Below, piece after piece: positions 1 to 40,164 of a DNA stretch of 40,164 nt. The notes below the pieces were generated by a model. The model worked only from the letters and a program-made list of their open reading frames with translations, did not search any database and was not told where the DNA came from. The position numbers were made by a program, and so were the translations under genes. Source of the stretch: Actinomycetes bacterium (GTDB taxonomy: Bacteria; Actinomycetota; Thermoleophilia; Solirubrobacterales; Solirubrobacteraceae); assembly GCA_021820105.1 (NCBI GenBank), contig JAKAED010000017.1, forward strand, positions 1-40,164. The letters are read 5' to 3'. The stretch's first letter is position 1. Every line of letters begins with the position of its first letter.

Positions 1-135
1 CGATCTTGACGATTGGCTGTTGATATCAGCGACACGCGTGCGCAGGGACTCCGGAGCCCGCTCCTCCCGCGCCGCAGCCCGCAGAAGTTCGACTACATGC
101 CGCTCGGCGTCGGTCGAATCATTGTCAGCAGCCAT
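1..135 (-). CDS. 5' end of an unidentified gene, cut by the window edge
   Basis: An open minus-strand frame starts at the ATG at 135-133 and runs off the left edge, giving the first 45 residues (MAADNDSTDAERHVVELLR...). The piece is acidic and then helical. It contains APESLRTRV, a pattern I associate with the cytoplasmic N-termini of actinobacterial anti-sigma-factor-like or single-pass membrane proteins. No domain can be assigned from 45 residues. Codon use is typical of the surroundings and there is no clear Shine-Dalgarno sequence. Whether the protein has a membrane helix or zinc site lies outside the window. Confidence 0.5.
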   Translation of the reverse strand, partial: MAADNDSTDAERHVVELLRAAAREERAPESLRTRVADINSQSSRS

Positions 136-217
136 CTTGATCGGTGGGAACGTGGAAGGTTGGACGGGAGGATGTCGACATAAAGCTTAAGGACGCCCGC
201 AAGCGCGCGAACCTTCC

Positions 218-287
218 CGCGCTCACGGCCGCGCGCTCACCCGCGCTTCCCGCGCTCACCCGCGCTCCTGCGCGCTCCCGCGCTCAC
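218..287. repeat. Degenerate CGCGCTCAC minisatellite
   Basis: About seven imperfect head-to-tail copies of a 9-10 bp unit, CGCGCTC followed by AC, TC or CC, lie between two minus-strand genes. There are no unique spacers. It is non-coding as far as I can tell and probably arose by slippage. Confidence 0.6.
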
Positions 288-303
288 GGGCCCGTGGCAG
301 CAA

Positions 304-340
304 CCGTCACTTTTGACCCCCATAGGGTGAAAAGTGACGG
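304..340. repeat. 16-bp inverted repeat in the intergenic space
   Basis: CCGTCACTTTTGACCC (304-319) and GGGTGAAAAGTGACGG (325-340) are inverted copies with one mismatch around a 5-nt centre. It sits downstream of the minus-strand gene ending at 399 and upstream of the one starting at 135. No T-run follows on either strand. It could be a factor-dependent terminator, an operator or a dispersed hairpin element. Confidence 0.5.
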
Positions 341-398
341 CAGCTGTCAACGATGGGAGCGGCGGGGCTAACGCGTGAGGAGCGAGCGCACGGCGAGC

Positions 399-965
399 TC
401 ACGTCAGCCTCGCGTGCGCCACAAACCGGATTCCACCCGGAACGCTGGTCGCGCCGACCGACTCCACATGGACACGCGGGTCGTCATAGAGCGTGATGCC
501 GCCAAAGACGCCCAGCACACCCGTCGGAGTCAGGACGAGCTTGCCGTTTCTGGCTGCGACAGTCACCTCAACCGCAGCGCCGACACCCAGCACACTGGCC
601 GTGCCCCGCAGGACCAGTTGACCGCGCGGTCCACTGACCGGTCGCAGCGACTGCAGCATCGGCACGGCCGCGCGCAGGTCTCCGAGCGCGAGTCGGCCGG
701 CGCCCGTCAGCTGCTGACCGTGCTTGGTTAGTCGAACGTCATGTAGGACGAGCAGACCGGTGCGAACAGTCGCGGCGGAGACCTCAACTTCGTCAACGCC
801 TCCCGTCTGGCGCAGGAGTTGCTCGATCCGGGCGGGCGCGACCCGCACATCGCCCAGACGGGCCGTGATGTTGTCCGCGCGGCTCCAGAGCAGCTTGAAC
901 CAGGGAAACGCTGACAGATGCGCCTGGAGCACGCTGCCATCCCGGGCCAGACGCTGACGCAGCAC
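399..965 (-). CDS. DUF2993 (LmeA-like) lipid-binding protein, N-terminus uncertain
   Basis: The 188-residue frame from the GTG at 965 resembles the DUF2993/LmeA family. These are secreted or membrane-anchored actinobacterial proteins, of which mycobacterial LmeA binds phospholipid during lipomannan elongation. The body alternates strands (DNITARLGDVRVAPARIEQLL, LGVGAAVEVTVAARNGKLVL) as expected for that beta-rich fold. The same frame stays open upstream to 1100 and encodes a basic stretch plus a hydrophobic helix (SVGAAVLLVGIGGQLIAP), which such a protein needs for export. The only plausible initiator there is CTG at 1091-1089. The preceding gene ends at 1101 in the same frame. The family call is moderately sure and the start is not settled. 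Confidence 0.6.
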   Translation of the reverse strand: MLRQRLARDGSVLQAHLSAFPWFKLLWSRADNITARLGDVRVAPARIEQLLRQTGGVDEVEVSAATVRTGLLVLHDVRLTKHGQQLTGAGRLALGDLRAAVPMLQSLRPVSGPRGQLVLRGTASVLGVGAAVEVTVAARNGKLVLTPTGVLGVFGGITLYDDPRVHVESVGATSVPGGIRFVAHARLT

Positions 966-1100
966 GACGGTCGCAACACGGGGCGCGATCAGCTGCCCAC
1001 CGATGCCGACCAGCAGTACTGCGGCTCCGACCGAGGCTGCCGCGCGGCGCGCTCGGTCGGATATGTACGGCCTGACGATCTGCTCGTCCAGCTCGCCCGC

Positions 1101-1331
1101 TCAGGAACCGTTGCCGGTGCCGTTGCCCGACGCAGGAGCCGAAGCCGGAGGCGTGTACTGGAACTCCTCCTCAGAGCCGAACAGGGCGTCCAGCGCCTTA
1201 TTGCGGACATCCTCGGACAGCACCAGCGCCGCGCCACCGCCGACCAGCAGCAGAAACAGCAGCTTCCTGCCTCGACGCCGCTTCTTCTTCGGCTTGACCT
1301 CGACCTCAGACTGCTTCCTGCGCTTTCCCAT
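1101..1331 (-). CDS. Small basic single-pass membrane protein
   Basis: The 76-residue protein has a Lys/Arg-rich N-terminus (KPKKKRRRGRK), one membrane helix at about residues 24-40 (LLFLLLVGGGAALVL), then SEDVRNKALDALFGSEEEFQYTPP and a Gly/Asn/Ser tail. The positive-inside rule puts the N-terminus in the cytoplasm and the tail outside. GGGAG lies 7 nt before the ATG at 1331. It is probably co-transcribed with the DUF2993 gene, which begins in the same frame after its TGA. I recognise the FGxEEEFxYTPP tail as recurring in related actinobacteria but know no function for it. Confidence 0.65.
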   Translation of the reverse strand: MGKRRKQSEVEVKPKKKRRRGRKLLFLLLVGGGAALVLSEDVRNKALDALFGSEEEFQYTPPASAPASGNGTGNGS

Positions 1332-1400
1332 GGAATCTCCCGTGGCTAGTCGTCACTGCGTTCGCCCGAGGATAGAACCCCACCGACATCGGCCGAACTC

Positions 1401-2165
1401 TCAGACTTCGTATCGGATTCCCGCGGTCGCCAGTTCGACATCCATCCCATAGGTGGCTTCGGCGGCGCTCCGCAGCTCTGTTGGGTTCCATTGATCGGAG
1501 TAGTGCGTGAGCAGCAGGCGACGAGCGCCGGCACGGTGGGCCAACTCTCCCGCCTCAGAAGCCGTGAGGTGCCCCCGGAAAGCCGAGCCGCTGTGCGGTC
1601 CTGGCCCCTCTGTTGCCTCCAGCAGCAGCAGGTCCGTATCACGCGCAAGGGCAACAAGCTGATCGTTGGGGCCGCAATCTGCACCAAAGGTGAAGCGCGT
1701 GCCGGAGCCCGTGACGAGGTCGACCGCCCAGGCCGGGATGTAGTGAGGCACCTCAGCAAAGCGGATCGTGAAGGGTCCGAGCCGAAGCTCCGCAGCAGGG
1801 TCGTATTCCCTGAGTTCGAACCCCTGGGCGATCTGGTCCTGCATGCCCAACGCGCCCGCAAAGGTGGCAAACACCGACCGCGCGCCCGGGGGCGCCCACA
1901 ACGGCGGGCGCCGCGGCTCCTCGCCCAAGAAGGGATTCGCCAGCGTGAAGCTCAGCGGCAGCAGATCCAGGGTGTGATCGGCGTGCAGGTGGCTGACCAG
2001 CACCGCGTCAAGCGCCTCCAGGTCAAGCTGCGCCCGGAGCTGTGCGCAAACGCCGCTGCCGCAATCAAGCAGCAGCGTGAAGCCGTCATGGCTGATCAGA
2101 TAGCCGCTCTGAGCACCGCCCGCGTCCGGAGCCGCGGGAGATTTGCCTAATACCAGTAGGTCCAC
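1401..2165 (-). CDS. MBL-fold metallo-hydrolase
   Basis: The 254-residue protein belongs to the metallo-beta-lactamase superfamily. The signature HLHADH appears in VSHLHADHTLDLLPL, followed by later metal-ligand regions (EVPHYIPAWAV, FGADCGPNDQL, LLLEAT, GHLTASEAGELA, LLLTHYSD). This arrangement is typical of RNase Z-like or phosphodiesterase-like hydrolases, with cyclic-nucleotide or RNA substrates possible. The chosen start is the GTG at 2165, giving VDLLVLGKSPAAPDAGGAQSGYL, the conserved N-terminus of the group. The frame is open further upstream but that part is low-complexity and non-homologous. A GTG at 2177 is an alternative. A small cysteine protein lies upstream on the same strand. 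Confidence 0.85.
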   Translation of the reverse strand: MDLLVLGKSPAAPDAGGAQSGYLISHDGFTLLLDCGSGVCAQLRAQLDLEALDAVLVSHLHADHTLDLLPLSFTLANPFLGEEPRRPPLWAPPGARSVFATFAGALGMQDQIAQGFELREYDPAAELRLGPFTIRFAEVPHYIPAWAVDLVTGSGTRFTFGADCGPNDQLVALARDTDLLLLEATEGPGPHSGSAFRGHLTASEAGELAHRAGARRLLLTHYSDQWNPTELRSAAEATYGMDVELATAGIRYEV

Positions 2166-2248
2166 GCCGGCTGACACTAGTTGATCGCCGCTTGGTGCGG
2201 CACCCGGGTCCGCACGGTACGCGCAGGCGGACCAATCGGTGACCGCAC

Positions 2249-2476
2249 TCAGGCGTGGAGCGCGAGCTGCTCGCTGGCTGAGGGGAAGGCCCAGGCGACC
2301 TGTTGCCGGCGCTCCTGGCGAAAGTTGAACCGGAGCTGGCTTGGTGGCCGCAGACCCTCGGGACGGTTCGGCCGGAAGGTCGCGCAGGGCCCCGTGTCGG
2401 CCACCGCGCAAAGCATGTTCTGCTTGAAGAAGCAGCTATCACAGGACACCTTCCCAGCGGTACGACCGGTAGCCAT
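2249..2476 (-). CDS. Small four-cysteine protein, possible metal binder
   Basis: This 75-residue ORF has the spacing C12-x2-C15-x7-C23-x7-C31 within CDSCFFKQNMLCAV and TGPCATFRP. A basic Arg/Pro segment (GLRPPSQLRFNFRQERR) and AWAFPSASEQLALHA follow. I take it as real because the composition is protein-like and I recognise the CDxCFFxQNxLCA pattern from other actinobacteria. Four cysteines suggest a zinc ribbon or an Fe-S site, and four suffice for one metal. It lies 83 nt upstream of the MBL hydrolase on the same strand and may be co-transcribed. No function is known to me. Confidence 0.65.
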   Translation of the reverse strand: MATGRTAGKVSCDSCFFKQNMLCAVADTGPCATFRPNRPEGLRPPSQLRFNFRQERRQQVAWAFPSASEQLALHA

Positions 2477-2642
2477 CTCAGACCCAGCACCTCATGTTCG
2501 TGGAACCCTCCCAAGCGCTCCTCCGGCGCTTGGGTGCCCGGTCATAAAAGCGCGTCGGTAGCGCTGGTGCCAGCCCGATTCCCGGAAAACGCAACACTTT
2601 CGTTACAAACTGATTTCCCTGCTATTAGCGGCATTTTTCGAC

Positions 2643-2677
2643 TTGACACGCTAATTCCGCCGCATTTTCCGTAGCTT
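2643..2677 (+). promoter_or_regulatory. Possible promoter of the epimerase-like gene
   Basis: An AT-rich patch precedes the ATG at 2687. It holds TTGACA (2643-2648) and TAGCTT (2672-2677). The 23-nt gap is too long for a standard pair, so only the -10-like element, 9 nt before the ATG, is useful. No Shine-Dalgarno sequence is present, which fits a nearly leaderless mRNA. Confidence 0.3.
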
Positions 2678-2686
2678 TTTGAACGG

Positions 2687-3613
2687 ATGCGAGTCCTCGT
2701 CACAGGCATCACGGGCGCGATCGGAATCGGGCTCGCCCCACAACTGGTCAAAGCCGGACATGAGGTCCACGGGCTGAGCCGCGGCCGCAACCATCAAATG
2801 TTGGCGGAGGACCTCCCGGGTGTCCGCCTCCACACGGGTGATGCGCTATCGGGGATCGGACTGGATGAGGCGCTGGCGGGAGTCAATGTCGCCTACTACC
2901 TGATCCACTCGATGGAGCCCGGATCGGACGAGCGCTTTGGCGTCCGTGAGCGTCGGGCGGCTGAGAACTTTGCCGCCGCCGCAGTCCGGGCGGGTGTCCA
3001 GCGGATCGTCTACCTGGGCGGCCTGGTGCCGGCCGGTTCGCCCTCCGCGCACCTGAGCAGCAGGCTCACGGTCGAGCATCTGCTGCGTGAGGCCCTACCC
3101 GAGACCATCGCGCTGCGCGCCTCGATCGTGATCGGCGCTCGCTCGCGCTCGTTTCGCTTCATTGTGCGACTGGTGGAGCGGATGCCCGTGCTGGTGATAC
3201 CGGCGTGGGGCGTTCACCGCACGACTCCGGTGGATGAGCGCGACGTCCTGCGCTGCCTCGTGGCGTGCGCCGACGCGCCACAGTTGGCCGGTCGCTCGCT
3301 TGACCTTGCCGGCACTGAGGTGGTCACCTATCAGCAACTGATCGAGCGCATCCGCGATCAGTTGCTGCTCGACCGCCCCACGCTGCGGCTCCCAGGACTC
3401 AACCTGACGCCGATCGCCAGCAGGATCTCAGCCGTCATTGCCGCGGAGGAGCACGCCCTGATCGGACCACTGATGGAGGGCCTTGAGACAGACCTGCTGC
3501 CGCATCAGGACCTGGTGACAGAGGCGCTTGGCCTCAAACCCCACACGCTTGATGCAGCCATTGAACGAGCACTACGGGAGTGGGAGCTGACCGAGCCGCT
3601 TCGCGGTCGCTAG
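2687..3613 (+). CDS. NAD(P)-binding epimerase/NmrA-like protein
   Basis: The 308-residue protein is an atypical short-chain dehydrogenase. It has the N-terminal Rossmann strand MRVLVTGITGAIGIGLAPQL (TGxxGxxG), then GHEVHGLSRG, the acidic D of LHTGDAL, YLIHSMEPG, and YLGGLVPAG where many relatives have YLG and a catalytic Lys. Such proteins (NmrA, DUF2867-containing, complex I NDUFA9-like) reduce small molecules or act as redox sensors. No canonical YxxxK is evident, so catalysis is uncertain. The SRPBCC gene starts 12 nt after the stop and lacks its own ribosome site, implying one transcript and perhaps a shared hydrophobic substrate. Confidence 0.8.
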   Translation: MRVLVTGITGAIGIGLAPQLVKAGHEVHGLSRGRNHQMLAEDLPGVRLHTGDALSGIGLDEALAGVNVAYYLIHSMEPGSDERFGVRERRAAENFAAAAVRAGVQRIVYLGGLVPAGSPSAHLSSRLTVEHLLREALPETIALRASIVIGARSRSFRFIVRLVERMPVLVIPAWGVHRTTPVDERDVLRCLVACADAPQLAGRSLDLAGTEVVTYQQLIERIRDQLLLDRPTLRLPGLNLTPIASRISAVIAAEEHALIGPLMEGLETDLLPHQDLVTEALGLKPHTLDAAIERALREWELTEPLRGR

Positions 3614-3625
3614 AAATACAACGCG

Positions 3626-4075
3626 ATGAGCACCGTACACGTTCAGACCAACATCCAAGCGCCGCCCCAGGCCGTGTGGGACACGGTCATGGACCCGGAG
3701 CGGCTGGTGGATTGGGTCACGATCCACCGCTCGGTCAAGGTCCGAGGCGATGATCCTCGCCGCCAGGGCGCTCGCATGGATCAGGTGCTGCACATCCTCG
3801 GCGTGTCCTTCAAGGTTCATTGGACCCTTGAGTCGGTAACTGCGCCTCGCCGCGCGGAGTGGCACGGCCGCGGGCCGGCTCTCTCCCACGCGATGATCCG
3901 CTACGAGCTGACCGGTGAACCTGATGGTACGACCAGGTTCGATTATGTGAACGAATTTCATCCTCCCGGGGGTCCGCTTGGGAGCGTCGCCTCACGCGTT
4001 CTGGTGGGCCACATGCCCGAGCGGGAGGCCCAGGAGTCACTCCGGCGGTTGAAGAGTCTCATCGAGGGAAAGTGA
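3626..4075 (+). CDS. SRPBCC (START-like) lipid/small-molecule binding protein
   Basis: The 149-residue protein has the SRPBCC order. It opens with the first strand and helix VHVQTNIQAPPQAVWDTVMDPERLVDWVT, continues with antiparallel strands (FKVHWTLESVTAPRRAEWHGRG, HAMIRYELTGEPDGTTRFDYVNEF), and ends with a long C-terminal helix (HMPEREAQESLRRLKSLIEGK) closing a hydrophobic cavity. Members bind or cyclise hydrophobic ligands (polyketide cyclase 2, CoxG). No catalytic residue can be named. It follows the NAD(P)-binding gene by 12 nt with no Shine-Dalgarno sequence, so translation probably depends on coupling. Confidence 0.8.
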   Translation: MSTVHVQTNIQAPPQAVWDTVMDPERLVDWVTIHRSVKVRGDDPRRQGARMDQVLHILGVSFKVHWTLESVTAPRRAEWHGRGPALSHAMIRYELTGEPDGTTRFDYVNEFHPPGGPLGSVASRVLVGHMPEREAQESLRRLKSLIEGK

Positions 4076-4102
4076 CACTCGATATGTTTAGGAGATTGAC
4101 GC

Positions 4103-4564
4103 ATGGGGCGTCCCAATCAAAGGAGACGTATGGCCGGCTTTATCGACGCGGCTGTTCAAGACATTGACAACCGTTTGAAGGAGCTCAAGGAAGAGGAGAG
4201 CAGGCTTGTCGCTGCACGCGCCGCACTTGCCGGTGACGCCGCTCGTCGCGGTCCCGGTAGGCCCGCGGGCAGCAGCTCTCCACGCACCAGCTCACGCACC
4301 AGCTCAACTTCCACGAACGGTTCGACCCGGCGCCGTCCGGGCCGGCCCCGCGGCCGCAAGGGTGGTAACACCCGCTCAGCACAGGCGCTGAACCTGGTTC
4401 GCAATCAGCCCGGCATCACCATCCCGGAGATTGCCACGGCAATGAAGATCGAGCCCAACTATCTGTACCGGGTGATGCCGAAGCTCACCGCCGACGGGCT
4501 CGTGAAGCGCGATGGTCAGGGCTGGACCGCGGTGGAGCAGAACGGAGCGGCGGAGAAGGCCTGA
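4103..4564 (+). CDS. Coiled-coil / AT-hook / winged-helix DNA-binding protein
   Basis: The 153-residue protein has three parts. Residues about 10-45 form an amphipathic helix suited to coiled-coil pairing (IDNRLKELKEEESRLVAARAAL). Residues about 49-90 hold two AT-hook-like cores, GPGRPAG and RRPGRPRGRKGG, separated by a Ser/Thr linker. Residues about 92-145 form a winged helix-turn-helix (ALNLVRNQPGITIPEIATAM, YLYRVMPKLTADGLVKRDGQGW). It is likely an abundant nucleoid or regulatory protein. AGGAG precedes the ATG at 4103. A second good site (AGGAGA) precedes the ATG at 4130, where MAGFIDAAVQ would begin. The real start could be either. Confidence 0.7.
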   Translation: MGRPNQRRRMAGFIDAAVQDIDNRLKELKEEESRLVAARAALAGDAARRGPGRPAGSSSPRTSSRTSSTSTNGSTRRRPGRPRGRKGGNTRSAQALNLVRNQPGITIPEIATAMKIEPNYLYRVMPKLTADGLVKRDGQGWTAVEQNGAAEKA

Positions 4565-4591
4565 GGCCGTTCTCCAACCGTACGATGAGAT

Positions 4592-4617
4592 GGGGCCACG
4601 CCAATTGGCGTGGCCCC
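4592..4617. terminator. 26-bp perfect palindrome after the AT-hook gene
   Basis: GGGGCCACGCCAA is followed directly by its exact reverse complement. As RNA it gives a very stable hairpin 27 nt after the stop codon at 4564. It has no T-run, so if it ends transcription it does so as the T-less type common in high-GC actinobacteria, and it may serve both converging genes. Confidence 0.55.
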
Positions 4618-4679
4618 GGTCCGTTAAGCGGTCAACAGCGCCGGATGACGGATGCGGCACGCTGCGCATCTGGTTTTCC

Positions 4680-4699
4680 GGCTAACTGTTCAGTTAGCC
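4680..4699. terminator. Hairpin after malate dehydrogenase
   Basis: GGCTAACTG and CAGTTAGCC flank TT, a 9-bp inverted repeat 15 nt beyond the stop codon of the minus-strand malate dehydrogenase. Its position between convergent genes favours a terminator. The sequence also resembles TetR-type operators. Confidence 0.4.
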
Positions 4700-4714
4700 T
4701 GCGGTTCGTCAGGG

Positions 4715-7259
<2,545 letters not shown>

Positions 7260-7303
7260 CCTCCCCTCCCTTTCAACAATTCTGACTGTGCCACCATTGC
7301 AGC

Positions 7304-8479
7304 ATGTTCAGGCGTCCGCGTTCGATCAAGCTGATGTCGGTCGCCGGGATTCGGATCGGGGTCGACGGCACATGGTTCGCGATGCTGTTCCTGCTGATCT
7401 TCCTGTTGTCAGGTTCGTTCCGGGACACGCTGCACTCCTCGACCTACGTCGCCTACCTGACCACCGTCGTCACGGTGTTGCTGTTCTTCGGGTCGTTGAT
7501 CGTGCACGAACTGGGTCACGCGTTCGCCGCCCGCCGAGAGGGGATTCAAGTTCAACGGATCGAGCTCTTCCTATTCGGCGGGACCACCTACATGAGCAGG
7601 GACTCACAGACACCCGGTGAGGAACTACGCATCGCCGCCGCAGGCCCGCTCGGCACGCTGCTGTTCGTGGCCGTGTGCTTCGGAGTCGACCTCGCGTTGG
7701 TCGGCTCACATCGACTGCTGCATGCGATCCAACTGGATGGCACCGTGCGGATCACGCCGGTGCTGCTGGCGCTGAGCTGGTTGCTGCCGATGAACGTGCT
7801 CATCTTTCTGTTCAACATCGTCCCCGCATACCCGCTCGACGGGGGCCGTATAGCGCGCGCGGTGATCTGGCGCGTCACCGGTGACAGGCTCCGCGGCACG
7901 CGTGCCGCCGCGCGCATCGGCGAGGGCTTCGCAATGCTCATGGGGGCCTTTGGCCTCTATCTGACGATGCGGGGCGTGACCTTCTCCGGCGTCTGGCTGC
8001 TGATGCTGGCATTCATGATCTGGCAATCCGCCCGGATGGCGCTCAGCGGCACCTCCGCAGCCGCGCGGGTCCAGGGGGTCCGGGTAGCCGACATCATGGA
8101 TCACGAGCCCGTGCTGGTCCGAGGCACCAGCACCGTCGCACAGGCACTTGACGAGCTGTTCCTCCGTTACCAGGCCGACTGGCTTCCGGTCGTGGACGGT
8201 GATGGCCGCTTCATCGGCATCGCGCGACGCGAGCGTGCGGAGGAACTCGTCCAGGCCGGCCAGGGCCATGTCACCGTTGGCTCGATCCTGGAGCAGACCT
8301 CAGGCAGGGTGACCATCAACGAGGACCGGCCCCTGACTGACGTGTTGATGCTCGAGGAACTCGGCAGGCTCGGCGCTGTGATCGCCACTGATGGGGATGA
8401 CACCCTGACAGGTGTTGTCTCGATCGACCAAGTCCGCAGGGTGCTGCAGGCCGTCGCCGCGCAGCCAACGGCTCAGTAG
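7304..8479 (+). CDS. M50 site-2-protease family intramembrane metalloprotease with CBS pair
   Basis: The 391-residue protein is a Rip3/SpoIVFB-like polytopic protease. It has hydrophobic segments from about residue 23, HELGH at 68-72 in a membrane helix (zinc site), and NIVPAYPLDGGR at 171-182 supplying the third ligand Asp. Further helices run to about 245. A C-terminal pair of CBS domains (about 263-390) starts at VADIMDHEPVLV and usually binds adenine nucleotides. Such enzymes cut membrane-tethered substrates such as anti-sigma factors. The substrate here is unknown, and the adjacent lipoprotein is not an obvious one. The start sits 44 bp from the divergent carboxypeptidase gene. Confidence 0.92.
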   Translation: MFRRPRSIKLMSVAGIRIGVDGTWFAMLFLLIFLLSGSFRDTLHSSTYVAYLTTVVTVLLFFGSLIVHELGHAFAARREGIQVQRIELFLFGGTTYMSRDSQTPGEELRIAAAGPLGTLLFVAVCFGVDLALVGSHRLLHAIQLDGTVRITPVLLALSWLLPMNVLIFLFNIVPAYPLDGGRIARAVIWRVTGDRLRGTRAAARIGEGFAMLMGAFGLYLTMRGVTFSGVWLLMLAFMIWQSARMALSGTSAAARVQGVRVADIMDHEPVLVRGTSTVAQALDELFLRYQADWLPVVDGDGRFIGIARRERAEELVQAGQGHVTVGSILEQTSGRVTINEDRPLTDVLMLEELGRLGAVIATDGDDTLTGVVSIDQVRRVLQAVAAQPTAQ

Positions 8480-8548
8480 CCCGCCAGTGCGATCGCATCC
8501 CCGCCGGCGCCTGCCGATCGCCGGGATCAGCCATGGGTGTAAGCCCGC

Positions 8549-8576
8549 TTGCGCATGCCCACGCCTGTAGTACGGT
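8549..8576 (+). promoter_or_regulatory. Promoter giving a leaderless lipoprotein mRNA
   Basis: TTGCGC (8549-8554) and TACGGT (8571-8576) are 16 nt apart. The -10 element ends 7 nt before the ATG at 8584, so the first transcribed base would be at or next to the start codon. No Shine-Dalgarno sequence is present. Confidence 0.5.
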
Positions 8577-8583
8577 TGGCACC

Positions 8584-9501
8584 ATGCAACCGATCAGACG
8601 AGGTGGAACGCCGCATCACGCCAGCGCGCGCCGCAAGGCACGCGGCGGCCCGCTGATGGCGCTGGCGCTGGTCTGCAGTGGCGCACTGATCGCAGGGTGC
8701 GGGGGCTCCTCACATGGATCGCCGTCCGCGCAGACCAAGGGGGTCTCGCTGGTGCGCGCGGCAGACGTTTCCTCCGGCGCGGTTGGATACAGGATGAACA
8801 TGAAGATGGATGAGAGCGTGGCCGGACAGAACGTCAAGCTCACTGCAGACGGATCGTTCTCCCCCAGCTCCAAGGCTGCGTCGATGACGATGACGATGCA
8901 GCTTCCCTCCTCGCTGATGTCACAGACCCTGCAGATGCAGTTCGTGATGGACGCAGGAACCGTCTACGTCAAGCTTCCGGCCTCGCTGGCCGGCAGAATC
9001 CCCGGGGCCAAACCGTGGCTGTCAATGAACCTTGCTCAGATCGGGAAGCTCTCAAAGGTTCCGGGTCTCGGCTCGATGATGGGCTCCTCATCACCGCTGA
9101 CCAACTCCGGCCAGTACCTTGACTTCCTGAAGGCTGCGGCGGCCGGCTCCGTCACTGACGTCGGCACCCAGACCATCGGTGGAGTGCAGACCACGCACTA
9201 CCAGGCAAAGATCGACGTTGCGAAGCTGCCGGGCGCCGTGCCATCAGCCGATCGTGCCGCGGTACAGAAGCTCGTGACGACGCTGGAGCAGCACTCCACA
9301 ATCGCCGATATGCCCGTCGACGTCTGGATCGATCAGGGCAATCTCGTAAGGCGCCTGCAGCTGACCTTCAGCCAGAACGTCGCCGGCAAGTCCGTTGCGG
9401 TGAAGATCGTGGAGAACTTCACCGACTACGGAGCGCAGCCGGCACCGACGGTCCCAAGCGCCGGACAGACCACGGACCTGCTCTCACTGCTGCACCTCTG
9501 A
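8584..9501 (+). CDS. Lipoprotein, LppX/LprG-like fold suspected
   Basis: The 305-residue protein begins with a basic N-region, a hydrophobic stretch (LMALALVCSGALIAGC) and a lipobox LIAGC followed by GGSSHGSPS. It should therefore be lipidated on Cys and face outward. The mature part has alternating polar strands and phrases such as VGTQTIGGVQTTHYQAKIDV and DMPVDVWIDQGNLVRRLQLTF. These are typical of LppX/LprAFG/LolA-like half-barrels that bind lipids. I chose the ATG at 8584 because the promoter places transcription start there, although an ATG at 8533 is in frame. The last 18 bp overlap the convergent asd gene. Confidence 0.75.
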   Translation: MQPIRRGGTPHHASARRKARGGPLMALALVCSGALIAGCGGSSHGSPSAQTKGVSLVRAADVSSGAVGYRMNMKMDESVAGQNVKLTADGSFSPSSKAASMTMTMQLPSSLMSQTLQMQFVMDAGTVYVKLPASLAGRIPGAKPWLSMNLAQIGKLSKVPGLGSMMGSSSPLTNSGQYLDFLKAAAAGSVTDVGTQTIGGVQTTHYQAKIDVAKLPGAVPSADRAAVQKLVTTLEQHSTIADMPVDVWIDQGNLVRRLQLTFSQNVAGKSVAVKIVENFTDYGAQPAPTVPSAGQTTDLLSLLHL

Positions 9502-10584
9502 TGCTTGCCGGATCTGGTGGTTTCTGATCAGTAGCTCCGCGATCTGGACCGCGTTGGTGGCCGCGCCTTTGCGCAGGTTGTCCGCGACCACGAACATGGC
9601 CAGACCGTTGGGATGAGTCGGGTCGCGACGCAGGCGACCGACATAGACCTCATCCCGACCCTCAGCGCGCAGTGGTGACGGAACGTCCTCAAGGATCAGG
9701 CCCGGGGCGGACGCCAACAGCTCCCGCGCACGCTCAATTGAGAGGTGCTCACGCGTTTCGATGTTGACCGACTCAGAGTGCCCCACACGAACCGGCACGC
9801 GCACGCAGGTCACGGCCACCGCAATCTCGTCGTCCTCAAGGATCTTGCAGGTTTCGAACATCATCTTGCGCTCTTCATCGGTGTGGTCGTCGCCATCAAC
9901 GAAGTTGCCGGCGGCACCAATCACGTTGAAGGCGATGTGATCCGGATAGACCCTCGGCTCCGGCAGGCGTTCGCCCGCCAGCGCGGCACGCGCCTCCGCG
10001 TCCAACTCTTCCAGCGCCTTCTGGCCTGTTCCCGAGACGGACTGGTAGGTGGAGACCACCAGCCGTGAGATTCCGGCCTCCCGGTGGATTGGCGCGAGCG
10101 CCACCATCAGCTGCATCGTCGAGCAGTTCGGGTTGGCGATCAGACCCCTGTGGTCTCGGAGCGCATGGGGATTGACCTCGGATACGACCAGCGGCACGGT
10201 CGGATCACGGCGGAAGGCGGACGAGTTGTCGATCACCGTCGCGCCCGCCTCAACAAAGCGCGGGGCCCACTCCTTGGAGGTGCCGCCGCCGGCTGAGAAC
10301 AGCGCGATGTCAATGCCGCTGAGATTGACCCCGGGCTCAAGGGCCTGAACGGTACGACCGTCAATCACCCGCCCGGCTGATCGCGCCGTGGCGAACAGAA
10401 CAATCTCGTTGTCGCGGTCCAGACCGCGCTCGCGCAGACACTGCAGCATGACCGTGCCAACGGCACCGGTGGCGCCGACGACAGCGATCCGGTGCCCGCC
10501 AGTGCGGGTCTCGCCGTCGAGCTGCGGGCCTGAGTGGCTGCTGGCCAGCGGGCCAGCAGCCCCGTTGGTGGAGACTTCCGTCAT
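9484..10584 (-). CDS. asd: Aspartate-semialdehyde dehydrogenase
   Basis: The 366-residue enzyme reduces aspartyl phosphate to aspartate semialdehyde, the step after aspartokinase toward lysine, diaminopimelate, threonine and methionine. It shows [13 protein letters not shown] (NADP loop), [20 protein letters not shown] with catalytic Cys154, the [17 protein letters not shown] segment, and a later [15 protein letters not shown] with substrate-contact residues. About 28 extra N-terminal residues precede the core. The ATG at 10584 overlaps the lysC stop as ATGA, so translation is coupled to aspartokinase. Its 3' end overlaps the convergent lipoprotein gene by 18 bp. Confidence 0.96.
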
Positions 10585-11852
10585 CTCGCATCCTCGCCGA
10601 GGCCAGCCTCGCGCTTGATGTCGCCGGCCGAGAGTTTGAAAGCCGTATGCAGGGCGGTGACCGCCTGCGGAACCGATTCGGCGCGGATCAGGCAGGTGAT
10701 CTTGATCGGCGAGGTGTTGATCACCTCGATGTTGATCTCCTCCTCCGCGAGGACCCTGAAGACCTTTGCGGCGACCCCCGGGTGCGAGCGCATACCGGCG
10801 CCGATGATCGAGACCTTGCCAACGCCCGGATCGGTCTCCAGCTTCGCGCCACCGAACTGTTCGATGACCGGAGCCAGCGTCCGCTCGGCGATGCGCAGGT
10901 CCTCGGTTGCGCAGGTGAACGAGACCTCGGCATCGACGCCGTCGGTGCGGGGCTCGTTCTGCACGATCGTGTCAACGTTCACGTTCGCGGTCGCCAGCGC
11001 CTCAAAGATCTCAGCGGCAGCACCGGGCCGATCCGGGACGCCGATCACGGTGATCCGAGCCTCCTCGGTCGAGTGCGTCACGGCGGTGATCAGCGGGTGC
11101 TCCATCGTCTCGTCCTCTCCAATCACATAGGTACCGGGTCCGTCCTCAAAGCTGGAACGGCAGTGGATGCGCACACCGTGTGTGCGTGCGTACTCAACCG
11201 AGCGCAACTGCAGGACCTTCGCGCCCGAGGCGGCCATCTCCAGCATCTCCTCGAAGCTGACCAGGGGCAGCTTGCGGGCGTCCGGCACGATCCGCGGATC
11301 GGCGCTGAAGACCCCGCTCACGTCCGTATAGATCTCGCAGACCTCGGCGCCGATCGCGGCCGCCACCGCCACCGCGGTTGTGTCGGAACCACCGCGACCC
11401 AGCGTCGTCACGTCGCGACTGGTGGATACGCCCTGGAAGCCTGCGACCAGCACGATCTTGTCCTCCTCCAGCGCCTCCACGATGCGATCGGCGCGGACAT
11501 CCAGGATGCGCGCCTTGGTGTGGGAGGTGTCGGTGACGATGCCGGCCTGCGATCCCGTGAGTGAGATCGCCCGGTGACCAAGGTCGTTGATCGCCATCGC
11601 GCAGAGCGCGCAGGAGATCCGCTCGCCGGTGGACAGCAGCATGTCCATCTCCCGGGGATCGGGATTTGGAGAGACCTCCTCAGCTGAACGGATCAGCTCA
11701 TCAGTGGTGTGCCCGCGAGCCGAGAGCACCGCAACCACGCGCTTGCCGGCTTCCCGCTGGGCGACGATGCGGCGAGCGGCACGCTTGATCCGCTCGGCAT
11801 CCGCCACCGAGGTACCGCCGAACTTCATCACGATCGTGGGTTGGGACAACAT
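10581..11852 (-). CDS. lysC: Aspartate kinase
   Basis: The 423-residue enzyme phosphorylates aspartate, the entry to the aspartate amino-acid family and cell-wall diaminopimelate. It has KFGGTSVAD at 10-18, the nucleotide/substrate loops ([29 protein letters not shown]), and [14 protein letters not shown]. Tandem ACT domains follow ([38 protein letters not shown]), implying feedback control by lysine and/or threonine. AGGGG precedes the ATG. It starts 20 nt after recR and overlaps asd by ATGA. The recR-lysC-asd neighbourhood is well known in actinobacteria. Confidence 0.96.
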
Positions 11853-11872
11853 CGCCCCTGAGCTTACGAAAC

Positions 11873-12484
11873 TCAGAGCGTGCGGCGTCCCGCGAACGCC
11901 CGCCCGAGCGTGAGCTCGTCCGCGTACTCCAGATCCGCGCCCACCGGCAGCCCGGATGCCAGGCGCGTGACGTTGATGCCCGGCGCGATCGCGCGGATAC
12001 CCGCGGCGATATGCAGGGCCGTGGCCTCACCGGTGGTCGTGGGGTTGGTCGCGATCACAATCTCGCGCACGCGCTGGGTCGGATCGCTGACCCGCTGGTA
12101 GAGCTGCTCGATGCGCAGATGCTCGGGGTCGACACCGTCAATTGGTGACAGCGCGCCGCCCAGCACGTGGTAGCGGCCACGGAACTCATGCGTGCGCTCG
12201 ATCGAGATCACATCAACAGGCTCCTCGACGACGCAGATCACCTCGGCGTCGCGCCGCTCGTCCTCACAGATCCGGCAGCGAGGTCCCTCAGCCAGGTTGA
12301 AGCAGACCTCGCAGAAGCCGATCTTGAGCTTGACCTCGCGGATCGCCTCGGCCAGCGCGTACGCATCCTCCTCCCCCGCCCGCAGGATGTGGAAGGCGAG
12401 CCGCTGGGCCGTGCGGCCGCCGACTCCCGGAAGCTTCGAGAGCTCGGTGATCAGTCGTTGGAGTGGTGGCGCGTAGGTGTTCAA
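11873..12484 (-). CDS. recR: Recombination mediator RecR
   Basis: The 203-residue protein works with RecO (and RecF) to load RecA on gapped DNA. Helix-hairpin-helix residues [17 protein letters not shown] come first, then a four-Cys zinc finger with C58, C61, C70 and C73 ([17 protein letters not shown]). A Toprim domain follows ([48 protein letters not shown]), then the Walker-like C-terminal segment. The length is typical. It lies 22 nt after ebfC in the dnaX-ebfC-recR cluster conserved across bacteria. Confidence 0.97.
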
Positions 12485-12506
12485 CTGGAGGCGCGGAGGT
12501 TTTGGA

Positions 12507-12848
12507 TCAGAGGCCCGGGATCCCCAGGCCGCCAGCGCCTCCCAGACCGGCCAGCGGCCCGGCGGCGGCGCTCATCTTCTGCGCAGCCAGCTCCTGCGCC
12601 GCCTGCAGTCCCTGGTTGACGGCGGCCAGGACCAGATCGGAGAGCATCTCAGGGTCGTCGGGATCCACCGCCTCAGGGGCGATGGTGATCGACCTGAACA
12701 CGAGCTCACCGGTCACCTCAACGGTGACGGCTCCACCACCGACGGTTGCCTGGACCGTCTCGGATTTGAGCTCCTCCTGTGCCTTGGCCATATCGGCCTG
12801 CATCTTCTGGACCTGCTTCATCATCTGCTGCATGTTGGGCTGCGGCAT
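12507..12848 (-). CDS. ebfC: YbaB/EbfC nucleoid-associated protein
   Basis: The 113-residue protein forms tweezer-shaped DNA-binding dimers. It has an N-terminal Met/Gln-rich helix ([20 protein letters not shown], then AKAQEELKS), the strands [25 protein letters not shown], and the C-terminal helix [24 protein letters not shown] Gly/Ala-rich tail ends it. The start overlaps the dnaX stop as TGATG, so it is coupled to DNA polymerase III tau/gamma. recR follows 22 nt downstream. Gene order and length match the family closely. Confidence 0.96.
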
Positions 12849-14614
12849 CAGCTTGCCTCTCCTGTGTCGTCGTCAAGGATCTCTTCGGCTCCGAACTCGT
12901 CCATGAACCGCTGAACAAGCTCCTCATCACTCAGCGGCTCAGGGCTGTCCGGGAGTTCGGCCTGGACGTCAGCCGGTCCCGCCTCCGCCAGCTCAAAGCG
13001 CAGGGCCAGCGCCATGCCCGTGACATTGCGCACAGCCTCGGCAGCCGTCCGCCGGTAATCATCCTGCTCCGCCTTGCGCTTGTAGAAGGCCGCCTCCGGG
13101 GGGAAGCTGAGCACCAGTTCACGCTCCGTGACCGCCGTTGGTTGCGCTGAGTCGAGCAGCACGCCGAGCATCGCGTTGCCGCCGCGCACCAACTCCACAA
13201 CCGCGGGCCACATGCGACGCATGTCCGCAATCCCGTCCGCAGCAGGCTCCGGCGCAGCGGGCTCCGGCGCGATAGCGGGCGCCGGGTCGGCGGCGGGCGC
13301 CGGGTCGGCAGCGGACGCAGCATCGAACGTGGGCTCCGGCGCGGGGGCGCGCTCAGCATCGACAGCTGGGACCGGCGCCCCAGCGGGCTCCGGCGCGGCG
13401 GCGGACACCTGCGGCGTGGAGGCAACGGCCACCGGAGCCGGCGGCGGCACGCTCCCAGTCCGCGCGCTCCCACGCTCCAGACGCTCGATGCGCGCCAGCA
13501 GCGCACTCATTGAGGGCTCCATCTCAGGGGCAGCGGCCTTGATCAGCACCAGCTCGAGCTGGATCCTGGCCTGGGCTCCGTTGGCCGTGGCCGCAATGGC
13601 CGCCGCCACAAGATCAAGCAGTCGCACGGCATCGGTCTGCGCGAGCGTCCCGGCCTGTTGCAACAGACGCTGATCCCGCTCAGCCGTGACCCGCAACTCA
13701 GCCGGCACCTCGCCCAGCACCTGCACCGTGAGCAGTTCTCGCGCATGAACCTCGAGGTCCCGCAGCACCTGGCCCGGATCGCGACCGGAGGAGGCCAGCG
13801 CTCCCGCGGTGCGCAGGGCGCTGACCGGATCGCGCGCGACGATCGCGTCCACCGCAGCAAAGAGCTGCTCCGCATCGGCGATGCCCAGCACGGCCAGCAC
13901 ATCATCAGGCGTAATTGCGGCATCACCCGCGAACGTGACGAGCTGCTCCAGCGTTCCCAGCGCGTCCCGGAAGGATCCGGTCGCGTGACGGGCAATCAGT
14001 GCTGCCGCGCCGTCATCGATCGCGATCGACTCCGCGGCCGCCACCCTCCGGACGACGGTCGCGACCTGCTCGGCCGTTGGTCTACCGAAGTCAAAGCGGT
14101 GGCAGCGGTCAACGACCGTTGGCAGCACCTTCTGCGCCTCCGTGGTGGCGAGCACGAACACGGTCCGGGGCGGCGGCTCCTCAAGCGTCTTGAGGAATGC
14201 GTTCCAGGCCTGGGTGGAGAGCATGTGCGCCTCGTCCAGGATGTAGACCTTGTGGCGGCCGGAGACCGGCGCGTAAGCGACCTTCTCACGTAGATCACGG
14301 ATGTCATCAACGGAGTTGTTGGAGGCGGCGTCCATCTCGATCACATCAAGCGACGTGGCGTTTGCGATCGACACGCAGGAGTCGCAGACCCCACACGGTG
14401 TGATCGTCGGTCCGTTGACGCAGTTCAGGCAGGCGGCAAGGATCTTCGCCATGCTCGTCTTGCCGGTCCCGCGTGAGCCGACGAACAGATAGGCGTGGTG
14501 GATCTGATCGCGCTGCACCGCGTGGGAGAGCGTCCGGACAACGTGCTCCTGGCCAACGACGTCAGCGAACGTGCGCGGCCGATGGCGGCGGTAGAGCGAT
14601 GGGCCTGCGGACAC
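12848..14614 (-). CDS. dnaX: DNA polymerase III subunit gamma/tau
   Basis: The 588-residue clamp-loader ATPase couples the replicative polymerase to clamp loading. It shows Walker A GSRGTGKT (46-53), a zinc module with C62/C65, C74, C77 and C80 (CLNC...CGVCDSC), Walker B DEAH (127-130), and the VDRCHRFDF sensor/SRC region. An Ala/Pro-rich linker follows at about residues 385-455, then a tau-like C-terminal domain. I see no slippery A-rich sequence for a programmed gamma frameshift. The start is the GTG at 14614, which sits 6 nt after a -10-like TAGACT, suggesting a leaderless mRNA. Confidence 0.96.
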   Translation of the reverse strand: MSAGPSLYRRHRPRTFADVVGQEHVVRTLSHAVQRDQIHHAYLFVGSRGTGKTSMAKILAACLNCVNGPTITPCGVCDSCVSIANATSLDVIEMDAASNNSVDDIRDLREKVAYAPVSGRHKVYILDEAHMLSTQAWNAFLKTLEEPPPRTVFVLATTEAQKVLPTVVDRCHRFDFGRPTAEQVATVVRRVAAAESIAIDDGAAALIARHATGSFRDALGTLEQLVTFAGDAAITPDDVLAVLGIADAEQLFAAVDAIVARDPVSALRTAGALASSGRDPGQVLRDLEVHARELLTVQVLGEVPAELRVTAERDQRLLQQAGTLAQTDAVRLLDLVAAAIAATANGAQARIQLELVLIKAAAPEMEPSMSALLARIERLERGSARTGSVPPPAPVAVASTPQVSAAAPEPAGAPVPAVDAERAPAPEPTFDAASAADPAPAADPAPAIAPEPAAPEPAADGIADMRRMWPAVVELVRGGNAMLGVLLDSAQPTAVTERELVLSFPPEAAFYKRKAEQDDYRRTAAEAVRNVTGMALALRFELAEAGPADVQAELPDSPEPLSDEELVQRFMDEFGAEEILDDDTGEAS

Positions 14615-14620
14615 AGACTG

Positions 14621-14626
14621 AGTCTA
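14621..14626 (-). promoter_or_regulatory. -10 element for a leaderless dnaX transcript
   Basis: On the minus strand TAGACT is followed by six bases and then the GTG start of dnaX. It matches the TAnnnT -10 pattern. There is no Shine-Dalgarno sequence and no good -35 at the usual spacing. Confidence 0.4.
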
Positions 14627-14656
14627 CGTACTGGCAGCCGGGCTTGGCCGTGGCGT

Positions 14657-14860
14657 TCAGCCACCGCGGCTTGACGGGCGCCCGCGGCGAGGGATATCCC
14701 TTGCCTGGCGAGGCATGCGGCCGGCCTCGTCCAGCGCGCGGCGGAGAAGGATCTCGATCTGGGCGTTGACGCTCCGCAACTCATCCGCCGCCCAGCGGGC
14801 CACGGCATCGTGGACAGCCGGATCGAGGCGCAGCGGGATCTGCTTGCGCTCGCGACTCAC
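14657..14860 (-). CDS. Ribbon-helix-helix DNA-binding protein
   Basis: The 67-residue protein begins [20 protein letters not shown], a ribbon strand followed by two helices ([25 protein letters not shown]). This is the Arc/CopG-type fold, which binds operators as dimers through the beta ribbon. The basic tail ([10 protein letters not shown]) may add DNA contacts. It lies 43 nt downstream of the SPFH gene on the same strand. I recall small Arc-like proteins adjacent to SPFH genes elsewhere, so it may regulate that operon. The start is the GTG at 14860 with a weak ribosome site. Confidence 0.7.
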
Positions 14861-14903
14861 TTGCTACCGGAGTCGGGCGGGGTGGCGCTCAGCTCCGGCG
14901 CGG

Positions 14904-15788
14904 TCACGTGTAGAGCGTGCCCGTGTTGACGATCGGCGACGGCGGCTGGTCACCGCACAGCACGACCATCAGGTTGCTCACCATGGCGGCCTTGCGCTCC
15001 TCATCCAACTCGACGATGCCGCGCTCATCAAGACGCGCCAAGGCCATGTCGACCATCCCCACAGCGCCCTCAACGATCTGCGACCGGGCGGCCACTACGG
15101 CTGAAGCCTGCTGTCGGCGGAGCATTGCCTGCGCGATCTCGGGCGCGTAGGCCAGGTGACTGATACGGACCTCAATGATCTCGACACCTGCGACGCTGAC
15201 GCGCTCGACCATCTCCTGCGCCAACTCTCCGGCAACCGCGTCGGTGGAGTCGCGCAGCGACCCTCCCGACTCCGACGGGTTGTCGTATGGACGGCTACGG
15301 GCCACGTGGCGCAGTGCTGCTTCGGCCTGAACAGCCACGAAGTCGACAAAGTCATCCACCGCGTATGCCGCCTTGGCGGTGTCGGCCACCTGCCAGACGA
15401 CAATCGCAGCGATCTCGATCGGGTTTCCGTCCGCATCGTTGACCTTCAGCCTGTTGGTTTCAAAGTTCCGCACCCTGATGCTGAGGGCACGACGCTCAAC
15501 GAGCGGCACTGTGCACCACAGGCCCGGATCCCGGATGGTCCCGACGTAGTTTCCGAAGAAGCGCACAACCTGCGTACGTCCCGGCTGCACGATCACAAGT
15601 GAACTCGCCGTCAGCACCCCGACGACGATCGGAGCGGCAAGCAACCAGCCCCCACCGATCAAGACGCCGGCAGCTATGCAGACGGCAGCCAGCGCCACCC
15701 CTAACCACCCGCTCACCTTCCAGGCCGGTCTCTCCAGTACGGTCACCGCCGCCCGCACCGCCCCCCGCGTGTTCTGATCACTCATCAT
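14904..15788 (-). CDS. SPFH/band-7 domain membrane protein
   Basis: The protein is 294 residues, or 293 from a second ATG at 15785 that is better spaced from GGAGG. Two N-terminal membrane helices (about 25-60) are followed by an SPFH domain ([25 protein letters not shown] through [22 protein letters not shown]). A helical coiled region ends [35 protein letters not shown]. Stomatin/flotillin relatives scaffold membrane microdomains. The C-terminus ([17 protein letters not shown]) is conserved-looking. A ribbon-helix-helix protein follows downstream, and the gene is divergent from a deacetylase-like gene. Confidence 0.9.
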
Positions 15789-15822
15789 GCCTCCAGCCGC
15801 CCGGAAATATCTGAGTACAAAA

Positions 15823-15830
15823 TGATATCA
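15823..15830. promoter_or_regulatory. TGATATCA palindrome in the SPFH/deacetylase intergenic region
   Basis: An 8-bp palindrome sits in an AT-rich patch between the divergent genes, 35 nt upstream of the SPFH start, near probable -10 elements. A second partial copy (GATAT) lies about 20 bp nearer the SPFH gene. It is a plausible operator for the ribbon-helix-helix protein. This is inference only. Confidence 0.3.
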
Positions 15831-15870
15831 CTTTTCTGGAGGCGCACGTCTGTCCGACCCAGGGTCATCA

Positions 15871-16506
15871 TTGAGAACCGTGCAAGGCGGACAGATCCTC
15901 AACCTGAGCTTCCGCGGCGTTGGCAGACCCATCGGACGCGACTTTGACCGCGACGAGCGCGAGTACTGGGTCACCCCGGGGCTGCTCTCTACGGCACTCG
16001 ACGCCTGCATGGATCGTGAAGACGTAACGCTCAGTTTCGACGGCGGCAACTGGTCCGACATCGACCTGGCCCTGCCGGCGCTGCAGCAGCGTGGTCTGAC
16101 GGCGACCTTCTTCATCGTGCCGGGTTGGCTGGGCGAGCCCGGCTTCATCTCAAAGCTCGACCTGCGCGATCTGGTGCGCAGTGGCATGACGATCGGCAAT
16201 CTCGGCCTGCAACACCGCGACTGGACGGCCCTCACCCGCGACCGGCTCGAGCACGAGATCTCGCAGGGGCGGCGCCTACTCGAGGAGTTGACCGGCACCG
16301 AGATCAAAACTGTCGCAATCCCCTACAACGCCTATAACGACACCGTGCTGGATACGCTGCGCCACCAGGGCTATGAGCACGTCTTCACCGGTGACGGCGG
16401 GCCTGCAGACCCTGCGGCGTGGCTGCAGCCACGCGAGCCGATGCGGGCCTCGCACAGAACCGATGCCGTCGCCGAATTGATCGGCCAGCTCCGGCCGGAG
16501 GCCTGA
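15871..16506 (+). CDS. Polysaccharide deacetylase-like protein, catalytically degenerate
   Basis: The 211-residue protein follows the CE4/NodB fold: VTLSFDGGNWSDIDLALPAL, then LTATFFIVPGWLGEPGF, MTIGNLGLQHRDWTAL, LTGTEIKTVAIPYNAYN and GYEHVFTGDG. In active CE4 enzymes the first motif is TFDDG and the second has HxxxxH ligands. Here the second Asp of the DD pair is Gly (SFDGG) and the first His is Leu, with only the second His kept. It is therefore probably a binding protein or has altered metal chemistry. The start is TTG at 15871 or GTG at 15880. It is divergent from the SPFH gene. Confidence 0.75.
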   Translation: MRTVQGGQILNLSFRGVGRPIGRDFDRDEREYWVTPGLLSTALDACMDREDVTLSFDGGNWSDIDLALPALQQRGLTATFFIVPGWLGEPGFISKLDLRDLVRSGMTIGNLGLQHRDWTALTRDRLEHEISQGRRLLEELTGTEIKTVAIPYNAYNDTVLDTLRHQGYEHVFTGDGGPADPAAWLQPREPMRASHRTDAVAELIGQLRPEA

Positions 16507-16707
16507 GCGAAGGTCCGCCGCAAGGCCCCACCGAACCCAGCCGGCGGTTGCCCAGGCAGCGCCAATTGACGGCGACCCAGCTACGCTCCAGCCCTCAACG
16601 TCCGAGCCACAAGCCGACTCACTCAGGCTGCGGCCGGAACAGGCTGACGTAGCGGAAGCGGACCTATCCACATCGATCCGCCCGCAAACGTGTTATCGAC
16701 TTTTCGA

Positions 16708-19700
16708 ATGCCCCCACGCGAGCAGACCAACAGTTCCTCCCGGCGCAACGGCGCCCTGGCGCGCCGTCAACGGACCACGCCCCGTCGACGGACCAGGTTC
16801 CTGCGCGCGATCCTGGCCAGCGCGGGTGCGGTCGTCGCTGCCTCGGGCCCGCTGGCCACGGCCTCCCATGCCCGCGGTGGTCGCGACACCACAAGCGCTA
16901 CAGCATGCCCGTGGCTGAACTCGGCGCTGCCCGTGAGGACCAGGGTGAACATGCTGCTCGCGCACATGAGCCTCGCCGAGCGGATCGCCGAGATGTACGT
17001 GAACTCTCCGACCAACACCGGCCCGTACGCAGGCTATGAGGGCTATGTGCCTGCTCAGCCCGCCCTCTGCATTCCGCCGATCGTGGAGCAGGATGGACCG
17101 GTCGGAGTGGCCTTCAACGCCACCAACGTGACGCAGCTTCCCTCCGAGGTATCGCTGGCGTCGGCCTGGGACCCGACGCTCGCCCGGCAGTTCGGAGCGG
17201 TGGTGGGGCAGGAGGCCCGGGCCAAGGGCATCGCGATGGTGCTCGGCCCCGGCGTGAACATTCAGCGCGACCCACGCTGGGGGCGCAACTTCGAGATGTT
17301 CAGCGAGGACCCGTTCCTGACCGCAGCCCTGGGCACAGCTGACATCGAGGGCATCCAGAGCCAGGGTGTGATGGCGGACGTCAAGCACTTTGTCACCTAC
17401 AACCAGGAGACGAACCGCGAGACTCCGTACGACAACACGATCGTCAACACGCGGACACTGCACGAGATCTACCTGCCGCCCTTCTACAGCGCGATCCAGC
17501 AGGGTCACGTCGCCTCCGTCATGTGCGCCTACCCGCTGCTGAACGGGGTTTACTCGTGCCAGAACCCGCAGCTGTTGACGGGACTGCTGGACCATCGCTA
17601 CGCCTTCCCCGGCTTTGTCCGCTCCGACGGGGGCGCCAACACCTCAACCGTCGACTCGGCCAACGCCGGGCTGGATCAGGAGCGCGGCAGCTACTACTGG
17701 GACAACGGACAGCTGGCCGCGGCCGTCGCCGACGGCTCCGTGAGCTCTTCGACGATCGCGCAGGCTGTGCGGCGCATCCTGACGGAGATGTTCCAGTTCA
17801 ACCTCTTCAACAACCCGCCAACGGGCAACCAGTCAAGTCAGGCTGCCACGCCCGCGAACAACGCCTTTTCCCAGAACGTCGCCCAGCGCGGAACGGTGCT
17901 GCTGCAGAACAGCGGCAACATCCTGCCGCTCAGCACCGCGACCACCCACTCGATCGCTGTGATCGGCGCCGACGGCACCACCAATCCAGTGACTGCCGGC
18001 GGCGGCAGCTCCCACGTCACCCCCTCATTCGTGATCAGCCCGCTGAGCGGCATCACCGCCCGCGTCGGCTCGGCAGCGACGGTCACCTCCTACTCAGGCA
18101 GCGATCCGGCTCAGGCCGCGGCCGCCGCCCAGGGCGCTCAGGTCGCGATCGTCTTTGCCAGCGAGCCAGAGAGCGAGGGCAGTGACCTGACGAGCATCAC
18201 GCTGCCCAACAACCAGGACGCGCTGATTGAGGCGGTCGCTGCCGCCAACCCCAACACGATCGTGGTGCTCAACACAGGCGGACCGGTGCTGATGCCTTGG
18301 CTGAGCAGCGTCAAGGCGGTGCTCGAGGCCTGGTACCCGGGCCAGGATGACGGTGCCGCGATCGCCTCCGTGCTGTTCGGTGACACCAATCCCAGCGGTC
18401 ATCTGCCGGAGACCTTCCCGACCAGCCTGTCAGCGATCCCAACCGCATCCCAGAATCAGTTCCCGGGCGTCAATGGTCGCATCAGCTACTCGGAGGGGCT
18501 GGACGTGGGCTACCGCTGGTACGACGCCCACGGGGTCACCCCCCTGTTCCCGTTTGGGTACGGCCTGTCGTACACAACCTTCCACTTCAGCCACCTACGC
18601 GTCACGCCGACTCAGGTGATCAACAGCGTCTCGGGGCCGGACTCCGCGACCGGGCAGAGCGCTCCGCTCGTGCGCGTGCGAGCCGAGATCACCAACACGG
18701 GCCTGGTCGCCGGCAGTGACGTCGTGCAGCTCTACGTAGGCGATCCCAGTGCCGCTGGAGAGCCGCCCCGCCAACTTGAGGGCTTCCGCCGGGTGACGCT
18801 TCCGCCCGAGTACACAAAGACCGTCACGTTCACGCTCACCGGGCACCAGCTCTCCTACTTCAACACCGGAGCGGACGGCTGGACGCTGCCCAAAGGCCAG
18901 TTCTCGCTCTACGTGGGCGACTCCTCAGCACTGACTTCCCTGCCGCTCCGGACGAACCTGAACGTGACCCAGACACTCGGTGCCCGTTACGCCCGCGTCA
19001 GCGCACCCACAAAGGTCAAGCCGGGCGCGACCTTCATGCTGCAGGCGCGCTTCGTCAACCACGGCAACCTGCCGATCGTCAACGGCGTCGTGCACATGCG
19101 GTTCCCCTCATCCTGGAAGGTCGTCCGGCTCGCTCACAGTCCGGTGCTCTCGCTGCCGGCCGGGCGCACCGTGGTCCGCAATTTCCGCGTCACGGCCCCG
19201 TTCCAGGCGGAGGGCACGGTCAAGAACCTCACGGCCCGGCTGACATCGCCTGGCCCTGACGGCGCGGGCGACCTCAGTGCCACGGCCACTATCTCAGTAC
19301 TCGGACCGGTCACCGTCACCGCGAACTCACCGCTGGTCGTGGCTCCAGGCAGCACGGCGCAGACCGCGGTCACTGTGACCAACAGCCTGAAACGAGCGCT
19401 GGTTGTGCATCTCACCCCGACGCTTCCGGCCGGGGTCACGATCTCACCCGTCTCGCCATCGGTGCGGGTACCGGGGCACGGCACCGTGACGCTTCCCTTC
19501 TCTGTTGCGGTCGCGCTGGGCCAGGCGCCCGCGACCGATCCGATCCAACTGGCGCCCGGCTTCACGTACGCCGGCAGGAGCTACCCGCTGGCCGCCACTG
19601 CGTTGACCCTCTACATCCCGTACGCGTCAGTCGCTGCCGCCTACAACGCAAACGCGATCAGCGATGATGCGAACATCGGGGCGGCCAACTTTGACGGGAA

Positions 19701-20229
19701 CGGCAACAGCTACTCAGCACAGGCGCTGGCTGCGGCCGGCCTGACCGCGGGCGCGACAATCACCGCCGCCGGAACCACGATGCAGTGGCCCGACCTGACA
19801 CCTGGCACGCCGGACAACGTGCTGGCCGCGGGCCAGACGATCACCCTGCCCGGCACATCCACAAACACCCAGCTGACGGTGCTGGGGGCGTCTGCAGGCG
19901 CCGACCAGACCGGCACCGGGCTGATCGAGTACACGGACGGCAGCACGCAGCCCTACACGCTCACGCTCGACGACTGGTTCAACAGGCCGGACACCGCCTC
20001 CAACGCCGTTGTGGCGACCGCCGCCTACATCAACGACTCAACGGGGGCCGGCAACAACGGCCAGATCGGGCAGCGCGACCACAAGGCCCGTATCTTCGCG
20101 GTCTCGATCCCGCTGCAGCCCGGCAAGACGGTCGCCAGCGTCACGCTTCCGCTGGTGGCGACACTACCCGGCGTCTACCCCATGCACATCTTCGCGCTCG
20201 GACTGGGTGGCCCCTCAGCCACCCAGTGA
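16708..20229 (+). CDS. Secreted GH3 beta-glucosidase-type glycoside hydrolase
   Basis: The protein is 1173 residues from the ATG at 16708 (a GTG at 16690 adds six). A basic, Arg-rich signal peptide ends near ATASHA. The GH3 catalytic barrel contains EQDGPVGV, DPRWGRNFEMFSEDP, VKHFVTYNQE and GFVRSDGG with the nucleophile Asp. The GH3 C-terminal sandwich follows (GTVLLQNSGNILPL, GYGLSYTTF), then a fibronectin III-like domain (VVQLYVGDPSAAGEPPRQLEGF). A NEW3-type Ig module comes next (about 800-950), and a C-terminal domain of about 200 residues (FDGNGNSYSAQALAAAGL) resembles modules appended to other secreted glycosidases. It likely cleaves plant or microbial beta-glycosides outside the cell. 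Confidence 0.92.
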   Translation: MPPREQTNSSSRRNGALARRQRTTPRRRTRFLRAILASAGAVVAASGPLATASHARGGRDTTSATACPWLNSALPVRTRVNMLLAHMSLAERIAEMYVNSPTNTGPYAGYEGYVPAQPALCIPPIVEQDGPVGVAFNATNVTQLPSEVSLASAWDPTLARQFGAVVGQEARAKGIAMVLGPGVNIQRDPRWGRNFEMFSEDPFLTAALGTADIEGIQSQGVMADVKHFVTYNQETNRETPYDNTIVNTRTLHEIYLPPFYSAIQQGHVASVMCAYPLLNGVYSCQNPQLLTGLLDHRYAFPGFVRSDGGANTSTVDSANAGLDQERGSYYWDNGQLAAAVADGSVSSSTIAQAVRRILTEMFQFNLFNNPPTGNQSSQAATPANNAFSQNVAQRGTVLLQNSGNILPLSTATTHSIAVIGADGTTNPVTAGGGSSHVTPSFVISPLSGITARVGSAATVTSYSGSDPAQAAAAAQGAQVAIVFASEPESEGSDLTSITLPNNQDALIEAVAAANPNTIVVLNTGGPVLMPWLSSVKAVLEAWYPGQDDGAAIASVLFGDTNPSGHLPETFPTSLSAIPTASQNQFPGVNGRISYSEGLDVGYRWYDAHGVTPLFPFGYGLSYTTFHFSHLRVTPTQVINSVSGPDSATGQSAPLVRVRAEITNTGLVAGSDVVQLYVGDPSAAGEPPRQLEGFRRVTLPPEYTKTVTFTLTGHQLSYFNTGADGWTLPKGQFSLYVGDSSALTSLPLRTNLNVTQTLGARYARVSAPTKVKPGATFMLQARFVNHGNLPIVNGVVHMRFPSSWKVVRLAHSPVLSLPAGRTVVRNFRVTAPFQAEGTVKNLTARLTSPGPDGAGDLSATATISVLGPVTVTANSPLVVAPGSTAQTAVTVTNSLKRALVVHLTPTLPAGVTISPVSPSVRVPGHGTVTLPFSVAVALGQAPATDPIQLAPGFTYAGRSYPLAATALTLYIPYASVAAAYNANAISDDANIGAANFDGNGNSYSAQALAAAGLTAGATITAAGTTMQWPDLTPGTPDNVLAAGQTITLPGTSTNTQLTVLGASAGADQTGTGLIEYTDGSTQPYTLTLDDWFNRPDTASNAVVATAAYINDSTGAGNNGQIGQRDHKARIFAVSIPLQPGKTVASVTLPLVATLPGVYPMHIFALGLGGPSATQ

Positions 20230-20265
20230 CCCAACCGGCAAGCTGGGGCCCTTAGAAGGTCTGTT

Positions 20266-20537
20266 GGATCGTGCACCCCCCTCTGTTGCGTAAGTCCGTG
20301 GGGCGGTTCTGCGGGTGACTTCGGTCCGGCACCCCCCCAGCGCCTGGGGGTTACCGCTTAAGGCTGCTTCCTTCCGGACCTGACCTGGTTCACGGGCCTC
20401 CACCGCTTGGGGACCAAACCATCAACGCCACACACAGAATGCTGTCCACGGACGTCCACCCCTCGGGAGGGGATTCAGCCCCGCTGGAGCGGATTGCGGG
20501 TTACAGGGCACCGCTGGCACCCCACCTAGCACGATCC
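20266..20537 (-). ncRNA. ffs: Signal recognition particle RNA, large bacterial type
   Basis: On the minus strand the apical SRP core CAGGTCCGGAAGGAAGCAGC (20363-20382) is intact. The ends pair: GGATCGTGC at 20537-20529 with GCACGATCC at 20274-20266. Next to the 5' end come GCTAGGTGGGG and GCGGTGCCCTGTAACCCGC, closely matching the 5' Alu-domain part of the Bacillus subtilis 271-nt scRNA, and the 3' end GGTGCACGAT also corresponds. The RNA is therefore about 272 nt and should have both Alu and S domains. It partners Ffh in co-translational membrane targeting. A minus-strand TAGGAT (20550-20545) lies 7 nt before the inferred 5' end. Confidence 0.93.
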
Positions 20538-20544
20538 AAATGAG

Positions 20545-20550
20545 ATCCTA
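20545..20550 (-). promoter_or_regulatory. -10 element for SRP RNA
   Basis: Minus-strand TAGGAT is followed by seven bases and the G that begins the terminal helix of the SRP RNA. No convincing -35 lies at 16-18 nt. Confidence 0.45.
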
Positions 20551-20612
20551 GAGCCTTCCGCCGGAATCGGCGCGTCGGTCGTTCGCTGTCAAGCCCCACC
20601 GCCCGATGCCGA

Positions 20613-20618
20613 TACTCT
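20613..20618 (+). promoter_or_regulatory. -10 element for a leaderless nucleotide-sugar dehydrogenase mRNA
   Basis: TACTCT matches TAnnnT and ends 7 nt before the ATG at 20626. No Shine-Dalgarno sequence is present and the -35 is unclear. Confidence 0.4.
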
Positions 20619-20625
20619 GGCGAAT

Positions 20626-21876
20626 ATGTCTATTGGTGTCGTTGGTCTTGGTTATGTCGGTTTGCCGCTGGTTGTCGCCTTTGCGGAGGCCGGCGAGGAA
20701 GTGATCGCGGTCGATATCGACCAGCGCAAGGTGGATTCGCTCGATGCCGGCGAGTCCTATGTGGAGGACATCCCCTCCGAGCAGCTGCGAGCCGTGATGG
20801 CCAACGTGCACGCGACGACCCACTACGCCCCGCTGGCCAGGGCCGAGGCGATCATCATCTGCGTCCCGACCCCGCTCAACGAGAACCGTGAGCCCGACCT
20901 GGGACCGCTGGAGGCTTCGTCGGAGGCCGTGGCACAGGTGGTCCAGCAGGGCCAACTGATCGTGCTGGAGTCGACGACCTATCCCGGCACCACCCGTGAC
21001 CTCTTGGTGCCGGCGATTCAGCGGCACTCATCGCTGCGCGTCGGCGAGGAAGTGAACGTGGCCTTCTCACCCGAGCGGGTCGATCCGGGCCGGACCGACT
21101 ACACGCTGAAGAACACGCCGAAGGTGATTGGCGGCATCACCGAGCGCTGCACCGAACGCGCGGCCGAACTGTACGGCCGCGTCTGCGAGAACATCCAGCG
21201 CGTCTCCACCCCGGAAGCGGCGGAGATGACCAAGCTGCTTGAGAACATCTTCCGCTCCGTGAACATCGCCCTCGTCAACGAGATGGCGATGGTCGCCGAG
21301 CGGATGGGGATTGACATCTGGGAGGTCGTTGACGCGGCCAGCACCAAGCCCTACGGCTTCATGCGCTTCGAACCCGGACCCGGTATGGGCGGGCACTGTC
21401 TGCCTGTCGACCCGTTCTATCTGACCTGGCGCGCACGCGAGTTCCAGATTTCTACCGAGTTCATCGAACTGGCCGGCAAGATCAACCAGCAGATGCCCTA
21501 CTACTGCGTCGAGCGCGTCGAGTTGGCACTCAATGACGTCGCCAAGCCGATCAAGGGCTCCAAGATCGCCGTGCTCGGGGTGGCATACAAGGCCGGGATC
21601 GGTGACATCCGTGAGTCGCCGGCGCTGCGGATCATCGAGGTGCTGCGCAAGCGCGGCGCCAATCTCGTCTACCACGATCCGTTCGTCCCGGAGCTACGCA
21701 AGCTCGGCATCCGCAGCACACCACTCCAGGAGGCGCTCACCGACGCTGACGCGGTGGTGTTGGTGACCGCGCATCCGGGCATAGATCACCACCAGATCGC
21801 CGCTGACGCAGCCCTGTTCGTGGACCTGCGCGGCGTCACACGCGGAACCAGCGCAGAGCAGATCGTCCGGCTCTGA
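20626..21876 (+). CDS. Nucleotide-sugar dehydrogenase (UDP-GlcNAc/ManNAc type)
   Basis: The 416-residue NAD-dependent enzyme oxidises C6 of a UDP-sugar to the uronic acid in two steps. It shows VVGLGYVGLPLVVAFAEAGEEV (Rossmann), PTPLNENREPDL, ESTTYPGTT, SPERVDPG, and MTKLLENIFRSVNIALVNE with catalytic Lys. GPGMGGHCLPVDPFYL carries the catalytic Cys258, and a C-terminal Rossmann (VLGVAYKAGIGDIRESPALRII) follows. The IPSEQL and GHCLPVDPFYL wording is closer to WecC/WbpA than to UDP-glucose dehydrogenases, so UDP-GlcNAc or UDP-ManNAc is the more likely substrate. The product would feed surface polysaccharide synthesis. No other glycan genes are adjacent. Confidence 0.9.
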   Translation: MSIGVVGLGYVGLPLVVAFAEAGEEVIAVDIDQRKVDSLDAGESYVEDIPSEQLRAVMANVHATTHYAPLARAEAIIICVPTPLNENREPDLGPLEASSEAVAQVVQQGQLIVLESTTYPGTTRDLLVPAIQRHSSLRVGEEVNVAFSPERVDPGRTDYTLKNTPKVIGGITERCTERAAELYGRVCENIQRVSTPEAAEMTKLLENIFRSVNIALVNEMAMVAERMGIDIWEVVDAASTKPYGFMRFEPGPGMGGHCLPVDPFYLTWRAREFQISTEFIELAGKINQQMPYYCVERVELALNDVAKPIKGSKIAVLGVAYKAGIGDIRESPALRIIEVLRKRGANLVYHDPFVPELRKLGIRSTPLQEALTDADAVVLVTAHPGIDHHQIAADAALFVDLRGVTRGTSAEQIVRL

Positions 21877-21879
21877 TCG

Positions 21880-21910
21880 CGGGTGGCCGGCCCGCTGGCT
21901 CGGCCACCCG
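21880..21910 (+). terminator. Hairpin between dehydrogenase and FAD oxidase
   Basis: CGGGTGGCCG (21880-21889) and CGGCCACCCG (21901-21910) form a 10-bp stem with an 11-nt loop, four bases after the dehydrogenase stop. There is no T-run. The next gene has its own -10 element immediately downstream. Confidence 0.5.
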
Positions 21911-21914
21911 GCGC

Positions 21915-21920
21915 TATAAA
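21915..21920 (+). promoter_or_regulatory. -10 element for a leaderless FAD-oxidase mRNA
   Basis: TATAAA lies 6 nt before the ATG at 21927 in otherwise GC-rich DNA. The start codon has no Shine-Dalgarno sequence. Confidence 0.4.
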
Positions 21921-21926
21921 CCTCGC

Positions 21927-23243
21927 ATGGAGTTGATCGGAGCGGTCGAGCGGATCGTCGGCGCCGAACATGTGCAGCGTGAGGTGCAGCTGAGCGATCA
22001 GAGCGGCCTGAGCGGCGCAGCCTCGCTGCTGGCACATCCAGAGAGCGCGGAGCAGGTCCGTGAGCTCGTAGCGCTGGCCTACGCGCAGGACGTGCCCATC
22101 CTGCCCGTTGGCGGGCGCACCGGCCTCTCAGGCGGAGCTGTGCCCCATGGGGAGCAGTCCGTCCTGGCGGTCGCGCTTGACCGACTCAACCGTGTGCGCT
22201 CGTTTGAACCGCTGCTCTGGCGGATGGAGGTGGAGGCCGGCGCGACAACCGCAACCGTTCACCGGCTGGCGCGTGAGAACGGCCTGCTGTTTCCGCCGGA
22301 TCCGGGCGCGTCCGAGCAGTCTCAGATCGGCGGCAACCTCGCGACCAACGCCGGTGGCCCGCACGCCTTTAAGTACGGGGTCATCTCACGCTGGGTGACG
22401 GGCGTGGAGGCTGTGATCGCCCCGGGAGAGCTCGTTCGCTTTGGCGGCCCGGTGCGTAAGGACGCCGCCGGCTACGACCTGCGCGGGCTGCTGATCGGCA
22501 GCGAGGGCACGCTCGGGATCATCACCGCGGCCTGGCTGCGATTCGTGCCGGCACCGGCGATGACCGTGCCGCTGACCGCCACCTACGACTCGATCAGCGC
22601 CGGCGTCGAGGCGATCGAGGCGGCGCTCGCCTGCGGTGTGGTGCCCGCCACCATTGAGTACCTGCAGGGCAGCTGCATCCGCCACGCACCGCCGCCCTTC
22701 CCGGTCGACGCCGCCGTGGACTTCATCGTGATCTGCGAAGCTGAGTCTGAGGTAGAGCGTGAGACTTTGGCTGAAGCGCTCGGTCCGACGGCGGTTGCGA
22801 GGGATCCGAGGGAGCTCTGGCGCTGGCGGGACGGCGTCTCCCTCGGCGTGCGCGCCGTCCTTGGCGAGAAGCTCTCCGAGGACATCACCGTGCCGCTGGA
22901 TCGGCTCGCCGAGGCGATCGAGGGCACCCTGGAGATCGGTGCGCGGCACGGTCTTGAAGCGACATCGTGGGGTCACGCCGGCGACGGCAACCTCCACTCC
23001 ACGTTCCTGTACGACCCGGCCAGCGCCGATCAGCGCGACCGGGTCAAAGCTGCCGAGCACGACCTGTTCGAGCTGGCGCGGAGCCTCGGCGGCAGCATCA
23101 GCGGTGAGCACGGTCTGGGTCTGCTGAAGTCGGGGCAACTGCGCGGCCAGTGGTCGGAGGCCGCAATCAGCGTGCACGAGACGGTCAAGCGCGCACTGGA
23201 CCCCAAGGGCTTGCTCAACCCGGGCAAGAAGCGGCCGCGGTGA
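21927..23243 (+). CDS. FAD-linked oxidase, glycolate/D-lactate dehydrogenase type
   Basis: The 438-residue protein has an N-terminal FAD-binding PCMH domain (VPILPVGGRTGLSGGAVP, FPPDPGASEQSQIGGNLATNAGG, GLLIGSEGTLGIITAAWLRF). It also has a C-terminal GlcD/D-LDH domain (SWGHAGDGNLHSTFLYDP, SGEHGLGLLKSGQLRGQW, LDPKGLLNPGK) with the His-Gly-Glu/His residues used for 2-hydroxyacid oxidation. It oxidises glycolate, D-lactate or D-2-hydroxyglutarate to the 2-oxoacid and passes electrons to a quinone or partner. No GlcE or GlcF gene is adjacent, so a stand-alone D-lactate or D-2-hydroxyacid dehydrogenase is likelier than the glycolate oxidase complex. Confidence 0.92.
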   Translation: MELIGAVERIVGAEHVQREVQLSDQSGLSGAASLLAHPESAEQVRELVALAYAQDVPILPVGGRTGLSGGAVPHGEQSVLAVALDRLNRVRSFEPLLWRMEVEAGATTATVHRLARENGLLFPPDPGASEQSQIGGNLATNAGGPHAFKYGVISRWVTGVEAVIAPGELVRFGGPVRKDAAGYDLRGLLIGSEGTLGIITAAWLRFVPAPAMTVPLTATYDSISAGVEAIEAALACGVVPATIEYLQGSCIRHAPPPFPVDAAVDFIVICEAESEVERETLAEALGPTAVARDPRELWRWRDGVSLGVRAVLGEKLSEDITVPLDRLAEAIEGTLEIGARHGLEATSWGHAGDGNLHSTFLYDPASADQRDRVKAAEHDLFELARSLGGSISGEHGLGLLKSGQLRGQWSEAAISVHETVKRALDPKGLLNPGKKRPR

Positions 23244-23251
23244 CGCGGGCT

Positions 23252-23284
23252 CGGGGCTGCGGGCCAGCGGGCCCGGCAGCCCCG
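23252..23284. terminator. Bidirectional hairpin between convergent genes
   Basis: CGGGGCTGCGGGCC (23252-23265) pairs with 23270-23284 (GGCCC, one bulged G, GCAGCCCCG) around AGCG, giving a 14-bp stem. It sits between the FAD oxidase and the convergent GGDEF gene and lacks T-runs on both strands. Confidence 0.55.
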
Positions 23285-23301
23285 CTGATCAGCCAGGCGG
23301 C

Positions 23302-24738
23302 TCAGCGAGCGATCACGCAGTCGCGCCCGGCGTTCTTGGCCTTGTAAAGGCGGTCATCGGCGAGCCTGAGCAGCGAGCTGAGGTCCTCCGGGGAGTCGGC
23401 TGTGGCGACACCGATACTGATCGTCAGCTCCAGGCCGGGCGCGATCGTGTCCCAGCACTCTCCTCGGATGACGTCGCGCATGCGCTCGCAGCAGAGACGC
23501 GCTGCCTCATCCTCCGCCTCGGGCATCAGCACGAGGAACTCCTCGCCGCCGCTGCGGATTACGGTGTCTGAGACGCGGAGCACGGAGCAGAGCAACTCCG
23601 CGGCGCGCACCAGCACCCGGTCACCGACACTGTGGCCGTAGCGGTCGTTGATCAGCTTGAAGTGATCCAGGTCCAGCACCGCCACGCTGAGCAGCTGGTC
23701 AACGTGTCCGTCCTCATGGCCCTCAAGCGCCCGCGCCAGGAAGCGACGGTTGTGGACGCCGGTCAACCAGTCCCGTTCGGCCTGGTCGCGGAGCTGGCGC
23801 TCAAGGTCCTCGAGCTGTCGCGTGCGGCTCTCCAGTTCGGCATGCGCGGCCGCGAGCTCCAGGTTCTTCAGCGCCAGCGCCTCGTTCTCGCTGCGCGCGA
23901 GGCGCGCCTCGAGCGTGGCCCGCTCGAGGCTGAACTGCAGCTCGGCGATCCCCGCCAGAGCCTCGCGTTCGAGCGCTGCCGAGCGTGCCAGCGTGTCGTA
24001 GGCCTCGGCCAGCCAGCCGGCCTCGCGCAACGCCTCGGCCACGGTCGCGAGGATCATGCTGCGTGTGCGCGGCAGCCTGTCGCCGATCTGCGCCAGCGCG
24101 CGCTCAGCGGTCGCGCGGGCATCGTCGTATTCATGCAGCGCCATCTTCGCCGCGACCTGGGCGCGGACACTGGCACCAAGCACGTAGGGATTCGGGTGCT
24201 CGCTCTCAGACAGCAGCGCGAGTGAGCGCTCGGCGTCGCGGAGCGCCGCCGCCGGGTTGCCATCGCGCAGACTGATGTCAGCTCTGGTTGAGAGGATCAC
24301 AGCCAACGCAAACCGGTTGGGGCTGATGCCCTGAGCCAACTCCAGTGCCTGCTCGATCGCGGTCCGTGCCCCCACGGGATCGCCCACACTCTCTCTCTGA
24401 GCGGCGATGTCATTGAGCGTTACCGCCTGCTCCCAGACGTTGTCTGACGCAAATGAGAGCTGGTGCAGCTCCTCAAGGCGCCTCTCCAAATCGTTGACGC
24501 TGAGATTCCCGTGAACCAGCAGCGCGGCGCGGCGGACGTAGATCCTGAGGTCCAGGTCCTCAGTCGTGTCGGACAGCCGGATCGAATCCTCAGCAGTCGC
24601 CACAGCGCGCGCGTAGGCGCCGGTGAAGAAGCTCACCAGCCCGCGCAGTGACGCCACCTCCGCCTCCGCGACTGGCTCGTCCTGGCAGCGCTCAAGCAGC
24701 TCCTCGGCGCTCAGTGCGAGGCTCATAGCGCTGCTCAC
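23302..24738 (-). CDS. TPR-GGDEF diguanylate cyclase
   Basis: The protein is 478 residues from the GTG at 24738. The N-terminal two-thirds is TPR-like helical repeats (LRGLVSFFTGAYARAVATAEDSIRLSD, AALRDAERSLALLSES), followed by a coiled coil (LEARLARSENEALALKNLELAAA). The GGDEF domain then reads LDLDHFKLINDRYGHSVGDRVL, RVSDTVIRSGGEEFLVLMPEA, and ISIGVATA. The active-site GGEEF is intact, and RVSD five residues before it is an inhibitory I-site. It should make cyclic di-GMP with product feedback. The TPR frame stays open and TPR-like to 24960, where an ATT codon lies 7 nt after GGAGG, so the true N-terminus is probably longer. Confidence 0.9.
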   Translation of the reverse strand: MSSAMSLALSAEELLERCQDEPVAEAEVASLRGLVSFFTGAYARAVATAEDSIRLSDTTEDLDLRIYVRRAALLVHGNLSVNDLERRLEELHQLSFASDNVWEQAVTLNDIAAQRESVGDPVGARTAIEQALELAQGISPNRFALAVILSTRADISLRDGNPAAALRDAERSLALLSESEHPNPYVLGASVRAQVAAKMALHEYDDARATAERALAQIGDRLPRTRSMILATVAEALREAGWLAEAYDTLARSAALEREALAGIAELQFSLERATLEARLARSENEALALKNLELAAAHAELESRTRQLEDLERQLRDQAERDWLTGVHNRRFLARALEGHEDGHVDQLLSVAVLDLDHFKLINDRYGHSVGDRVLVRAAELLCSVLRVSDTVIRSGGEEFLVLMPEAEDEAARLCCERMRDVIRGECWDTIAPGLELTISIGVATADSPEDLSSLLRLADDRLYKAKNAGRDCVIAR

Positions 24739-25040
24739 GTCCCCCCTGTGGAGCGCGATCTGACCCTTCAGTGCGAGCGCACGGGCGGCCTGCGCCGGTT
24801 CGCTGAGCTCGGTGGCGCGCCGATAGAGTCGGACTGCGGCTGCCAGAGCACTGGACAGATCCTCACGGAAATCGATGCGCGCCCGCGATAGTTCAGCCGC
24901 AAGCTTCGTCGCGGGTGTTTGCGGTACAGCCCGCCGTTCGCGTTGGCCCGTGGAAGAAATCGATCAACCTCCTGTCAGAGCTGTATCGGCCAGCCACTGA
25001 AACTCTGAAGCTTAACGATCGCTCAGGACCCCTCAGCGCC

Positions 25041-25073
25041 GCGGGGGGCGGACTCATTGGTTCCGCCCCCCGC
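25041..25073. terminator. 11-bp GC hairpin after the surface protein
   Basis: GCGGGGGGCGG and its exact complement flank an 11-nt loop, 88 nt beyond the surface-protein stop. A second imperfect hairpin lies at 25092-25122. Both could terminate the surface-protein transcript or belong to the leader of the GGDEF gene. No T-run is present. Confidence 0.45.
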
Positions 25074-25160
25074 GACTGGGTCGACCGTGGCCGGTGCGGG
25101 GAGGGATGTATCCCCGGCACCGACCGCATGTCATCTTCGCCGTCTGTGCAGCGAAGTTCC

Positions 25161-27059
25161 TTACTTCCTGAGCTGCCGCGTCAGCGACCGCTCCGTAGCG
25201 CGAAGTTGCGTCAACCGCCTATGGTCGGCCTTCCGGGCCGCCTTGCTCAGGTGGTGGGACGCGAGCTTCTTCTGCACCGCCTTGATCTGATGCTTGACAC
25301 TGATCAGCCTGCGTTCGATCCTGGCGATCTTGGCCGACACCTGCGACGTCACGGCAGCAGACTGGCTGGTGCTCGGTGAGAACACCACCGGGCTGCTGGT
25401 TCCCTGGGTCGCCCCGATCAGCACCGGCGCCGGGCCGCTCGTGAGCACGGGTGCCACGACGGTCACGGGTGGTGCGGTCTCAGGCGCCGGCGGGTCGATC
25501 ATGAAGGTCACCTCAGTCACGATCCCCTCAGACATCAGCACGGACGCGCTGGATGAGGTACTCGCCACCAGGGTCGCCTGATTGGTCGGCGTCGGGACGC
25601 CTCCCTCAAGGACCTCGACGTTGGTCGGAACGACCGTCGGCGATCCCATGTACCGGTCGCTTGGCGGCAGGGCGCCACCAGCGATCGTCACCTTCGAGTT
25701 GAAGGCGAACGGCACTGGATCGAGCGTGCACTGAAGCGCCGTGCTGCTGAGGTTGACGTTGATCGTCTGGGTTCCGTTCACCGTGAACGGCACCGTCCCC
25801 GCCGCAGCGTTGTCGGTCGGCATCAGGCAGATCTTGAGCGTGCCCGGGTCCGCGGCCATGTCCGTGTAGGTCACGGTCGTCTCACCCGCACCGGCGATCA
25901 CGCGGATCGTGCGGTTCGGAAGGCTGAGCGAGCCAGGAACAATCGGGCTCATGCCCTGAGAGTTGCTGGTCGGGCTCACACCGATCGATGCCACCTTCGT
26001 GCCGACCACGATCCCCTCGGTGATGTTCACCTGGGTACCGGCCCGCACGGCTCCGACGATCTGGCAGCTGCCGGCGGTCAGTCCGATTGAGCTGCTGACC
26101 GCAGTGGGTCCGGCAGCGCCGCTAGAACTGAGCGTGAACGGGAACTGCGTGGTCGGGGTTGGTGACCCGGTCCACGCCTTGCACACCTTCACGGTTGACA
26201 GAGCGTCCGTGTAGGTGACGATCGTCTGATTGGTGGTGTCTCCTGCCTGGACAACCTCATATGACGTTCCCTGTGCCAGATTCGGCGCCGGGCTTGTCAA
26301 CATGTTGCTCCCGTTGGAGGTCGCCGTGATTGCCGTCACGAACGTCGTACCCGGCTCCACCGTCTGAACGACCCCAGCTGGGACCGTGATCGGGCCGCTG
26401 CAGCCCAGTCCGGCGGACGAGATCGTCGCCGAAGCGGTGGTTGACCACGGCAGGTCATAGGCGCCGGTCTTGGCGTCGTAGACGTTGATGTCAGAGCTCT
26501 GGCTGGTCACGTTGAAGTTGTACGTACCCAGCAACGACGGTGAGTTGGCATCCGGCCGCTTGCATACCTCAACGACTCCTGTGACCGGGTCGTTGGTGTA
26601 CTGGACGGTGGTGGTCATCGACTTATCACCAGGGCCTGGTGCCGGATTCACCGACAACGTTGCCATGCCGGTGACCGACGATGATGGCGTCACTGTCCCG
26701 GGGTCACCCTGCGTCGGGGTGATGCTCGAGACACTGAACCAAGGCGCTGACTTCTCTGTCACGGTTACCGTCCCAGCAGGGACAAGGAGCGGCTCTGTGC
26801 AGACCTGCGGTCCGCCCTGCAGCGCGTTGAGGCTCACGGTCGTGCTCCATTCGCCACTGCTGAGCTTGTACCAGAAGGTCCCCTGGTACATCGGCGCACC
26901 TGCGGGCCCGGCCCTGAAGGTCTTGCAGATCTCGGCGTACCCGAACTTTGGTGGGTTCGTTGAAGCGCCTGCAAGCGCCGGCGCCGCGGCTCCCAGCACA
27001 CCCGCGAACGCACTTCCGAGCACCAAATTCCGAGCGATCACACGGATACGTGTCCTCAT
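25161..27059 (-). CDS. Secreted four-module surface protein with C-terminal coiled coil
   Basis: The 632-residue protein has a signal peptide (LVLGSAFAGVLGAAAPALAGA) and then four Ig-like modules that I can align by eye. Each begins with a strand x-V/I-C (YAEICKTF, VVEVCKRP, TVKVCKAW, TLKICLMP). Each has a second Cys mid-module (QVCTEPL, GLGCSGPI, GSCQIVGA, LQCTLDPV), and the first three end with TVxYT-like strands. This suggests one disulfide per module. A Pro/Val/Thr linker follows, then a basic coiled coil of about 60 residues (KIARIERRLISVKHQIKAV onward). There is no LPxTG or lipobox. It is probably cell-surface associated with an unknown ligand. It is translationally coupled to a 34-codon ORF. 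Confidence 0.75.
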   Translation of the reverse strand: MRTRIRVIARNLVLGSAFAGVLGAAAPALAGASTNPPKFGYAEICKTFRAGPAGAPMYQGTFWYKLSSGEWSTTVSLNALQGGPQVCTEPLLVPAGTVTVTEKSAPWFSVSSITPTQGDPGTVTPSSSVTGMATLSVNPAPGPGDKSMTTTVQYTNDPVTGVVEVCKRPDANSPSLLGTYNFNVTSQSSDINVYDAKTGAYDLPWSTTASATISSAGLGCSGPITVPAGVVQTVEPGTTFVTAITATSNGSNMLTSPAPNLAQGTSYEVVQAGDTTNQTIVTYTDALSTVKVCKAWTGSPTPTTQFPFTLSSSGAAGPTAVSSSIGLTAGSCQIVGAVRAGTQVNITEGIVVGTKVASIGVSPTSNSQGMSPIVPGSLSLPNRTIRVIAGAGETTVTYTDMAADPGTLKICLMPTDNAAAGTVPFTVNGTQTINVNLSSTALQCTLDPVPFAFNSKVTIAGGALPPSDRYMGSPTVVPTNVEVLEGGVPTPTNQATLVASTSSSASVLMSEGIVTEVTFMIDPPAPETAPPVTVVAPVLTSGPAPVLIGATQGTSSPVVFSPSTSQSAAVTSQVSAKIARIERRLISVKHQIKAVQKKLASHHLSKAARKADHRRLTQLRATERSLTRQLRK

Positions 27060-27160
27060 TGCTCTTTCCCCCTATCGATTACTCCAGGCGAAATGACAGC
27101 CGTGCTCACCCCTGTGGGAGCGTGCCCCATGGCCGCCAGCATCCTGTAGATCTGGCCCAT
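27056..27160 (-). CDS. 34-codon leader ORF overlapping the surface-protein start
   Basis: ATG at 27160 is preceded by AGGAG with a 5-nt spacer, and the frame (MGQIYRMLAAMGHAPTGVST and 14 more residues) ends in a TGA that shares ATGA with the surface-protein start. The strong ribosome site and exact overlap argue that it is translated and couples expression of the next gene. Residues are unremarkable: amphipathic at the N-terminus, with no signal peptide. It could be a regulatory leader peptide or a true small protein. Confidence 0.55.
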   Translation of the reverse strand: MGQIYRMLAAMGHAPTGVSTAVISPGVIDRGKEQ

Positions 27161-27221
27161 CGTCACTCCTTTGGTAGCGACGCGTACGCTTTGCCCCGAC
27201 GCGTCTTTTTGGGCGATCAGG

Positions 27222-27250
27222 ACACTATTCCGGTGACCCGCCCGTGCCAA
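27222..27250 (-). promoter_or_regulatory. Promoter of the leader ORF and surface protein
   Basis: On the minus strand TTGGCA (27250-27245) and TAGTGT (27227-27222) are exactly 17 nt apart. Transcription would start near 27215 and give a leader of about 55 nt before the small ORF. Confidence 0.5.
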
Positions 27251-27265
27251 CGACCTAACGGGCGG
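27238..27265 (-). terminator. Hairpin after the LuxR-type gene
   Basis: CCGCCCGT and ACGGGCGG flank 12 bases, 26 nt beyond the regulator's stop codon. The stem overlaps the -35 of the next promoter, so transcription from upstream may interfere with it. Confidence 0.35.
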
Positions 27266-27290
27266 TCCTCTGCTATCAGGTGTGGTGGTG

Positions 27291-27950
27291 TCAACCCACC
27301 AATTCGGGCGGGCGCGGGCGCAGGCTGCTCGCCTCAAACGCCTTGACCGCCGCCAGCCGATTCCTCACTCCCAGGTGCAGGTAGATCGATCGCACATGGA
27401 ATTTGACGGTGTTGGCCGTGATCACAAGACGCGTGGCGATTTCGTCGTAGGTACAACCCTCGGCAAGCAGGCTGAGTACCTGCAACTGCCGTTCTGACAA
27501 CCCATGCACCGGATCGTGTGCGGAGCTGCCCAGCACATGCTGCCACCCCACGGGAAGCATCGTTTGCCCCCGCAACACCTGGTCAATGATCACAGTCAGA
27601 TCCTCACGCGTCATGTCGGTGAGGACCAATGCCGCCGCCGCCTGGTTGAGCACACATTGGACCAGCTCTGAGTCCTGCGTATCGGCGACGATCACCGTCC
27701 GCAGCGATGCGCTTTGGCTGTGAAGTGACCTCACCAAGCGTAAGGCTGGCTCAGGGTGCTGTCCCACGACCACCAGGACCAGGTCGGGGCTCATCTCCAG
27801 GATCGCATCTGGATCAGGAGAGGCGGCCGCGTAGATCTGCACGCCAAACCTGCCGGTGCCCTTCAGCAACGAGCTGAGCGCATCCGCGATCAGATGCCGA
27901 CCATCCACGATCACGATCGTGTCCTGCGCAACATAGCTGTGAGGCACCAC
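27291..27950 (-). CDS. LuxR/NarL-type regulator with degenerate receiver domain
   Basis: The protein is 219 residues from the GTG at 27950, with a second GTG next to it. The N-terminal half follows a response-regulator receiver (DTIVIVDGRHLIADALSSLL, SPDLVLVVVGQHPEPAL, LRTVIVADTQD, AAALVLTDMTREDL). However, the phosphoacceptor Asp is replaced in LVLVVVG, the acidic pocket reads VDGRH, and the conserved Lys is Thr (VLTDM). The C-terminal LuxR helix-turn-helix is intact (GLSERQLQVLSLLAEGCTYD, EIATRLVITANTVKFHVRSI). It is therefore probably phosphorylation-independent. No histidine kinase is adjacent. The frame is open far upstream to 28334 but that part is not homologous. Confidence 0.8.
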   Translation of the reverse strand: MVPHSYVAQDTIVIVDGRHLIADALSSLLKGTGRFGVQIYAAASPDPDAILEMSPDLVLVVVGQHPEPALRLVRSLHSQSASLRTVIVADTQDSELVQCVLNQAAAALVLTDMTREDLTVIIDQVLRGQTMLPVGWQHVLGSSAHDPVHGLSERQLQVLSLLAEGCTYDEIATRLVITANTVKFHVRSIYLHLGVRNRLAAVKAFEASSLRPRPPELVG

Positions 27951-28353
27951 TCGCCCCGCGCGGAATCGGAACGGTTCGGTGCTGGCTCCACGCTTGAAGA
28001 GCGAGCCATCGGAACCGGAGTTGACGCCACCACCGTCAACAGTGTCCGACTGGTCCTCGATCCGCCTCGGTCCCACGCTTGACCTCCCAGGACGCGCTGC
28101 GCCAGCAGGGCGCAGCCCATTACCAGGGTCAGGGGGGCAGGATGACCCTACCACTGTGGTCAGGGGATGGGCAAGCGCCAAGACCAGAGTTACGTACTTA
28201 TCCGCTCCGGACACGAGTCTCACAAGCGGCATGTCGGGCAACGCACTCGCACAGCGCTCACGCTCAAGTTGAGCACGACAGCTGTGCGGACGGCTCGCCA
28301 GAGCAACGGCTTCGCGCCACACGGTTCCTCCCATGCCATAACGGCACCAATGT
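27951..28353. other. Gene-free stretch upstream of the LuxR-type gene
   Basis: About 400 bp between the regulator and the ABC-transporter remnant. The overlapping open frames have no recognisable protein features. I see no strong hairpin, repeat or tRNA. The regulator's promoter should be here, but no convincing -35/-10 pair stands out. Confidence 0.5.
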
Positions 28354-28620
28354 TCAGGTGAACGCGTCGCCCGGTTTCCAGCCCTCCCGCGGACGAGTCG
28401 ATAGAAGGCGCGTGTAGGGGTGCTGCGCGGGGTCGAGCACGGCGTCGGCCTGACCGCGCTCGACCACCTCGCCGCCGCGCATCAGCACGCCCTCATCGGC
28501 GATCTGGCGGACCACGCCGAGGTCTTGGGTGATGAAGAGGTAGCTCACCCCTCTCTCGTCACGGATGTCGCAGAGCAGGTTGAGAATCTGCGCCTGCACC
28601 GCGACATCGAGCGAAGAGAA
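28354..28620 (-). pseudogene. Remnant of an oligopeptide ABC transporter ATPase (OppD/DppD-type)
   Basis: The surviving part reads SSLDVAVQAQILNLLCDIRD, then YLFITQDLGVVRQIADE and QHPYTRLLSTRPREGWKP. This corresponds to the D-loop, H-loop and C-terminal peptide-transporter signature. Walker A, the signature motif and Walker B are absent, with a TGA at 28623-28621 directly upstream. The switch His is Gln (TQDLG instead of THDLG). It cannot be functional and is a 5'-deleted relic. Confidence 0.8.
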
Positions 28621-28652
28621 TCAGGCCGCTCGCGTAGGCCTCCTAGTAGGCG

Positions 28653-29030
28653 ATGTCGGGCATGGTCCGGCGAGTTGAGGATGTAGTCGTCGGGGCTGGT
28701 GACTGGTTCCTCTGCATGCAGGGTCTGGCCGACGACATGCCCGGCAGCCTCGCCGGCTTCCGGTTCAATCTGATCGGCCGCATCGATCACCTCAGCGGCA
28801 GAGTCAGCACCCACGACGTGGGCGTCGCGTCGGCCACGCAGGAGCCGATCTTCGTGCCGCGGCCCGGAAGCGTCGATGAGGGCGACGGCTACGTGCTCGC
28901 GCTCGTCAACCGCTACGCCGAGATGCGCTCAGACCTGCTGGTGCTCACGGCCGATGAGCTCTCCGGCTACCGCCGGCCGCAAGCGCGCGAGCCGGGCGAT
29001 GCCACCGCATCCCTGATTCCGAGACGGTGA
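28653..29030 (+). pseudogene. Remnant of a carotenoid oxygenase (RPE65-like)
   Basis: The translation at about 28710-28965 (IFVPRPGSVDEGDGYVLALV, EMRSDLLVLTADELSG) matches the C-terminal region of carotenoid cleavage dioxygenases, where EPxFVPRPG...DEGDG is conserved. The blades carrying the iron-ligand histidines upstream are missing, and the sequence leaves the family after DELSG. It is truncated at both ends. Confidence 0.7.
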
Positions 29031-29127
29031 CCCGAGGCAGCGAATCTCAGCGATTGCAGCTTGGGCGCGCCTCAGCTTAGCTTCATCAGAGTATCCGCAG
29101 CGCACGTGACCGAAAGCGGCACATGCG

Positions 29128-30087
29128 TCAATGGCCAAGGCCGAGAACGAGGAGGCCCAGCAAGTCGTATGCGATGTTGGCCGCCGCCACCGCTGTCGCA
29201 CCTGCAGGATCGTACGGCGGCGAGACCTCGACCACGTCGGCAGATACGACCGGAACCTGATTGGCTAGGCCCAGCACGATCGCGAGGAGTTCGCGCGTCG
29301 TCATTCCGCCCGCCTCGGGCGTCCCTGTACCGGGCGCAAAGGCTGGGTCGAGGCAGTCTATGTCCACCGTGACATAGACCGGGGGCCTCAGGTGCTCGAC
29401 AGCGAGTGCTATCGCACCGGTTACACCGACGGTGTCAAGGTCGCGGGCGAGCAGGGTTGTGAAACCGAGCTCCGCGTTGTCCGCCATATCGGTATTGCTG
29501 TAGAGGGATCCGCGTAGGCCGATTTGAACGGAGGTGGCGGCATCTATCAGCCCTTCCTCGGCGGCACGCCGGAACATGGTTCCATGTGTGAGCTTCGAGC
29601 CGAAGTAGGAGTCCCAGGTGTCGGTGTGCGCGTCGAGTTGGAGTAGCGACAGCGGACCGTGAACCCCGCTCGCAGCCCGCAGGAGCGGGAGCGAGACGGA
29701 GTGATCGCCTCCCAATCCGAGAACCCGAGCCCCGGATTTGTGCAGTGCTGCCGCGGCGTCTTCTATGGCGCGGTGGGCCTCGATGATGTTGACCGGGTTG
29801 GCCGCTGCATCCCCCGCGTCAACGACTTGATGAACGGCGAATGGATTGAGGCCGAGCGGCTCGTTATAAGGACGCAGCAGCAACGAGGCTTCACGGATCG
29901 CCCCGGGTCCGTACCGCGAGCCCGCACGAAACGTCGTACCACCGTCAAACGGTGCCCCAAGGATCGCAACATCGGCGCGTCTGACCTGGTCCATGGTCGG
30001 TACGCGGGCGAACGTCCGAAACCCTGCGAACCGCGGGACGACAGCGGCGTCGACCGGGGGGATGATCTCGGGTTCTACAGCCGTCAT
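29128..30087 (-). CDS. Agmatinase-family ureohydrolase
   Basis: The 319-residue manganese enzyme hydrolyses a guanidino compound to an amine and urea. All metal motifs are present: GGDHS with H129, DAHTDT with D152/H154/D156, THGTMFRRA, VDIDCLDPAFAPGTGTPEAG, and VEVSPPYD. The family covers agmatinase, guanidinobutyrase, guanidinopropionase, formimidoylglutamase and guanidine hydrolase; the residue pattern alone does not fix the substrate. The ATG overlaps the stop of the CE4-type gene as ATGA. It is last in the NCS1-deiminase-CE4-ureohydrolase operon, so its substrate may be the product of those enzymes rather than agmatine. Confidence 0.92.
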   Translation of the reverse strand: MTAVEPEIIPPVDAAVVPRFAGFRTFARVPTMDQVRRADVAILGAPFDGGTTFRAGSRYGPGAIREASLLLRPYNEPLGLNPFAVHQVVDAGDAAANPVNIIEAHRAIEDAAAALHKSGARVLGLGGDHSVSLPLLRAASGVHGPLSLLQLDAHTDTWDSYFGSKLTHGTMFRRAAEEGLIDAATSVQIGLRGSLYSNTDMADNAELGFTTLLARDLDTVGVTGAIALAVEHLRPPVYVTVDIDCLDPAFAPGTGTPEAGGMTTRELLAIVLGLANQVPVVSADVVEVSPPYDPAGATAVAAANIAYDLLGLLVLGLGH

Positions 30088-30989
30088 CTGCTTGTCCTTT
30101 GGTCACGGATCCCGTAGTCGGGGTCCAAAGCCGATCGCAGGCGCCTCGCGCTCGCAGCTGGTAAGACGTCGCGTGAATACTCGGCCACTTCTCTGGCCGT
30201 CGCAAACCAAACCCCACCGAGGCCGCGCGCGAACTCGACGAAGCGCCCGATGTTCCGCGACCGCGCCGGGCGCCCCGAGAGGAACGGGTGCATCGTCAGC
30301 ACTTCGAGGCAGCCTTCCTCGTGAGCGGCCTCAAGTTCGCCTGTCCACAGCTCGAGTAACTTACGAGGAGGCTCCAGAGCGCTTCCGAGTGGTGGGTCAA
30401 CGAAGAATCCGTACTGCTCCCAGTCATCGAGTGACCAATGGACCGGCAGCTCAACAAGCGTGCCGGCATCAGAGCCGAGTAGATACGGCACATCGTCATC
30501 CATCAGGCTCGAGTCGTACGCAAAACCAGCAGCCGCAAGGATCTCGGGAGACTCAAGGCTGAGCATCCACCACGGCGCGCGATAGCCGACGGGTCGTGCT
30601 CCGATTAGCGGCTCCAGGCGCTCGACGGACCGCTCGATCACCGAGCTCTGCCCGGCCAGATTGAGATCGTGCGGGAGCTCGTGCAAATAGCCATGACAGC
30701 CGACCTCATGACCGTCGGCAACGATCCGACGAACGGTGTCGGGGTAGCACTCGGCCGTGAATCCAGGGACAAAGAACGTGGCCTGGACCTCGGCCTTCCG
30801 GAGTTGCTCGAGTAGCCGAGGGACGCCGACCCGTGGACCGTAGCTTTGGTGACTCATCGTCGTGGCATGAGTCGCATATTTCCGGTCGACCTGCAGGATC
30901 GCCGATTCCGCATCGACATCGAAGCTCAGCACTGCCGCGCAGTTGCTGCCTTCTGGCCATCTGAAACGTGGCAGTGGCGCTGTCGTCAT
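30084..30989 (-). CDS. CE4/PuuE-type polysaccharide deacetylase-like hydrolase
   Basis: The 301-residue protein has the NodB fold in the PuuE / HP0310-like subfamily: AVLSFDVDAESA with D24 and D26, MSHQSYGPRVGVPRLLEQL, VQATFFVPGFTAECYPDTV, GHEVGCHGYLHELP with His99 and His103, and GYRAPWWML. Members of this branch act on small cyclic amides (allantoin in PuuE, cyclic imides) or on peptidoglycan. With a permease and guanidino enzymes in the same operon, ring opening of a cyclic ureide or guanidine is the more likely job. It is joined by ATGA overlaps to the genes on both sides. There is no signal peptide, so it is cytoplasmic. Confidence 0.85.
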   Translation of the reverse strand: MTTAPLPRFRWPEGSNCAAVLSFDVDAESAILQVDRKYATHATTMSHQSYGPRVGVPRLLEQLRKAEVQATFFVPGFTAECYPDTVRRIVADGHEVGCHGYLHELPHDLNLAGQSSVIERSVERLEPLIGARPVGYRAPWWMLSLESPEILAAAGFAYDSSLMDDDVPYLLGSDAGTLVELPVHWSLDDWEQYGFFVDPPLGSALEPPRKLLELWTGELEAAHEEGCLEVLTMHPFLSGRPARSRNIGRFVEFARGLGGVWFATAREVAEYSRDVLPAASARRLRSALDPDYGIRDQRTSR

Positions 30990-31885
30990 GCCGACTCCCG
31001 CCGCAGTTCCTGGCAGGAACAGTGCACGCCGCCGCCCGCCAATGCGAACTGGTCATACTCGATCGCAATCACGTCAAGGCCCTCTGACTCCAGCCGAGCG
31101 TTGACCGTGGTGTTGTGAGCCATTGAAAGCACACGGCCCCGCCCCAGATTGACGAGGTTTCCGCCCAGCTGCACGCAATCTCGGTACGCGAGCGGGATCC
31201 AGCTGATTCCGCGCGCCTTGAGAAAGTCGAGGACGTAGTCCCCCAGGGCGTCTTCGCACACGAGCGCCAGTTTCTCGGCAATCATCAGCAGCGTCGCATC
31301 TAGGTGTACGAACTGCGGAGCGAGCGGCACGGTCAGCGCGTCCCACCCCTCTGCCTCCATCCACCCCGCGACCTGCTCGGCGCCCTCCTTGGTCGAGCGG
31401 TTGCCTGCATAACCAAGGATCACGGACCCGGGCTCGATGATGCCGAAATCTCCGCCCTCGAAGTGGCCAGCGGTCACCCACTTCCAGATGGGTGTTTGTT
31501 CACGTGCATAGAAGCTCGCTACCACTGCGTAGTCCCGTCGTCGCGGAGGCGTCTGGATGCTCGCGACGACCGGCCCCCAAGGCGTGACGAAGCTCGAGTC
31601 GCGGGCGAAGACACTGCTCGTCAGCCCCTCATCGGCATCAAGGAAATGGCACCGGACCCCCGCCCGCTCGAACGCGTCGACCATGCCGCGGTGCTGCGCG
31701 AGCGCGGCCTCCCGGTCAAAGCGGACCCCGGTACGGTCCTGGTTCGCGAAGGTGACAGCGGAGATTGAGTTGAGCGGGACCCAGCGGAAGTTGTCCGGGC
31801 GTGCGAGCAACACCTCAGCAAGCGCTCCCGTCTGGTTGTCCAGTGACCATTTGATCTCCCGCTCCGCTCCGACTGGGTCACTCAC
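30986..31885 (-). CDS. Guanidino deiminase / dimethylargininase-like enzyme (amidinotransferase superfamily)
   Basis: The 299-residue protein has the pentein-fold guanidino-modifying residues: FARDSSFVTPWG (Asp), TAGHFEGGDFGII (Glu/Asp), VHLDATLLMI (His) and GGGVHCSCQEL near the C-terminus with the nucleophilic Cys at about 289. Relatives include dimethylarginine dimethylaminohydrolase, arginine deiminase and amidinotransferases, all acting through a Cys-amidino intermediate. It is shorter than arginine deiminase (about 400) and near the dimethylargininase size. The GTG start at 31885 has GAGG upstream. Its stop overlaps the CE4-type gene (ATGA), and the permease gene ends 90 bp upstream. Confidence 0.88.
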   Translation of the reverse strand: MSDPVGAEREIKWSLDNQTGALAEVLLARPDNFRWVPLNSISAVTFANQDRTGVRFDREAALAQHRGMVDAFERAGVRCHFLDADEGLTSSVFARDSSFVTPWGPVVASIQTPPRRRDYAVVASFYAREQTPIWKWVTAGHFEGGDFGIIEPGSVILGYAGNRSTKEGAEQVAGWMEAEGWDALTVPLAPQFVHLDATLLMIAEKLALVCEDALGDYVLDFLKARGISWIPLAYRDCVQLGGNLVNLGRGRVLSMAHNTTVNARLESEGLDVIAIEYDQFALAGGGVHCSCQELRRESA

Positions 31886-31975
31886 CCGCGCCTCGCTTTG
31901 ACTGATGCCATCTATACGCGCCAGAGCGATTCTGCGGCAGTGACGTCCGGCGTGACATTTGCGCCCGGATGGCCA

Positions 31976-33436
31976 TCATGTCTCCGCCGGTTCGGGGACA
32001 GGCGCTTCCGAGGCTGAGACCACCGCGCGGCCGCGCTTGAGACGCTTACGGGTGAGCCCGCAATACACGAGCCCGCTCGCGAGAATCGCCGTAAGCCACG
32101 AAAAGTCGGCACCGTTCGTCGCAACGGAGATTGGCCCACGGAAGAGAGATACGCTGCCGTATTCGAAAGCCCACCCGGCGACCAACCCGACGAGCAGTGC
32201 GAACAGCGAATCCCACCTGACGTCTCCGTAACGGGATTTCTGGGGGGCGTCGAACAACGCCTCGACATCCGCTCGGCCTACGTGGATCACACAATAGTCG
32301 ACGAGACTGATCGCGCCCCAGGCAGCTGTCCAGATGACGAACGAGTTCATGTAGTTCGTGAAGGAGTTGGCAAATTTCGTGGAAGCGAGAAACGCAACCA
32401 GAACCCCAGACGCGATGAGGCCGGTGAGCAGGCTGCCGACCCACCGCTTGAGCTTGATGCCGCCCGCCAACATGCACAGCGGGGCCGAGTAGACGGACTC
32501 AACGTTGACCGCGACGGCGCCGTGCATGATCACAACCAGCACCGGGATCGTCATCACTCCAAACAGCGATGCCACAAGCTGAGCAGGATCGGAGTTCGTC
32601 GAGGAACTCGCCATCGCAGCTCCAAGAATGCCCAGCCAAATGATCGGGATGAAGGTCCCGATGGACGATGCCCAGTAGAGCTTTCGCTCAGTAGTGCCCG
32701 CGCGTGTAAAGCGAGAGTAATCCGACGCCCAGGCCACCCACGAGAAGCCCCAGCCGATTCCGACGGCCGTCATGAATTCGCTGCCAGCACTCCAAAGTGC
32801 CGCGCCATGAACTGTCGAGTGGTTCCAGACGATGTGCCCCTTGGCGAACGCCAAGACAGTCATGACAGCCATCACTACGGCGAGCACGGGAACCGTCCAT
32901 TTCTCGAAGGTACGGATGGCGTAAAAGCCGAGCGTTCCCACCGCAATCTGAAAGACCATGATGAAGGCAGCCACGGCGTACTCGACAGCGTGGTTGTTTG
33001 GGAGACCAAGCCTGTGCAGGCAATAGGTGGCCAGGTTGAGGACAACATAGGTGTTGAGACCGATCCACGAAAGCGTGATAAGCGCCTGGAGGATCGACGG
33101 GATGTTGTTTCCACGCCTGCCAAACGCCATCCGCCCGAGAGCCAACTGCGACACGCCCGTCCGGTTCCCCATGAGGGTGAAGAATCCAAAGATGAGCGCT
33201 CCAGCTGCCTGTCCGATCAGCATCAAGAAGATCGACTGCACCAGACTGAGACCAAGTTCCGGCCCGATCGCACCGACAACCCAGCTGGTCGGCGTGATGT
33301 TGGCACCACACCAGATCCAGAATTGCTGCCACGCGGTCGAGTCTCGATCGGCGACTGGGATTGGCTCGATCCCATGCTGATCTACCGTGAGCGCATTTTG
33401 CAACTCGCCAGCTCTACCGAACTCCGTTGCAGACAT
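31976..33436 (-). CDS. NCS1-family permease (purine/cytosine/allantoin/hydantoin type)
   Basis: The 486-residue integral membrane protein has about 12 hydrophobic segments. NCS1 marks include WQQFWIWCGANITPTSWVVG at the first helix, GFFTLMGNRTGVSQLALGRM, GRRGNNIPSILQALITLSWI, WASDYSRFTR and the long C-terminal pair of helices. Family members import nucleobases, allantoin, hydantoins or vitamins with H+ or Na+. The start is the ATG at 33436, with GAGAGGA 6 nt upstream; the open frame further upstream is basic and non-homologous. It heads the operon of guanidino/ureido hydrolases, so its substrate is probably theirs. Codon use is less GC-extreme than in the left half of the window. Confidence 0.92.
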   Translation of the reverse strand: MSATEFGRAGELQNALTVDQHGIEPIPVADRDSTAWQQFWIWCGANITPTSWVVGAIGPELGLSLVQSIFLMLIGQAAGALIFGFFTLMGNRTGVSQLALGRMAFGRRGNNIPSILQALITLSWIGLNTYVVLNLATYCLHRLGLPNNHAVEYAVAAFIMVFQIAVGTLGFYAIRTFEKWTVPVLAVVMAVMTVLAFAKGHIVWNHSTVHGAALWSAGSEFMTAVGIGWGFSWVAWASDYSRFTRAGTTERKLYWASSIGTFIPIIWLGILGAAMASSSTNSDPAQLVASLFGVMTIPVLVVIMHGAVAVNVESVYSAPLCMLAGGIKLKRWVGSLLTGLIASGVLVAFLASTKFANSFTNYMNSFVIWTAAWGAISLVDYCVIHVGRADVEALFDAPQKSRYGDVRWDSLFALLVGLVAGWAFEYGSVSLFRGPISVATNGADFSWLTAILASGLVYCGLTRKRLKRGRAVVSASEAPVPEPAET

Positions 33437-33682
33437 GCCCGTTCCTCTCCTCTTCCTCTGACTTCTACCGCTTTGTCTGCGCGGCCGCGAGGTCATTCCC
33501 CTCCCTCCAGTCGCGACACTCGTGGTCACTGCATGCACCGCGCAAGCTCGCTGGGCCCTCGTGCGTGCTCCGAGCTAACTCGATCCTGGTGCAGCGGCCG
33601 TCCTCAACCTTTGAGGAACAACCCCCGTGGACCTTCGCCCTTGCGTCTCTTGATGCGATCCGCCTCTCCTCTAACGGCTTAA

Positions 33683-33706
33683 GGACAACCTAACGTCAGG
33701 TCGTCC
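33683..33706. promoter_or_regulatory. Inverted repeat at the NCS1 operon start, likely operator
   Basis: GGACAACCT (33683-33691) and AGGTCGTCC (33698-33706) form a 9-bp inverted repeat with one mismatch around 6 bp. It runs into the 8-bp palindrome GTCCGGAC (33703-33710). The inferred transcription start of the operon lies inside it, so a bound GntR dimer would block initiation. As RNA it would be a hairpin at the very 5' end. Confidence 0.45.
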
Positions 33707-33711
33707 GGACA

Positions 33712-33741
33712 AGTATGAGGAGCTTGCCTCCACGCTGTCAA
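33712..33741 (-). promoter_or_regulatory. Promoter of the NCS1-deiminase-CE4-ureohydrolase operon
   Basis: On the minus strand TTGACA (33741-33736) and CATACT (33717-33712) are 18 nt apart. Transcription would begin near 33705, leaving a leader of about 270 nt before the permease ATG. The -35 is inside one copy of a direct repeat. Confidence 0.45.
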
Positions 33742-33774
33742 GTCGACGCTGTACCTTTGTATGGGTGTCAAGTC
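33736..33774. repeat. Two TGTCAAGTC direct repeats 30 bp apart
   Basis: TGTCAAGTC occurs at 33736-33744 and 33766-33774, three helical turns apart. The first overlaps the -35 of the NCS1 operon promoter. They lie in the 442-bp space between the permease and GntR genes. That space also holds a 7-bp hairpin at 33601-33617 (TCCTCAA, CCT, TTGAGGA) and no ORF I trust. Confidence 0.45.
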
Positions 33775-33878
33775 TCCGTCTGCACCAGAGCGTCGATCAA
33801 ATGCATGCATTCCAGGCGGGCATTTCTGCGTCGAGTCGGCGTGGGCCCAAAAGTCCGCGGTCCACTCACTAACGGCGG

Positions 33879-34694
33879 ATGGGTCTGGTGAGCCGATCGG
33901 AGTCCCCATGGCCCGGAAATGGGCTCGACCGTCGCAGTAGCGTGCCCCTCTACTACCAGCTGCAGGAGATCCTCCACCAGCAGATCGCTTCAGGCCGTTT
34001 CGGCGTTGGAGATCCGTTGCCATCCGAGGGCGAGCTATGCCGGATGTTCGACGTCAGCCGCATAGTGGTCAGGCAAGCTCTCGAAGTGCTCGCGGACGAC
34101 GGCGAGATCGTGCGGTTGCAGGGCAAGGGCACGTTTGTCGCAGAGCCCAAGCTCGACCTCGCTGCCGGCGGGCTCTTGCGTGTACTGACCTCGGCAGACC
34201 CGGGCCTTTATGAAGTCGAGGTACTGGACGCTCACGTAACTCCAGTGGAGGAGGGCTATGGAACGCGGTTCGGCGTAAACGAGGCGCTAAGGATCGACTG
34301 GTTGCTGCGCCTTCGTGGTGAGGCGACCGCGACGGCCTATTCCTTTCTGCGCCCTGGTTCCGTCCCAACGCTCGAGCGCGCCGCGATCCGGGGTGCGCGA
34401 CTCGGCGATGGAAAGAAACCGAGGCTAGGCATCCGACTCGACCACCCGGAGATCGGTGTTTCGACCAGCCAGGCAACCCCGTACACCGCTGAGCGTCTCG
34501 GCCTCGTAGTTCGCGCGCCTGTTTTTCTCGTCGACATCACCGAGCTTGCGCGATCTGGACCCGAGCCAGGTCGAGTTGTAGAGATCGCTCGCGTGATTTA
34601 CCGAAGCGACACCCTCACGCTCCAGTTTGAGACGACCCGCACCGCCGGTGTGCAGCAGATCGCGGCACGGATCTCAGCGATCTCGCCGGTGTGA
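33879..34694 (+). CDS. GntR/HutC-type transcription regulator with UTRA domain
   Basis: The 271-residue protein has the GntR winged helix at about residues 20-90 (VPLYYQLQEILHQQIASGRF, PLPSEGELCRMFDVSRIVVR, DDGEIVRLQGKGTFVAEPK). A UTRA ligand-binding domain follows (RIDWLLRLRGEATATAYSFL, TPYTAERLGLVVRAPVFLVD, TLTLQFETTR). HutC-type regulators usually repress and are released by a small catabolite. It is divergent from the permease operon, with the putative operator between, so it most likely controls that operon and senses its substrate or an intermediate. The ATG at 33879 has only a weak ribosome site. Confidence 0.9.
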   Translation: MGLVSRSESPWPGNGLDRRSSVPLYYQLQEILHQQIASGRFGVGDPLPSEGELCRMFDVSRIVVRQALEVLADDGEIVRLQGKGTFVAEPKLDLAAGGLLRVLTSADPGLYEVEVLDAHVTPVEEGYGTRFGVNEALRIDWLLRLRGEATATAYSFLRPGSVPTLERAAIRGARLGDGKKPRLGIRLDHPEIGVSTSQATPYTAERLGLVVRAPVFLVDITELARSGPEPGRVVEIARVIYRSDTLTLQFETTRTAGVQQIAARISAISPV

Positions 34695-34935
34695 TGTGAA
34701 CTGGCCTGAGTTCCTGCATCCTTCTGCTTACTGAGATGATGCGTAGATGCGGACAACAATCGATTCGGCTGTCCTGGAGCGTGCTGTGAGGCCGGCGCAT
34801 GAGCACAAGGTGAGTTTCCGCCGACGTTCGCAAGCAAGTGGTCTGCCTACGGTGACGGTGTTCGTCAGAAACCTCGGCCGGATGGGGCACGCCAAGTCCG
34901 AGATCTCCGACCTCGAGGACCGGTTGGGGTAGACG

Positions 34936-35787
34936 ATGGCTATCGGTGTGGCGCTAGGCGGTGCACTCGGCATCGGGAGCGCGGACTTCCTCGGCGGCCT
35001 GTGCGCTCGTCGCTCAGGCTCACTGGCCACCTCGTTCTGGATGAACCTTGTTGCCCTCGTGGGCTTGACTCCGACCTGGCTGGTCGTGCAACCCCAACTG
35101 TCGACGGGCCGCGCTCTCGGAGCCCTCGCGGCTGGCGTCGTGAGTGCCGCGGCAGTAAATCTCATCTATGCCGCGCTTTCAACCAGCCTGATGAGCTTGG
35201 TAGCCCCGGCGATTGCGTGCGGCTCGGCCCTAGTACCAACAGCGGTTGCCGCGGTAGTCGGCAACGCGCCGTCAGTCGGCAACGGCATTGGTATTGCATT
35301 GGCACTTGTCGGGATCGTTTCGGTCACCTGGATGCCGCGCGCGGCGGCCCCGCGCTCTAGGCTCGAGCGCCGGGCGTTGATCCTCACGCTGTTGGCATCG
35401 GTGTTTAGCGGTTTGTCGTTCTCGATCGCCCTGCTCGCCGTCCGCGGGGGAACAGCGCAGACTGCCGTCGGCGTCTCAGCGCTCGAACGACTAGGTGCGA
35501 CCTTCGCTGCGCTGCTTCTCGCAACCCGACTGGTCCGCGGCCGGCGGCTTGTCGTCCCTGGCGGGGCAGCCTTGCTCGGCGCCGGGTGTCTCGATGGCGC
35601 TGGCGTCACTCTTCTGCTGGTGTCCGCGACACTTGGCAACTTTGCGGTCAGCGCTGTGATCGTCTCGTTGTACGCGGTGGTCACCGTGTTGCTCGCGCAA
35701 ATCGTCCTCCGAGAGCGCATCGCCAGTCACCAGATATTCGGCATCGGGGCAGCGGTCCTCGGCGTCGCTCTGCTCTCCACCGGCTAG
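34936..35787 (+). CDS. EamA/DMT-superfamily transporter
   Basis: The 283-residue protein has about ten hydrophobic helices in two homologous halves, as in the drug/metabolite transporter superfamily. The first half starts GVALGGALGIGSADFLGGLC; the second starts ILTLLASVFSGLSFSIALLA and ends AVIVSLYAVVTVLLAQIVLR followed by E, the characteristic conserved Glu/Arg region. Such proteins usually export amino acids or metabolites. The ATG at 34936 has GGGG about 8 nt upstream. It lies between the GntR gene and a decayed hydantoinase on the same strand, and its substrate is unknown. Confidence 0.85.
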   Translation: MAIGVALGGALGIGSADFLGGLCARRSGSLATSFWMNLVALVGLTPTWLVVQPQLSTGRALGALAAGVVSAAAVNLIYAALSTSLMSLVAPAIACGSALVPTAVAAVVGNAPSVGNGIGIALALVGIVSVTWMPRAAAPRSRLERRALILTLLASVFSGLSFSIALLAVRGGTAQTAVGVSALERLGATFAALLLATRLVRGRRLVVPGGAALLGAGCLDGAGVTLLLVSATLGNFAVSAVIVSLYAVVTVLLAQIVLRERIASHQIFGIGAAVLGVALLSTG

Positions 35788-36031
35788 ATACAGAGCCCGG
35801 CGCGAGACCGATCGGACAGGGGTCGGGAGCGCGTTGCTGACCCGGGCGGCGCGGCGGGTCGCAATGACCGACGCGCGATTGGGCGGGCTGGCCGATCTGA
35901 GGCAGCGACGTCGTGGTCACGATCCAGGCCTATAGCGAAGATGTCTTCGGGCCTCCGCTTGTCGCATTTCCGAGTGGGCACCTTCGCCGAAGCCGCACTC
36001 ATGATCAACGAGAACTCTTATTGCAAACAGT
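35788..36031. other. Intergenic stretch with an unidentified coding relic
   Basis: Around 35903-35975 the plus strand reads DVVVTIQAYSEDVFGPPLVA before the frame breaks, which looks like old coding sequence but matches no family I can name. The rest holds no gene, RNA or clear hairpin. Confidence 0.35.
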
Positions 36032-37175
36032 GCCGCGATCTTCACCCGCGACGGTGGTGGGTCCGCGAAGTTCGACCCTGATGACGAGTTAGCCGGTGAA
36101 GTCCTGATCGAGGGCTAGAGGATCCCTGCGGTCGCACAGGTCGGTATGCTCGACGACGCGAGCGTGATCGGTTCCTAGGGGTGTCTTGTGCTTTCGCAGC
36201 TTATCGACAATCACACACCTGTCGATGCCGTTCATGGGCAGGATTTCCTCAGACGACTGCGACACCGGCACCCTCGCGGCGACCGCGGCCGGCGTTGACT
36301 AGTCTGGTCGATTTCACGATCCAGCGCGAGCCCGACAACCCACGCTCGGTGCTGGCGCGGTGGTCCGCTCGCGCCGATGGGGCCGCCTACGCCGATTGCG
36401 GCTTCCACACGGCGATCAAGGATGGAAGGAGCCGATGCTCGAGGATGTGGGGACGATGGTGGCGGCCGGAATCTGCTCGTTCAAGCCGTTCATGGCCTAC
36501 AGGGGTGTGCTCATGGCGTGCGACGACGTGCTCACCGTATGCATGGAGCGCGTGCCATAAATGCGCTGACGATGTGCGTGTGGTGAGCGGTGACATCATC
36601 GACCTGCTGGTCAAACTGCCGCTGGTGTACGGAGGCAACTCGGCTACCCACCACGCGCTGAGGCGAACGGAGTTCGCTGAAACAGGGGACACGTGCCGTG
36701 CCGCCAGGATCGCTGAGAACCTCGGCGCGCCGCTGTTCGTCGTACAGGTCACTCGCGCCCCTTCAGCTGCCGAGATCGAGGTCTCACAGCAGCGCGGCTG
36801 TGATGTCACTGGGGAGACCCGCGTCCAGCATCTGACCAACTCGATCGAGGCTCGCAAGCGGTCGGGTGTCAGGAGCCGCCGCTACGTCTGCTTCCCCTCC
36901 CCTGCTCGACGCGTTCAACGACGACCTGATGTGGGAAGACATCCATCGCGGTGTGCTCGAGTGCAACTCAGCCGACCACTGCCCGTTCACCGACTGGCAG
37001 AGGACTCGTGGCTCGCACGATCTCAGCCCGATCCCGAACGGATTGGGGAAGATCCAGAACCGGCCCCGGAAGCTCTGAGAGAAGGGCGTGTCGAACGGCA
37101 CGCTGACCCGCTCGCAGCTCGTCGACCGCACCTCGACCGCGGTGAGATCCTCAACTCGAGGGGGCACGGCCGTTT
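36032..37175 (+). pseudogene. Decayed hydantoinase/dihydropyrimidinase
   Basis: Pieces of one protein appear in family order but in changing frames. They are EVLIEG-stop-RIPAV (TAG at 36116), LIDNHT then HLSMPFMGRISSDDCDTGTL (shift in the CACACACC run at 36212-36219), SLVDFTIQREPDNPRSVLAR (shift at about 36300), and KEPMLEDVGTMVAAGICSFK then PFMAYRGVLM (shift at about 36425). DIIDLLVKLPLVYGG to NLGAPLFVVQVTR, then PPLLDAFNDDLMWEDIHRGV and SADHCPF, and finally GVSNGTLTRSQLVDRTSTA complete it. There are at least five frame changes and two in-frame stops. The active enzyme would open hydantoin or dihydropyrimidine rings. It abuts the intact M20 hydrolase that would use its product. Confidence 0.88.
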
Positions 37176-37202
37176 GATCAGGCGCACGCCCGGTGGCCTT
37201 GC

Positions 37203-38477
37203 ATGAGCGGAGTCGCCAGACTCACGCTTGACCCGGCGGCGGTGATCGCCGATCTCGACGAGATCGCGACCCAGAGCGGCGGACGCTTCGCTGGCGCAAA
37301 GCGGCTCGCCTGGACCCCCGACTGGCTCGCCGCCCGCGCCTGGCTGCGCGGCAAGCTCGAGGAGATCGGCCTACCGCTGTCGGAGGACGCGGCCGGTAAC
37401 CTATGGGCCACCGTGCAGGGCGAGACCGACGCGTTTCTGATCGTCGGATCGCACATCGACGCGGTGCCGGAAGGGGGCTGGCTAGACGGTGTACTCGGCC
37501 TCATGACCGCGCTGGAGACCGTGCGCAAGCTTGCCGCTCTTCCCAGCCCGCCGCCGATCAGCGTCCGCTTCGTCGACTGGGCTGACGAGGAGGGTGCCCG
37601 CTTCACGCGCAGCCTGCTTGGCTCCTCCGCGTGCGCAGGGACGCTGGTGCCGGGCGATGTGCAAGCGCTGCGCGATGCCGGCGGCACGACGCTCGCCGAC
37701 GCACTCGCGACCTGCGGCGTCGATCTCGACCGGGCCGTCGGCGCTTCCTCATCGCTGGATGGCGCGATCGGCTACCTCGAGCTCCATATCGAGCAGGGCC
37801 CGGTTCTGCTGGATGCCGGGCGGCTCGCGTCGGCCGTCAGCGGGACCGTGGGTGTCGAGCGCCACCTGATCACCTTCACCGGCCAGGCGGCGCACGCCGG
37901 CTCGACGCCGATGCACCTGCGTCGAGACACGCTCGCCGCGGCCGCGCAGGCGGCGCTCGCAATCCGTCAGACCGCAATCGATCGCGGCGGCGTCGCGACC
38001 GTCGGCAACCTCTCCTCCACCCCCGGTGTGATCACCGCAGTGGCCGGCCGCACGGAGATGCAGCTTGACCAGCGGCACCTCGACCCGGCCACGCTCGCGG
38101 CGATGCTCGCCGACGCGCTGACCGCATGTCGGGCCGCGGCGGACGCGTTCGGCTGTACGCTCGACGTCAAGCGGGTCTTCGCCGCCGCACCCACCCATTT
38201 TCATCCGGCGCTGGTCGGAGCTGCGCGCGCCGCGATCGCCGATGCTGGCGGCGGCTACGGCGACCCGATTCCCAGCGGCCCGCTGCATGACGCAACGGAG
38301 ATCGGGCGCATTCTCCCGACCGCGATGATCTTCGCGCAGTCAGATCCGCCGCTCTCACACGCTGCGATCGAGAACTCGCCTGACGCGGCGCTGCGGGTGG
38401 CGATCGATGCTTACGGACGCACCGTTGCCTGGGCCTTGGCAAACCATGCCGTGTTGGCTGGAGATGACGTGCCGTGA
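37203..38477 (+). CDS. M20-family N-carbamoyl-amino-acid / allantoate amidohydrolase
   Basis: The 424-residue binuclear metal hydrolase has family ligands VGSHIDAVPEGGWLDG (H84, D95), DWADEEGARF (E129/E130), LHIEQGPVL, the dimer-domain AHAGSTPMHLRRD, and SGPLHDATEIGR near the C-terminus. Relatives are HyuC/AtzF-like L-N-carbamoylases, beta-ureidopropionase and allantoate amidohydrolase, which remove a carbamoyl group as CO2 and ammonia. It follows the decayed hydantoinase gene directly, recalling a hydantoin or pyrimidine pathway pair whose first enzyme has been lost. No Shine-Dalgarno sequence precedes the ATG. A 7-bp hairpin (38482-38499) follows the stop. Confidence 0.92.
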   Translation: MSGVARLTLDPAAVIADLDEIATQSGGRFAGAKRLAWTPDWLAARAWLRGKLEEIGLPLSEDAAGNLWATVQGETDAFLIVGSHIDAVPEGGWLDGVLGLMTALETVRKLAALPSPPPISVRFVDWADEEGARFTRSLLGSSACAGTLVPGDVQALRDAGGTTLADALATCGVDLDRAVGASSSLDGAIGYLELHIEQGPVLLDAGRLASAVSGTVGVERHLITFTGQAAHAGSTPMHLRRDTLAAAAQAALAIRQTAIDRGGVATVGNLSSTPGVITAVAGRTEMQLDQRHLDPATLAAMLADALTACRAAADAFGCTLDVKRVFAAAPTHFHPALVGAARAAIADAGGGYGDPIPSGPLHDATEIGRILPTAMIFAQSDPPLSHAAIENSPDAALRVAIDAYGRTVAWALANHAVLAGDDVP

Positions 38478-38481
38478 ACTT

Positions 38482-38499
38482 CGGCTGGTCCGCCAGCCG
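38482..38499 (+). terminator. Short hairpin after the M20 hydrolase gene
   Basis: CGGCTGG, TCCG and CCAGCCG form a 7-bp stem with a 4-nt loop 4 nt past the stop codon. No T-run follows. Confidence 0.4.
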
Positions 38500-38626
38500 A
38501 CCTGGGTCACGGGGCATCGAACTCGCAGGGCGCGCGGGAACCTAGAGCTTCAGGCAGGTGTGAACGTTCGGTCCAGCACTTCGTCAGTGCCCTCCTCAGG
38601 GCCGGCGACCTGTGGACACGCACAGC

Positions 38627-39403
38627 TCACTCCTCTTGTCGCAGCGACCGGGACACTGATGCTGTAAAGACCACCACGGCCACCCCGGCAATTTGCAGTA
38701 TCGGGGTGTAACGCAAAGCGTGTGACGCGACGAAGCCGCCCACGACTGCCCCACCGACAAGCGCGGCTAGAAGTCGGAGATTGAGAGCCACGCCCCGGAT
38801 CGGCCGACGGGAGGTCAGATGAACCACGGTGGAAGTGAGTGTTCCGGTGAGATAGGTGGTTGACAGTCCGGAGACGCCGAACCGCTGGATAGCGCTGCTC
38901 TGGATCCCGAGTGCCACCGCATTGAACGCGAGCAGAACCGTCTTCAGCACGGTCCCGCTCACCTGTGCACCCGCGAGCTGCAGCGCGACAGCGTAAAGAC
39001 AAAGCACAGCGAGCTCGGCGATCAAGGCGCGTGTGACCGAACTCGGCCAGACGGCCTCACCGTCCGTGTGGTGACCGGCGAGCCTGGTTCCGATGATGCA
39101 GCCCAAGATGAACGCGAGGATGGCCGACCCCGCGCGGGCAGCCAGAGAGAGGTTCCCTGCCCCACCGGCCAGCCCGAACAACACCATGTTTCCCGTCATG
39201 ACACTCGAGAATGCGCCGCCCAAACCGATGAATCCAGCAGCATCGGTAACGCCGCTGACGACCGCCAGAACCACAACCAGTTGTTCCCTCCTGCGCGTTC
39301 CGACGGCATCGCTCAAGCGTCTGCGGTCGTGTTCGGATGGCGCAGCACCTGATTCAGGTTCAGACCATCCAGCGACGGGAACTTGCCCTGTGTTCGGCTG
39401 CAC
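38627..39403 (-). CDS. DUF1275 (YoaK-like) membrane protein
   Basis: The 258-residue protein has about six hydrophobic helices. The DUF1275 marks are VVSGVTDAAGFIGLGGAFSS followed by VMTGNMVLFG, then AFNAVALGIQSSAIQRFGVS and STTYLTGTLTSTVVHL. The family is of unknown function and widespread in bacteria. I start it at the GTG at 39403, with GGGA 8 nt upstream, because the gamma-glutamyltransferase stop at 39406 immediately precedes it; the longer open frame runs antiphase inside that gene. The two are probably one transcript. Confidence 0.85.
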   Translation of the reverse strand: MQPNTGQVPVAGWSEPESGAAPSEHDRRRLSDAVGTRRREQLVVVLAVVSGVTDAAGFIGLGGAFSSVMTGNMVLFGLAGGAGNLSLAARAGSAILAFILGCIIGTRLAGHHTDGEAVWPSSVTRALIAELAVLCLYAVALQLAGAQVSGTVLKTVLLAFNAVALGIQSSAIQRFGVSGLSTTYLTGTLTSTVVHLTSRRPIRGVALNLRLLAALVGGAVVGGFVASHALRYTPILQIAGVAVVVFTASVSRSLRQEE

Positions 39404-39405
39404 GG

Positions 39406-40164
39406 TCAGAATCCCACGCAGGCGCCGTCTTGGGTGCGCGGATCGGCTGCACCACAGAGCATGTCGTCCTGGGTAACCATGATCATCTGTGCATGCCCGA
39501 ACGCCTGCTCGCCAGGCAGTGCTCGACTGACGCGGTATCCGCGTTTGGCAAGACCGTCCGCCCACGATGCCGGGGCGTGGTGTTCGATCTCGACGATCGG
39601 GGGCTCGCTCTGACCCCTTCCCCACAGGCCAAAACCGGTCGGCTCGTCCCGCCGGAGGTACCAGCGTGGTGCTGCCAGAGCATCACCCGGCGCCTCCCCC
39701 GAACGGAAGGCGCGGGCTAGAAGCTGAAGCAGGATCTGCGGTTGTGCGTCCGCCCCCATCGTTCCCATCACCGCCGCGAGTGCCCCGTCATCGCGGGTGA
39801 GTAACAACGGGGAGAGGGTATGCGGCGGCCTACGACCAGGACGATATTCGGCCGGATGACCCTCCGTGAGCGAGAATCCCACTCCGCGGTTGTGCAGAAA
39901 AATGCCATGCCGTGGCAGCACCAACTGTGACCCAAACTCGCCGGCGTTGGACATGATCAGCGACACCGCCATGCGATCCCGGTCGACGGCGCACAGGTAG
40001 GTCGTGTCGCCATCTGCGTAGACGTCATGCATGCCTCTGCTCGCATGCTCGCGGACGGCTGCCGCCCGCGCCGCAAGCCCTGACGGCGCCAGCAGCGCGG
40101 TGCCGTCCGCACCGTCGTAGAGGACGCCGGCCCGGTCCTCCGCGGCCTGCCGGGCCGACTCGAC
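39406..40164 (-). CDS. Gamma-glutamyltransferase, C-terminal part (cut by the right edge)
   Basis: The last 252 residues of a gamma-glutamyltransferase family (Ntn-hydrolase) precursor run off the right edge. The processing site is visible: DGDTTYLCAVDRDRMAVSLI, where the second Thr becomes the N-terminal nucleophile of the small subunit. FLHNRGVGFSL and RRPPHTLSPLLL (substrate-binding region) follow, then MGTMGADAQPQILLQLLARA. The enzyme transfers or hydrolyses gamma-glutamyl groups. Whether it has a signal peptide cannot be seen. DUF1275 begins 3 nt after its stop. Confidence 0.92.
   Translation of the reverse strand, partial: VESARQAAEDRAGVLYDGADGTALLAPSGLAARAAAVREHASRGMHDVYADGDTTYLCAVDRDRMAVSLIMSNAGEFGSQLVLPRHGIFLHNRGVGFSLTEGHPAEYRPGRRPPHTLSPLLLTRDDGALAAVMGTMGADAQPQILLQLLARAFRSGEAPGDALAAPRWYLRRDEPTGFGLWGRGQSEPPIVEIEHHAPASWADGLAKRGYRVSRALPGEQAFGHAQMIMVTQDDMLCGAADPRTQDGACVGF

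Follow-up and report, generated by a model that had tools for sequence, protein, structure and literature searches.

A candidate operon for the catabolism of a small cyclic guanidino or ureide-like compound in an Actinomycetes bacterium

We analysed a stretch of 40,164 nucleotides (the window) that carries an operon encoding an NCS1 permease, a pentein-fold guanidino enzyme, a CE4-fold hydrolase and a ureohydrolase (Table 1). The reading we prefer, with a probability of about 0.45, is that the operon serves the regulated catabolism of a small cyclic acyl-guanidine or ureide-like ring, supplying a ring opener and exits for the guanidino group. The gene content, arrangement, family membership, catalytic residues and recurrent neighbourhoods that we describe are read from the sequence. 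The enzyme families are known; their combination seems to be undescribed.

Open reading frames and Pfam matches confirmed the coordinates of the four operon genes, all on the minus strand and all with Pfam scores above their cut-offs. The ATGA overlaps by which the initial annotation had joined the last three genes (pentein/CE4 and CE4/ureohydrolase) were both read in the sequence, and the divergent regulator it had named matches both the GntR and the UTRA families. The permease gene comes first in the operon; for it an ATG start at 33436 is favoured over a GTG at 33538, and it lies 90 bases from the pentein gene. The inverted repeat that had been placed on the promoter exists, but its strength is modest: when the 441-base region was shuffled base by base 2000 times, 36 of the shuffles reached its score, palindromes as good number 10 across the whole window, and an exact-seed repeat search did not report it. 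The palindrome sits just downstream of a promoter-like pair (2 such sites in 9.7 kb in the consensus scan, versus 1.0 expected in shuffles). The GntR protein would presumably act as a repressor until the ring or the guanidino acid binds.

Table 1. Positions of the operon, its control region and the genes beyond the regulator, numbered within the window.
Feature	Position	Strand	Evidence or detail
Ureohydrolase	29128..30087	minus	Arginase PF00491, 298.7 bits
CE4-fold hydrolase	30084..30989	minus	Polysacc_deac_1 PF01522, 60.7 bits
Pentein-fold guanidino enzyme	30986..31885	minus	Pfam ADI, 66.6 bits; GTG start
NCS1 permease	31976..33436 (likely gene; open frame 31976-33538)	minus	Transp_cyt_pur, 143.5 bits
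Imperfect palindrome, candidate GntR operator	33683..33706		GGACAACCTAACGTCAGGTCGTCC; 10/12 pairs
Promoter-like pair TTGACA-18-CATACT	33741-33712	minus, upstream of operon	consensus scan only
GntR/UTRA regulator	33879..34694	plus, divergent from operon	Pfam GntR 65.2, UTRA 28.3 bits
EamA-family transporter, possibly unrelated	34936..35787	plus	Pfam EamA, 50.1 bits
Decayed dihydropyrimidinase, pieces in three frames	36014..37144	plus	tblastn
M20 hydantoinase/carbamoylase-family amidase, intact	37203..38477	plus	TIGR01879, 273.7 bits (cut-off 204)

The CE4 protein, which we propose as the opener of the small ring, is by sequence nearest to the PuuE/cyclic-imidase group and not to the exported deacetylases. 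Its best solved relatives are 3rxz (264.9 bits), 3qbu (HP0310, 131.5 bits) and PuuE-type chains (72–83 bits), with the remaining deacetylases at 43.3 bits or less. The top relative, 3rxz, is a protein without known function. In an alignment of 14 sequences, the window's included, D24, D26 and H103 are invariant and H99 nearly so, and metal-site residues are shared with 3qbu and PuuE. Against the equivalog for PuuE allantoinase (TIGR03212) the protein scored 73.4 bits versus a cut-off of 424.6. HP0310 is described as showing no activity on allantoin or on any polysaccharide that was tried, and its structure as pointing to a small ligand (PMC3084791). HxnM, similar to 3qbu and sharing 64.2% identity with a P. 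putida cyclic imide hydrolase homologue, has been proposed as the cyclic imidase in the fungal breakdown of nicotinate, where it would follow an OYE reductase and a dehydrogenase (PMC9304392). We place HxnM in this CE4 sequence group by its description; OYE and SDR genes also flank relatives of the window CE4, and SDR genes, common in the related clusters, are absent near the window operon. Unlike HxnM, HP0310 and PuuE, the window CE4 is partnered with two guanidino enzymes.

The ureohydrolase is probably a guanidino-acid hydrolase of the GpuA/GbuA type. Its best solved relatives are 3-guanidinopropionase GpuA (3nip) and guanidinobutyrase GbuA (3nio), with which it shares the metal motifs (GGDH at 126, DAHTD at 152 and DIDCLD at 242). 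Tyr161 aligns with GpuA Tyr157 (Met161 in GbuA), which we take to be the specificity residue. Arg72, in an LLLRPYN segment, aligns with GbuA Arg72, which can reach the substrate carboxylate from the neighbouring subunit (PMC9772407). Because it has the Arg and the Tyr of guanidino-acid hydrolases, the window enzyme is probably not an agmatinase; in the alignment a gap beside Arg72 stands in place of E. coli agmatinase Trp68, a residue of the substrate groove (PMC8125230). The protein does pass the NCBIfam agmatinase model TIGR01230 (218.3 bits, cut-off 174.3), with a score narrowly under the subfamily model PRK02190.1 (297.4 of 302), whereas Arg72, Tyr161 and the missing Trp favour a guanidino-acid hydrolase. 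Unlike GpuA and GbuA, the enzyme is encoded in one operon together with a ring opener, a pentein and an NCS1 permease.

The fold and the catalytic Cys-His-Glu place the pentein in the ADI/DDAH superfamily, as judged from sequence and model. Glu143, Asp146, His194 and Cys289 do not vary across two alignments, one of 20 and one of 30 sequences, and Pfam ADI and DDAH_eukar both match. The nearest folds to the AlphaFold2 model (pLDDT 86.4) are those of amidinotransferase, ADI and DDAH, amidinotransferases being the top matches; the modelled fold is as near to these as to the hydrolases. The protein shares the superfamily fold and catalytic residues with DDAH and arginine deiminase but scores below the cut-off of every NCBIfam equivalog listed: dimethylargininase (65.2 of 300 bits), arcA (42.2 of 489.1) and arginine dihydrolase (34.2 of 450).

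Overlooked by the initial annotation, the M20 gene lies 2.5 kb past the regulator, behind the decayed dihydropyrimidinase. Searched by tblastn with relatives' dihydropyrimidinases, this remnant gave a best E of 4e-71 in pieces 42–55% identical, and a whole-genome search found the pieces again, some with internal stops. Five kin of the M20 enzyme (65–72% identical) each stand beside dihydropyrimidinase genes, a gene context of the beta-ureidopropionase type. Its top-scoring model is the allantoate amidohydrolase subfamily, below cut-off (303.1 of 399); the score for allantoate deiminase AllC (TIGR03176) was 204.4 bits versus a cut-off of 597.75. Since penteins do not stand beside its nearest kin, we draw its role from proximity and biochemistry; the operon route may also use it.

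Among the loci viewed around relatives of the pentein, the CE4 protein, the ureohydrolase and the permease, no other neighbourhood holds all four genes, and the exact set whose conservation was to be checked in relatives was found in none. Its parts recur. In Nocardia, Arthrobacter, Embleya and Rhizobium leguminosarum, permease relatives of 38–44% identity are no more than 4 kb away from CE4 genes, and a CE4 and an NCS1 gene are as close in the window and in genome L064, which bears out the proposed CE4–NCS1 link; the window permease itself scores under the cut-offs of the NCBIfam NCS1 models. In two genomes of the same genus, a ureohydrolase 52–53% identical to the window's has an NCS1-like gene at most about 600 bases away. 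CE4 relatives also lie close to ureohydrolases of the guanidinopropionase type; CE4 and ureohydrolase genes are neighbours in 4 of 10 stretches around CE4 relatives and in 3 of 12 plasmid regions viewed. On a P. aeruginosa plasmid the ureohydrolase, identical to GpuA at 271 of 315 positions, is 87 bases from the CE4 gene, with aminotransferase and CoA-acylating semialdehyde dehydrogenase genes 5–6 kb further on. CE4 and pentein occur together in 5 of 80 loci, all proteobacterial and with close relatives of the window pentein; the CE4 proteins there form a different subclade, and the three that were compared share 36–39% identity with the window CE4. In another cluster type (6 of the 80 loci, query locus L146 included), what its score marks as a true creatininase (TIGR04448, 383.5 bits, cut-off 235) fills the ring-opener place, between SDR genes and a DUF1989–pentein pair. 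A same-class locus, L222, brings together an F420 oxidoreductase, M20, a dihydropyrimidinase, a related ureohydrolase, a semialdehyde dehydrogenase and an aminotransferase. Each guanidino enzyme kind thus recurs with a ring opener elsewhere, in keeping with the claim that the two are complementary, and these neighbourhoods, with the nearest relatives of the CE4 protein, support the suggestion that it opens a small ring.

We infer all substrates and the order of the steps as follows. The NCS1 permease would import the ring, and the CE4 enzyme would hydrolyse its amide to a linear guanidino acid. At one exit the ureohydrolase would split this acid into urea and an omega-amino acid; at the other the pentein would deiminate it to a ureido acid and ammonia, and the M20 enzyme would hydrolyse the ureido acid, giving CO2, ammonia and again that amino acid. 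Against this reading, urease alpha had no match in the genome, which is 88.89% complete. The amino acid would most likely be beta-alanine, so the guanidino acid would most likely be 3-guanidinopropionate, and the ring its cyclic amide (2-iminodihydrouracil/dihydroisocytosine) or a substituted form. To our knowledge dihydroisocytosine is no well-known natural compound, and we hold the beta-alanine version to be doubtful. It would make the operon a guanidino counterpart of reductive pyrimidine breakdown, running from a 2-amino- or 2-imino-pyrimidinone through 3-guanidinopropionate to beta-alanine, with parallel exits via urea (ureohydrolase) and via N-carbamoyl-beta-alanine (pentein and M20), the M20 gene being a leftover of the decayed dihydropyrimidinase operon. 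More broadly, and just as doubtfully, bacteria would share a modular kit with exchangeable parts: creatininase or CE4 to open the ring, and either a pentein, alone or with M20, or a ureohydrolase to remove the guanidino group. Ring opening, a ureido acid and the beta-alanine logic are common to reductive pyrimidine catabolism, whose gene context the M20 kin share; here, however, the dihydropyrimidinase is decayed, and CE4 and a guanidino group replace it in the proposal.

The operon might instead hold independent enzymes of one regulon for general nitrogen scavenging, with no single pathway: an importer and a hydrolase for cyclic imides, a pentein whose substrates are arginine-like or methylated, and an enzyme hydrolysing guanidino acids. 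We consider this unlikely. Among the 35 loci whose penteins are closest to the window's, only 5 have CE4 and the other 30 show none; the conserved neighbours of these penteins are for the most part a LysR regulator and ABC genes of the polyamine type; a ureohydrolase of the window type (best match the window's) is in 0 of the 35 and another ureohydrolase in 4. One same-class genome has a 66% identical pentein with no CE4, NCS1 or ureohydrolase gene around it, the two nearest ureohydrolases (75% and 68%) stand alone, with no CE4, pentein or NCS1 match in the stretches fetched, and NCS1–CE4 pairs exist without pentein or ureohydrolase. Against independence speak the ATGA coupling of three genes, the single divergent regulator and the repeated pairing of CE4 elsewhere with each guanidino enzyme kind. 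A creatinine-type route, quite unlikely in our view, would take creatinine or a near relative as the ring, with CE4 replacing creatininase, the pentein deiminating creatine to N-carbamoylsarcosine and M20 yielding sarcosine. Creatinine degradation by creatininase, creatinase and N-carbamoylsarcosine amidase likewise opens a cyclic guanidine and removes the guanidino nitrogen, and the six creatininase loci, one of which (L110) also carries M20, have penteins related to the window's. The transporter CrnT is presumably NCS1-like. It is a creatinine transporter of C. glutamicum (PMC8864220), and DUF1989 proteins include a carboxyguanidine deiminase (PMC11271267). But the penteins of the creatininase loci are just 49–51% identical to the window's, and the 88.89%-complete genome has no PF02633 creatininase match, in a search whose control gave matches in 6 of 14 genomes. 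A GbuA-like human enzyme is reported to be inactive on creatine and guanidinoacetate (PMC9772407), which would leave the window ureohydrolase without a part in this route.

In a guanidino analogue of allantoin degradation, starting from guanidinohydantoin or iminoallantoin, CE4 would open the hydantoin ring, the guanidino group would fall to the ureohydrolase and the pentein, and M20 would act like an allantoate amidohydrolase. The classes of enzyme fit allantoin catabolism, the Pfam title of the NCS1 family covers allantoin permeases, and both the weak PuuE likeness of CE4 (73.4 bits, cut-off 424.6) and the best M20 model, although below cut-off (303.1 of 399), point this way; we still judge it improbable, as the M20 kin stand with dihydropyrimidinase, the AllC equivalog is below cut-off and the ureohydrolase residues favour simple omega-guanidino acids. 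Very improbable is an agmatine/putrescine route in which the pentein would be an agmatine deiminase, M20 would hydrolyse N-carbamoylputrescine and the ureohydrolase would be an agmatinase; this route would leave NCS1 and CE4 with no role and has Arg72 and the missing Trp against it. It would accord with the TIGR01230 match and with same-order penteins (39–47% identical), which adjoin an M20 gene in 10 of 11 stretches and, by eye, an Orn/Lys/Arg decarboxylase-like gene in at least five of these, one of them being confirmed as OKR_DC_1 (191.8 bits); yet actinobacterial homologues of one decarboxylase group are judged probably not polyamine-related (PMC8503589).

If the preferred reading, catabolism of a small cyclic guanidino or ureide-like ring, is true, such clusters would be mislabelled wherever their genes are annotated as 'polysaccharide deacetylase', 'agmatinase' or 'dimethylargininase'. 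There would be substrates to test for the HP0310-like CE4 group, which has a solved structure and no known substrate in the account of PMC3084791, and bacteria would be predicted to use a class of cyclic guanidino nutrients.

All four genes on the minus strand, and the GntR/UTRA regulator divergent from them, lie where the initial annotation had placed them, and the two ATGA overlaps that it described as joining the last three operon genes are both present in the sequence. The inverted repeat reported on the promoter also exists, as a palindrome of 24 bases with 10 of 12 positions paired, but it is modest: when the 441-base region that contains it was shuffled 2000 times, 36 shuffles reached its score, and the 40-kb window holds 10 palindromes as good. 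Its place immediately downstream of a promoter-like pair makes the palindrome a reasonable operator candidate, but nothing firmer. The operon genes (GC 60-65%, GC3 70-78%) are close to the window mean GC of 65%. The genome assembly comprises 4.0 Mb in 264 contigs and is 88.89% complete; the window is contig 39.

Coordinates of features in the window and in numbered loci (L) from collection genomes
Feature	Sequence	Position	Strand	Remarks
632-aa protein	window	25161-27059		on inspection resembles a repetitive surface protein; Pfam gave no match
Short frame	window	28354-28599		probably a remnant; on inspection resembles the end of an ATPase from an oligopeptide ABC transporter; Pfam gave no match
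Oxygenase fragment	window	28653-29030		matches C-terminal part of RPE65 / carotenoid oxygenase family, 56.8 bits (Pfam); apparently a gene remnant
Ureohydrolase	window	29128-30087	-	
CE4 protein	window	30084-30989	-	
Pentein	window	30986-31885	-	
NCS1 permease	window	31976-33436	-	
Palindrome	window	33683-33706		
GntR/UTRA regulator	window	33879-34694	+	
Decayed dihydropyrimidinase	window	36014-37144	+	pieces in three frames, immediately before intact M20
M20 amidase	window	37203-38477	+	
Pentein cluster	L035	8155-11809		order relative; pentein, M20 amidase, Orn/Lys/Arg decarboxylase-like enzyme
Pentein cluster	L117	8925-17817		Ruegeria; LysR, pentein, M20, glycine-betaine-type ABC transporter, two ureohydrolase paralogues
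Pentein cluster	L146	3219-10861		Hyphomicrobium facile; LysR, SsuA-type ABC genes, two SDRs, creatininase above model cut-off, DUF1989, pentein
Ureohydrolase pair	L218	6614-9747		window's genus; NCS1-like gene at most ~600 bases away
Ureohydrolase pair	L219	6226-9289		window's genus; NCS1-like gene at most ~600 bases away

The best solved relatives of the ureohydrolase are the P. aeruginosa 3-guanidinopropionase (GpuA, 3nip) and guanidinobutyrase (GbuA, 3nio), with agmatinases behind. In the alignment, Tyr161 occupies the place of the GpuA specificity residue Tyr157. Arg72 is also present; in GbuA this residue is supplied by the adjacent subunit, lies as a cap over the active site and is able to contact the carboxylate of the substrate, and a human enzyme resembling GbuA hydrolyses guanidino acids and not agmatine (PMC9772407). 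E. coli agmatinase has a Trp (PMC8125230) that stands opposite a gap. Both Arg72 and Tyr161 are retained in the CE4-linked ureohydrolases of L055, L059, L066 and L071, and not in L062.

The nearest ureohydrolase relatives (75%, 68% and 64% identical) all belong to the same order or family and group with the window enzyme in the tree (99/98), separate from GpuA. Within the stretches fetched, the first two have no CE4, pentein or NCS1 gene; the third is adjoined by aminotransferase and polyamine-type ABC genes, with a CE4 gene ~6 kb off. The ureohydrolase of L222, a same-class locus, is 54% identical and is accompanied by F420 oxidoreductase, M20, dihydropyrimidinase, semialdehyde dehydrogenase and aminotransferase genes, a beta-alanine context. 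The two genomes of the window's genus (L218 and L219) encode ureohydrolases 52-53% identical to the window's and of the same residue type, and the NCS1-like gene beside them is just a 29% match.

The CE4 protein is closest to 3rxz, from M. smegmatis, then to 3qbu (HP0310) and then to PuuE-type chains, with chitin and other peptidoglycan deacetylases far behind. A CE4 match was found in 11 of 396 genomes of the phylum, the window's own included; ten stretches from this search carry a ureohydrolase in four cases and SDR (dehydrogenase-type) genes of type SDR_a or SDR_b in six, and three lack ureohydrolase, such SDR genes and NCS1. Among 12 regions viewed from 33 plasmid records with CE4, ureohydrolase and NCS1 permease genes each occur in three and a DUF1989-type gene in five. 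On P. aeruginosa plasmid pF061_1, a ureohydrolase matching GpuA at 271 of 315 positions is followed after 87 bases by CE4, and aminotransferase (presumably class III) and semialdehyde dehydrogenase genes lie 5-6 kb beyond the pair. HP0310 is described as inactive on the polysaccharide substrates tried, acetylated polyamines and allantoin; a signal peptide is not predicted, the structure suggests a small ligand, and the authors remark on polyamine importer genes near homologues (PMC3084791). HxnM, of 3qbu-like structure, is proposed to be a cyclic imidase whose step comes after those of an OYE reductase and a dehydrogenase (PMC9304392), and the neighbours of the CE4 relatives are in accord with that picture.

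Four of eight NCS1 records were viewed. In Nocardia, R. leguminosarum and Embleya, NCS1 relatives 42-44% identical to the permease lie at most 4 kb from CE4, and others adjoin CE4 in Arthrobacter (38% identical) and in L064. This recurrence near CE4 supports a role in which the permease would import the ring that CE4 opens.

Membership of the pentein superfamily is clear, and the catalytic residues are invariant in alignments. No NCBIfam equivalog cut-off was reached and amidinotransferases score equal to hydrolases by fold, so that hydrolysis is an activity we infer. A scan of the genome collection confirmed 462 pentein stretches; among the best 80, which were kept, the 35 closest loci (51-65% identical, several on short contigs) bear proteobacterial titles, including Hyphomicrobium, Roseovarius, Methyloligella and Methylocapsa. 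One same-class genome has a 66% identical pentein with no CE4, NCS1 or ureohydrolase nearby. Five of the 35 neighbourhoods (L081, L087, L092, L098 and L100) share a polyamine-type ABC transporter and CE4 with the pentein, and four of these five have SDR genes too. Sixteen of the 35 genomes, picked to include all five with CE4 and thus giving a rate that is not unbiased, hold 25 CE4 matches spread over 13 genomes; ~0.1 CE4 genes would be expected by chance within these pentein stretches vs the five seen, of which a single genus accounts for three. Six of 22 pentein records were viewed. Because the CE4 proteins of pentein-bearing Hyphomicrobiales loci belong to another subclade (36-39% identical to the window's, three compared), either the CE4-pentein pairing would have arisen more than once or the substrates would differ.

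In order relatives, the pentein is adjoined in 10 of 11 stretches by an M20 gene that shares 39-51% identity with that of the window, and M20 is a possible functional partner. Co-inheritance with the pentein was dropped as an explanation, since the five closest M20 kin (65-72%) are adjoined by dihydropyrimidinase genes, one of them profile-confirmed (TIGR02033), and have no pentein; two of these five loci contain a TIGR03842 F420 oxidoreductase. For dihydropyrimidinase, the rest of the window's genome gave no match beyond one of 26% identity and some short, weak ones. From the dihydropyrimidinase-linked kin and the decayed gene before it, the window M20 is probably a beta-ureidopropionase-type enzyme that has lost its ring opener. 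That CE4 now feeds M20 via the pentein is attractive but unproven.

Judged from genes and their neighbourhoods, import of a ring, its opening to a guanidino acid and the departure of that acid's nitrogen by two exits would be the simplest account of all the parts, with a probability of about 0.45. Against it stand the differing origins of the parts, the lack of SDR genes nearby and that of the exact set elsewhere: the four-gene neighbourhood that the initial annotation proposed seeking in relatives was absent from the other neighbourhoods viewed, whose labels came from a BLAST set of named genes, so that unlabelled neighbours may hide further members. The lack of any urease alpha match in the 88.89% complete genome also counts against it, as does the fact that no natural ring of the proposed kind is well known. 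The end product is possibly beta-alanine, at lower confidence than the general scheme, on three grounds: the residue Tyr161, the presence of aminotransferase and semialdehyde dehydrogenase genes close to related ureohydrolases, and the association of M20 kin with dihydropyrimidinase.

The ureohydrolase passes the agmatinase model TIGR01230, counter to a guanidino-acid substrate. As the main reading, a plain agmatine/putrescine operon was rejected on account of Arg72 and since it would leave NCS1 and CE4 without a part. Movement of the whole cluster as one was likewise rejected, the pentein and ureohydrolase relatives pointing different ways. The operon looks assembled from parts, because its closest penteins are proteobacterial, the same-class one apart, and its ureohydrolase relatives come from its own order or family.

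Other pentein clusters differ in composition. In a second type (L146 and five alike), SDR genes precede a creatininase (TIGR04448, 383.5 bits; cut-off 235), after which come a DUF1989 gene and the pentein, and one of the six has M20 too; it is possibly a creatinine-related route, and carboxyguanidine deiminase belongs to DUF1989 (PMC11271267). A third, in Ruegeria-like Rhodobacteraceae, combines pentein, M20, a ProXVW-type transporter and two ureohydrolases. The genes of L035 recur together in L029, L033, L034 and L036, also order relatives, and may constitute a new route for arginine or agmatine. In an open-access library without most subscription journals, no listed paper describes, by its title and abstract start, an operon or pathway of the window's kind. 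The enzyme families are each known and the combination seems to be new; as several cluster types show, pentein, ureohydrolase and ring opener keep meeting, in varying pairings.
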